A stretch of 42,774 bases of DNA from an uncultured Clostridia bacterium (GCA_947598785.1 CANQFL010000003.1:1-42774), one strand, 5' to 3'. Shown: positions 1 through 42,774, numbered from the stretch's first letter. Numbers and translations are program-made. Notes: generated by a model not told the origin, from the sequence alone.

Positions 1-1138
1 GTTTTGCAACCACCTTTTGAAGTTCATCAATCACATAGTCAACATCTGATTTAGAAATGTTTGTTCCAAATGAAAATCTTATTGTTCCTTGTGCAATCTC
101 ATCATCAATTCCCATTGCTTTTAAAACGTGTGAAGGAAGAAGTGATTTTGAAGTACAAGCTGAAGAAGTTGAAACACAAATTCCTGAAAGGTCAAGCAAC
201 ATCATAATACTTTCACCTTCTATTCCATAGAACGAAATACTAACAATAGAATTTGATTTTTGATGTGGATGACCATTTACTTGATAAAATTCAACTTTTT
301 CTTTTAATTTATCTAAGAAGTATTCTCTTATTGTTTTAAGTTTTTTGTTATTTATCATCATATTTCTAGTAGCAATTTCAATAGCTTTACCAAAACCTGC
401 AATACCTGGTATATTCTCAGTTCCGGCTCTTTTGCCTCTTTCTTGGCTTGTTCCACCATAAGTAATTGGGTCAATTCTTATGCCATTTTTAACATACAAA
501 GCACCGACACCTTTAGGACCATGAATTTTATGTGCAGACATAGAAAGTAAATCTATTCCCATATCTTGTACATCAATTTTCAAACAACCTATTGCTTGAA
601 CTGCATCAGTATGAAAAACGATACCATAACTATGAGCAATATTAGCGATTGCCTTAATATTCTGAATTGTGCCAACTTCATTGTTTACAGTCATAATTGA
701 AATTAATGTAGTATCTTTTCTGATTGAATGTAAAAGGTCTGGCAAACTTACAAGTCCATATTTATCAACTGGAAGATAAGTAACTTCATAGCCTTCTTTT
801 TCAAGTTGTTCGCAAGCGTGAAGAATAGCATGATGTTCAATTTGGCTTGTAATTATGTGTTTACCTTTGTTTGCATAAGCATGAGCAGTTCCGATGATAG
901 CCCAATTATCAGCTTCAGTACCACCACTAGTGAAATAGATTTCATTTGCTTTACTAGCATTTATAGCATCTTTAACTCTATCTCTAGCCCTATCAATTAT
1001 AGCCATTGCATCACGTCCATAAGCATGAAGAGAGCCGGCATTCCCATAAATAGTATTGAAACAAGGGACCATTTCATTAAGGACTTCATTAGAAACATAA
1101 GTAGTAGATGCATTATCTAAATAGATTCTTCTTTCCAT
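1..1138 (-). CDS. Cysteine desulfurase, NifS/IscS family (C-terminus cut by window edge)
   Basis: Reverse-strand translation from ATG at 1138 reads MERRIYLDNASTTYVSNEV...GGTEADNWAI...HTDAVQAIG...SAHKIHGPKGVGALYV...SSACTSKS; open to window start, so missed by the ORF track. Confidence 0.93.
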   Translation of the reverse strand, partial: MERRIYLDNASTTYVSNEVLNEMVPCFNTIYGNAGSLHAYGRDAMAIIDRARDRVKDAINASKANEIYFTSGGTEADNWAIIGTAHAYANKGKHIITSQIEHHAILHACEQLEKEGYEVTYLPVDKYGLVSLPDLLHSIRKDTTLISIMTVNNEVGTIQNIKAIANIAHSYGIVFHTDAVQAIGCLKIDVQDMGIDLLSMSAHKIHGPKGVGALYVKNGIRIDPITYGGTSQERGKRAGTENIPGIAGFGKAIEIATRNMMINNKKLKTIREYFLDKLKEKVEFYQVNGHPHQKSNSIVSISFYGIEGESIMMLLDLSGICVSTSSACTSKSLLPSHVLKAMGIDDEIAQGTIRFSFGTNISKSDVDYVIDELQKVVAK

Positions 1139-1218
1139 AAATTTTCCTTTTAAAAAACATAAAGTTTTGAATTACTCTATTATTTTATCACTAAATAAAG
1201 GTCTTGTCAATAGTATTT

Positions 1219-1560
1219 TTATAATAAAGAAAAAACAAATTGAAAATAAATTTTCTTATATTTTTCACAAATTTCAATAAATTCATCTTTCATCATAAGT
1301 CCAATATGCTTATCTTTAAGTTGTCCATCAACAAAAAATAGCAAAGTAGGGATACTCATAATTCCAAATTTTTTAGCCAAATTTTCACTTTCGTCCACAT
1401 CAACCTTTACAATTTTTACACTGTCACCTAGTTTTTTTTGTGCTTCTTCGAGAATTGGAGCCATCATACGACAAGGTCCACACCAATTAGCAAAAAAATC
1501 AACCACAACAAGTCCATTTTGTATAGTTTTTTCAAAATCTTGTTCTTTAATTATTTCCAT
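1219..1560 (-). CDS. trxA: Thioredoxin
   Basis: MEIIKEQDFEKTIQNGLVVVDFFANWCGPCRMMAPILEE with the WCGPC active site; ATG at 1560 is a better start than the ORF-track 1608. Confidence 0.92.
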   Translation of the reverse strand: MEIIKEQDFEKTIQNGLVVVDFFANWCGPCRMMAPILEEAQKKLGDSVKIVKVDVDESENLAKKFGIMSIPTLLFFVDGQLKDKHIGLMMKDEFIEICEKYKKIYFQFVFSLL

Positions 1561-2260
1561 TTTTCCCTCCGTTAAAATTTTTATTTTGAAGTAATTTGTT
1601 AATAACAAAAGCAGAAATTACACAACCACACATTGCAGGAAAATATGATATACTTCCAATAACTCCATCATCTGATGATTTAAGTGGTTTTTGTAGTGTT
1701 GTAACAACATCAAGACAATCAATATTTTCTTCTCTTAATTTTTTTCTTAAAATTTTAGCTAAACCATCATTTTGAGTTTTATAAATATCGGTAACAATAA
1801 ATTCAGGAATACAAATGCGATTTCCTGCACCCATAGCTGAAATGATATTGATATTATTTTTCTTACAATAAGAAATAAGTTCAATTTTGTTTGTCACATT
1901 GTCTATAGCATCAACCACATATGAACAATCTGGCGATATAACCTTTTCAATATTGTCTTTTGAAATTTTATCGGCCAGAACTCTTACATTACATAACGGA
2001 TTAATTTTCCTTATTTGTTGATACATAACATCAGTTTTTAGTTGTCCGATAGTATCTATGTTTGCAACAACTTGACGATTTATATTTGTTTCGTCAACTC
2101 TATCAAAATCTACAATAGTGATTTTACCTATTCCAGCACGAGCTAAAAGTTGTGTAACATATCCACCAACACCACCAATACCAATAACAGCGACATGGCT
2201 TTGTTCGAGAATTTTCAAACCTTCTTTACCTATTAAAAGTGAAGTTCTGTCATTCCACAT
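1547..2260 (-). CDS. tcdA: ThiF/E1-like protein, tRNA threonylcarbamoyladenosine dehydratase (TcdA/CsdL-like)
   Basis: GIGGVGGYVTQLLARAGIGKITIVDFDRVDETNINRQ E1-like adenylation motif; length and order typical of TcdA. Confidence 0.85.
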   Translation of the reverse strand: MWNDRTSLLIGKEGLKILEQSHVAVIGIGGVGGYVTQLLARAGIGKITIVDFDRVDETNINRQVVANIDTIGQLKTDVMYQQIRKINPLCNVRVLADKISKDNIEKVISPDCSYVVDAIDNVTNKIELISYCKKNNINIISAMGAGNRICIPEFIVTDIYKTQNDGLAKILRKKLREENIDCLDVVTTLQKPLKSSDDGVIGSISYFPAMCGCVISAFVINKLLQNKNFNGGKNGNN

Positions 2261-2332
2261 AATTCTCTCCTTGGTATGTATATATTGTGGTATTATTCAA
2301 TCTTTTTATTACATAACACCACTATATTTAGT

Positions 2333-3628
2333 TTATAAAACATATTTCTTTAAATCATATTTAGCTTGTCTATCTTTAAATACATTTTGAACATATTTTT
2401 TATCTATAACGACATCAAGCATTGGATGGTCACCTGTAGCATTAAAAGAAACATCTTCTAAAACGGTTTCCATAATTGTATGCAATCTTCTTGCCCCTAA
2501 ATCTTGACTTGTTTCATTTTCTCTTTCTGCCATTTCAGCTATTTCATCAAGAGCATCATCTTTAAAAATCAAATTAATATTATCAACTTTTAAAAGATTT
2601 GCATATTGAAGAGTTATAGCATTTTTTGGAGTTGTAAGAATTTTCTTAAAATCTTCTTTTGTTAAGCTTTCTAAATTAACAACAATTGGAAATCTTCCTT
2701 GAAGTTCTGGTATCATATCTTCCATTTTTGCAACATGGAAAGCTCCTGCTGCAATAAACAAAATGAAATCAGTCTTTACATTGCCGTATTTAGTAGGAAC
2801 TGTACTTCCTTCGACTATAGGCAAAATATCTCTTTGCACACCTTCTCTTGAAACGTCTGCGCTATTTGTAGCTTGACTTTTTCCAATTATCTTATCTATT
2901 TCATCTATAAAAATTATTCCTTGTTCTTCAGCAAGTTGGATTGCCTCTTCATTGACATTGTCATTGTCTATAACTTTATCAGATTCTTCTTGCAATAACG
3001 CTTCTCTTGCGTGTTTTACAGTTAGTTTCTTTTTTTTATGTCTTGGTGGAGTAATCCCTTCAAACATAGAACCCAAACTTATTTCATTTCCCCCGATTGC
3101 CATCATTGGTTTAGGATTATCAATCACAACTATTTCAACTACTTCTTCCTCACATTTGCCTTCATGAAGTTCTTTTATCAAGCTCTCTCTATCAACTTCA
3201 ACTTGTGTTACTCTACGATTTTGAAAAAGAGCATCAACAAGTTTAGCCTCTACAATAGGCATAACTTTGTCTTCAACTTCTTTTTTCTTTTGGTCTTTTA
3301 CCATTCTTACAGCAACTTCAACTAAATCTCTAACCATACTTTCAACATCACGTCCAACATATCCAACTTCAGTATATTTAGTTGCTTCTACTTTTACAAA
3401 TGGAGAGCCTACAAGTTTTGCAAGTCTTCTTGCTATTTCAGTTTTTCCTACTCCGGTTGGTCCACTCATAACAATATTCTTAGGAGTGATTTCATCTCTT
3501 ACATCAACCGGCAACTTACTTCTTCTATATCTGTTTCTTAAAGCAACAGCAACAGCTCTTTTTGCTTTGCTTTGCCCAACAATATATTTATCAAGTTCAT
3601 TTACTATTTGTTTTGAAGTTAAACTCAT
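2333..3628 (-). CDS. hslU: HslU/ClpY ATPase subunit of HslUV protease
   Basis: IVNELDKYIVGQSKAKRAVAVALRNRYRR, GPTGVGKTEIARRLAKL, downstream of hslV. Confidence 0.96.
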   Translation of the reverse strand: MSLTSKQIVNELDKYIVGQSKAKRAVAVALRNRYRRSKLPVDVRDEITPKNIVMSGPTGVGKTEIARRLAKLVGSPFVKVEATKYTEVGYVGRDVESMVRDLVEVAVRMVKDQKKKEVEDKVMPIVEAKLVDALFQNRRVTQVEVDRESLIKELHEGKCEEEVVEIVVIDNPKPMMAIGGNEISLGSMFEGITPPRHKKKKLTVKHAREALLQEESDKVIDNDNVNEEAIQLAEEQGIIFIDEIDKIIGKSQATNSADVSREGVQRDILPIVEGSTVPTKYGNVKTDFILFIAAGAFHVAKMEDMIPELQGRFPIVVNLESLTKEDFKKILTTPKNAITLQYANLLKVDNINLIFKDDALDEIAEMAERENETSQDLGARRLHTIMETVLEDVSFNATGDHPMLDVVIDKKYVQNVFKDRQAKYDLKKYVL

Positions 3629-3641
3629 ATTTTTCCCCCTC

Positions 3642-4184
3642 CTATAATTCTTCTACAATTATATTATCGTTAGTAAACACACAAATTTCACTTGCAATCT
3701 TTAAAGACTTATAAGCAATTTCTTTTGCAGTATAATCAGTATTTTGTACTAAAGCTCTTGCTGCTGCTAAAGCATAGTTTCCACCAGAACCTATTGCACA
3801 TACATCATCTTGAGGTTCTATGACATCACCTGTTCCATCTAATAATAAAATTTGATTCTTATCAGCAACAATCATCATAGCTTCAAGTTTACGCATTGCT
3901 TTATCATCTCTCCAAGTTTGAGCAAGTTCAACAGCACTTCTCATAAGGTTTCCAGAAAATTTATTAAGCATAGCCTCAAATCTTTCACTTAAAGAAAAAG
4001 CATCAGCAACTGAGCCTGCAAATCCAATAACAACACTATTATTATAAATTCTTCTAACCTTTTTCGCATTGTTTTTAAAAATTATACTATTTGACATTGT
4101 AACTTGTCCATCACCTGCTACAGCGATTTTTCCATTTCTTTTAACAGCACAAATTGTAGTGCCTCTAAAAATATTTTCTTCCAT
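3642..4184 (-). CDS. hslV: HslV/ClpQ peptidase subunit
   Basis: [26 protein letters not shown]...[15 protein letters not shown]. Confidence 0.96.
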
Positions 4185-4251
4185 ATATTCTCCTTTTTGT
4201 TAAAGTAATTATATCATATTTGAAATAGTTTATCCTAATTTTTTTTGCTAC

Positions 4252-6297
4252 TTATACTTTATAATCACAACTTGAACATTTGATTACTTTTCCATGTTTA
4301 ACCAAAAATTTGCCACAATTAGGACATTTTTCTCCTGTAGGGATATCCCAACTCATGAAATTACACCCTTTTCTATCCTCACAAGCATAAAATGTTTTTC
4401 CGTGCTTAGTTTTAAAAGAATATACATTTTTACCACAATTTGGACATTTAGCAATAGTTTTCTTATCATCTTCGTAAGGCATAATATTTCGACATTTAGG
4501 GAAATTAGAGCAACCTAAAAATTTTCCATATCTCCCCTCTCTTATCAACATTTTATGTCCACACTTATCACAAACAATATCAGTTTCGATAGGTTGAGAT
4601 TTCATAGTTAAACTGCTTGCATCGGCATTTTTAAGCAGGTCTTTAAACCCGTTCCAAAAACTATCAACCACACTATGCCATTCATCTTTATTTTCGGCAA
4701 TATCATCTAATCGATTTTCCATATGAGCAGTAAATTTAACATTAATAATTTTGCTGAAAAACTTTTCAAGATAATCACAAATTTTCTTTCCAAGTTCAGT
4801 TGGTACAAGATTTTTACCTTCTTTTATACAGTAATTTCTTGCAGTTAAAATAGTTATTGTTGCAGCATAAGTTGCTGGTCTGCCTATGCCTTTTTCTTCC
4901 ATAGCTTTAACCAAACTTGCTTCTGTAAAACGAGCTGGTGGCTTAGTAAATTTTTGTTCTTCTTTGATTTCTAAAACTTTTACTTTTTCGTTTTCTTCAA
5001 GTTTTGGAAGTTTGTTAATTTCCTGCTTTTCATCTTCTAAAACATCTTTATAAACAGCTGTGTAACCTGCAAATTCAAGAGTTTTTCCAACTGCTTTAAA
5101 TTCATATTCTCCTGCCCTTAAAGAAACATTAACATTTGAGTATTGAGCTTCACTCATTTGACTAGCTACAAATCTATCATATATTAATTTATAAAGTTTA
5201 TAATTATCTTTATTTAATGAAGATTTAACTCTTTCTGGTGTCATTTGTAGAGAAATTGGTCTTATTGCTTCATGTGCATCTTGTGCATTTTTTTTGCTTG
5301 CATAAATATTAGGTTTGGCAGGAACATAATTTTTACCATATTTTTCAGCAATAAAATCACGGCAAGCATTCTGTGCATCAACTGAAACTCTAGTACTATC
5401 CGTTCTGATATAAGTGATAAGAGCTATTTTTCCTTCCCCTTCAATTTCTACACCTTCATACAACTCTTGAGCACAAGATGTTGTTCTTTTTAAAGTTAAT
5501 CCAAGTTTACTGCCTGCATCTTGTTGCATTGTGCTTGTAGTGAATGGAGCTGGAGCATGTGACTTTGTATTACTCTTCTTAATGTTAGAAACTTCAAAAT
5601 CCACTCCCTTGATTGCAGATAAAATTTTATCAACTTCATCTTTATTTACAGGCTTTATTTTTTTACCCTTAAAACTAGTTAGCGAGGATTTGAATTTTAT
5701 ATTATCCTTTTCATGATTAGCAGTTACAACCCAATACTCTTCTGGTTTAAATTCTTCAATTTCTTTTTCTCTATCAACCACAAGTTTAAGAGCAACAGAT
5801 TGAACTCTTCCTGCAGAAAGTTTAGGAGCAATTTTACGAGATAAAATAGGTGATAATTTATAACCAACTATTCTATCCATAACCCTACGTGCTTGTTGAG
5901 CATTTACAAGGTTGATATCAATCACTCTTGGTTCAGTTAAAGCCTTAAGAACGGCTTTTTTAGATATTTCGTTGAATTGGATACGACATTTAGTGTTAGG
6001 GTCTAATCCCAAAACATAGGCAACATGCCAAGAAATAGCCTCTCCCTCTCTATCAGGGTCGGTTGCGATTAAAACTTCTTCGGCTTTTGATGCTTTTTTC
6101 TTTAATTCAGAAATTAGTTCTTTTTTGTCTGGATTAATTTCATAATAAGGTTCATAGTTATGATTTAAGTCAATAGAAAAAGATTTTGCTGGTAAATCAC
6201 GTATATGCCCCTTTGTAGCAAATACCTCATAACCATTACCTAAATATTTTTTTAATGTTTCCCTTTTAGCAGGTGCTTCTATAACTACAAGTTTCAA
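4252..6297 (-). CDS. topA: DNA topoisomerase I
   Basis: MKLVVIEAPAKRETLKKYLG, YIRTDSTR active-site region, C-terminal CxxC zinc motifs. Confidence 0.97.
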   Translation of the reverse strand: MKLVVIEAPAKRETLKKYLGNGYEVFATKGHIRDLPAKSFSIDLNHNYEPYYEINPDKKELISELKKKASKAEEVLIATDPDREGEAISWHVAYVLGLDPNTKCRIQFNEISKKAVLKALTEPRVIDINLVNAQQARRVMDRIVGYKLSPILSRKIAPKLSAGRVQSVALKLVVDREKEIEEFKPEEYWVVTANHEKDNIKFKSSLTSFKGKKIKPVNKDEVDKILSAIKGVDFEVSNIKKSNTKSHAPAPFTTSTMQQDAGSKLGLTLKRTTSCAQELYEGVEIEGEGKIALITYIRTDSTRVSVDAQNACRDFIAEKYGKNYVPAKPNIYASKKNAQDAHEAIRPISLQMTPERVKSSLNKDNYKLYKLIYDRFVASQMSEAQYSNVNVSLRAGEYEFKAVGKTLEFAGYTAVYKDVLEDEKQEINKLPKLEENEKVKVLEIKEEQKFTKPPARFTEASLVKAMEEKGIGRPATYAATITILTARNYCIKEGKNLVPTELGKKICDYLEKFFSKIINVKFTAHMENRLDDIAENKDEWHSVVDSFWNGFKDLLKNADASSLTMKSQPIETDIVCDKCGHKMLIREGRYGKFLGCSNFPKCRNIMPYEDDKKTIAKCPNCGKNVYSFKTKHGKTFYACEDRKGCNFMSWDIPTGEKCPNCGKFLVKHGKVIKCSSCDYKV

Positions 6298-6319
6298 AAT
6301 TTACTCCTTTATGTATAAA

Positions 6320-7390
6320 TTATATAACAGCATATGTTTGTGCTGGCAACCTTTTTATTAAACCACGAATTTCAAGAGTTGTCAAATAACTATTTAAAAT
6401 ATTAGTAGGAATTTTAGATTTTTCTGCCAAATACTCAAAAGTTCGTTCTTCATTTTCGAGTAAATCTAAAATCATTTTTTCTTCAAAATTTAATGAAATT
6501 GATTTATTTGACGTCACTTGAGGTTGTAAACCATAAAATTCAATAATATCGTCTGGAGAAGTTACACAATTTGCTTGACCTATTTTAATTAAATGGTTTG
6601 GTAACTCACTTTTTGAGTTTGTGATATTTCCAGGAACGGCAAAAATATCTTTACCATACTCTAAAGCATACTCTTTTGTATGCACAGTTCCACTTTTTAA
6701 CCCAGCTTCAGTAATTAATACTCCTTGACTCAACCCTGCAATTATACGATTTCTTCTAGGAAAAGTATATCTTTTAGGTTCAAATGATGGTGGATATTCA
6801 CTTAAAAGCAGTCCATTTTCAGAAATATCTTTAGCTAAAGAGTTGTTTACAGCAGGATAAATATGGTTAAGACCACTCCCAATGACTGCAATAGTCTTTC
6901 CTCCAACAATTAGTGTATTTTTATGAGAAATTGAATCAATCCCATAACATAAGCCACTAACAATAACAAATCCACTTTGAGCCAATTTTTTTGCAAATTT
7001 TTCAGTAATCATTTTTCCATAGTTAGATGCCATTCTAGTGCCAACCATTGCTAAGCACCTACCATTTAATAGCCCTAAATCACCTTTTGCAAAAAGGATA
7101 AGAGGTCTATCAGGTAAATTTAAGAGCGATTTTGGATATTCCTTTGAAAAAATTGTAAGGATTTTAATGCCTGAGTTTATTATATTTTTTATATATTCAT
7201 CTAATTTTTGTTTGTTATAATTTAATCTGATTTTTTGTAATTCATCTTTAGAAAAGTTTTCAATATCAGATGACAAAAGTTCTTCTATGTTTCTATCACC
7301 TAAAAGTTTGATTAAACCTTCTTGTTTCTTTATACTTATTTCAAAATTTGAAAGATAAATAATAAGTTTTTCTTTTTCTGTCATATACAC
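6320..7390 (-). CDS. dprA: DNA-processing protein DprA/Smf
   Basis: MVGTRMASNYGKMITEKFAKKLAQSGFVIVSGLCYGIDSISHK...FPRRNRIIAGLS; C-terminal winged helix. Confidence 0.94.
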   Translation of the reverse strand: MYMTEKEKLIIYLSNFEISIKKQEGLIKLLGDRNIEELLSSDIENFSKDELQKIRLNYNKQKLDEYIKNIINSGIKILTIFSKEYPKSLLNLPDRPLILFAKGDLGLLNGRCLAMVGTRMASNYGKMITEKFAKKLAQSGFVIVSGLCYGIDSISHKNTLIVGGKTIAVIGSGLNHIYPAVNNSLAKDISENGLLLSEYPPSFEPKRYTFPRRNRIIAGLSQGVLITEAGLKSGTVHTKEYALEYGKDIFAVPGNITNSKSELPNHLIKIGQANCVTSPDDIIEFYGLQPQVTSNKSISLNFEEKMILDLLENEERTFEYLAEKSKIPTNILNSYLTTLEIRGLIKRLPAQTYAVI

Positions 7391-7391
7391 C

Positions 7392-8936
7392 TCAGACCTC
7401 TAAATATTTTCTATCAAGACTGCGATATGAAATAGCCTCAGCAATATGTGAAGGTAAAATATCTTCTAATCCGTCTAAATCAGCGATTGTTCTTGCAACC
7501 TTTAAAATTCTATCATGTGCCCTAGCACTCAATTTCAAATTAGAAAAAGCAAGTTCCATAAGTTTTTCACAATCTGGCGATAGTTTACAAAACTTCTTTG
7601 TTTGAGGTACTGTCATTTTAGCATTACAATAATTTTTTGAAGATTTGAATCTTTCTAATTGCATTTTTCTTGCTTTATCTACCCTTTGTTTTATTTCTGA
7701 CGAACATTCCTCTTTTTGATTATTATTTAATTCTTTATATGAAACATTGTCAACTTCAATATGTATATCAATCCTATCTAAAATAGGTCCTGAAATTTTT
7801 GATAAATATTTATGAATTTGTGCAGGTGTGCATTTACATTCACGTTCTTTTGAACCATAATAGCCACAAGGACATGGATTCATACTAGCAATAAGAGTAA
7901 AGGAAGCTGGATACGTAACAGTTTGATTTGCACGAGCAACAGTAATATAACCATCTTCAAGTGGTTGTCTAAGAGTTTCAATAAGCTGACGAGAATACTC
8001 AGGAAATTCGTCAAGATAAAGAACCCCATTATGAGCAAGGCTAATTTCCCCTGGTTTACAATGAGTTCCACCTCCAGTCAAGCTTATTGTTGAAGCTGTA
8101 TGGTGTGGAGTTCGAATAGGTCTTTCTGTGATTATTCCTTGTCTTAAATCAAGTTCCCCTGCAACAGAATGAATTTTAGTGACTTCTAAAGCTTCTTCAA
8201 AAGTTAAATCTGGTAAAATACCAGAAAAACATTTTGCCAACATACTTTTTCCACTACCAGGAGGTCCAATCATAAGTACATTATGACCCCCTGCTGCTGC
8301 AATTTCAAGTGCCCTTTTAGCAACTTTTTGCCCTTTTACATTTTCAAAATCTAATTTATTTGAATTAATTTTTTCAATTTCTTCAAAAGATTTTGTTTTG
8401 ATTGGATTAATTGGAAAACTATTTTCTTTATTCAAAAAAATAACAAGTTCTTTCAAAGACGAAAATGGATAAATATCTATTCCTGAAATAAACTTAGCTT
8501 CTTCAGAGTTATCTTTTGGTATAATAATTTTCTTAAAACCTAAAGTTCTTGCTGAAATAAGAATAGGTAAAACACCCCTCACCTTTTTAATAGTTCCATC
8601 AAGTGAAAGTTCGCCTAAAAATATGTAATCTTCAAAAGATTTTTCTACAATTTGTTCTGTTGCTGCTAGAATTCCAACAGCAATGCCTAAATCAAACAGT
8701 GGACCTTCTTTTTTTAAGTCAGCAGGTGCAAGATTGATAGTATAATGTTTTACAGGAAATTCAAACCCTGAATTTCTTATTGCAGATTTTACTCTTTCTC
8801 TTGCCTCAATAACAGACTTATCTCCAAGACCAACAATATCAAAATGAGGTAACCCACCAATGATGTCAGTTTCAATTTGTACTTGAAAACCTTCTAAACC
8901 ATTAAGACCAAAACTAAGAACTTTAGATAACATCAT
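7392..8936 (-). CDS. YifB/ComM family Mg-chelatase-like ATPase
   Basis: VQIETDIIGGLPHFDIVGLGDKSVIEARERVKSAI, GPPGSGKSMLAK, RTPHHTAS, NPCPCGYYGS. Confidence 0.95.
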   Translation of the reverse strand: MMLSKVLSFGLNGLEGFQVQIETDIIGGLPHFDIVGLGDKSVIEARERVKSAIRNSGFEFPVKHYTINLAPADLKKEGPLFDLGIAVGILAATEQIVEKSFEDYIFLGELSLDGTIKKVRGVLPILISARTLGFKKIIIPKDNSEEAKFISGIDIYPFSSLKELVIFLNKENSFPINPIKTKSFEEIEKINSNKLDFENVKGQKVAKRALEIAAAGGHNVLMIGPPGSGKSMLAKCFSGILPDLTFEEALEVTKIHSVAGELDLRQGIITERPIRTPHHTASTISLTGGGTHCKPGEISLAHNGVLYLDEFPEYSRQLIETLRQPLEDGYITVARANQTVTYPASFTLIASMNPCPCGYYGSKERECKCTPAQIHKYLSKISGPILDRIDIHIEVDNVSYKELNNNQKEECSSEIKQRVDKARKMQLERFKSSKNYCNAKMTVPQTKKFCKLSPDCEKLMELAFSNLKLSARAHDRILKVARTIADLDGLEDILPSHIAEAISYRSLDRKYLEV

Positions 8937-9000
8937 TTCTCCTAAAATGCACTTAAAGCAATTATAACAAATTAGATATAATTTTCAAAATGTTTTTAAA

Positions 9001-9025
9001 AAGAAAACAGACCAAGAAGGTCTGT
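9001..9025 (-). terminator. Rho-independent terminator (minus strand)
   Basis: Stem acagacc/ggtctgt (9007-9013 / 9019-9025) followed on the minus strand by TTTTCTTTTT. Confidence 0.7.
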
Positions 9026-9032
9026 AATCTTA

Positions 9033-9410
9033 TCAAACAAAAATCATACCTATTAAGAAAGTTATAGCAATTGAAAAAGCAATAAGGATTTGAAACCACT
9101 TTAAAATTTTGTCTTTCAAAGTTTTTTTGTTAAATTGTTTTTTAAAAATTGCAATATTTTCTTCAAAATAGTCTGTTGTAATTTTAGTTTCATTTATAGT
9201 TTTAGATTTAAAATAGTTAAATCTTTCTTTTAACTCTTCTTGAAAGTCTGAAAAATATAAATAAATTAACCAACCTGTCCAGAAAAGTGAAAGCAACAAT
9301 AAAGAAACAAGCACAAAATATACAAAGCCTGACCAAAATCTATTTAAAATAGCGAATAACCCTGCTAACGCAATGACAGTTGCAGTCACAATATACGGAA
9401 GTTTATTCAT
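9033..9410 (-). CDS. Small membrane protein, unknown function (125 aa)
   Basis: Hydrophobic segments at both ends, charged central region. Confidence 0.6.
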   Translation of the reverse strand: MNKLPYIVTATVIALAGLFAILNRFWSGFVYFVLVSLLLLSLFWTGWLIYLYFSDFQEELKERFNYFKSKTINETKITTDYFEENIAIFKKQFNKKTLKDKILKWFQILIAFSIAITFLIGMIFV

Positions 9411-9422
9411 TTAATCACCAAA

Positions 9423-9758
9423 TTAAATTGCTATATTACAGATATAAATAACAATTATGATAACAGTTGCGATAATCCAGCAGATAAGCCACCATAAATT
9501 ATGTTTGTTCCAGCCACTACCTCTTTTACGCATAGTCCAATAGAAACCAAGCATAATACAAATAACATAAGCCAAACACTCACCAATAGAAGCAAAAGCG
9601 TTTGCAACATCTGGCGTATGTTCTCTGAAAGCCAACCTAAAGATTAAAGCGATAGCGATAAATATGATAGCAAAATACGCTACGCAATCAAGTACCTTTG
9701 TTGTTGACCAAGTACGAGGTTCTCTCTTCTTTTTTTCTTTTTTATTTTCTTCTGCCAT
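9423..9758 (-). CDS. Small membrane protein, unknown function (111 aa)
   Basis: Charged N-terminus then three predicted TM helices; GGAGG-type RBS upstream. Confidence 0.65.
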   Translation of the reverse strand: MAEENKKEKKKREPRTWSTTKVLDCVAYFAIIFIAIALIFRLAFREHTPDVANAFASIGECLAYVICIMLGFYWTMRKRGSGWNKHNLWWLICWIIATVIIIVIYICNIAI

Positions 9759-9807
9759 AATTTCCTCCTTAAAATTTTATATGCAATAAAAGTTTAATAA
9801 TCTTTCG

Positions 9808-11391
9808 TTATTTAGCAGTTTCAGTAAACCTACTTTCTCGAATGACATTAACTTTGATTTGTCCAGGATATTGCATTTCATTTTCAATTTTAGAAGCAAT
9901 TTCTTTTGCCATAAACATAGCCTGACTATCAGAAATTTCTTCTGGTTTTACAATAATTCTAACTTCACGTCCTGCTTGAACTGCAAAGGATTTGTCGACT
10001 CCGTCAAAACTATTAGCAATATCTTCAAGTTGTTGAAGTCTTTTAATATAGTTTTCAAAGCTATCTCTTCTAGCACCAGGTCTAGAGCTTGAAATAGCAT
10101 CGGCAACCTGAACAATAACAGCTTCAATAGTTTTAAATTCTACATTAAAGTGATGAGCCTCGATACAATGTATAACTTCCTCATTTTCACCACATTTTCT
10201 TGCAAGTTCAACGCCAATTTGAACATGAGTACCTTCAAGTTCATGGTCTAAAGCTTTACCAATATCATGTAAAAGTCCACCACGTTTAGCGATTTTTACA
10301 TTTGCACCCATTTCACTAGCCAAAAGTCCAGCAATAATTGAACATTCAATAGAGTGTTTAAGCACATTTTGTCCATAACTTGTTCTGTATTTCAAACGTC
10401 CAAGAGTTTTAACCAATTCAGGATTAAGATTAAATATACCTGTTTCGTTACAAGCCTCTTCACCAGCCTGTTTAATGGTCTTATCAACCTCATTTTGCAT
10501 TTTTTCAACAATTTCTTCAATTCTTGTTGGATGAATTCTTCCATCAGAAATAAGTTTTTCAAGTGATAATCTAGCAACTTCTCTTCTGATAGGGTCAAAA
10601 CCAGAAATAGTGATTGTTTCAGGTGTATCATCAACGATAAGTTCCACACCAGTAGCTGCTTCGATTGCTCTTATATTTCGACCTTCTCGGCCAATAATTC
10701 TTCCTTTCATTTCGTCATTAGGAAGAGCAACGACACTTACAGTCATTTCGCTTGTAGTGTCAGTAGCACATCTTTGAAGAGCTTGACCAATAATTTCTCT
10801 AGCTTTCTTTTCCCCTTCTTCTTTAGCATCATCTTCAAGTTTTTTAACGATTGCGACAGCTTCTTTTTGAGCATCATTTCTCATTTGAGAAATAAGGACA
10901 TCTTTAGCTTCGGCACGAGAAAGTTTAGAAACCTTTTCAAGTTCCTCTATAATTTTAATTTTAGTATCTTCTTGTTCTTGTTTAATTTTTTCTAGATTTT
11001 CTTTTAAGTCAGCTATTCCCTTCTTTTCTTCCTCAATTTGTTCATTTCTTTTGTCAAGAGCAAGTTCTTTTTTTTCAATAAATTCTTCTCTTTGATTTAA
11101 ACGTTCTTCAAGTTTAGAAACTTCAAGACGTCTTTCTTTAATTTCCTGTTCAACTTGGTCTTTAACTTTTTGAGATTGCTCTTTGCTTTCTATAATTGCT
11201 TCTTTTTTTATTGTCTTAGCTTCTGCATACGCATCTTCAATGATTTTAAGCGCGTTAGACTTATTTTTTTCATTTTTTTTACTGCTGTATATTTTGTAAA
11301 CGACGAATCCTAAAGCAAGTCCAACAATGAATAAAACTATCGCTATCACAGACACGATTGCAGGAGAGACATCTAATAATAAACCATTCAT
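9808..11391 (-). CDS. rny: Ribonuclease Y
   Basis: N-terminal TM, coiled coil, KH domain GRIIGREGRNIRAIEAATGVELIVDDTPE, HD domain LLHDIGKALDHE. Confidence 0.97.
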   Translation of the reverse strand: MNGLLLDVSPAIVSVIAIVLFIVGLALGFVVYKIYSSKKNEKNKSNALKIIEDAYAEAKTIKKEAIIESKEQSQKVKDQVEQEIKERRLEVSKLEERLNQREEFIEKKELALDKRNEQIEEEKKGIADLKENLEKIKQEQEDTKIKIIEELEKVSKLSRAEAKDVLISQMRNDAQKEAVAIVKKLEDDAKEEGEKKAREIIGQALQRCATDTTSEMTVSVVALPNDEMKGRIIGREGRNIRAIEAATGVELIVDDTPETITISGFDPIRREVARLSLEKLISDGRIHPTRIEEIVEKMQNEVDKTIKQAGEEACNETGIFNLNPELVKTLGRLKYRTSYGQNVLKHSIECSIIAGLLASEMGANVKIAKRGGLLHDIGKALDHELEGTHVQIGVELARKCGENEEVIHCIEAHHFNVEFKTIEAVIVQVADAISSSRPGARRDSFENYIKRLQQLEDIANSFDGVDKSFAVQAGREVRIIVKPEEISDSQAMFMAKEIASKIENEMQYPGQIKVNVIRESRFTETAK

Positions 11392-11500
11392 ATTCTCTCC
11401 AATTAAATAAGAAAATGTCTAGACGAAAATAGTACAATTTTCCTACTTAATAAGTTTAACCCTTTTAAGAATAATTTGTCAAACAAAATTAAGAGAAAAT

Positions 11501-11530
11501 AAAAAAAGAAGATAAAAGTCTTCTTTTTAA
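11501..11530 (-). terminator. Rho-independent terminator after clpX
   Basis: aaaaagaaga-taaaag-tcttcttttt inverted repeat with T-run on the minus strand. Confidence 0.7.
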
Positions 11531-11535
11531 ATTTA

Positions 11536-12813
11536 TTAAACTGCTTTTTTCTCTTCTTCTTTTTTAATTAAAATAGGTTCTTTGCCGTTTTCAATAAAAT
11601 CACGAGTAATGATAATCTTATTATATACATTTGCATCAGGCAAATCGAACATAAGTTCAAGCATTTTAGTTTCCATAATAGTTCTAATGCCCCTAGCGCC
11701 TGTTTTTAATTCGATAGCACGTTTAGAGATATATTCTAACACATCGTCCTCAAATTCAAGGTCAAATCCATCAATTTTAAACATTTGTTTATATTGTTTA
11801 ACAATAGAATTTTTAGGTTCAACTAAAATTCTTTTTATTGCATTTTCATCTAAATTATCAAGGCCGGTTACAATTTGAAGTCTTCCAACAAATTCAGGAA
11901 TCAAGCCAAACTTAATTAAATCATCTGGTTGTACGTCTTTTGAAAAATCAACTTTAGCTTTTTCGTTAGAATTTTTGATATTGGCATTAAAGCCGATAGA
12001 AGAAGTTGAAAGTCTTTTATAAATAATATCATCTAACCCTACAAAAGCGCCACCACAAATGAAAAGTATGTTTGTTGTGTCAATTTGTATCATTTCTTGA
12101 TGAGGGTGTTTTCTACCACCCTGAGGAGGAACACTCGCAATAGTACTTTCGATAATTTTTAAAAGAGCTTGTTGAACACCCTCTCCTCCAACATCACGAG
12201 TTAAAGAACGATTTTCACTTTTTCTTGCAATTTTATCAATTTCGTCAATATAAATAATTCCTCTTTGAGCCTTTTCAATATCATAGTCAGCGTTTTGAAT
12301 GAGTTTAAGAAGGACATTTTCAACATCTTCACCGACATAACCAGCTTCAGTAAGAGTTGTAGCATCTGCACAAGCAAAAGGGACATCAAGAATTTTAGCA
12401 AGAGTTTTTACAAGTAAAGTTTTTCCCGAACCAGTAGGGCCAATCATAAGGACATTACTTTTTTCAAGTTCCAAAGTATTTTTATCTTCTTTAGTCTTTT
12501 TAGCATTAATTTTGTTATGTTCATTATAATTAATTCTTTTATAATGATTATAAACAGCCACTGAAAGCACTTTTTTAGCTTGTTCTTGACCAATAACAAA
12601 AGCATCAAGACTTTTCTTGATATCTTTAGGAGAAGGTAAAACAAGGTCCTTAAAAGCTTTGACTTTTACAGTTTCTTCTTTTATTATATCAGCACAAATT
12701 CTGACGCAGTCATCACAAATAAAAGCATCACCATTTGGACTTGCTATCAATTTTTTTGCAGCCTTTTGTGGACGCCCACAAAAAGTACAAGTACACATTT
12801 CAATATCTTTCAT
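11536..12813 (-). CDS. clpX: ClpX ATPase
   Basis: Zinc-binding [16 protein letters not shown]...[47 protein letters not shown]. Confidence 0.97.
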
Positions 12814-12827
12814 TCCAGCCCCTTATA

Positions 12828-13418
12828 TTATTTTTTTGATTTTCTAGTGATAAATATACTATCAATTAAGCCATATTTTTTTGCTTCGTCAGCAGACATA
12901 TAATTATCTCTGTCTGTATCTTTTTCTATAGTTTCTAAACTTTTGCCTGTATTTTGACTTAAAATTTTGTTAAGCATATTTTTAGTTTTCTTCATATGTT
13001 GAGCTTGAATTTCGATATCGCTAGCCTGCCCTTGAGTTCCACCTAAAGGTTGATGAATCATAATTTCACTATTAGGTAATGCAAATCTTTTACCTTTAGT
13101 ACCACTTGAAAGTAAGAAAGCGCCCATAGAAGCAGCAAGACCGATACAAATAGTCGAAACATCGCATTTAATATAGTTCATAGTATCGTAAATAGCGATA
13201 CCGGCACTAACAGAGCCACCAGGACTGTTAATGTAAAGGAAGATATCTTTATCTGGATTTTTACCTTCCAAATAAATAAGTTGAGCAATAACAACATTAG
13301 CAGTAGCGTCAGTAATTTCACCAGTTAAAAAGATAATTCTATCTTCAAGTAATCTAGAATAAATATCATAGGACCTTTCATTAGCACCTGTTTGGTCAAC
13401 AACCATAGGAATTAACAT
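12828..13418 (-). CDS. clpP: ClpP protease
   Basis: [35 protein letters not shown]...[34 protein letters not shown]. Confidence 0.97.
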
Positions 13419-13435
13419 AAAAAACCTCCTAAAAA

Positions 13436-14701
13436 TTAATCATTATGACAATGTTTTTGAATATCCATTTTATTATTATCTCTTAAGAAATTCCAAAGAG
13501 CATCAAGTAAAAGGTCATTTTCAGCTTTAGCGATATCTTCAGGTTTAGTTAAGCCTTTAGTTTTCTTTTTGTATTCACTAGCACTTGGTTCAAGATTATT
13601 TTCATCAATAATCTTTCTAAAGATATATCTAGCCTTGATAGAAGATACAACTCTTTTTCTAACTTCCTTTTGATAACTTTCAATATCACTACCTGTAGTT
13701 CTTCTTACATAGTCCTCAAGAGTTAAGCCATACATTTTTAAAGTTTCAGACATTCTAGCCATATCATTTCTAGTATTAACTTCAATCATTTCTTCTGGAA
13801 TTTGAATATCGGTATGTTCAACAAGATAATCTCTAAGTCCGAATTCAAATTCTTCCTTTTGACGTTCACTCTTCATAGATTGAATATGAGCAGTTATATC
13901 TTTTCTATACTCATCAACAGTTTCAAATTCTGTCGTATCAGCAACAAATTTGTCATTGAAAGTAGGTAATTGTTTTTCTCTAACTTCTTTGATAAGAACT
14001 TTGAATGTAGTTGGTTGCCCTTTAAGTTCTTGAGAAGGATAATCAGCTGGGAAAGTAACATGGACATCAACATTATCTCCAGCTTTATGTCCAACGAGTT
14101 GGTCCTCAAAGTTATCTATAAAAGAATGAGAGCCTAGAACAAGGACATAGTCATTAGCAGAGCCACCAGCGAATTCGACATCATTAAGGAATCCCTTAAA
14201 ATCAATAAGGACACTATCGCTTAATTTAGCAGGTCTGTCAACTTTTTCAAATTTAGCATTATCTTCAAGAAGGTGGTCAATTTCATGTTGAATATCATGT
14301 TCACAAACAGTAGTATCAGGAACTTTAATAGAGATACCTTTGTAATCACATAATTTAAAATCAGGCACAATTTCAAATTTAATAGTAGCCTTAAGACCAG
14401 CCTCAATGGTATAGCTTTGTAATTCAGTTCTAGGTTGAACAACAGGTTCGTATTCAGGATTTTTACTTAAGATTTCGTTCATAGTTTTTTCATAAAAATA
14501 ATTAAAAGTATCATCAAAGAAAACCCCGTCACCGTAAGTTTTTTCAATAACCTTTCTAGGAGCGTGTCCCTTTCTAAATCCTTCTACAGAATATTTTGCT
14601 TTATTTTGCTGATAAATTAATTCGACAGCATCGTTCCATTCTTTATTGTCGATAGTCATCTCGACTTCAACTTTAGTATTTTCTTTTTTTATTTTGTACA
14701 T
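13436..14701 (-). CDS. tig: Trigger factor
   Basis: [26 protein letters not shown]; PPIase domain; clpP/clpX downstream. ATG at 14701 preferred over ORF-track 14746. Confidence 0.93.
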
Positions 14702-14870
14702 TTTATTCCCCTTTTTAAGTTTTGTAAAACTAGTTAAGTTTAACACATATTTTGCTAAAATGCAACAAATATTGACACTAAAAAAAATAGATTTTGTCTA
14801 AAATAAGAAAACTTTATAAAATAATATAAGAAAAAAGCGTAAAAAGAAAATGAAAATCTCATAAAAAAAT

Positions 14871-14899
14871 TTGATTTTACGAATAAATTGATTTATAAT
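14871..14899 (+). promoter_or_regulatory. Sigma-A-type promoter for the Xer-like recombinase
   Basis: TTGATT (14871-14876), 17-bp spacer, TATAAT (14894-14899). Confidence 0.6.
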
Positions 14900-14905
14900 T
14901 TAAGC

Positions 14906-15946
14906 ATGAGCAAAATGTCATATTATGAAAAAAGAGATTTGAAAAATATGCAAAAAATCGGAAATTATCTAAGTAGTTTGCCCGATTTTTGTTATGATTT
15001 TTTCACAGGAATAGAGAATAATACATCGACACTTACAAGAGTAAATTATGCAATGGATTTATGCGTTTTTTTTGAATACCTAGAAAAATATGTTGTAAAA
15101 AAGCCAAAAGCAGAAATAACACTTGAAGATATAAATGAATTACAATCACGAAATATAGAAAATTACCTTTCCTATCTTTCTTATTATGAAAATAACGATA
15201 AAATGGTTAAAAATACTGAAAGAGGAAAAGCTAGAAAGCTTGCAAGCGTAAGGAGTTTTTTTAAATATTTATTTAATCATGATATGATATCCTCTAACGT
15301 AGCAAGCAAAATAGAAACACCAAAACTTCACAACAAAGAAATAATAAGGCTTGAAAAAGATGAAGTTGAAAGAATGTTGAATGCAGTTCAATCACCTACA
15401 ACCTTTACACAAAGACAAAAAACATATAATAAAAACACTCAAGAAAGAGATAATGCAATCGTAACCCTATTTTTAGGCACAGGGATACGTATTTCAGAAC
15501 TTGTAGGTTTGAATATAGAAGATTTTGATTTTTCACAAAACGCGTTTAAAGTGACAAGAAAAGGTGGAAATCAAGCAATATTATATTTTTCAATGGAAGT
15601 TACAGAAGCATTGCAAAATTGGTTAAGAAAAAGAGAAACATTAAAATTAGACCCAAATGAAAACGCAATGTTTGTTTCCCTCCAAAACAAAAGAATATGT
15701 GTTAGAGCAGTTGAAAACTTAGTAAAAAAGTTTGCTAAAGAAGGAAGTCCCTTAAAAAAGATATCACCTCATAAACTTCGTTCTACATTTGGTACAAATT
15801 TATATAGAGAAACAAAAGACATTTATATCGTAGCAGATGTTCTTGGACATAAAGATGTAAACACGACCCGAAAGCATTATGCAGCAATAAATGAAGATAT
15901 GAGAAAATCAGTAGCAAATAAAGTAAAAATTCATAGTTTAGATTAA
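14906..15946 (+). CDS. Tyrosine recombinase, Xer family
   Basis: Catalytic motifs GTGIRISELVGL, SPHKLRSTFGTNLY, LGHKDVNTTRKHY; ~350 aa with N-terminal SAM-like domain. Confidence 0.9.
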   Translation: MSKMSYYEKRDLKNMQKIGNYLSSLPDFCYDFFTGIENNTSTLTRVNYAMDLCVFFEYLEKYVVKKPKAEITLEDINELQSRNIENYLSYLSYYENNDKMVKNTERGKARKLASVRSFFKYLFNHDMISSNVASKIETPKLHNKEIIRLEKDEVERMLNAVQSPTTFTQRQKTYNKNTQERDNAIVTLFLGTGIRISELVGLNIEDFDFSQNAFKVTRKGGNQAILYFSMEVTEALQNWLRKRETLKLDPNENAMFVSLQNKRICVRAVENLVKKFAKEGSPLKKISPHKLRSTFGTNLYRETKDIYIVADVLGHKDVNTTRKHYAAINEDMRKSVANKVKIHSLD

Positions 15947-15952
15947 TTATAT

Positions 15953-16016
15953 TGCATACTACACCATATATTGTGTATTATTCACGCATAATACATGAAT
16001 ATATTGTTTAATTCTA
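15953..16016. repeat. Two tandem copies of a 32-bp palindromic repeat (cluster A)
   Basis: 15953 TGCATACTACACCATATATTGTGTATTATTCA 15984 directly followed by CGCATAATACATGAATATATTGTTTAATTCTA 16016. Confidence 0.75.
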
Positions 16017-17204
16017 TAACATAAAATCAGTATAAACTCCATAACCTTTTGTAGGGTCATTTAAAAAGACATGAGTAACAGCACCAACAATTTTTCCATC
16101 TTGCATAATTGGAGAGCCACTCATACCCTGAACAATACCACCTGTAAGTTCCAAAAGGCGTTTATCTTTTACCCTAAAAACGATGCTTTTATCATTTGCA
16201 GATTTTTGATAATTTGCTTTAATAATTTCAATATCATATTCTTCACGAATACCACTAACACTTGAAACTATCTTTGCAGCACCCATTTTAACTCCTAAAC
16301 GTCCCCCAATTTTAGCTGTTAAATTTTCATCTACAAGATTATCTATTTCATTTAAAACACCTTTAATTCCAAATTTGGAGTTACTAATAATAGTTCCCTT
16401 GCTTTTATCAGACGCTACAAACACACATCTAAGTTCTCCAGGGTCATTTTTCTTTCCTTTATCAATGCCAATCAAGTTACATTCAAAAACATTTCCTTTA
16501 GCAACAGGAATGACGCTACCACTGTTTAACTCTACTATAGGGTGTCCCAAAGCACCATATTCAAAAGTGTTTTTATTTACAAAAGTCAAAGTACCAATTC
16601 CAGCAACATCGTCTTTAACCCAAATACCAAGTTTTAAATCACCATTTTCATCTTTAATTGTTTTTACAAGCGTTTTATAAGGTTTATTTTTTCGAATAAA
16701 CTCAACTTCAACCTCCTCAGGTGTTTCTTTAATATAATCAGAAAAACTTTCTAAGGAAGATAATTCTTGTCCATTTATTTTAGTGATTATATCACCCTCT
16801 TTAAAAATATTTCCATTCTCTTCACTAAGTACAATAGCCCCATCTGTACAAATAGATAAGCCAATAGGCACACCACCAACATAATATTCATCATCATTAG
16901 AAAGTCTTACATCAACTTTTTTTATAGGAATAAATCCAAATAATTTAAAGACTATTTCCCCCTGTTTAACCTTTTGACCACCAACAGTTTTTTCTCTTTC
17001 AACTAATTCACTTTTAAAAGCACCAAACCTTCCACTTTGATTAGCAATTTCCACATCTTCATACCCTGTCAAGAAACCATTTTCAAGTCCAGATAGTTCT
17101 TGCAGAGGAGAGATTATAGAGGTAAATAACAAAAACACAATTAAAAATGTGACTATACAAAAATATTGTTTTTTCATAACCATAGTTTTTGTAGAATTTT
17201 TCAT
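16014..17204 (-). CDS. spoIVB: SpoIVB family serine peptidase (S55)
   Basis: N-terminal TM, PDZ region, LGHPI and VQGMSGSPIMQDGKIVGAVTHVFLNDPTKGYG. Confidence 0.92.
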   Translation of the reverse strand: MKNSTKTMVMKKQYFCIVTFLIVFLLFTSIISPLQELSGLENGFLTGYEDVEIANQSGRFGAFKSELVEREKTVGGQKVKQGEIVFKLFGFIPIKKVDVRLSNDDEYYVGGVPIGLSICTDGAIVLSEENGNIFKEGDIITKINGQELSSLESFSDYIKETPEEVEVEFIRKNKPYKTLVKTIKDENGDLKLGIWVKDDVAGIGTLTFVNKNTFEYGALGHPIVELNSGSVIPVAKGNVFECNLIGIDKGKKNDPGELRCVFVASDKSKGTIISNSKFGIKGVLNEIDNLVDENLTAKIGGRLGVKMGAAKIVSSVSGIREEYDIEIIKANYQKSANDKSIVFRVKDKRLLELTGGIVQGMSGSPIMQDGKIVGAVTHVFLNDPTKGYGVYTDFML

Positions 17205-17213
17205 AATATACTT

Positions 17214-17843
17214 TTAAAGATTACTATTTAAAAGAAAGGAGTAATTTTCAAGTTCTTTACGCAACTCTTTACAATTAGGACAAATCCGTTGAACTTCTCT
17301 CCAAAATATAGGTTTATGATTCATATATTTGCTATGACAAAGTTCATGACAAATAACGTATTTAACAAGATTTTCAGGTAAAACTAATAATTTCCAATTA
17401 AGTTTAATACAACCATTTACATTATAACTCCCCCAAATTCTAACTGAATTTAAAGGTTTAATGTCTTTATATTTTAAATTACTTCCTTCTGAAATCTCCT
17501 TAGTTAAATTAATCAAATAATCAAAATGAGAAAGATAAAACTCTTTTATTGCTTTACTTTTTTGTGCTTCACTCATTTCATCAAAATGTTCGATTAGATT
17601 ATTTTTTCTATCTATCTTTTTTCCATGAAGATAAATAAAATTATTAAAATCAAAAGAACAAGAAAATTCTTGTTTTTCTTCCATTTTTCTCGCAACTCTA
17701 TCTAGCCACCTTGTCTTGCTTTTAATAAATTCATTCACCCTTTTATCACTTATATGTAAAGGTACTTTAAGAACAGCCTTTTCACAACTCAATACTTTAA
17801 GTATTATACTTTTTCTTTTTTCTTTTATAATTTCAATATTCAT
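17214..17843 (-). CDS. YgjP-like zinc metallopeptidase (DUF45)
   Basis: CHELCHSKYMNHKPIFWREVQRICPNCKELRKEL; ATG at 17843 preferred over the ORF-track start. Confidence 0.85.
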   Translation of the reverse strand: MNIEIIKEKRKSIILKVLSCEKAVLKVPLHISDKRVNEFIKSKTRWLDRVARKMEEKQEFSCSFDFNNFIYLHGKKIDRKNNLIEHFDEMSEAQKSKAIKEFYLSHFDYLINLTKEISEGSNLKYKDIKPLNSVRIWGSYNVNGCIKLNWKLLVLPENLVKYVICHELCHSKYMNHKPIFWREVQRICPNCKELRKELENYSFLLNSNL

Positions 17844-17938
17844 ATTTTGATTATACCATTTTATTATTAAAAAGCCAAAATATAACAATAACCAAATAAA
17901 ATATTTTTATTTACATAATTTGTTAAATAAGCAAATTT

Positions 17939-18025
17939 TGCATAATACACAACATATTGTGTTTTAAATCAACATACTACTCATTATATGTTATATTATG
18001 CAATAAAAAATTTTTGCATAATACC
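17939..18025. repeat. Two 32/33-bp palindromic repeats plus a half-site (cluster B)
   Basis: TGCATAATACACAACATATTGTGTTTTAAATCA (17939-17971), AACATACTACTCATTATATGTTATATTATGCA (17971-18002), TGCATAATACC (18015-18025). Confidence 0.7.
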
Positions 18026-18037
18026 TATTAAAAAAAT

Positions 18038-18066
18038 TTGACAATTTTATTTCAAAAAGATATAAT
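18038..18066 (+). promoter_or_regulatory. Sigma-A promoter for the PadR-like gene
   Basis: TTGACA (18038-18043), 17-bp spacer, TATAAT (18061-18066); RBS aggaga at 18075. Confidence 0.8.
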
Positions 18067-18087
18067 TTCAATATAGGAGAATTGTAT

Positions 18088-19746
18088 ATGGCATTCAATT
18101 CAAATGGACAAGTTCAATATTTAGTTCTTGACAGTCTTAAAGAAGGTTCTAAATATGGCTTAGAGATTATTGAATATATTTCTAAAAAAACTGGTGGAAA
18201 CTACATTATGAAAAAGCCTACCCTTTATTCATGTCTAACCAGAATGGAAAAGAAAGGATATGTTTCTTCATCTTTTTGGGGAGAAAGTGAATTAGGTGGC
18301 AAAAGGCACTACTATTCAATAACAAGCTCTGGGAAAAACACACTTGAAGAACTTGAAAAGGAATTTGCTAATGCAAACTACAATTCATTATCTTTAGAAG
18401 ATGAAAAACCGGAACAAACTCAGTCCCCTATTTTCTTACAACAAGATAATTTGTTTAATTTAGTTAAATCAGAACCAAAAGAAAAATCAATACAACAAGA
18501 CGAAAATAATGATGATACACTTGAAAATCAAATTGATATCTTTTCTTTGCAAGAAAACACCTTAGAAGATGACCAAAACAGCCAACAAGATGATACAGAC
18601 AAAGATAAAATTGAATATTATAAATCCATTCTTGAACAAGATACAAAAAAAGATGATGCAAAATTTTTAGACAAAGAAGAAGGTTTATCTATTGAAGAGG
18701 AAGAACAAAATAAACGTCTTTACGACACTTCAAATGAGTTAAAAAAATATCGCAAAAAGAAAAGTTTTTCTGAAAATCAAATTGAAATGGCTGTAGTTTA
18801 TGATAGTGCAGAAGAACATGAAATGCAAAGAGCTAGAATAGAAGAACTTAAAAAATCTATGCTAGAAATAAAAAACGGCCATATTCCACATGAAGAAAAT
18901 ACAAATCCAATACAATCATCAAATCAACCAGAAAATGACAATTTAATTTTTAATCAAGAAACAATAGAGCAAAGCGAAAAAATTAATGATGATGCAATAT
19001 TGATAACAAACCCAAGAATTTCAAGCAATGAGATTCCTATTCAAAAGAAAATTACCCCTCCTAATATTGAAGTTAATGTATATGACAGAAATTTGCCAGC
19101 TCCAAAAAGAAATGCTAGTTTAGAGCCAACTTATAAGGATATGATGGCAAAGTTATTTGAACACAAACGCGAAACAAAAAAAGAAGAAGAAAAAATAAAC
19201 ACACCTCCTGTTCAAAGTAGCGAAAATACTGATGAAGTAGATAGTTTTGTAGATTATTCTTCACTAAAATCTTATTATAATGGACATGGCATAGAATTTA
19301 AGGAATACAAAAAATCTTATGTTGAGAGAAATCATAACACAAATTTTTTAAATTTAATTGCATCTGTATTTCTTTTCCTACTTTCAGGTATTAGTAGTGC
19401 TATTCTTTTTGGAATTATTAGTGCAGCAAATTGTTTGCAACCTAGTTCAAATTTCTTATTTTATACTATACCAATTTTATTCTTTATATATGTAGTTTAC
19501 ACATTTATTAGATTTCAATTGTATCCAAGTAAAAAGGCCGGCATGAAATACACAAGTTTAGTTTATTGGGCAATATTTATAGTTGGTATAATAGCCATAT
19601 TTATAATAGATTTAATTTGTGGAATGCAATTTGAAACAATGTCATTATACTTAACACCTATTTTAGTCCCAATATTTGCATTATTAATTGCTGTTCCAAT
19701 ACACTATTATACTCGAAAATATTTATATAATAAGTTTTCAAAATAA
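18088..19746 (+). CDS. PadR-type winged-helix regulator fused to a long low-complexity linker and C-terminal multi-TM domain
   Basis: N-term VQYLVLDSLKEGSKYGLEIIEYISKKTGGNYIMKKPTLYSCLTRMEKKGYVSS...GGKRHYYSIT; C-term ~150 aa with about four hydrophobic helices. Confidence 0.85.
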   Translation: MAFNSNGQVQYLVLDSLKEGSKYGLEIIEYISKKTGGNYIMKKPTLYSCLTRMEKKGYVSSSFWGESELGGKRHYYSITSSGKNTLEELEKEFANANYNSLSLEDEKPEQTQSPIFLQQDNLFNLVKSEPKEKSIQQDENNDDTLENQIDIFSLQENTLEDDQNSQQDDTDKDKIEYYKSILEQDTKKDDAKFLDKEEGLSIEEEEQNKRLYDTSNELKKYRKKKSFSENQIEMAVVYDSAEEHEMQRARIEELKKSMLEIKNGHIPHEENTNPIQSSNQPENDNLIFNQETIEQSEKINDDAILITNPRISSNEIPIQKKITPPNIEVNVYDRNLPAPKRNASLEPTYKDMMAKLFEHKRETKKEEEKINTPPVQSSENTDEVDSFVDYSSLKSYYNGHGIEFKEYKKSYVERNHNTNFLNLIASVFLFLLSGISSAILFGIISAANCLQPSSNFLFYTIPILFFIYVVYTFIRFQLYPSKKAGMKYTSLVYWAIFIVGIIAIFIIDLICGMQFETMSLYLTPILVPIFALLIAVPIHYYTRKYLYNKFSK

Positions 19747-19775
19747 GGGTATCCCCCTTATTTTATTTTTATTTT
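19740..19775 (+). terminator. Rho-independent terminator after the PadR-like gene
   Basis: aaaataaggg/cccttatttt stem (19740-19749 / 19755-19764) followed by a T-rich tract. Confidence 0.75.
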
Positions 19776-19818
19776 TATTTTTTTGAATAATATCTTATTT
19801 TATGGAACATAATACTAA

Positions 19819-19917
19819 TAAGTTAAGTTACTTTTCAATAAAGTTCTTAACTTAAAAACGAAAAGAGATGCTTTAGTTCTTGAAGAACAAAATAACAATC
19901 TCTTTTCATTTTTTTAA
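19819..19917 (+). terminator. Second structured element ending in a T-tract; terminator or small RNA candidate
   Basis: taagttaag/cttaactta (19819-19827 / 19846-19854), then gaaaagagat/atctcttttc (19860-19869 / 19898-19907) enclosing gttct-tga-agaac, then catttttttaa. Confidence 0.5.
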
Positions 19918-20546
19918 TCAATAGGTTTATCATTTATTTCCAAAACTCTATGGCTTTTTATTTTGTTTATGATTGAAAGAATTATATTAAATAATACAAA
20001 CACAACTAAAATGATTAACGAAGCAATTAAGATGTAAAAAGCAGAATTTTCAAATAATAAACAAAGCAATAAAACAACTGAACAAGAAACCAATTCACCT
20101 AAAACTATTGATAAGAAACAATGCCAAAATTTCATATTAGTAAGACCAGAAATTATACTCCCTGTATAAACTCCAGTCATTGGTAAAGGAATAGCTACAA
20201 AAGTTCCAAGGAAAAAACATTTTTGGAATAAACTCGTTTTATTTCCTAACCTATCAAAATTTTTCTTATATTTGGATTTAATTTTTTCAATATACTTTTC
20301 CTGAATAAATCCTACCGTTTTATTTTTTATTTTACGAGTCACCCAAAAGACAATTGGAATAGGGATTATACTTCCCACAAATGCTATTAAAAATGCTAAC
20401 CATGGAGAAAGAACAGCACTTCCCCATACTTGAACTGATAAAGCAAAAGGAATAGCAATTTTACTCTCAATTCCTGGACATAATGCTACTAACAATACAG
20501 CAACAAAAGCACAGGTTGAAAGATTATCTACAAGGAATTCAAGCAT
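19914..20546 (-). CDS. COG2426-type small multidrug export family membrane protein
   Basis: ALCPGIESKIAIPFALSVQVWGSAVLSPWLAFLIAFVGSIIPIPIVFW; multi-TM. Confidence 0.75.
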   Translation of the reverse strand: MLEFLVDNLSTCAFVAVLLVALCPGIESKIAIPFALSVQVWGSAVLSPWLAFLIAFVGSIIPIPIVFWVTRKIKNKTVGFIQEKYIEKIKSKYKKNFDRLGNKTSLFQKCFFLGTFVAIPLPMTGVYTGSIISGLTNMKFWHCFLSIVLGELVSCSVVLLLCLLFENSAFYILIASLIILVVFVLFNIILSIINKIKSHRVLEINDKPID

Positions 20547-20598
20547 AGAAGCCTCCTTACTTAAATGTATGTAGAATAAAAATTATATATTACAAAAA

Positions 20599-20618
20599 AA
20601 AAGAGCATCAGCTCTTTT
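20599..20618 (-). terminator. Rho-independent terminator overlapping the recN stop
   Basis: aaaagagc-atca-gctctttt followed by T-run on the minus strand. Confidence 0.7.
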
Positions 20619-22269
20619 CTTCTAACAATTTTTTTGCATGTTCAATAGCAGTTTGAGATACATTTTGATTTCCATCTATAAGTTTTGCAATCTCAGTAAC
20701 TATATCATTTCCTTTTAAAGCATTTACAACAGAAATAGTATTATTATCTATAACCTTTTTTTCTACTAACAAAAATTCATTTCCCCTAGAAGCTACAACT
20801 GGCGTATGCGTAATACAAATAATTTGAGTGTATTTAGAAATATTAACAAGTTTTTCTGCAAGTTTACCTGCTGTATGCCCACTTATACCAGAATCAATTT
20901 CGTCAAACACTATTGTTTGCACATGGTCTTTGTCTAACATAACATTTTTAAAAGCCAATAGAAGTCTAGATAATTCACCTCCAGAAGCAGTTTTATTTAA
21001 ATCTTTTACATCTTGTCCAACATTTGCTGAAAATAAAAATTTTACATTATCATAACCATTTTTGGTAGGTTTATCTTTTTCAAAACAAACGCTAAACCTA
21101 GTCCCCTTCATTTGTAAATCATCTAATTCTGATATAATGCGTTTTTCAAAATCAACTGCATTATTTTTTCTTACCACAGATAATTTATCACATAAAGCCA
21201 ATAATTCTTCTTTTTTAATAATTTCTTCTTTTTGTAAATTATTTAATATTTCTTGACTATTCTCAAGTTCATTAAGTTGACTTTCTAATTTACTTTTATA
21301 ATCTAAAATATCCTCAATAGATTTCCCATATTTCTTTGAAAGACTTTTAATTAAATCCAATCTTGAGTCAATTCTTTCAAGTTCGTTCGCATCAAAATCT
21401 GTATTTTGTCTAACATTTTCTAAAGTATCTACAACGTCTTTAATTTCATAATAACAGTTTTCAATTCTTTCACGGCAATTTTCAATTTCTTTAAAATTTG
21501 ATAGATTTGAAAGCTCATTTTTTGAATCATGTAGAAAAGAAGTAACACAACCATTTTGCTCATCTAATTTATTTAAAACATTAGAAACTTTTTCATATAT
21601 ATTTTCAGCAGAAGAAATAAAATCATAACGTTCTCTCAAAGTTTCATCTTCACCTATAATTAAATTAGCATTTGTAATTTCGTTAATTTGGAAAGTTAAA
21701 AGGTCTTTAGTTCGCTCTCTTTCAGTTTCATCACCACCTAAATTGGAAATCTTATCCAAAATAGTTTTATATTCATCATAAGCAATTTCAACTTGTTTCT
21801 TTAAAGTTTCCACTTCAACGCCAGCGAACTTATCTAGAATTAAAAGATGATTATTCTCATTTAAAAGTCCAACACTATCATGTTGACCACAAAAATCTGT
21901 CAAAATAGAAGATAAATCTTTCAGCATTTTAGTAGTTGCAGGAAAACCATTAATCTTTATAGAAGATTTCCCGTCAATATTAAGAGTCCTAGAAATAATC
22001 AATTCCCCATCAAAATCTATATTCCAATCTTGTAGAAGATTTAAAGCTTCTTTAGAAATATCTGTAAAGACGGCATCAACTCTCATTAAATTTTCATTTG
22101 AACGTATAAGAGATTTATCAGCCTTAGCGCCAAGAGAAAAACTAAGCGCATCAATAATAATACTTTTACCTGCACCAGACTGACCTAATATACAATTAAA
22201 ACCGTTTTTGAAATCAATATTTTGTTTTTTAATAAGAGCAACATTAGATAAAAAAATAGATGAAAGCAT
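20608..22269 (-). CDS. recN: DNA repair protein RecN
   Basis: MLSSIFLSNVALIKKQNIDFKNGFNCILGQSGAGKSIIIDALSFSLG...TASGGELSRLLLAFKNVM...FDEIDSGISGHTA. Confidence 0.95.
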   Translation of the reverse strand: MLSSIFLSNVALIKKQNIDFKNGFNCILGQSGAGKSIIIDALSFSLGAKADKSLIRSNENLMRVDAVFTDISKEALNLLQDWNIDFDGELIISRTLNIDGKSSIKINGFPATTKMLKDLSSILTDFCGQHDSVGLLNENNHLLILDKFAGVEVETLKKQVEIAYDEYKTILDKISNLGGDETERERTKDLLTFQINEITNANLIIGEDETLRERYDFISSAENIYEKVSNVLNKLDEQNGCVTSFLHDSKNELSNLSNFKEIENCRERIENCYYEIKDVVDTLENVRQNTDFDANELERIDSRLDLIKSLSKKYGKSIEDILDYKSKLESQLNELENSQEILNNLQKEEIIKKEELLALCDKLSVVRKNNAVDFEKRIISELDDLQMKGTRFSVCFEKDKPTKNGYDNVKFLFSANVGQDVKDLNKTASGGELSRLLLAFKNVMLDKDHVQTIVFDEIDSGISGHTAGKLAEKLVNISKYTQIICITHTPVVASRGNEFLLVEKKVIDNNTISVVNALKGNDIVTEIAKLIDGNQNVSQTAIEHAKKLLEEKS

Positions 22270-22285
22270 TAATCCTCCTACACTC

Positions 22286-22744
22286 CTACAACATAATATC
22301 TTGAAGAGTAGCAACTGCTTCAGTAGCAAAAGTAGTTGAAGGGAAAATCAACATAACGGTATCGTCACCATAAGTAGCACCCATAAGTTCATTTAAGTTA
22401 AGTTTATCTATAAAGGCGCAAACGCTAGCACCCATACCTTTAATAGTTTTAACGACAGCAAGATTAAGTGCGCTTTTAACAGAGATAACGCACTCTTTAA
22501 AAATATTTATGTACTTATTAGAAACAACTTGTTGTTCAGAGCCTAAAATAGCATATTTATATTTACCAGAATTACTCAAAATTTTGGTTAAGCCCAATTC
22601 TTTAATATCACGAGAAATAGTAGCCTGAGTAATTTCAAAACCTGCATTTTTAAGTTCTTTTGCAAGTTCATCTTGAGTTTCAATTTCTTTAGTAGATATC
22701 AACTCTAAAATTTTTGATTGTCTTGAACTTCTTGCCATTGTCAT
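22286..22744 (-). CDS. argR: Arginine repressor ArgR/AhrC
   Basis: RQSKILELISTKEIETQDELAKELKNAGFEITQATISRDIKELGLTK; adjacent to recN. Confidence 0.94.
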   Translation of the reverse strand: MTMARSSRQSKILELISTKEIETQDELAKELKNAGFEITQATISRDIKELGLTKILSNSGKYKYAILGSEQQVVSNKYINIFKECVISVKSALNLAVVKTIKGMGASVCAFIDKLNLNELMGATYGDDTVMLIFPSTTFATEAVATLQDIML

Positions 22745-22790
22745 CTCCTTAAAGCCTACATGCGCCTAAAATAGGGACTTGTAGCGATTT

Positions 22791-22943
22791 TGCATAAATA
22801 TAAATTTATGTTTATTCATGCAATTTTCATTATTATACAATAAAATTTATAAATATGCAAGTGATTTTTGTATATTTATTCAATGATTTTTTATAAAAAT
22901 TTTAGATTTTGTAAATTTATAAATTTAAAATTCATAAATATAC
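22791..22943. promoter_or_regulatory. Cluster of ARG-box-like operators upstream of argR
   Basis: tgcataaatata (22791), ataaatatgca (22849-22859), tgtatatttattca (22869-22882), ttcataaatatac (22931-22943), each close to TGAATAATTATTCA-type half-sites. Confidence 0.5.
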
Positions 22944-23048
22944 GTCAATATACATTTTATAAAATACTCCCTCTCCTATAAAATAAAAAATCATATCCTA
23001 TATAAATAGTATATGACAATAAAAAAAGCAGAGCAATAAACCCTGCCA

Positions 23049-24206
23049 TTATTTAATATCTATAACCTCCTCATTATTAAGAGCCATTTTAACTAAAGCT
23101 TCAATGTCTAAATTTTGTTCCATCATTTCAGCTCTTTTAATAGAAGGTTTAATAACTGGATTTTTAGGAAGAAAGACAGTACAGCAATCTTCATAAGGTA
23201 AAATCGAAGTTTCAAAAGTTCCAATTTTTTTCGCTACATTCATAATTTCTTCTTTATCAAAAGCGATAACGGGTCTAAATACAGGAATAGAAACAACCGA
23301 ATTTGTTACTGACATACTTTGCATTGTCTGACTTGCTACTTGCCCCAAGCTTTCTCCAGTAACAATTGCACCAAGTTCATTTTTTTCACAAATCTTTTCA
23401 GCAATTCTCATCATAAATCTTCTCATAATAGTAATCATATATTCAGAATCACAATTACGATGTATTTGTTCTTGAATTTCAGTAAAAGAAATGATATGCA
23501 ATCGAATTTCACCAACATAATTTGTTAAAATTTTAGCAAGTTCTAAAACTTTTTCTTTAGCTTGTACACTTGTATATGGATAAGAATGAAAATGAATTGC
23601 CTCAATCCTAAGTCCCCTTTTTGCCATCAAATATCCAGCCACAGGACTATCTATTCCACCAGAAAGCAACAACAAAGCCTTGCCTCCACTACCCAATGGA
23701 AGTCCACCAGCACAACTATTTAGATTTTTATAAATATATGTTTTATTGTTCGTACGAACTTCAATATATATAGTTATATCTGGAGAATATAAATCAACTT
23801 TTAAATTTGGATAATTTAATAAAATCTTTTCACCAATAAATTTATCCAAATCCATTGAAGTCATAGGAAATTTTTTATCTGCACGTTTAGTTTCAACTTT
23901 AAATGTTTTTACGCCTGACAAATCCTCTTTAAGTGCAAATTTTTCAATATTTTCTAAAGAAGTTTCAAACTCAATCGCACTACCGACAGCAATTAAACCA
24001 AATACAGTTTGTATTTTTTCTATAATTTCAGACTCGTATTTTACATCATAATCATGTAAAATCAAGCGTCCCTGAGTTTCTTCAAGTTTACATTTATAAT
24101 CTTTTAGTTTAGTTAAAATGTTAGATTTTAAAAGATTTATAAAATCATGTCTGTTTCTTCCTTTTAAAAACAATTCACCAAATTTAAGTAATAAAACCTT
24201 ATTCAT
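23049..24206 (-). CDS. thiI: tRNA 4-thiouridine synthetase ThiI (no rhodanese domain)
   Basis: THUMP domain, PP-loop ALLLLSGGIDSPVAGYLMAKRG; 385 aa. Confidence 0.94.
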   Translation of the reverse strand: MNKVLLLKFGELFLKGRNRHDFINLLKSNILTKLKDYKCKLEETQGRLILHDYDVKYESEIIEKIQTVFGLIAVGSAIEFETSLENIEKFALKEDLSGVKTFKVETKRADKKFPMTSMDLDKFIGEKILLNYPNLKVDLYSPDITIYIEVRTNNKTYIYKNLNSCAGGLPLGSGGKALLLLSGGIDSPVAGYLMAKRGLRIEAIHFHSYPYTSVQAKEKVLELAKILTNYVGEIRLHIISFTEIQEQIHRNCDSEYMITIMRRFMMRIAEKICEKNELGAIVTGESLGQVASQTMQSMSVTNSVVSIPVFRPVIAFDKEEIMNVAKKIGTFETSILPYEDCCTVFLPKNPVIKPSIKRAEMMEQNLDIEALVKMALNNEEVIDIK

Positions 24207-25324
24207 TTTTGCACCCTCTGTTTAATATCTTTGTAAACATCACAAATAATTTTTGCAGCCATTTCAACTTCTTCAAATTCCATATAAGCATTAAAACTTA
24301 TCCTTATACTTGATATTATTTTGTTTAAAGGAAATCCAATTTGTTCTAAGACCCTATTTCCAAGTTTTTTAGAGGAACACGCACTACCAAGTCCCACAAT
24401 AACTCCCTTTGACTCGAGAGCGTGTAACATAGTTTCACCTTTAACCCCATCAAACATTAAACACTCTATATAAGGAGAACCATTAAAATCTACAATTTGA
24501 ATACCACTTTCATTAAGTTGTTTATTAAAACGATTTTTCAATTCTAAGGTATGTTGCAGATTTTTATTAATATCAATTAATTCAATAGCTTTTTTAAATT
24601 GCATAATGCCAGAAACATTTTCAGTTCCAGAACGAAGTTCATATTGTTGTCCACCACCTTCAAACAATTCTTTCAAAGAGCTTTTGTTCTTAACATATAA
24701 ACCGGCAATGCCTTTTGGCCCATGCAACTTATGTGCACTGAAAGAGTATAAATCGATAGAAGTATCCCTTAAAGCAAATGGAATTTTCATAAAACCTTGA
24801 ACCCCATCGACATGCAAAATAGATTTAGGACAAAGTTTATTTTTTAATGAAGAAATCTTAATTAAATCATTAATTGCTCCGGTTTCATTACTAACATGAA
24901 TAACAGAAATCAGTCTCGTTCTTTCATTTAAAACTTTTTCAAGAGCTTCTAAATCAACTACACCTTCTTTAGTAAGAGGAACAAAGTGAACTATCTTTCC
25001 ATCAAGTTCAATTTTTCTAGCAGTGTTGTAAACGGACGCATGTTCTCCACAAGAAAAGACATATTCATAATTGCCTGAACGTAAACTACCTTTTATTGCG
25101 AGATTATTACTTTCTGTAGCACAACTAGTAAAAAGAATATTACCCTGTGAAGTTCCTAATTTGTTTAAGAAAAACTTTTCAGTTTCTAAAATTTGTTTTG
25201 AAATTTCAGATGATTTGATAGACATAGCAGAAGGGTTATAAAATTTATTACAAGAAAAATCTTGATGAACAGCTACACATTCATCAAACATTTTTGTAGT
25301 TCCAGCATTATCTAAATAAATCAT
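24203..25324 (-). CDS. Cysteine desulfurase (NifZ/IscS-like, ThiI partner)
   Basis: MIYLDNAGTTKMFDE...SAHKLHGPKGIAGLYVKN...GSACSSKK; stop/start overlap with thiI. Confidence 0.92.
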   Translation of the reverse strand: MIYLDNAGTTKMFDECVAVHQDFSCNKFYNPSAMSIKSSEISKQILETEKFFLNKLGTSQGNILFTSCATESNNLAIKGSLRSGNYEYVFSCGEHASVYNTARKIELDGKIVHFVPLTKEGVVDLEALEKVLNERTRLISVIHVSNETGAINDLIKISSLKNKLCPKSILHVDGVQGFMKIPFALRDTSIDLYSFSAHKLHGPKGIAGLYVKNKSSLKELFEGGGQQYELRSGTENVSGIMQFKKAIELIDINKNLQHTLELKNRFNKQLNESGIQIVDFNGSPYIECLMFDGVKGETMLHALESKGVIVGLGSACSSKKLGNRVLEQIGFPLNKIISSIRISFNAYMEFEEVEMAAKIICDVYKDIKQRVQK

Positions 25325-25338
25325 AACTCACCTTCTTT

Positions 25339-25383
25339 TGAATATTACACAATATAGAGTGTATTATGCATGAATAATACACA
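25339..25383. repeat. Palindromic repeat unit plus half-site (cluster C)
   Basis: TGAATATTACACAATATAGAGTGTATTATGCA (25339-25370) followed by TGAATAATACACA (25371-25383). Confidence 0.7.
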
Positions 25384-25385
25384 AT

Positions 25386-27788
25386 TTATCTTAATTTTGC
25401 TCCAAATCTAAACTCAAGACTCTTAAGAACTTTACCAATAATTGCATTAACCTCTTCTTTAGTAAGAGTTTTTTCATCACTTGATAAAATAATTTTATAA
25501 GCCATACTTTTTTTGCCTGCGCCTAAAACATCATTTCTATAAATATCAAACAAATTAACATCATAAAAAATATTTCCACAAGCAGATTTTATAGCAGATT
25601 GAATTTGTTGATTTGATATTTTTTCATCAACCACAATAGCAATATCTCTTTCAACAGGAGGAAATTTGGATACTTCTTTTGTTTGAAATTTCTTTTCAGG
25701 TAATTGAGATAAATAATCAGTATCCAATTCTCCGTAATATACATCTTGAGCAATATCATAATTCTTTAACACTAACTTATGAATTTTGCCAAACCACCCC
25801 ACAACCTTACCATCTTTTGAAACAATATCAGCACTGATTCCACTATGCAAATAAGGTTCTTTGGAACGTTCTAAATTATATTTTAAAGATGTATTTACAA
25901 GTAAATTTTCTACAACATTTTTCATATTGAAAAAATTAAACTTATCTTCACATACAGCAAAAGATATCCTATTATTTTCTATTGGAAGTTCTGTAAGAGG
26001 AAGTGCTTTAGGCTGATAAATTCTACCAACTTCAAAAAATCTTAAATCTTTATTTCCAACTGACAAATTATAAGAAATATCAAGCAATAATGCATGGGCC
26101 ATAAGTGTTCTCGCTGTAGATAAATCTTCACTGATTGGATTTGCAATTTTTATTACATTTCTTCTAACATCATCTGCTGATATTAACAATTTATCACAAG
26201 CAGTAGAAGAATATAAAGAATAGTTTAATGTTTCAAAAAATCCCAAATCAACTAAAGTGTTTTTTAATAGATTTTCAAAAACAAGTCTAGGTTCGTACTC
26301 GCCTACAGTTGTCGAACAATTTTCAAATGGTTCGTCATTTATATTGTTGTAATTATCATAACCATAAATTCTAATAATTTCTTCAGCAATATCATTTTCA
26401 TTCTGGATATCATCGCGTATAAATGGAGGAATGCATACAAGTTCATCACCATGTATTTGAGAAGATATGCCAAGACCATTCAAAATTTGTAATGTTTTAT
26501 CTACAGGAACTTCAAATCCTAAAATTTTACAAACTTTACTATATGAAACTTTTATTATCTTTTTTTCTTCCAATTTTTCTGTGCATTTATCAATAATGCC
26601 ATCAACTATTTCCCCACAATTTAAAGCATCTACCAAATGTAAAGCTCTTTTTATAGCCAAAGTAGGAGCATTTACATTAACACCCTTTTCATATCTAGCA
26701 GAACTATCAGTTCTTAAGCCAAATTTTCTTGCTGTTATTCTGATACTTTTCAAATCAAAAACAGCACACTCAAATATGCTTTCTTTAGTATCATTATTAA
26801 TAGCACTATTCACACCACCAATAACTCCAGCAATAACAACAGGTTTTTTGCCATCAGCAATAACCATAGTTGATTCGTCAAGTTCATAACTATTACCATT
26901 TAATACAGATATTTTTTCATTTTTTTGAGCTTGTCTTACAATAATTTTTTTATCTTCCAAATAGCGATAATCAAAAGCGTGCATTGGTTGCCCCTGCTCA
27001 ATTAAAATGAAATTAGTTATATCAACCATAGAGTTAATAGGCTTGATTCCAACTGTAAATAATCTACTTCTCAACCAAAGAGGAGAACGTTGTAATTTAA
27101 TATTTTTTATATAAGCAGCCATATATCTTCGACAATTATTTGTTTTAACATCAACACTTATATATTTATTAATATCATCTTTAATAGTTTTATATGAAAT
27201 ATCAAAATCTTTAAAAGGTTTATTATACATAGCACAAACTTCTCTAGCCAGGCCAATAACACTGTTACAATCAGGACGGTTTGGTGTTACATTAATATCA
27301 AACATGACATCATTTAACATTAAAGCATCTTCAATTTTATCACCAGGTTTAAAATCATTAGGTAAAATTAATATTCCATTAATGCTTGCACCCTCAAGAT
27401 AATTATCATCAATACCAAGTTCTTCACCAGAACAAAACATGCCTTCACTAGGAACACCTCTAAAATTTGATGGTTTAATTTTTACACCATTACAAAGGTC
27501 TGCACCATCTAAAGCAACAGGAACAATAGCCCCTTCAAAAACATTTGTAGCAGAAGTTACGATTTGAACATTTTTAAAACCTACATTCACCTGACAAACT
27601 ACAAGCCTATCTGCTTGTGGATGTTTTTCTATTTTCTCAATCTTACTTACATAAACATCATGAAGATGCTCATTCATAAATGCAATATCTTCAACCTCAA
27701 AACCTGAAATCGTCATTTTTTCTGCAAGTTCTTTTGGAGAAACATTTATATCAACAAAATCTTTTAACCAATTATATGAAATTTTCAT
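25386..27788 (-). CDS. pheT: Phenylalanyl-tRNA synthetase beta subunit
   Basis: MKISYNWLKDFVDINVSPKELAEKMTISGFEVE...; ATG at 27788 preferred over ORF-track 27839, which lies in the repeat cluster. Confidence 0.96.
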   Translation of the reverse strand: MKISYNWLKDFVDINVSPKELAEKMTISGFEVEDIAFMNEHLHDVYVSKIEKIEKHPQADRLVVCQVNVGFKNVQIVTSATNVFEGAIVPVALDGADLCNGVKIKPSNFRGVPSEGMFCSGEELGIDDNYLEGASINGILILPNDFKPGDKIEDALMLNDVMFDINVTPNRPDCNSVIGLAREVCAMYNKPFKDFDISYKTIKDDINKYISVDVKTNNCRRYMAAYIKNIKLQRSPLWLRSRLFTVGIKPINSMVDITNFILIEQGQPMHAFDYRYLEDKKIIVRQAQKNEKISVLNGNSYELDESTMVIADGKKPVVIAGVIGGVNSAINNDTKESIFECAVFDLKSIRITARKFGLRTDSSARYEKGVNVNAPTLAIKRALHLVDALNCGEIVDGIIDKCTEKLEEKKIIKVSYSKVCKILGFEVPVDKTLQILNGLGISSQIHGDELVCIPPFIRDDIQNENDIAEEIIRIYGYDNYNNINDEPFENCSTTVGEYEPRLVFENLLKNTLVDLGFFETLNYSLYSSTACDKLLISADDVRRNVIKIANPISEDLSTARTLMAHALLLDISYNLSVGNKDLRFFEVGRIYQPKALPLTELPIENNRISFAVCEDKFNFFNMKNVVENLLVNTSLKYNLERSKEPYLHSGISADIVSKDGKVVGWFGKIHKLVLKNYDIAQDVYYGELDTDYLSQLPEKKFQTKEVSKFPPVERDIAIVVDEKISNQQIQSAIKSACGNIFYDVNLFDIYRNDVLGAGKKSMAYKIILSSDEKTLTKEEVNAIIGKVLKSLEFRFGAKLR

Positions 27789-27806
27789 AATAATCTCCTT
27801 AAATTT

Positions 27807-27852
27807 TAAAATATATACTATATCTGGTGTATTATGCAATGCATACTACACA
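27807..27852. repeat. Palindromic repeat unit plus half-site (cluster D) inside the pheST operon
   Basis: TAAAATATATACTATATCTGGTGTATTATGCA (27807-27838), then TGCATACTACACA (27840-27852). Confidence 0.65.
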
Positions 27853-27855
27853 AAA

Positions 27856-28875
27856 TCATCTCATTTGTTTTAAAAACCTCAAATCATTTCTAAACAAATA
27901 TTTTATATTTGGAATTTTATTGGTAACCATAACACTCCTATCAATTCCAGGGCCAAAAGCAAAACCACTATATTTTTTACTGTCAATCCCTGCCATTTCC
28001 AAGATTTTAGGATTCACAATTCCCCCACCAAAAAATTCTGAGAAGCCTGTCCCCTTACATAATGAACAGCCCTTACCTTGACAAATTTGACAAGTCGCAT
28101 CAATCTCGATGCTTGGTTCTGTAAAAGGAAAATACGCAGGTCTAACTCTCATTTTTACATTTTCTCCATATAGTTTAATTAACATCTGTTTAATCATAGC
28201 CATAAAATCTTTAAGACTTACATTTTCATCAATAACCAGAGCTTCAAATTGATTAAATATTGGAGAATGAGAGCTATCATCATCATTTCTATAAACCCTT
28301 CCAGGACAAACTATCTTAAAAGGTGGTTTAAACATTTTCATTGCTCTCACCTGAGCAGTTGATGTATGAGTTCTCATTAGAATTGAATCTGTGATATATA
28401 AACTATCTTGCATATCTCTTGCTGGATGATTTTTTGGAACATTTAAAGCTTCAAAATTATTATAATCCGTTTCGATTTCAGGAGTTTGAATTACTGTAAA
28501 TCCCATTTCAACACAGATTTCGATAAACTTATTATTAAAGCGTGTTAAAGGATGTAGTGTTCCCCTTTTTACACCTATTGCAGGTTCTGTTATATCTATT
28601 TTTTCTTTTTCCATATCTGCATTAAGTTTTGCAGTTTCTAATGCATTAAGTTTATCCTCTAAAGATTTTTCAATTTTTTCACGTACAGAATTAGCAATAC
28701 TTCCGATTTCTTTTCGTTCTTCTGCTGGTATATCTTTCATACCTCTTAAAATTTGCGTCAATTCTCCTGATTTACCACAATATTTAATTCTAATTTCATC
28801 TAATATCTTTAAATCTTGTGCCAATTCGATTTCTTTTGTACTATTTTCTAAAATTTGAGCTAATTTTTGTTTCAT
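27856..28875 (-). CDS. pheS: Phenylalanyl-tRNA synthetase alpha subunit
   Basis: MKQKLAQILENSTKEIELAQDLK...HPARDMQDSLYI...GFAFGPGIDRSVMVTNKIPNIKYLFRNDLRFLKQ; real start 28875, since the ORF-track start 28956 lies inside the T-box. Confidence 0.96.
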   Translation of the reverse strand: MKQKLAQILENSTKEIELAQDLKILDEIRIKYCGKSGELTQILRGMKDIPAEERKEIGSIANSVREKIEKSLEDKLNALETAKLNADMEKEKIDITEPAIGVKRGTLHPLTRFNNKFIEICVEMGFTVIQTPEIETDYNNFEALNVPKNHPARDMQDSLYITDSILMRTHTSTAQVRAMKMFKPPFKIVCPGRVYRNDDDSSHSPIFNQFEALVIDENVSLKDFMAMIKQMLIKLYGENVKMRVRPAYFPFTEPSIEIDATCQICQGKGCSLCKGTGFSEFFGGGIVNPKILEMAGIDSKKYSGFAFGPGIDRSVMVTNKIPNIKYLFRNDLRFLKQMR

Positions 28876-28884
28876 ATTTTTACT

Positions 28885-29125
28885 CCTTTTAAAATAAAAA
28901 ATCGCCCTAATATTAGGACGATTTTGAAAATCGTGATACCACCTAACTTCACGCAATATTGCGCCTCATTGCAGTAATTTACGCATACCATACGGTTTCC
29001 TCTACTAAATTTTTCAAGGAACAGCTAAGAAAGTGAATTCAGTTCTTTGCTTTTACCTAAATTTCATCAAATCATTAGGTTCTCTGTGAAAAACAAAATT
29101 GAACTTACTAGTCTTTCCTCAACGC
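28885..29125 (-). promoter_or_regulatory. T-box leader of pheST
   Basis: Minus strand: AAGTTAGGTGGTATCACGATTTTCAAAATCGTCCTAATATTAGGGCGATTTTTTATTTT (T-box plus terminator); upstream AGAGAACC...GAATTCACTTTC consistent with a UUC (Phe) specifier. Confidence 0.9.
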
Positions 29126-29224
29126 TTTTATATTTTATATTATCATAATTTAATTTAATAAGTCAACCATTAAAAAGATTTTGTTTAAAAAATTTTTTAT
29201 GTTAAAATTAACAAAAAGGTAAAT

Positions 29225-30088
29225 ATGAGTAAATTTGAAGACATAAAAATAAAATCAATAAAAGGGCTAAAACAACCTACTATTTATTATTTCTTAAAAG
29301 AAAATAGTTTTTCAGAACATTATATTAAAAATCTTAGAAATATCTCAGGTAGTATATTTTTAAATGGAATTAAAACTACTATTCGAGAAAAAATTAAAGT
29401 TGGAGATGTAATAAGTATTTCAACAAGTCCTAACAAAAAAACCGATATCTTGTTATGTGATGGAGATATAAAAATTTTATATGAAGATGACGATTATTTG
29501 ATTGTATTTAAACCTCATAACCTTGCTTGCATTCCAACCCGTTCTCATTATACACAAAATTTAGGTGGACAAATTTGCAAATATATGTCCACTAAAGATG
29601 AAAACTTTGTATTACGAATCATTAATCGTCTAGATAAAGAAACAGCTGGAATTGTTATAATTGCAAAAAATATAATATCACGAAATTCTATAAAGAATAT
29701 TTATAAAGAATATCATGCTCTTTGCAGTGGAATTTTAAAAGAAGATGAAATAACAATCAATGAACCAATTGAAACAGTCACTATAAACGGAATAAATCAA
29801 ATTAAAAGAATAGTTTCTGAAAATGGTAAACCGGCAATAACACATGTTAAAGTTTTAAAAAGATTTACAAATTCAACACTAATAAGCGTAACATTAGAAA
29901 CAGGCAGAACACATCAAATTCGTGTACATTTATCTCATATTGGACACCCACTAATTGGTGATACATTATATAATCCAGACCAAAACAACATCATAAACCA
30001 TACAATGCTCTTATTAAAAAAAGTATCATTTATTCATTTTAGAACAGGTCAAAAAAAAAGTATTGAAACAGAAGAAACTTTAATTTAA
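29225..30088 (+). CDS. RluA/RluD family pseudouridine synthase
   Basis: INRLDKETAGIVIIAKN; TGRTHQIRVHLSHIGHPLIGDTLY; N-terminal S4-like region. Confidence 0.92.
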   Translation: MSKFEDIKIKSIKGLKQPTIYYFLKENSFSEHYIKNLRNISGSIFLNGIKTTIREKIKVGDVISISTSPNKKTDILLCDGDIKILYEDDDYLIVFKPHNLACIPTRSHYTQNLGGQICKYMSTKDENFVLRIINRLDKETAGIVIIAKNIISRNSIKNIYKEYHALCSGILKEDEITINEPIETVTINGINQIKRIVSENGKPAITHVKVLKRFTNSTLISVTLETGRTHQIRVHLSHIGHPLIGDTLYNPDQNNIINHTMLLLKKVSFIHFRTGQKKSIETEETLI

Positions 30089-30096
30089 AATAAAAA

Positions 30097-30120
30097 ACCT
30101 GTAAAATTTACAGGTCTTTT
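30097..30120. terminator. Rho-independent terminator, possibly bidirectional
   Basis: acctgtaaaatttacaggt followed by cttttatt; A-run on the other side. Confidence 0.7.
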
Positions 30121-30134
30121 ATTGGATAGGTTGA

Positions 30135-30299
30135 CTATTTGCAAGCCTTAGCAGAACTAGATTTTTTTCCACTGCAACTACAACTAGCACTCTTTTTAGA
30201 AGAAGATGCTTTTGAAGAAGTTTTAGAAGATGTCATTTCTTTTCCTGCTTCAACATTTTTTGTTGATGCTTGGTTTTTAGCCTTTTTTCTTCCAAACAT
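30135..30299 (-). CDS. Small basic Ser/Lys/Ala/Cys-rich protein (54 aa), not in ORF track
   Basis: Minus strand: GGAGG RBS ~7 nt before ATG; MFGRKKAKNQASTKNVEAGKEMTSSKTSSKASSSKKSASCSCSGKKSSSAKACK*. Confidence 0.65.
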   Translation of the reverse strand: MFGRKKAKNQASTKNVEAGKEMTSSKTSSKASSSKKSASCSCSGKKSSSAKACK

Positions 30300-30469
30300 A
30301 GCCTTACCTCCATTTTTTCAAGGTACATAACCTTGTTATTTATATTTTGTCTATTAAGTCGAATATTATACAATATTTGATTAAATTCTTTTCAATTAAT
30401 TTCCCAAAGAATTTAACAAAAAAAACAATAAAAAACATATGCAAAGGATATTTACATAAAAGATGTAAA

Positions 30470-30496
30470 AAAAACAAGAGAAACACTCTTGTTTTT
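30470..30496 (-). terminator. Rho-independent terminator after the DUF1292 gene
   Basis: aaaaacaagag-aaaca-ctcttgttttt with T-run on the minus strand. Confidence 0.7.
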
Positions 30497-30501
30497 AAAT
30501 T

Positions 30502-30891
30502 TTATTTCTTATTAGGCTTTTTTGCTTTATTTGAAGCTTCATCAAGTAAATCATAATATTCGTCAAAAACGTCCATAGCTACCTTTTCATCAGCTTCAAC
30601 CATAAGAACAGGGTCTTGACCTTCTCTTTCTTGAACATAGAAGACAATAGCTTCATCGTCTTTAACATTCTCAATTTTATCAATAGGTTTTAAAACACAA
30701 TATAATTTATCGTTATAAGGAATTACAGCAATTTGTTCAAAAGATAATTTCTTTCCATTTCCATCCATTAAAACGATAGGGTCCTTATTATCTTCATCCA
30801 TAAGCACATCAATAATATTATAACTTGCTTGTTCCTCAGCTTGAACTTTTTTTGAAACTTCTTCAACTTTTTGAACTTTTTTCTTATCCAT
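30502..30891 (-). CDS. DUF1292 family protein
   Basis: Acidic ~130 aa protein directly downstream of ruvX; pattern VLMDGNGKKLSFEQIAVIPYNDKLYCVLKPID. Confidence 0.8.
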   Translation of the reverse strand: MDKKKVQKVEEVSKKVQAEEQASYNIIDVLMDEDNKDPIVLMDGNGKKLSFEQIAVIPYNDKLYCVLKPIDKIENVKDDEAIVFYVQEREGQDPVLMVEADEKVAMDVFDEYYDLLDEASNKAKKPNKK

Positions 30892-30902
30892 AACCTTCTC
30901 CT

Positions 30903-31328
30903 TTACTTTTTTAAGTTTTCATCAAGATAATTTTGCAATATAATTTGAGCTGAAACCTTATCCAAAAATTCCTTTCTTTTTTCCCATTTGATTTTTGCCT
31001 CTTTTAGCAATTCCTCAGCCTCATAAGATGTATATCTTTCATCTTGAAAAGCAATATTAACTCCTGTGAGTTTTTGCAACTTGTCAGCGAATTGCCTAAC
31101 AGTTTGACACATTTCACTTTCTTCGCCATCTGTCTTAAGAGGTAACCCCAAAACAACTGTGTCAACATTATGAGTTTTAATCAAATTAGCAAAATAATCC
31201 AAATCTTTTTCTTCGGTTTGAGTTTTATAGATATGGTCAGCAGAAGCGATAGTGCAAGTCAAGTCAGAAAACGCCACTCCTATACGTGCTTTACCATAAT
31301 CCAAACACATTTTTCTCGTATATTGCAT
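30903..31328 (-). CDS. ruvX: Holliday junction resolvase-like YqgF/RuvX
   Basis: CLDYGKARIGVAFSD; VVLGLPLKTDGEES; FQDERYTSYEAEELL. Confidence 0.94.
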   Translation of the reverse strand: MQYTRKMCLDYGKARIGVAFSDLTCTIASADHIYKTQTEEKDLDYFANLIKTHNVDTVVLGLPLKTDGEESEMCQTVRQFADKLQKLTGVNIAFQDERYTSYEAEELLKEAKIKWEKRKEFLDKVSAQIILQNYLDENLKK

Positions 31329-31403
31329 ATATCACCATAATTATTTTATCTAATTTAAAAAAAATAGTCAAATAAAATACAAACAAAATTCAAATAATGG
31401 AAA

Positions 31404-33899
31404 CTATTTACATTCAAATAAATTTTGCCCACAAGAAACAGAAACGGTAAGAGGAACAGTAAAATGGCAAATATTTTCCATTGTATCTTTTAAAATCGTT
31501 TTAACCATATCAACTTCATTGCTTGGAGCATCAATAATAAGTTCATCATGAATTTGTAAAATGACATGACTTTGCAGACCTTTTAATTTTTTAGAAACCT
31601 CAATCATAGCCAACTTAATCACATCAGAAGCAGTCCCCTGAAGAGGCATATTCATAGCAACTCTTTCTCCAAACTTTCTTACATTTGAATTAGAAGATTT
31701 GATTTCTGGAATATGTCTAATTCTTCCAAAATAGGATTTTATATAAGAGAACTCTTTAGCAAAATCAACATTTTTATCCATAAAAGTTTTAATTTTAGGA
31801 TAACGTTCAAAATAACTTTCAATATATGATTTAGCCTTCAAGCGAGATGTCTTAATATTTTGAGAAAGACCATAATCACTAATTCCATAAATAATTCCAA
31901 AATTAACAGCTTTCGCATCACGTCTTTGAGCACTAGTAACTTGATTGACATCTACGCCAAAAATTTCGCTTGCAGTTTTAGTATGAATATCAATGCCATG
32001 ACGATAAGCTTCAATCATGCTTTCTTCATCAGCTAGGTTTGCAAGCAACCTTAGTTCAATTTGATTATAGTCAGCAGAAATAATTTGTCCATTGGTATAT
32101 TTTGAGATAAAAATTTTTCTTAAATTTCTACCTTCTTCATCACGCGTAGGGATATTTTGCAAATTAGGTTCAGAGCTTGATAGACGACCTGTAGAAGTAA
32201 GAGTTTGATTAAAAATAGTGTGAATTACATCACCAGAAGATTTACAAATATTTTTATAAACATTAATGTAAGTGCTAACAAGTTTGCTAAGTTTACGATA
32301 AGAAATTATCAAATCAACAATATCATGTTGCCAACGGATATCGTCAAGGACTGCAAAATTAGTGGACTGTTTTTTATTATTAAAAGATTTTAGTCCAAGT
32401 TTTTCAAATAGAATATTAGCGACTTGTTTAGGAGAATTAATATTAAAATTTTCCCCTGCAAGTTGATAAATTTTTTGAGTCAAATCAGCAAGTTCGCTAG
32501 AATATTTTTCGTCCAAAACGTCAAGCATAGATTTATCAATTCTAAACCCCTCATCTTCCATATCGACTAAAACATTTACAAGAGGAATTTCAATATTATT
32601 GTATATATTATCAACTTTATCATCTATCATTTTCTTTTCTAAAGAAGTTTTTTCGTTGATGTATTCGTTTACAGAAATTTCAGGTAATTTAGGCAGCCCT
32701 GCATACAAAACATATCTTGCAATTTCGATATCAAAAAAATTAACTAAATCAATATTTATTTTTTTTAAAGTTTTAATATCTTCTTTAGCAGAAGAAGTAA
32801 TTTTAACAATATCTTTATTTTCAAAAATATTTTTCAATTTTAGCAACATTTCATTTGTATCAACAATTGGAGAGAATAAATCAATTTCTTTTTTTACATA
32901 AAAAATATCTTCTCCGTTAATAGCAAATTCCATTTTTTTTAAATCAAAGCAAAATACATTTTTAATATTTTTTATTAGTTCATCTATAACATTCAAATTT
33001 TCAATACAAATCCTATTTGCTTGTGTTTTATTAGAATGGACACCATCATTAAATAATTCTTTTCTATTAGTCAAACTCCTAAAATCCCAATTTTCAAAAA
33101 AGTCACGGAGTTGTTGAGAAAATGGAAATTGATACTGACATTCTTCTAAATTAAAACCGATTTCACAGTCAGTTTTAATAGTTGCTAATTTTTTTGACAT
33201 AACGCAAGACGAATAACCATTTTGCAATTTTTCTTTTAACTTTCCAGAAATTTCATCAATATGTAAATAAATGTTTTCTACATTATCATATTGTTCAAGC
33301 AAAGATAAAGCCGTTTTTTCACCTACTCCTGGAACACCTGGAATGTTATCTGATGCATCTCCCATAAGTGCTTTCAAGTCAATTATTCCACTAGGTTTTA
33401 AATGGTATTTTTCAAATAAACTTTTTTCATTAAAAACTTCAATTTCTGTAACACCCTTACGTGTCAACCAAACGGTAGTATTATCATCAATAAGTTGTAA
33501 AAGGTCCCTATCCCCTGAAACCAAGATAGTTTCTAAATTAGGAGTTTCTGAAAGAGTACCAATAATATCATCGGCTTCAATACCAGCGAACTCAAAAATT
33601 TTTATTCCCATAGTTTTAAGTAATTCTTTAATGATTGGAAATTGAGCCACTAAATCTGGAGGGGTTTCCTTTCTTTTAGCCTTATAACCTTCAAAAATAT
33701 CATTTCTAAAAGTTTTTCTTGCATGGTCAAAAGCGACAGCAAAATACTTTGGTTTTTGTTCTGTAATAAGCTTAACAATTAAATTAGCGAAACCAAATAC
33801 AGCCCCTGAAGGTTGTTTATCATGATTAGATAAATAAGGCATAGCATAATATGCCCTATTAGCCAAACTATTTCCGTCAATAATAATAAACTTATCCAA
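31404..33899 (-). CDS. polA: DNA polymerase I
   Basis: N-terminal 5'-3' exonuclease; family A polymerase motifs STGRLSSSEPNLQNIPTR, SADYNQIELRLLAN, RRDAKAVNFGIIYGIS, QIHDELI. Confidence 0.97.
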   Translation of the reverse strand: MDKFIIIDGNSLANRAYYAMPYLSNHDKQPSGAVFGFANLIVKLITEQKPKYFAVAFDHARKTFRNDIFEGYKAKRKETPPDLVAQFPIIKELLKTMGIKIFEFAGIEADDIIGTLSETPNLETILVSGDRDLLQLIDDNTTVWLTRKGVTEIEVFNEKSLFEKYHLKPSGIIDLKALMGDASDNIPGVPGVGEKTALSLLEQYDNVENIYLHIDEISGKLKEKLQNGYSSCVMSKKLATIKTDCEIGFNLEECQYQFPFSQQLRDFFENWDFRSLTNRKELFNDGVHSNKTQANRICIENLNVIDELIKNIKNVFCFDLKKMEFAINGEDIFYVKKEIDLFSPIVDTNEMLLKLKNIFENKDIVKITSSAKEDIKTLKKINIDLVNFFDIEIARYVLYAGLPKLPEISVNEYINEKTSLEKKMIDDKVDNIYNNIEIPLVNVLVDMEDEGFRIDKSMLDVLDEKYSSELADLTQKIYQLAGENFNINSPKQVANILFEKLGLKSFNNKKQSTNFAVLDDIRWQHDIVDLIISYRKLSKLVSTYINVYKNICKSSGDVIHTIFNQTLTSTGRLSSSEPNLQNIPTRDEEGRNLRKIFISKYTNGQIISADYNQIELRLLANLADEESMIEAYRHGIDIHTKTASEIFGVDVNQVTSAQRRDAKAVNFGIIYGISDYGLSQNIKTSRLKAKSYIESYFERYPKIKTFMDKNVDFAKEFSYIKSYFGRIRHIPEIKSSNSNVRKFGERVAMNMPLQGTASDVIKLAMIEVSKKLKGLQSHVILQIHDELIIDAPSNEVDMVKTILKDTMENICHFTVPLTVSVSCGQNLFECK

Positions 33900-33912
33900 G
33901 ATAAACTCTCAA

Positions 33913-34254
33913 TTATAATTTTAACATAGCAATAATTGCTTCAGTTTGTTCTTTTCCACCAAAAAGTTTATAAATGAAATCAGGTGCAGCTAAAACAATA
34001 ACATAAAAAACAATAGCAACAATCAAAACAATGAAGAAAACTGTTTTTAATGGATTAGGACTTCCTGCAAAATTTACTAATGCAAAACAGAAAATAATTG
34101 CAATGCCCCCAAATCTAACTATAAAATTAAAAATTTCAGTAAAGCCACCCATATCAGGATTCCAATTTGTTTTTACTCTCAAAACATCTACAATAAGGAA
34201 ACAGATATATGCAACCGAAACCATAGATAGAATTGTATAAAGTAATTTTTTCAT
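33913..34254 (-). CDS. Small multi-TM membrane protein, unknown function (113 aa)
   Basis: About three hydrophobic helices; lies between polA and the phage-derived operon terminator. Confidence 0.6.
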   Translation of the reverse strand: MKKLLYTILSMVSVAYICFLIVDVLRVKTNWNPDMGGFTEIFNFIVRFGGIAIIFCFALVNFAGSPNPLKTVFFIVLIVAIVFYVIVLAAPDFIYKLFGGKEQTEAIIAMLKL

Positions 34255-34332
34255 AAAATATTCTCCTTTTCTTATTCTTGATTTAATAATATCATATTAA
34301 AAACATAAAAACAAGTGTTTTTAATATATAAA

Positions 34333-34377
34333 TATAAAAAAAAGAAGAATCACGCTAATTTTGCGCAATTCTTCTTT
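34333..34377 (-). terminator. Terminator at the end of the phage-derived operon
   Basis: aaagaagaat (34341-34350) / attcttcttt (34368-34377) with T8 on the minus strand. Confidence 0.75.
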
Positions 34378-34403
34378 GTATATTTATACATTATTTATTA
34401 TAT

Positions 34404-34661
34404 TTATTCACTTTTGTTTTTATCTATATCTTCATCATCAGATGTATCATCACTTTTGTCATTATTATCAGATTTACTATTCATACTTACGATACCTAAA
34501 ACAACAAATAGACCAGCAATAGACATAATACAATCTTCAACAATTTTGTTTTCAACTGTAAAGCCAAATAATTTACCAAATGAAGTTAATAAAATAACAA
34601 TAGCAGATGACAAGCTGACCCAAAAACTATAGTTCTTGAATTTATCAAAGAAGTTCTTCAT
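34404..34661 (-). CDS. Phage holin-like membrane protein
   Basis: MKNFFDKFKNYSFWVSLSSAIVILLTSFGKLFGFTVENKIVEDCIMSIAGLFVVLGIVSMNSK; resembles small phage holins found in Firmicutes. Confidence 0.7.
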   Translation of the reverse strand: MKNFFDKFKNYSFWVSLSSAIVILLTSFGKLFGFTVENKIVEDCIMSIAGLFVVLGIVSMNSKSDNNDKSDDTSDDEDIDKNKSE

Positions 34662-34878
34662 ATTCATCTCCATTTTTAAGAAAATCTTTTATTTCTTTTA
34701 AATCTTGTTTAACATCATTTAAAGTTTGCAAAAGAACAGTTAATTCTTGAATTGTTTGTTGGTATTTTGTTTCACGTTTAGAACTATCTTTAAGTTGATA
34801 ACAAAACAGCCAAACAAAGAGAATTGCGAACACGCCATTGCTTACCACAATGCTAATAATTTCATTCCAAATTTCCAT
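34645..34878 (-). CDS. BhlA/UviB-type holin-like protein
   Basis: Single N-terminal TM then charged coiled region: SNGVFAILFVWLFCYQLKDSSKRETKYQQTIQELTVLLQTLNDVKQDLKEIKDFL. Confidence 0.75.
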   Translation of the reverse strand: MEIWNEIISIVVSNGVFAILFVWLFCYQLKDSSKRETKYQQTIQELTVLLQTLNDVKQDLKEIKDFLKNGDEYEELL

Positions 34879-34965
34879 AACATTTCAAATTCCTTTTGAT
34901 TGTTTTATAATCATCGATTAAGATTTTTTTTAAAAAGAAATTAGTCATATCAACAAAATGACAAA

Positions 34966-36471
34966 TCATTGCAAAACATCAAAAACAATCATAGGTTTTT
35001 GAATATCACATTGATTTTCATTAGTTTTAAAAGAAAATTGGAAATTTTTTCCATAAATACAAACAGAAATACGTTGTTCATTAGGATTTCCAGTGAATTT
35101 ATAAACCTTAGTTTCTTCGTCAGATTTGATTTCAATTTCACAGTTAAATTTAGAGATTATAATGATTTCCTTAATTTTTTTACGCTTTGATTTATAACCT
35201 AAGTCTGTAAAAAAAGAAGTCCAACATTTATCAGTAACATTTTCAAAAATCGAGCCATTATAAACAAGTTCCCCTACCCTTTGTTTAAAATTATCGGTAT
35301 TGAAACACGCACAAAGTTTACTAAAATAAGGGATATCAATAGCTAAAATTTTTAATATATCAACACCCCTTAAAAGATTCAATTTAAAATTGTTAATATC
35401 TATTTCAAACAAAACATTATTTACATAACTTTGATTTTCGCAACCGACAACATTATCGTCATTAAAATTACATTTAGTAGCGTAATAATATTTTCCATTG
35501 AGGCAAGCAGAAGAAGCAAATTTATTATCAAGATTTTTAAAATAGACATCATAATCAGAAGCTATTTTATTAACTGAATTTCCATTGAAAGCATAAAGAC
35601 CATCTCTAGTCATAAAAAAGATATTTTCTCCACAAAGACAGACTGAATTTTCATAAATTCTAGAAGCAGAATTATAAAGATGAGTGAAGGAAAAATCTTT
35701 AGTAGAAGAATAAATAGAAATTTTAGTGATGCCATATTCTCTGAATAAATATACATAATCATTGAAGGCAATAACTTTATTGAAAGAACCGACATTATCT
35801 AAAAATTCAATAGTGTTATTTTCTTCATCTTCCCATTCTAAAAGGTTTGTATTACTTTTATAAATGAGCATATTACGGTTTGTGTTTGTAATTCCAAAAA
35901 ATTTATCATAATGTACAGCACATGAAATTATAGGTGGAATATTTTCATATAGAGAAGCTGTTACGCTTGTAATAGCAAGCATACCCTCCTTAGAAAAGAA
36001 AAGGCAAGCATCTTTACCACTGATACGATAAAGGCATTGATAAATAGGAAAGCTTTTTAAGGCAGTAGATTGAGGCCAAACCATACCCTCAAACTCATCA
36101 ATCAGAGGTAAACTCCAAATTTTGAATTTAGTATCAATCAGCATAAGGTTATAGAAATAAGAATTTGAGTCAGGTTGAAACCATCTATCAAGCCAAATTC
36201 CCTTAATAACATCAATATCTTCTGCAAAATTCGCAGTATGGCAATCTTGTAAATTATCAATAGAAGCTGGAATTGCCAAGTCCTGAAAACCTAGACCTGT
36301 TTTTAACGCGCCATTTACATAAGAAAGGTTATAAAAAGATTTACATTCGTTAGCATTTTTAAGTTGGTCGTCTAAATCAGAAACGACACCAGCGTCAAAG
36401 ATAGAGAAAATCAAATTTTTTTCATTTGATTTTTTATGTTTTTTAATATTCTTGTAAAAAATCAAAACCAA
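34966..36471 (-). CDS. Phage-associated 501-aa protein, possibly a tail/connector-stabilising or propeller-like protein
   Basis: Position after the head-connector gene; repeated beta-rich hydrophobic/aromatic segments such as KIWSLPLIDEF, FFMTRDGLYAFNGNSVNKIASDY. Confidence 0.45.
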   Translation of the reverse strand: MVLIFYKNIKKHKKSNEKNLIFSIFDAGVVSDLDDQLKNANECKSFYNLSYVNGALKTGLGFQDLAIPASIDNLQDCHTANFAEDIDVIKGIWLDRWFQPDSNSYFYNLMLIDTKFKIWSLPLIDEFEGMVWPQSTALKSFPIYQCLYRISGKDACLFFSKEGMLAITSVTASLYENIPPIISCAVHYDKFFGITNTNRNMLIYKSNTNLLEWEDEENNTIEFLDNVGSFNKVIAFNDYVYLFREYGITKISIYSSTKDFSFTHLYNSASRIYENSVCLCGENIFFMTRDGLYAFNGNSVNKIASDYDVYFKNLDNKFASSACLNGKYYYATKCNFNDDNVVGCENQSYVNNVLFEIDINNFKLNLLRGVDILKILAIDIPYFSKLCACFNTDNFKQRVGELVYNGSIFENVTDKCWTSFFTDLGYKSKRKKIKEIIIISKFNCEIEIKSDEETKVYKFTGNPNEQRISVCIYGKNFQFSFKTNENQCDIQKPMIVFDVLQ

Positions 36472-37022
36472 CCTCTTTTAGGTAGTAAATGTTCACCCTT
36501 TTTACTCCCAATAACAAATAAAGATTGTTTAAACCTTTCTTCCCAAATTTCAGCATCTTCACTAATTCCATCAATTAGAAGGTACTCACTAGCAACACCA
36601 TAGGCATAAATTCTACCAGTAAGACCTCTAACTTTTTCAACTTCATCATCAATATTAAGCACATCAGGCAAATAACTATAAGTAATAGAAGAAGCATTAC
36701 CAACAATTTCTATGTAATTAGAAAAAAGTTTAAATTTAAGATTAACACCATAGCGATTTTTAACAGAATAAACATTTATTAAATTTTTGCTTAAAGAAGA
36801 AAAATTTAATATAGAATTTTTCACAGAAATATTTTCATTAGTAAGAAAAGGGATATATTCACTTGCAATTTCTTGATTAACAAGATTAAAACATCTTAAC
36901 ATTATGTCAATTTTTTCTTGTTCTCTTTCTGAAAAAGTAGGACTTTCAGTTGACAGTTTTTTTTGAAGTTCTTTTTCTCCGACAAAATCACAAACCAAAC
37001 AAATAATTTCTTTAACTTTCAT
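36462..37022 (-). CDS. Head-tail connector/tail-tube-A-like phage protein
   Basis: 186 aa; position after capsid; segment VRGLTGRIYAYGVASEYLLIDGISEDAEIWEERFKQSL. Confidence 0.45.
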   Translation of the reverse strand: MKVKEIICLVCDFVGEKELQKKLSTESPTFSEREQEKIDIMLRCFNLVNQEIASEYIPFLTNENISVKNSILNFSSLSKNLINVYSVKNRYGVNLKFKLFSNYIEIVGNASSITYSYLPDVLNIDDEVEKVRGLTGRIYAYGVASEYLLIDGISEDAEIWEERFKQSLFVIGSKKGEHLLPKRGWF

Positions 37023-37332
37023 AAAGTTTCTCCTTGAAATTATTTAAAACATTTTTAATGTTTGCCTTTTCAAGTTTTTGATTATAAGAATCAATTTCTT
37101 TAAAAATTTCATCGCTATTTTGAACTCTAGTTTTGAGAACATAAAAGACGGAACGTTCATCTAAACAATCAAAAGGAAGCGTAAGACAATAGCTTCCTTT
37201 TTTTTGACCCGAATGATGAAGTTCAAATTTATTCGTATCCAAATTTCTCATAATAAAATAATCGCCATCAATAGCCTTAATTCTGTCAACTATTCCAAGA
37301 CAATCACTTTTTATTTCAAATAATTTTTTCAT
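37012..37332 (-). CDS. Small phage-module protein of unknown function (106 aa)
   Basis: Between the capsid and connector-like genes; KKLFEIKSDCLGIVDRIKAIDGDYFIMRNLDTNKFELHHSGQKKGSYCLTLPFDCLDERS. Confidence 0.55.
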   Translation of the reverse strand: MKKLFEIKSDCLGIVDRIKAIDGDYFIMRNLDTNKFELHHSGQKKGSYCLTLPFDCLDERSVFYVLKTRVQNSDEIFKEIDSYNQKLEKANIKNVLNNFKEKLYES

Positions 37333-37335
37333 AAT

Positions 37336-38499
37336 TTATTCTTTTATAGAAGTTGGAATAGAAACAACATGACCAACACCAGAAGGTTTATGGCAAAGAA
37401 GTTCAGTATATTTAACCAAAGTAGCAGAATAAGAAGGGAAAGAATCATTTTGTTTAAGGACTCTACCGGCTTCATCTTCAAGCCATTTCCAATCGCCAAG
37501 TTCGTAGAAAACCAAATCATCAGTATTGATAAAGTAGCATTCACCTGCGTCAACTTGTTTAGTAGGAACAATAGGAATACCGAAATGAGTTAAAACTTTC
37601 ATACCATCTTCAAGAGTAGTAAATTCAATATTTTTATTATATAAAGTTAAATATTTTTGATAAAGGTTTTTAAGTTCATAAGAGCAGTTAATAAAATTAA
37701 CATTAGTCCCCTTCATTTCAAGTTCGTCAATAATACCTTGCACATATTCTTGGTCAAAAGCATCTGTTTCTTTAGCAGTAATGTTTGTAGCGTTAATATT
37801 AGGTTGAGCACTTCTTGTTACGCCGTACAAAGTAGGATTACTAACAATACCCTTAAGACCGATAATTTCGCTATCTTTAGAGCCATGCATATACATAACG
37901 TCACTAGTAGCAATAGTTTCTAAAGTATCAAGAGTAATAACTTTAGTAGAATAATCAACACTTTTGATTTTAACATTAGAAACTTTAAGGGAAGAATTAT
38001 CTTTAGAATAAATATCAACATACATTCCAGGAGCAATTCCACCGACCTTATCGACAGTAATTGTAGATTCAGTGTTAGTGAGAGTTGCTAAAGTTCCACT
38101 TCCATCTCCGTAAAGCATTCTAGAGAGATTAAAGATGCTAGCTTTTAAAAGAGAATCCATACCGTCTTGAAGAAGGTTAACGAAGGAATTAACATCTGAA
38201 GAAGAGCATCTAATGGCCTTATCGCTAATTTCAAATCTTCCATATAAATTTTTAAGTGGAGCAACGAAAGAAAGGTAAGGAGTTTGAACTCCGTCAGGTA
38301 ATTTAGAAGTTTCAGAACCTGCCATAATACCCCCATTGATACCGATAGGAGCTACAACACGAATTTCTTTACCTATAATATTTCTATTGCTTCTTTTAAT
38401 TCTGCTGAAAAGTGGATTAGTTTTAGTGTTAATTTGGTCAGCAATAACACCCAAATAAACATCTTTAAGAACATTTTCTGCATTAGATAATGTAATCAT
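37336..38499 (-). CDS. Phage major capsid protein (HK97-fold type)
   Basis: 387 aa; SNAENVLKDVYLGVIADQINTKTNPLFSRIKRS...GSETSKLPDGVQTPYLSFVAPLKNLYGRFEISDKAIR; follows portal and scaffold. Confidence 0.85.
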   Translation of the reverse strand: MITLSNAENVLKDVYLGVIADQINTKTNPLFSRIKRSNRNIIGKEIRVVAPIGINGGIMAGSETSKLPDGVQTPYLSFVAPLKNLYGRFEISDKAIRCSSSDVNSFVNLLQDGMDSLLKASIFNLSRMLYGDGSGTLATLTNTESTITVDKVGGIAPGMYVDIYSKDNSSLKVSNVKIKSVDYSTKVITLDTLETIATSDVMYMHGSKDSEIIGLKGIVSNPTLYGVTRSAQPNINATNITAKETDAFDQEYVQGIIDELEMKGTNVNFINCSYELKNLYQKYLTLYNKNIEFTTLEDGMKVLTHFGIPIVPTKQVDAGECYFINTDDLVFYELGDWKWLEDEAGRVLKQNDSFPSYSATLVKYTELLCHKPSGVGHVVSIPTSIKE

Positions 38500-38511
38500 A
38501 AAAAACTCCTT

Positions 38512-39135
38512 TTAATTTAATAAATCAATCACCACCTTTTTAGCTTCTTCAAAAGTGTCAGGTTTTTTCAAAGTAGGTTTAGTAACTTTTTCTCCACTAT
38601 TTGAAGAAATAACGATAGGTGGTTTATCGCCCAAATTTTTTAAATAGTTTTCAACGACAACTTTTTGGACTTGGTCGTCATTTAAAATAAGATTTTTGAA
38701 AAGAGGTTCATTGATACGATTTGGAGCGCACAATTTTTCATACAAAATACCAGCCCAAACTTTTTCAATATCCTCTTCCGAGCATTGACTTTCATTCAAA
38801 CGTGAACGAATTTCATTCACATAAGAACAAGCTTCCTGATTTTTAGAAAGGAACTCATTGAAAGCGTTTTGTTTTTTATCAAAAGATTGGCTTTCAAGAG
38901 TTTTATCTTTCTCCAATTCAGATAGTCTTTGGCTTTTACGAGTAAATTCAGCTTGAAGATTATTATAAGCTTCAAACAAGTCGTTTACATTTTTAAATTT
39001 ACCAATAGGAACGCCCTTTTCTGCTTCACCTGTGACAGCTGATAAGTTTTCTTCAATCTGAGGAGAGCCTGAAGAGTTTTCTTCAAAAGAAGGTTGAACA
39101 TCAATTGGTTGTTCTCCTAAATTTTCATTTTCCAT
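38512..39135 (-). CDS. Phage scaffolding-like protein
   Basis: 207 aa acidic coiled-coil between portal and capsid; VPIGKFKNVNDLFEAYNNLQAEFTRKSQRLSELEK. Confidence 0.75.
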   Translation of the reverse strand: MENENLGEQPIDVQPSFEENSSGSPQIEENLSAVTGEAEKGVPIGKFKNVNDLFEAYNNLQAEFTRKSQRLSELEKDKTLESQSFDKKQNAFNEFLSKNQEACSYVNEIRSRLNESQCSEEDIEKVWAGILYEKLCAPNRINEPLFKNLILNDDQVQKVVVENYLKNLGDKPPIVISSNSGEKVTKPTLKKPDTFEEAKKVVIDLLN

Positions 39136-39136
39136 A

Positions 39137-40969
39137 TTAAACTCCTTTAAATTTTTTATGATTACGGATATGTTCTAAAAATAAATTTTCGATTTTTTTA
39201 TCAAAATCAGAATTATATAAATTTTTAAGCATAAAAGCGATATGTTGATTAATATGTAACTCATGGTTATCAATTTCTTTAACATCAACATAAATGCCAT
39301 TAGACAATTTAGTATTTTCAACATCTGCATTTTTTGAATGTAATTCATTTAAATCAACAGAAGAATCCCAAACGCCGAAACCGATATTTTCCAAAATTTT
39401 ATTTTTCATAGAGCTAGAAATTTTACCATTTTCATCAGAAAGTAAACCTTTATCTAAAAGTGTAAAAATCATATTTCTACGTTGTGCTAAAGAATCATTA
39501 GTTTCATTATCTGTTTCAAATTGTACATCATCACTAGTGATGTCGCTTCCCTTAAAATAGGTAACATCTAAATCACCGTTGTCGCCTACAATTTTAATAA
39601 GTCTAGGGAATGTAGCAAATTGCTTATAAAGTCTAAGAATATGTTTAGCTATAGTTTTGACAGCAGTTTTCATACTATCAGTAGTAAATTTCAATCTAGT
39701 TTCATTTTCATCAATTAAAAGTTCTAGAGCGACACCACTCATAGCAGAAATATGTTCCATATTACCAATTTCGCTAGTACCACATAAAGTAGTAAATTCT
39801 TGTAAAAGATGTTCTTCTTCTTTTTCAAAATCACTAGGAACAGAATCACCATTAAGGAAAGAAGGAGAATTAGAGCCTTGTCTATAAACTAAAATTTTAC
39901 CTGGAGCAAGGCCCTCTTCCTCAAGATTATCAATATCCACACTACCGTCCTCAACAGCAAGAACACCCATAGTCAAACGGTTAAGATATTCATGTTTACG
40001 ATTTTTAACAGCATTATAAGCTCTTTGAATAGGGATAAGGCGAGAAATCATGCTAACGCCCCAGAAATTACCGACTTCTTGATTACAAATTTGTTTAACA
40101 AAAGGAAATTCACGTTTACCATCAATTCCATTAATATAAGGCATATCGCCGTTAAAAACAAGTTTATCACCAGCGACAATGATTAACTGACCATTAGGGT
40201 AATTTTCATTAGGTTTAACATATTTTTCAATAACAATAGCCGAATTTTTCTTAGTAGTTTCGATAAGTTTAGTAACCATACCAAAATAACCAAGTCCCCC
40301 TAAAGAACTAGAAGAGCCATCGAGAGAATAGACATTAATGTCTTTACCTTGAACATCGATACCGAACATTTGTTTAATTTGTTCAACAGAATAGGCTTTG
40401 GCATGGATTAAACTTTGGCAATCTTCCAAATTTTCGTGAGTAGAACTATCAGGATATATTTCAAAAGGAGAACAGACAGAAATTTCAACATCACCTGTCT
40501 TAATTTTATTACCATTTTCCTCAATAGCTACCACTTGTCCCAAATTAGAATTCCAAGTGATTTTATAGAAACTAGTACCACAAATTTCACTCCATTTAGT
40601 AGCTTGATTAATTTTAGAAGTGATGTTCATTTTGCTAGTAACAGAATTTAAAATTTTTTTACCAACTTTCGCCGTATAAATATCAGATTCGTCATTAGTA
40701 GCAGGAACAATATACATTTTAGGCTTAATGTTAGAAAGTTTTGAAAGTCTAATATCAATTAAAGGTGCGATATGGTTAAAGACTTCTCTTTCCTGCCAAA
40801 AATATTGTTTATCAATTTCTCTTACCAAGCCACCATACCCCACATCGCAAAATTGATTACCCATGTAAAAATTCATATTAAGTTGCCATTGACTATCAAA
40901 GCATTTTCTATCAGCAACACGACTTTCAAAATCGGCTAAAGTTTGCTTAACAATATCGTTATCTTTCAT
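39137..40969 (-). CDS. Phage portal protein (P22-like/podovirus type)
   Basis: 610 aa; NHIAPLIDIRLSKLSNIKPKMYIVPATNDESDIYTAKVGKKILNSV...GNFWGVSMISRLIPIQRAYNAVKNRKHEYLNRL...SGVALELLIDENETRL. Confidence 0.85.
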   Translation of the reverse strand: MKDNDIVKQTLADFESRVADRKCFDSQWQLNMNFYMGNQFCDVGYGGLVREIDKQYFWQEREVFNHIAPLIDIRLSKLSNIKPKMYIVPATNDESDIYTAKVGKKILNSVTSKMNITSKINQATKWSEICGTSFYKITWNSNLGQVVAIEENGNKIKTGDVEISVCSPFEIYPDSSTHENLEDCQSLIHAKAYSVEQIKQMFGIDVQGKDINVYSLDGSSSSLGGLGYFGMVTKLIETTKKNSAIVIEKYVKPNENYPNGQLIIVAGDKLVFNGDMPYINGIDGKREFPFVKQICNQEVGNFWGVSMISRLIPIQRAYNAVKNRKHEYLNRLTMGVLAVEDGSVDIDNLEEEGLAPGKILVYRQGSNSPSFLNGDSVPSDFEKEEEHLLQEFTTLCGTSEIGNMEHISAMSGVALELLIDENETRLKFTTDSMKTAVKTIAKHILRLYKQFATFPRLIKIVGDNGDLDVTYFKGSDITSDDVQFETDNETNDSLAQRRNMIFTLLDKGLLSDENGKISSSMKNKILENIGFGVWDSSVDLNELHSKNADVENTKLSNGIYVDVKEIDNHELHINQHIAFMLKNLYNSDFDKKIENLFLEHIRNHKKFKGV

Positions 40970-41187
40970 ACACGCTCCTTTTTATTTTTTTTAAATGGTG
41001 CATCGATAGGTTTAGGCACCATAAGTTTAGAAAAACATTCAAACATTTTTTTCATACAATCTTCACAAAAAACCAAATCACGCCTGATAAAACCTTTAGT
41101 GCTAAAACTATATTTAGCCAAGTTTTTACATCCATAAAAATCACATTTTAGTTGATTTTTACAAATATCAATTCTCATTATCATCAA
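40966..41187 (-). CDS. Small zinc-ribbon-like protein (73 aa)
   Basis: CKNQLKCDFYGCKNLAKYSF...VFCEDCMKKMFEC; start/stop overlap with the portal gene. Confidence 0.6.
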   Translation of the reverse strand: MMIMRIDICKNQLKCDFYGCKNLAKYSFSTKGFIRRDLVFCEDCMKKMFECFSKLMVPKPIDAPFKKNKKERV

Positions 41188-41455
41188 CCTCCTTATCTTT
41201 TAAAAGTTGTAAAAGACGATTTTTTTCAGCAATAAGTTGTTCATCAGTCATATGAGTGAAGTCATCATCTGAATTAGATTGTTCAAGGAGAAACCTTAAA
41301 GCGTTCAAGTCAGGAGGATTAATTTTTTTAGTGATTTTACGCTTAGAAAGTAAAGGTTTACCGTTTTCATCACTGACATATTCCTCAATAATTTCATCAC
41401 TTTCAAAACCGAGAGCTTTTTTAATAAGAGCTTGTTTAATATCTTCTTCGTTCAC
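41168..41455 (-). CDS. Small phage-module protein, weak resemblance to a terminase small subunit C-terminus (95 aa)
   Basis: KKALGFESDEIIEEYVSDENGKPLLSKRKITKKINPPDLNALRFLLEQ resembles the GY..TEV.EE...KVTK..PPD..A..FWL pattern remembered from TerS-like proteins; GTG start with AAGGA RBS. Confidence 0.45.
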   Translation of the reverse strand: MNEEDIKQALIKKALGFESDEIIEEYVSDENGKPLLSKRKITKKINPPDLNALRFLLEQSNSDDDFTHMTDEQLIAEKNRLLQLLKDKEVDDNEN

Positions 41456-41585
41456 AATGAATCCTTTTATTTACAACTTTTGTCACAATAATAGACGGAA
41501 AAAAAGACGAAAACAATAAAGAGTGCCAAAATAATCACGCACAAAAAAATAAAGAAAAAATAGAATGTATTTGTAGAGGGAAAAA

Positions 41586-42356
41586 ATGGAAAAGTTACTA
41601 GAATACGAAAAAGTGAATTACATTTATCAAACAAAAACAGATGAAATAGAAGCATTAAGAGATGTAAATTTCACGATAGAAGAAGAGGAATTTGCAACAT
41701 TGGTAGGTCCAAGTGGATGTGGAAAAACAACAATACTATCTCTAACAGCAGGGCTATTAAAGCCAACATCAGGAAAAATAAAATTTAAAGGGAATGAAAA
41801 AATAGATACAAGACAAATTGGATATATGTTTCAAAAAGATTATTTATTTGAATGGAGAAGTGTATGGAAAAACATCACACTAGGCTTAGAGATACAGAAA
41901 CCAGAAGATAAAGAGCAGAAGATGAAGATTGCAGAAGAGTTAATAAAAAAATACGACCTCTACAATTTTATAAACCAGCGCCCTCGTTCGTTATCAGGAG
42001 GAATGCGACAAAGAGTAGCATTAATAAGAACGTTAGCACTAAACCCAAGTTTATTATTATTAGACGAGCCATTTTCAGCATTAGATTATCAAACAAGATT
42101 ATCAGTATGTGACGATGTATATAGCATAATAAAGAATGAAAAGAAGACTGCATTGTTAGTAACACACGATATTTCGGAAGCGATATGTATGTCAGACAAG
42201 ATAATAGTATTATCAAAAAGACCAGCGACTGTAAAAGAGGAGATGAAATTAGAATTAAAAGGGAAGACACCATTAGAAAAAAGGAAAATGAAAGACGAAA
42301 GTTTTTCAAAATTATTTGATAAGATATGGAGTGAACTAACAGATGAAACAGAATAA
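41586..42356 (+). CDS. ABC transporter ATP-binding protein (SsuB/TauB/ThiZ-type)
   Basis: VGPSGCGKTTILSLTAGLLKPTSG, LSGGMRQRVALIRTLALNPSLLLLDEPFSALDYQTR. Confidence 0.92.
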   Translation: MEKLLEYEKVNYIYQTKTDEIEALRDVNFTIEEEEFATLVGPSGCGKTTILSLTAGLLKPTSGKIKFKGNEKIDTRQIGYMFQKDYLFEWRSVWKNITLGLEIQKPEDKEQKMKIAEELIKKYDLYNFINQRPRSLSGGMRQRVALIRTLALNPSLLLLDEPFSALDYQTRLSVCDDVYSIIKNEKKTALLVTHDISEAICMSDKIIVLSKRPATVKEEMKLELKGKTPLEKRKMKDESFSKLFDKIWSELTDETE

Positions 42357-42774
42357 TTTTTCCAAAGCGCATAAAGCGTATATAAAGAGGTTAAGAAAAG
42401 ATAAAATAATCATAACATTTTTTCGAATAGCGATATTTGTAATAATCATAGGATTATGGGAAATATTGACGCAATATAACGTAATAGACGCTTTTTTCTT
42501 TAGTTCTCCATCAAGAATAGTGATGCAGATAGGAGAAATGGTAAAAAGTGGGACATTATGGACACATACCCTAGTGACGTTGTATGAAACAATAATAGGA
42601 TTTGCAATAGCGACAGTACTAGGATATATAATAGCCGTCATATTATGGTGGAACGAAAGAGTAAGAAAAATATTTGAGCCATATATAATAGTGTTAAACG
42701 CCCTTCCAAAAATAGCGTTAGGACCAGTAATAATATTATGGGTAGGAGCTGGGACAAGTGCAATAGTAATCATG
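42343..42774 (+). CDS. ABC transporter permease (SsuC/TauC/ThiX-type), truncated at window end
   Basis: MKQNNFSKAHKAYIKR...GLWEILTQYNVIDAFFFSSPSRIVMQIGEMVKSGTLWTHTLVTLYETIIGFAIATVLGYIIAVILWW...NALPKIALGPVIILWVGAGTSAIVIM; open to the window end. Confidence 0.9.
   Translation, partial: MKQNNFSKAHKAYIKRLRKDKIIITFFRIAIFVIIIGLWEILTQYNVIDAFFFSSPSRIVMQIGEMVKSGTLWTHTLVTLYETIIGFAIATVLGYIIAVILWWNERVRKIFEPYIIVLNALPKIALGPVIILWVGAGTSAIVIM

Follow-up and report, generated by a model that had tools for sequence, protein, structure and literature searches.

Gene transfer agents (GTAs) are believed to influence recombination in bacteria, and nearly all of those characterised so far are, to our knowledge, from Alphaproteobacteria. 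The published system closest to the locus analysed here, as compared by description, is FpGTA of Faecalibacterium, whose particles measure ~40 nm and carry 8.4-8.9 kb of DNA (PMC12946183). GTA-like packaging in virus-like particles has also been observed in Christensenellaceae, with no genes named (PMC12946183). Like FpGTA, our locus belongs to gut clostridia, is podovirus-like and near-universal in its genus, and is completed by a second locus. The FpGTA operon has ten genes, among them TerL, a TerS devoid of an obvious DNA-binding domain, portal, scaffold and capsid. Ours also has ten, with a short HTH-less TerS followed by portal, scaffold and capsid; in other families of the order the series starts with TerL (TerL-TerS-Zn-portal-scaffold-MCP), and in the genus studied here TerL is split off. 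Our locus differs in belonging to another bacterial lineage, and in the content of the second locus, which holds baseplate, tail-fibre and lysis genes for FpGTA, and TerL with a sigma-like regulator for the cassette. With RcGTA and the Rhodogtaviriformidae, the cassette shares vertical inheritance, a distribution over several loci, a short HTH-less TerS and terminase-driven packaging machinery. However, the RcGTA particle has a 49-nm tail (PMC9662315), whereas the cassette, found in Clostridia, combines a P22-type portal with a podoviral adaptor and a gp10-type hub. A long-tailed particle of the Rhodogtaviriformidae (RcGTA) type was rejected for this locus, the adaptor and hub folds being podoviral.

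The window, i.e. the whole stretch of DNA that was analysed, is 42,774 nt long, and contains between positions 41455 and 34404 an operon of ten consecutive, tightly packed minus-strand open reading frames (Table 1). All ten are undamaged, as the original prediction had it, and the junctions between them, in operon order, are of -20, -4, 1, 12, 3, -11, -10, 87 and -29 bp, so that the single 87-bp gap it described is exact by junction count. The unit is closed by one terminator-like hairpin on the minus strand, as foreseen, and its flanks are also as described, with a membrane protein and polA downstream and, on the upstream side, an ABC-transporter ATPase encoded by the other strand. Its AT-richness is like that of its neighbours (GC of 0.298 for the operon vs 0.296 for the window). 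With a probability that we put at roughly three in four (0.74), these genes provide the head, the first parts of the tail and the release functions of a P22-type podovirus particle that uncultured gut Clostridia have domesticated and inherit vertically, and that serves as a GTA.

Table 1. Features of the head operon and of its surroundings (positions in the window).
Feature	Position	Strand	Evidence or conservation
Short TerS, 95 aa, C-terminal type, no HTH domain	41168..41455	-	phrog_309; 33/33 genus loci
Zinc-ribbon-like protein, 73 aa, paired cysteines	40966..41187	-	Sequence; kept in 33/33 genus loci
P22-type portal protein, 610 aa	39137..40969	-	PF16510 1.9e-20; phrog_156 8e-36
Scaffold-like protein, 207 aa	38512..39135	-	Position between portal and MCP; faster evolving; 33/33 genus loci
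Major capsid protein (MCP), 387 aa, putative HK97-fold type	37336..38499	-	phrog_14242 (major head protein) 1.9e-45
Conserved head-module protein, 106 aa	37012..37332	-	Position-equivalent gene in prophages L422, L426, L227 matches profile
Predicted podovirus head-to-tail adaptor, 186 aa	36462..37022	-	AlphaFold2 model pLDDT 88.5 + Foldseek
Predicted P22 gp10-type tail hub / nozzle, beta-rich, 501 aa	34966..36471	-	AlphaFold2 model pLDDT 86.3 + Foldseek
BhlA-family holin-like protein, 77 aa	34645..34878	-	PF10960 1.9e-15
Phage holin_1-like protein, 89 aa	34404..34673	-	phrog_297 1.1e-11; PF04531 2.2e-4
Intrinsic-terminator-like hairpin	34341..34377	-	15-pair stem then T run; closes operon
Host ABC-transporter ATPase, upstream neighbour, outside particle set	41586..42356	+	Beside cassette in 32/33 genus loci
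Host polA, downstream neighbour, outside particle set	31404..33899	-	13/33 genus loci, window's subclade

The portal and capsid identities proposed from the sequence were both recovered by profile matches (Table 1). The HK97-type fold of the capsid is probable, and its profile match to the solved capsid 7f38 was weak. No match was found for the scaffold-like protein among curated families, and its profile matches a gene at the equivalent position in prophages L422 and L426. These two prophages and a third, L418, reside in other clostridial orders (genomes G467, G374 and G370, respectively), and carry homologues of TerL, portal and MCP, arranged as in the cassette; L422 and L426 also have scaffold- and 106-aa-type genes. 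A relative of the zinc-ribbon gene lies between TerL and portal in the true prophages L416, L418 and L426.

Sequence searches gave no useful match for the 186-aa and 501-aa proteins, and both were resolved by their predicted folds, structure prediction having been suggested for the reading frames of the operon and run on these two. The 186-aa model, from a protein first described as connector-like, retrieved with Foldseek the tail or connector proteins of KHP30, Pa223, SU10 and N4, and more weakly T7 gp11, which points to a podovirus tail adaptor. With the 501-aa model, matches were to the Pa223 tail (2.5e-19), VP1 (6e-17), GP4 (2e-13) and P22 gp10 (1.6e-11). The predicted hub and adaptor folds match solved podovirus tails, as in P22, GP4, VP1 and Pa223, and suggest that the products of the operon are a head and the first portion of a short podoviral tail. 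The initial reading of a phage head without the rest was thus too restrictive, as predicted tail parts account for two of the ten genes. In P22, the genes succeed one another as portal, scaffold, coat, adaptor and hub, and the cassette has a like order. It differs from a P22-type module by having no tail spike, needle, identified ejection proteins, replication or integration genes, and by its cut-down TerS and relocated TerL.

The last two genes correspond to the pair of holin-like proteins that had been announced, one of the BhlA family (PF10960) and one of the Phage_holin_1 family. One of the two matches phrog_2429, a phage family annotated as bacteriocin-related. Neither endolysin, receptor-binding nor tail-fibre gene was found with the head operon or with the TerL locus. 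The DUF7934 gene present in the cassette of other families has been lost in the window's genus, with a C-terminal remnant of ~95 aa left in some species.

PBSX of Bacillus subtilis is likewise a domesticated phage-like particle of a Gram-positive host. It is a defective prophage, larger than the cassette and contiguous, whose tail is long and contractile, and it kills rather than transfers. A particle used for killing or competition in the manner of PBSX would package host DNA or nothing, be released by lysis and harm relatives. The bacteriocin-related match of one holin-like protein and the lack of a receptor or tail-fibre gene with either locus would agree with such a use, and vertical retention is compatible with either function; the authors of the FpGTA study leave the same possibility open (PMC12946183). 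However, the tail parts of the cassette are a short podoviral adaptor and hub, neither contractile nor long, no toxin domain was found, and the retention and co-inheritance of TerL and TerS argue that packaging matters. We therefore consider a killing particle unlikely, with a chance small but worth keeping in mind, and favour a GTA.

The original prediction reported no large terminase, which is correct for the window, but not for the genome. With a profile built from the TerL genes that adjoin the cassette in other families (PF03237, PF17289), a TerL was found in 34 of the 37 genomes of the genus, at a separate locus next to a sigma-factor-like regulator, and the genome-wide search that could have confirmed its absence thus recovered it. 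In the window's own genome it lies on contig C6 (22884-24293). When only cassette-bearing genomes are counted, TerL is present in 33/35 of the genus and 8/8 of the other families. The idea of a TerL acting in trans was right in that the gene sits at a second chromosomal locus and is inherited together with the head genes, rather than being taken from some other phage.

The order T0, divergent T2, TerL, usually followed by T3, was the same in all 20 TerL loci fetched. T0 is sigma-70 region-4-like and matches phage transcriptional activators; it was detected in 35/37 genomes of the genus, and adjoins TerL wherever both share a contig. T2 (L345:10394-11188) is a secreted SH3-like protein and T3 (L345:6399-8813) a large secreted protein. 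Both are conserved, on either side of TerL, and T2 also adjoins TerL in other families.

In other families, the order is T0 / -T2 / TerL-TerS-Zn-portal-scaffold-MCP-106aa-adaptor-hub-DUF7934-BhlA-holin. Because TerL directly precedes TerS there, the split seen in the window's genus is derived. TerL and head are joined in G118, which belongs to another genus of the same family, and apart in the window's genus and in G269. Where a single contig holds both, TerL and portal are ~6-7 kb from each other in G003, G034, G024 and G019, and 32-149 kb in G004, G021, G030, G033, G016, G026 and G006. ABC-transporter genes lie between the two in the three loci examined among the four with short spacing, and we infer that an insertion of transporter genes, followed by rearrangement, split the motor from the head. 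Two MAGs (G009 and G012) have the head operon and lack TerL and T0, perhaps as a result of assembly gaps. Head and TerL are both missing from G063 and G198, as expected if the two loci work together.

Of the 319 positions of the TerS family phrog_309, the short TerS of the window matches 199-245 only. It had been called a TerS-like fragment, a label that proved wrong because a TerS of this short form is conserved throughout the order. No HTH match was found in the cassette TerS proteins, neither in that of the window nor in its relatives. Prophages L422 and L426, in contrast, have an HTH-type or Terminase_2-family TerS upstream of TerL, and they differ further from the cassette by their replication genes, DnaB in L422 and SSB in L426. 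The TerS of RcGTA is reduced in the same way, without DNA-binding domain, and binds DNA weakly and unspecifically (PMC6854486); that of FpGTA has no obvious DNA-binding domain (PMC12946183).

Another explanation is that the genes build a repurposed protein shell, or a secretion-like structure, which packages no DNA. That a portal can be kept without capsid genes is shown by the orphan portals of L420, L421 and L423. In the cassette, though, none of portal, scaffold, capsid, TerS, adaptor and hub has been lost, and TerL and the regulator are conserved at the second site. Since portal, TerS and TerL are all retained, a DNA-free shell is very unlikely.

Intact portal and MCP genes, almost always in single copy, are present in 35/37 genomes of the genus and in 8 of the 24 other families sampled. 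At the level of the order, which appears to be Christensenellales of GTDB, the portal was found in 178 of 297 genomes, nearly always as one copy, and in few genomes elsewhere in the class; many of the order's families have no cassette. In the 33 loci of the genus the ten genes are collinear throughout, except for one truncated contig without the two holins, and such a presence of every cassette gene is far beyond chance. Conservation of both polA and the ABC transporter as neighbours had been proposed as a check. It was verified for the ABC transporter (Table 1), and for polA in the window's subclade only, within the genus. In another family polA is also found downstream of the cassette (L066 of G054), and groEL flanks the cassette in two further families and in seven species of the genus.

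Phylogenies were compared for 28 genomes from six families, with a single marker, rpoB, as host tree. The head tree shared 18/25 splits with the RpoB tree and the TerL tree 14/25, against at most 3 and 2, respectively, in 2000 leaf shuffles. RpoB, head and TerL trees showed no branch-pair conflict at bootstrap ≥95, and distance correlations were 0.87-0.96. Values of dN/dS were mostly between 0.02 and 0.33 overall (0.02-0.13 for the portal, 0.05-0.20 for the capsid, up to 0.33 for the scaffold), and cassette dS was similar to rpoB dS where unsaturated. By these trees, the cassette is vertically inherited and co-diversifies with its host. The checks of synteny, phylogeny and selection on portal and MCP that the original prediction called for were thus passed, and its proposal of a long-retained, domesticated locus is well borne out by this near-universal, single-copy, collinear cassette under purifying selection, in conserved surroundings.

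These data bear on the possibility that the locus is what remains of a defective prophage, in decay and retained by chance. The lack of integrase and replication genes would fit with a remnant, as would the decay observed in some lineages (G050 and G060). Against this, frames are intact in 40 head loci, dN/dS is well below 1, the genes are collinear in the 33 genus loci and their phylogeny is host-like. Purifying selection and universality refute a remnant for the window's genus, and we regard it as extremely improbable.

The decaying copies themselves (G050:C20:28705-37921 and G060:C32:1442-3522) both contain a partial TerL, accompanied by a capsid remnant in G050 and a partial DUF7934 in G060, indicating that the cassette has been lost by decay in some lineages. 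A recent loss was also envisaged for G029, whose RpoB is nearly identical to that of G022. Its ABC-transporter neighbour is missing too, so that a MAG gap is likelier. The window's genome is itself a MAG, 69.7% complete. In L188 (13950-21068), an island with C-5 cytosine methylase and McrBC-like genes interrupts the cassette after the capsid gene.

The phage-type structural genes, and the homologous modules that true prophages of other clostridia contain (L422, L426), could also reflect a phage, prophage or phage satellite that is active and was integrated recently. Yet no integrase, repressor or replication gene was found in the cassette, or recognised beside it, in the window's genus, and the lack, in close relatives, of excised circular forms and of any contig combining the cassette with integrase and replication genes also speaks against it. 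Chromosomal neighbours are shared across species, and partly across families, trees are congruent, TerL is at another locus, 6-149 kb away where one contig holds both, and the nearest INPHARED phage is only ~25% identical to the cassette. Recent integration is therefore highly improbable. A temperate prophage was rejected, since neither the integration, regulation and replication genes nor the sporadic distribution of such an element was found, the cassette being near-universal in the genus. So was a PICI-type satellite: the locus has no integrase and encodes its own capsid, and its own TerL lies elsewhere. From the initial choice between a GTA-like agent, a satellite and a protein shell, only the first is well supported.

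Searches of viral contigs returned one contig when single window proteins were used, and 69 and at least 80 with alignment queries. The T0/T2/TerL arrangement was seen in IMG/VR contigs L185, L186, L188, L190, L194, L197, L198, L200, L202, L204, L213 and L217. Many such contigs are probably chromosomal fragments of the cassette classed as viruses, and because they represent the same locus, membership in IMG/VR was not counted as evidence of a virus.

The definition of GTAs, with its criteria, was taken from PMC9662315. Particle proteins derived from caudoviricetes are indicated by the homologies or folds of portal, capsid, TerL, adaptor and hub. Full endogenisation, often over several loci, is seen in the separation of the head and TerL/T0 loci and in the lack of a cassette integrase, and vertical inheritance in the congruence of RpoB, head and TerL trees (28 genomes, 6 families). 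A further criterion is that one particle cannot package all of the agent's own genes, and the TerL-portal spacing that bears on it is ~6-7 kb in four genomes and 32-149 kb in seven. For the packaging of mostly random host DNA the indications are indirect, namely the HTH-less TerS and the GTA-like packaging reported in Christensenellaceae (PMC12946183). With the three features named first, the cassette is GTA-like rather than a proven GTA; most likely, its particle would be a GTA carrying pieces of host DNA between cells. Under this proposal, the T0 regulator would switch on both loci in some cells, and the capsid would assemble on the scaffold around the portal. TerL, together with the HTH-less TerS, would fill the head with unspecific host DNA, and the adaptor and hub would seal it. 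Particles would be released by the two holins and an endolysin supplied in trans, and close kin would take up the DNA, possibly via ComEC.

RcGTA recipients need ComEC (PMC10883770). This protein is kept in 34/37 genomes of the window's genus, which is compatible with DNA delivery but is not proof of it. One subclade of the genus has comEC downstream of the cassette and in the same orientation in ten species, at a distance of 109-136 bp in L052, L061 and L062, and of 1.5-4.8 kb in L045, L046, L049, L051, L053, L056 and L057. This adjacency could couple particle production with DNA uptake.

We put forward, tentatively and at slightly less than even odds, a wider interpretation. The cassettes might represent an ancient, order-wide GTA lineage of Clostridia, descended from a P22-type podovirus and domesticated independently of the alphaproteobacterial GTAs. 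In the family studied here the motor would have split off with a sigma-like master regulator, and in one subclade the system would be physically coupled to comEC, with production and uptake side by side. A co-diversifying cassette occurs in over half the genomes sampled from a gut order of Clostridia, and is kept although these measure ~1 Mb; if its function is as proposed, GTAs would rank among the major and ancient means by which genes are exchanged in the animal gut. The cassette also offers candidate genes for the DNA packaging, so far unexplained, that was reported from Christensenellaceae in 2026, and the candidate master regulator (T0) and HTH-less TerS are testable handles on the loss of packaging specificity.

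Orphan portals were met at two other kinds of site. A P22-like portal of ~622 aa (L420:8716-10584) stands immediately downstream of the spoIIIAE-AH genes, and the same site is occupied in L421 and L423, which makes three species, all of a clostridial genus other than the window's. Neither capsid nor TerL genes lie in the vicinity, and the portal may have been exapted as a ring or channel. In a further family, an orphan portal (L415:8980-10926) adjoins dprA-like and topA-like genes.
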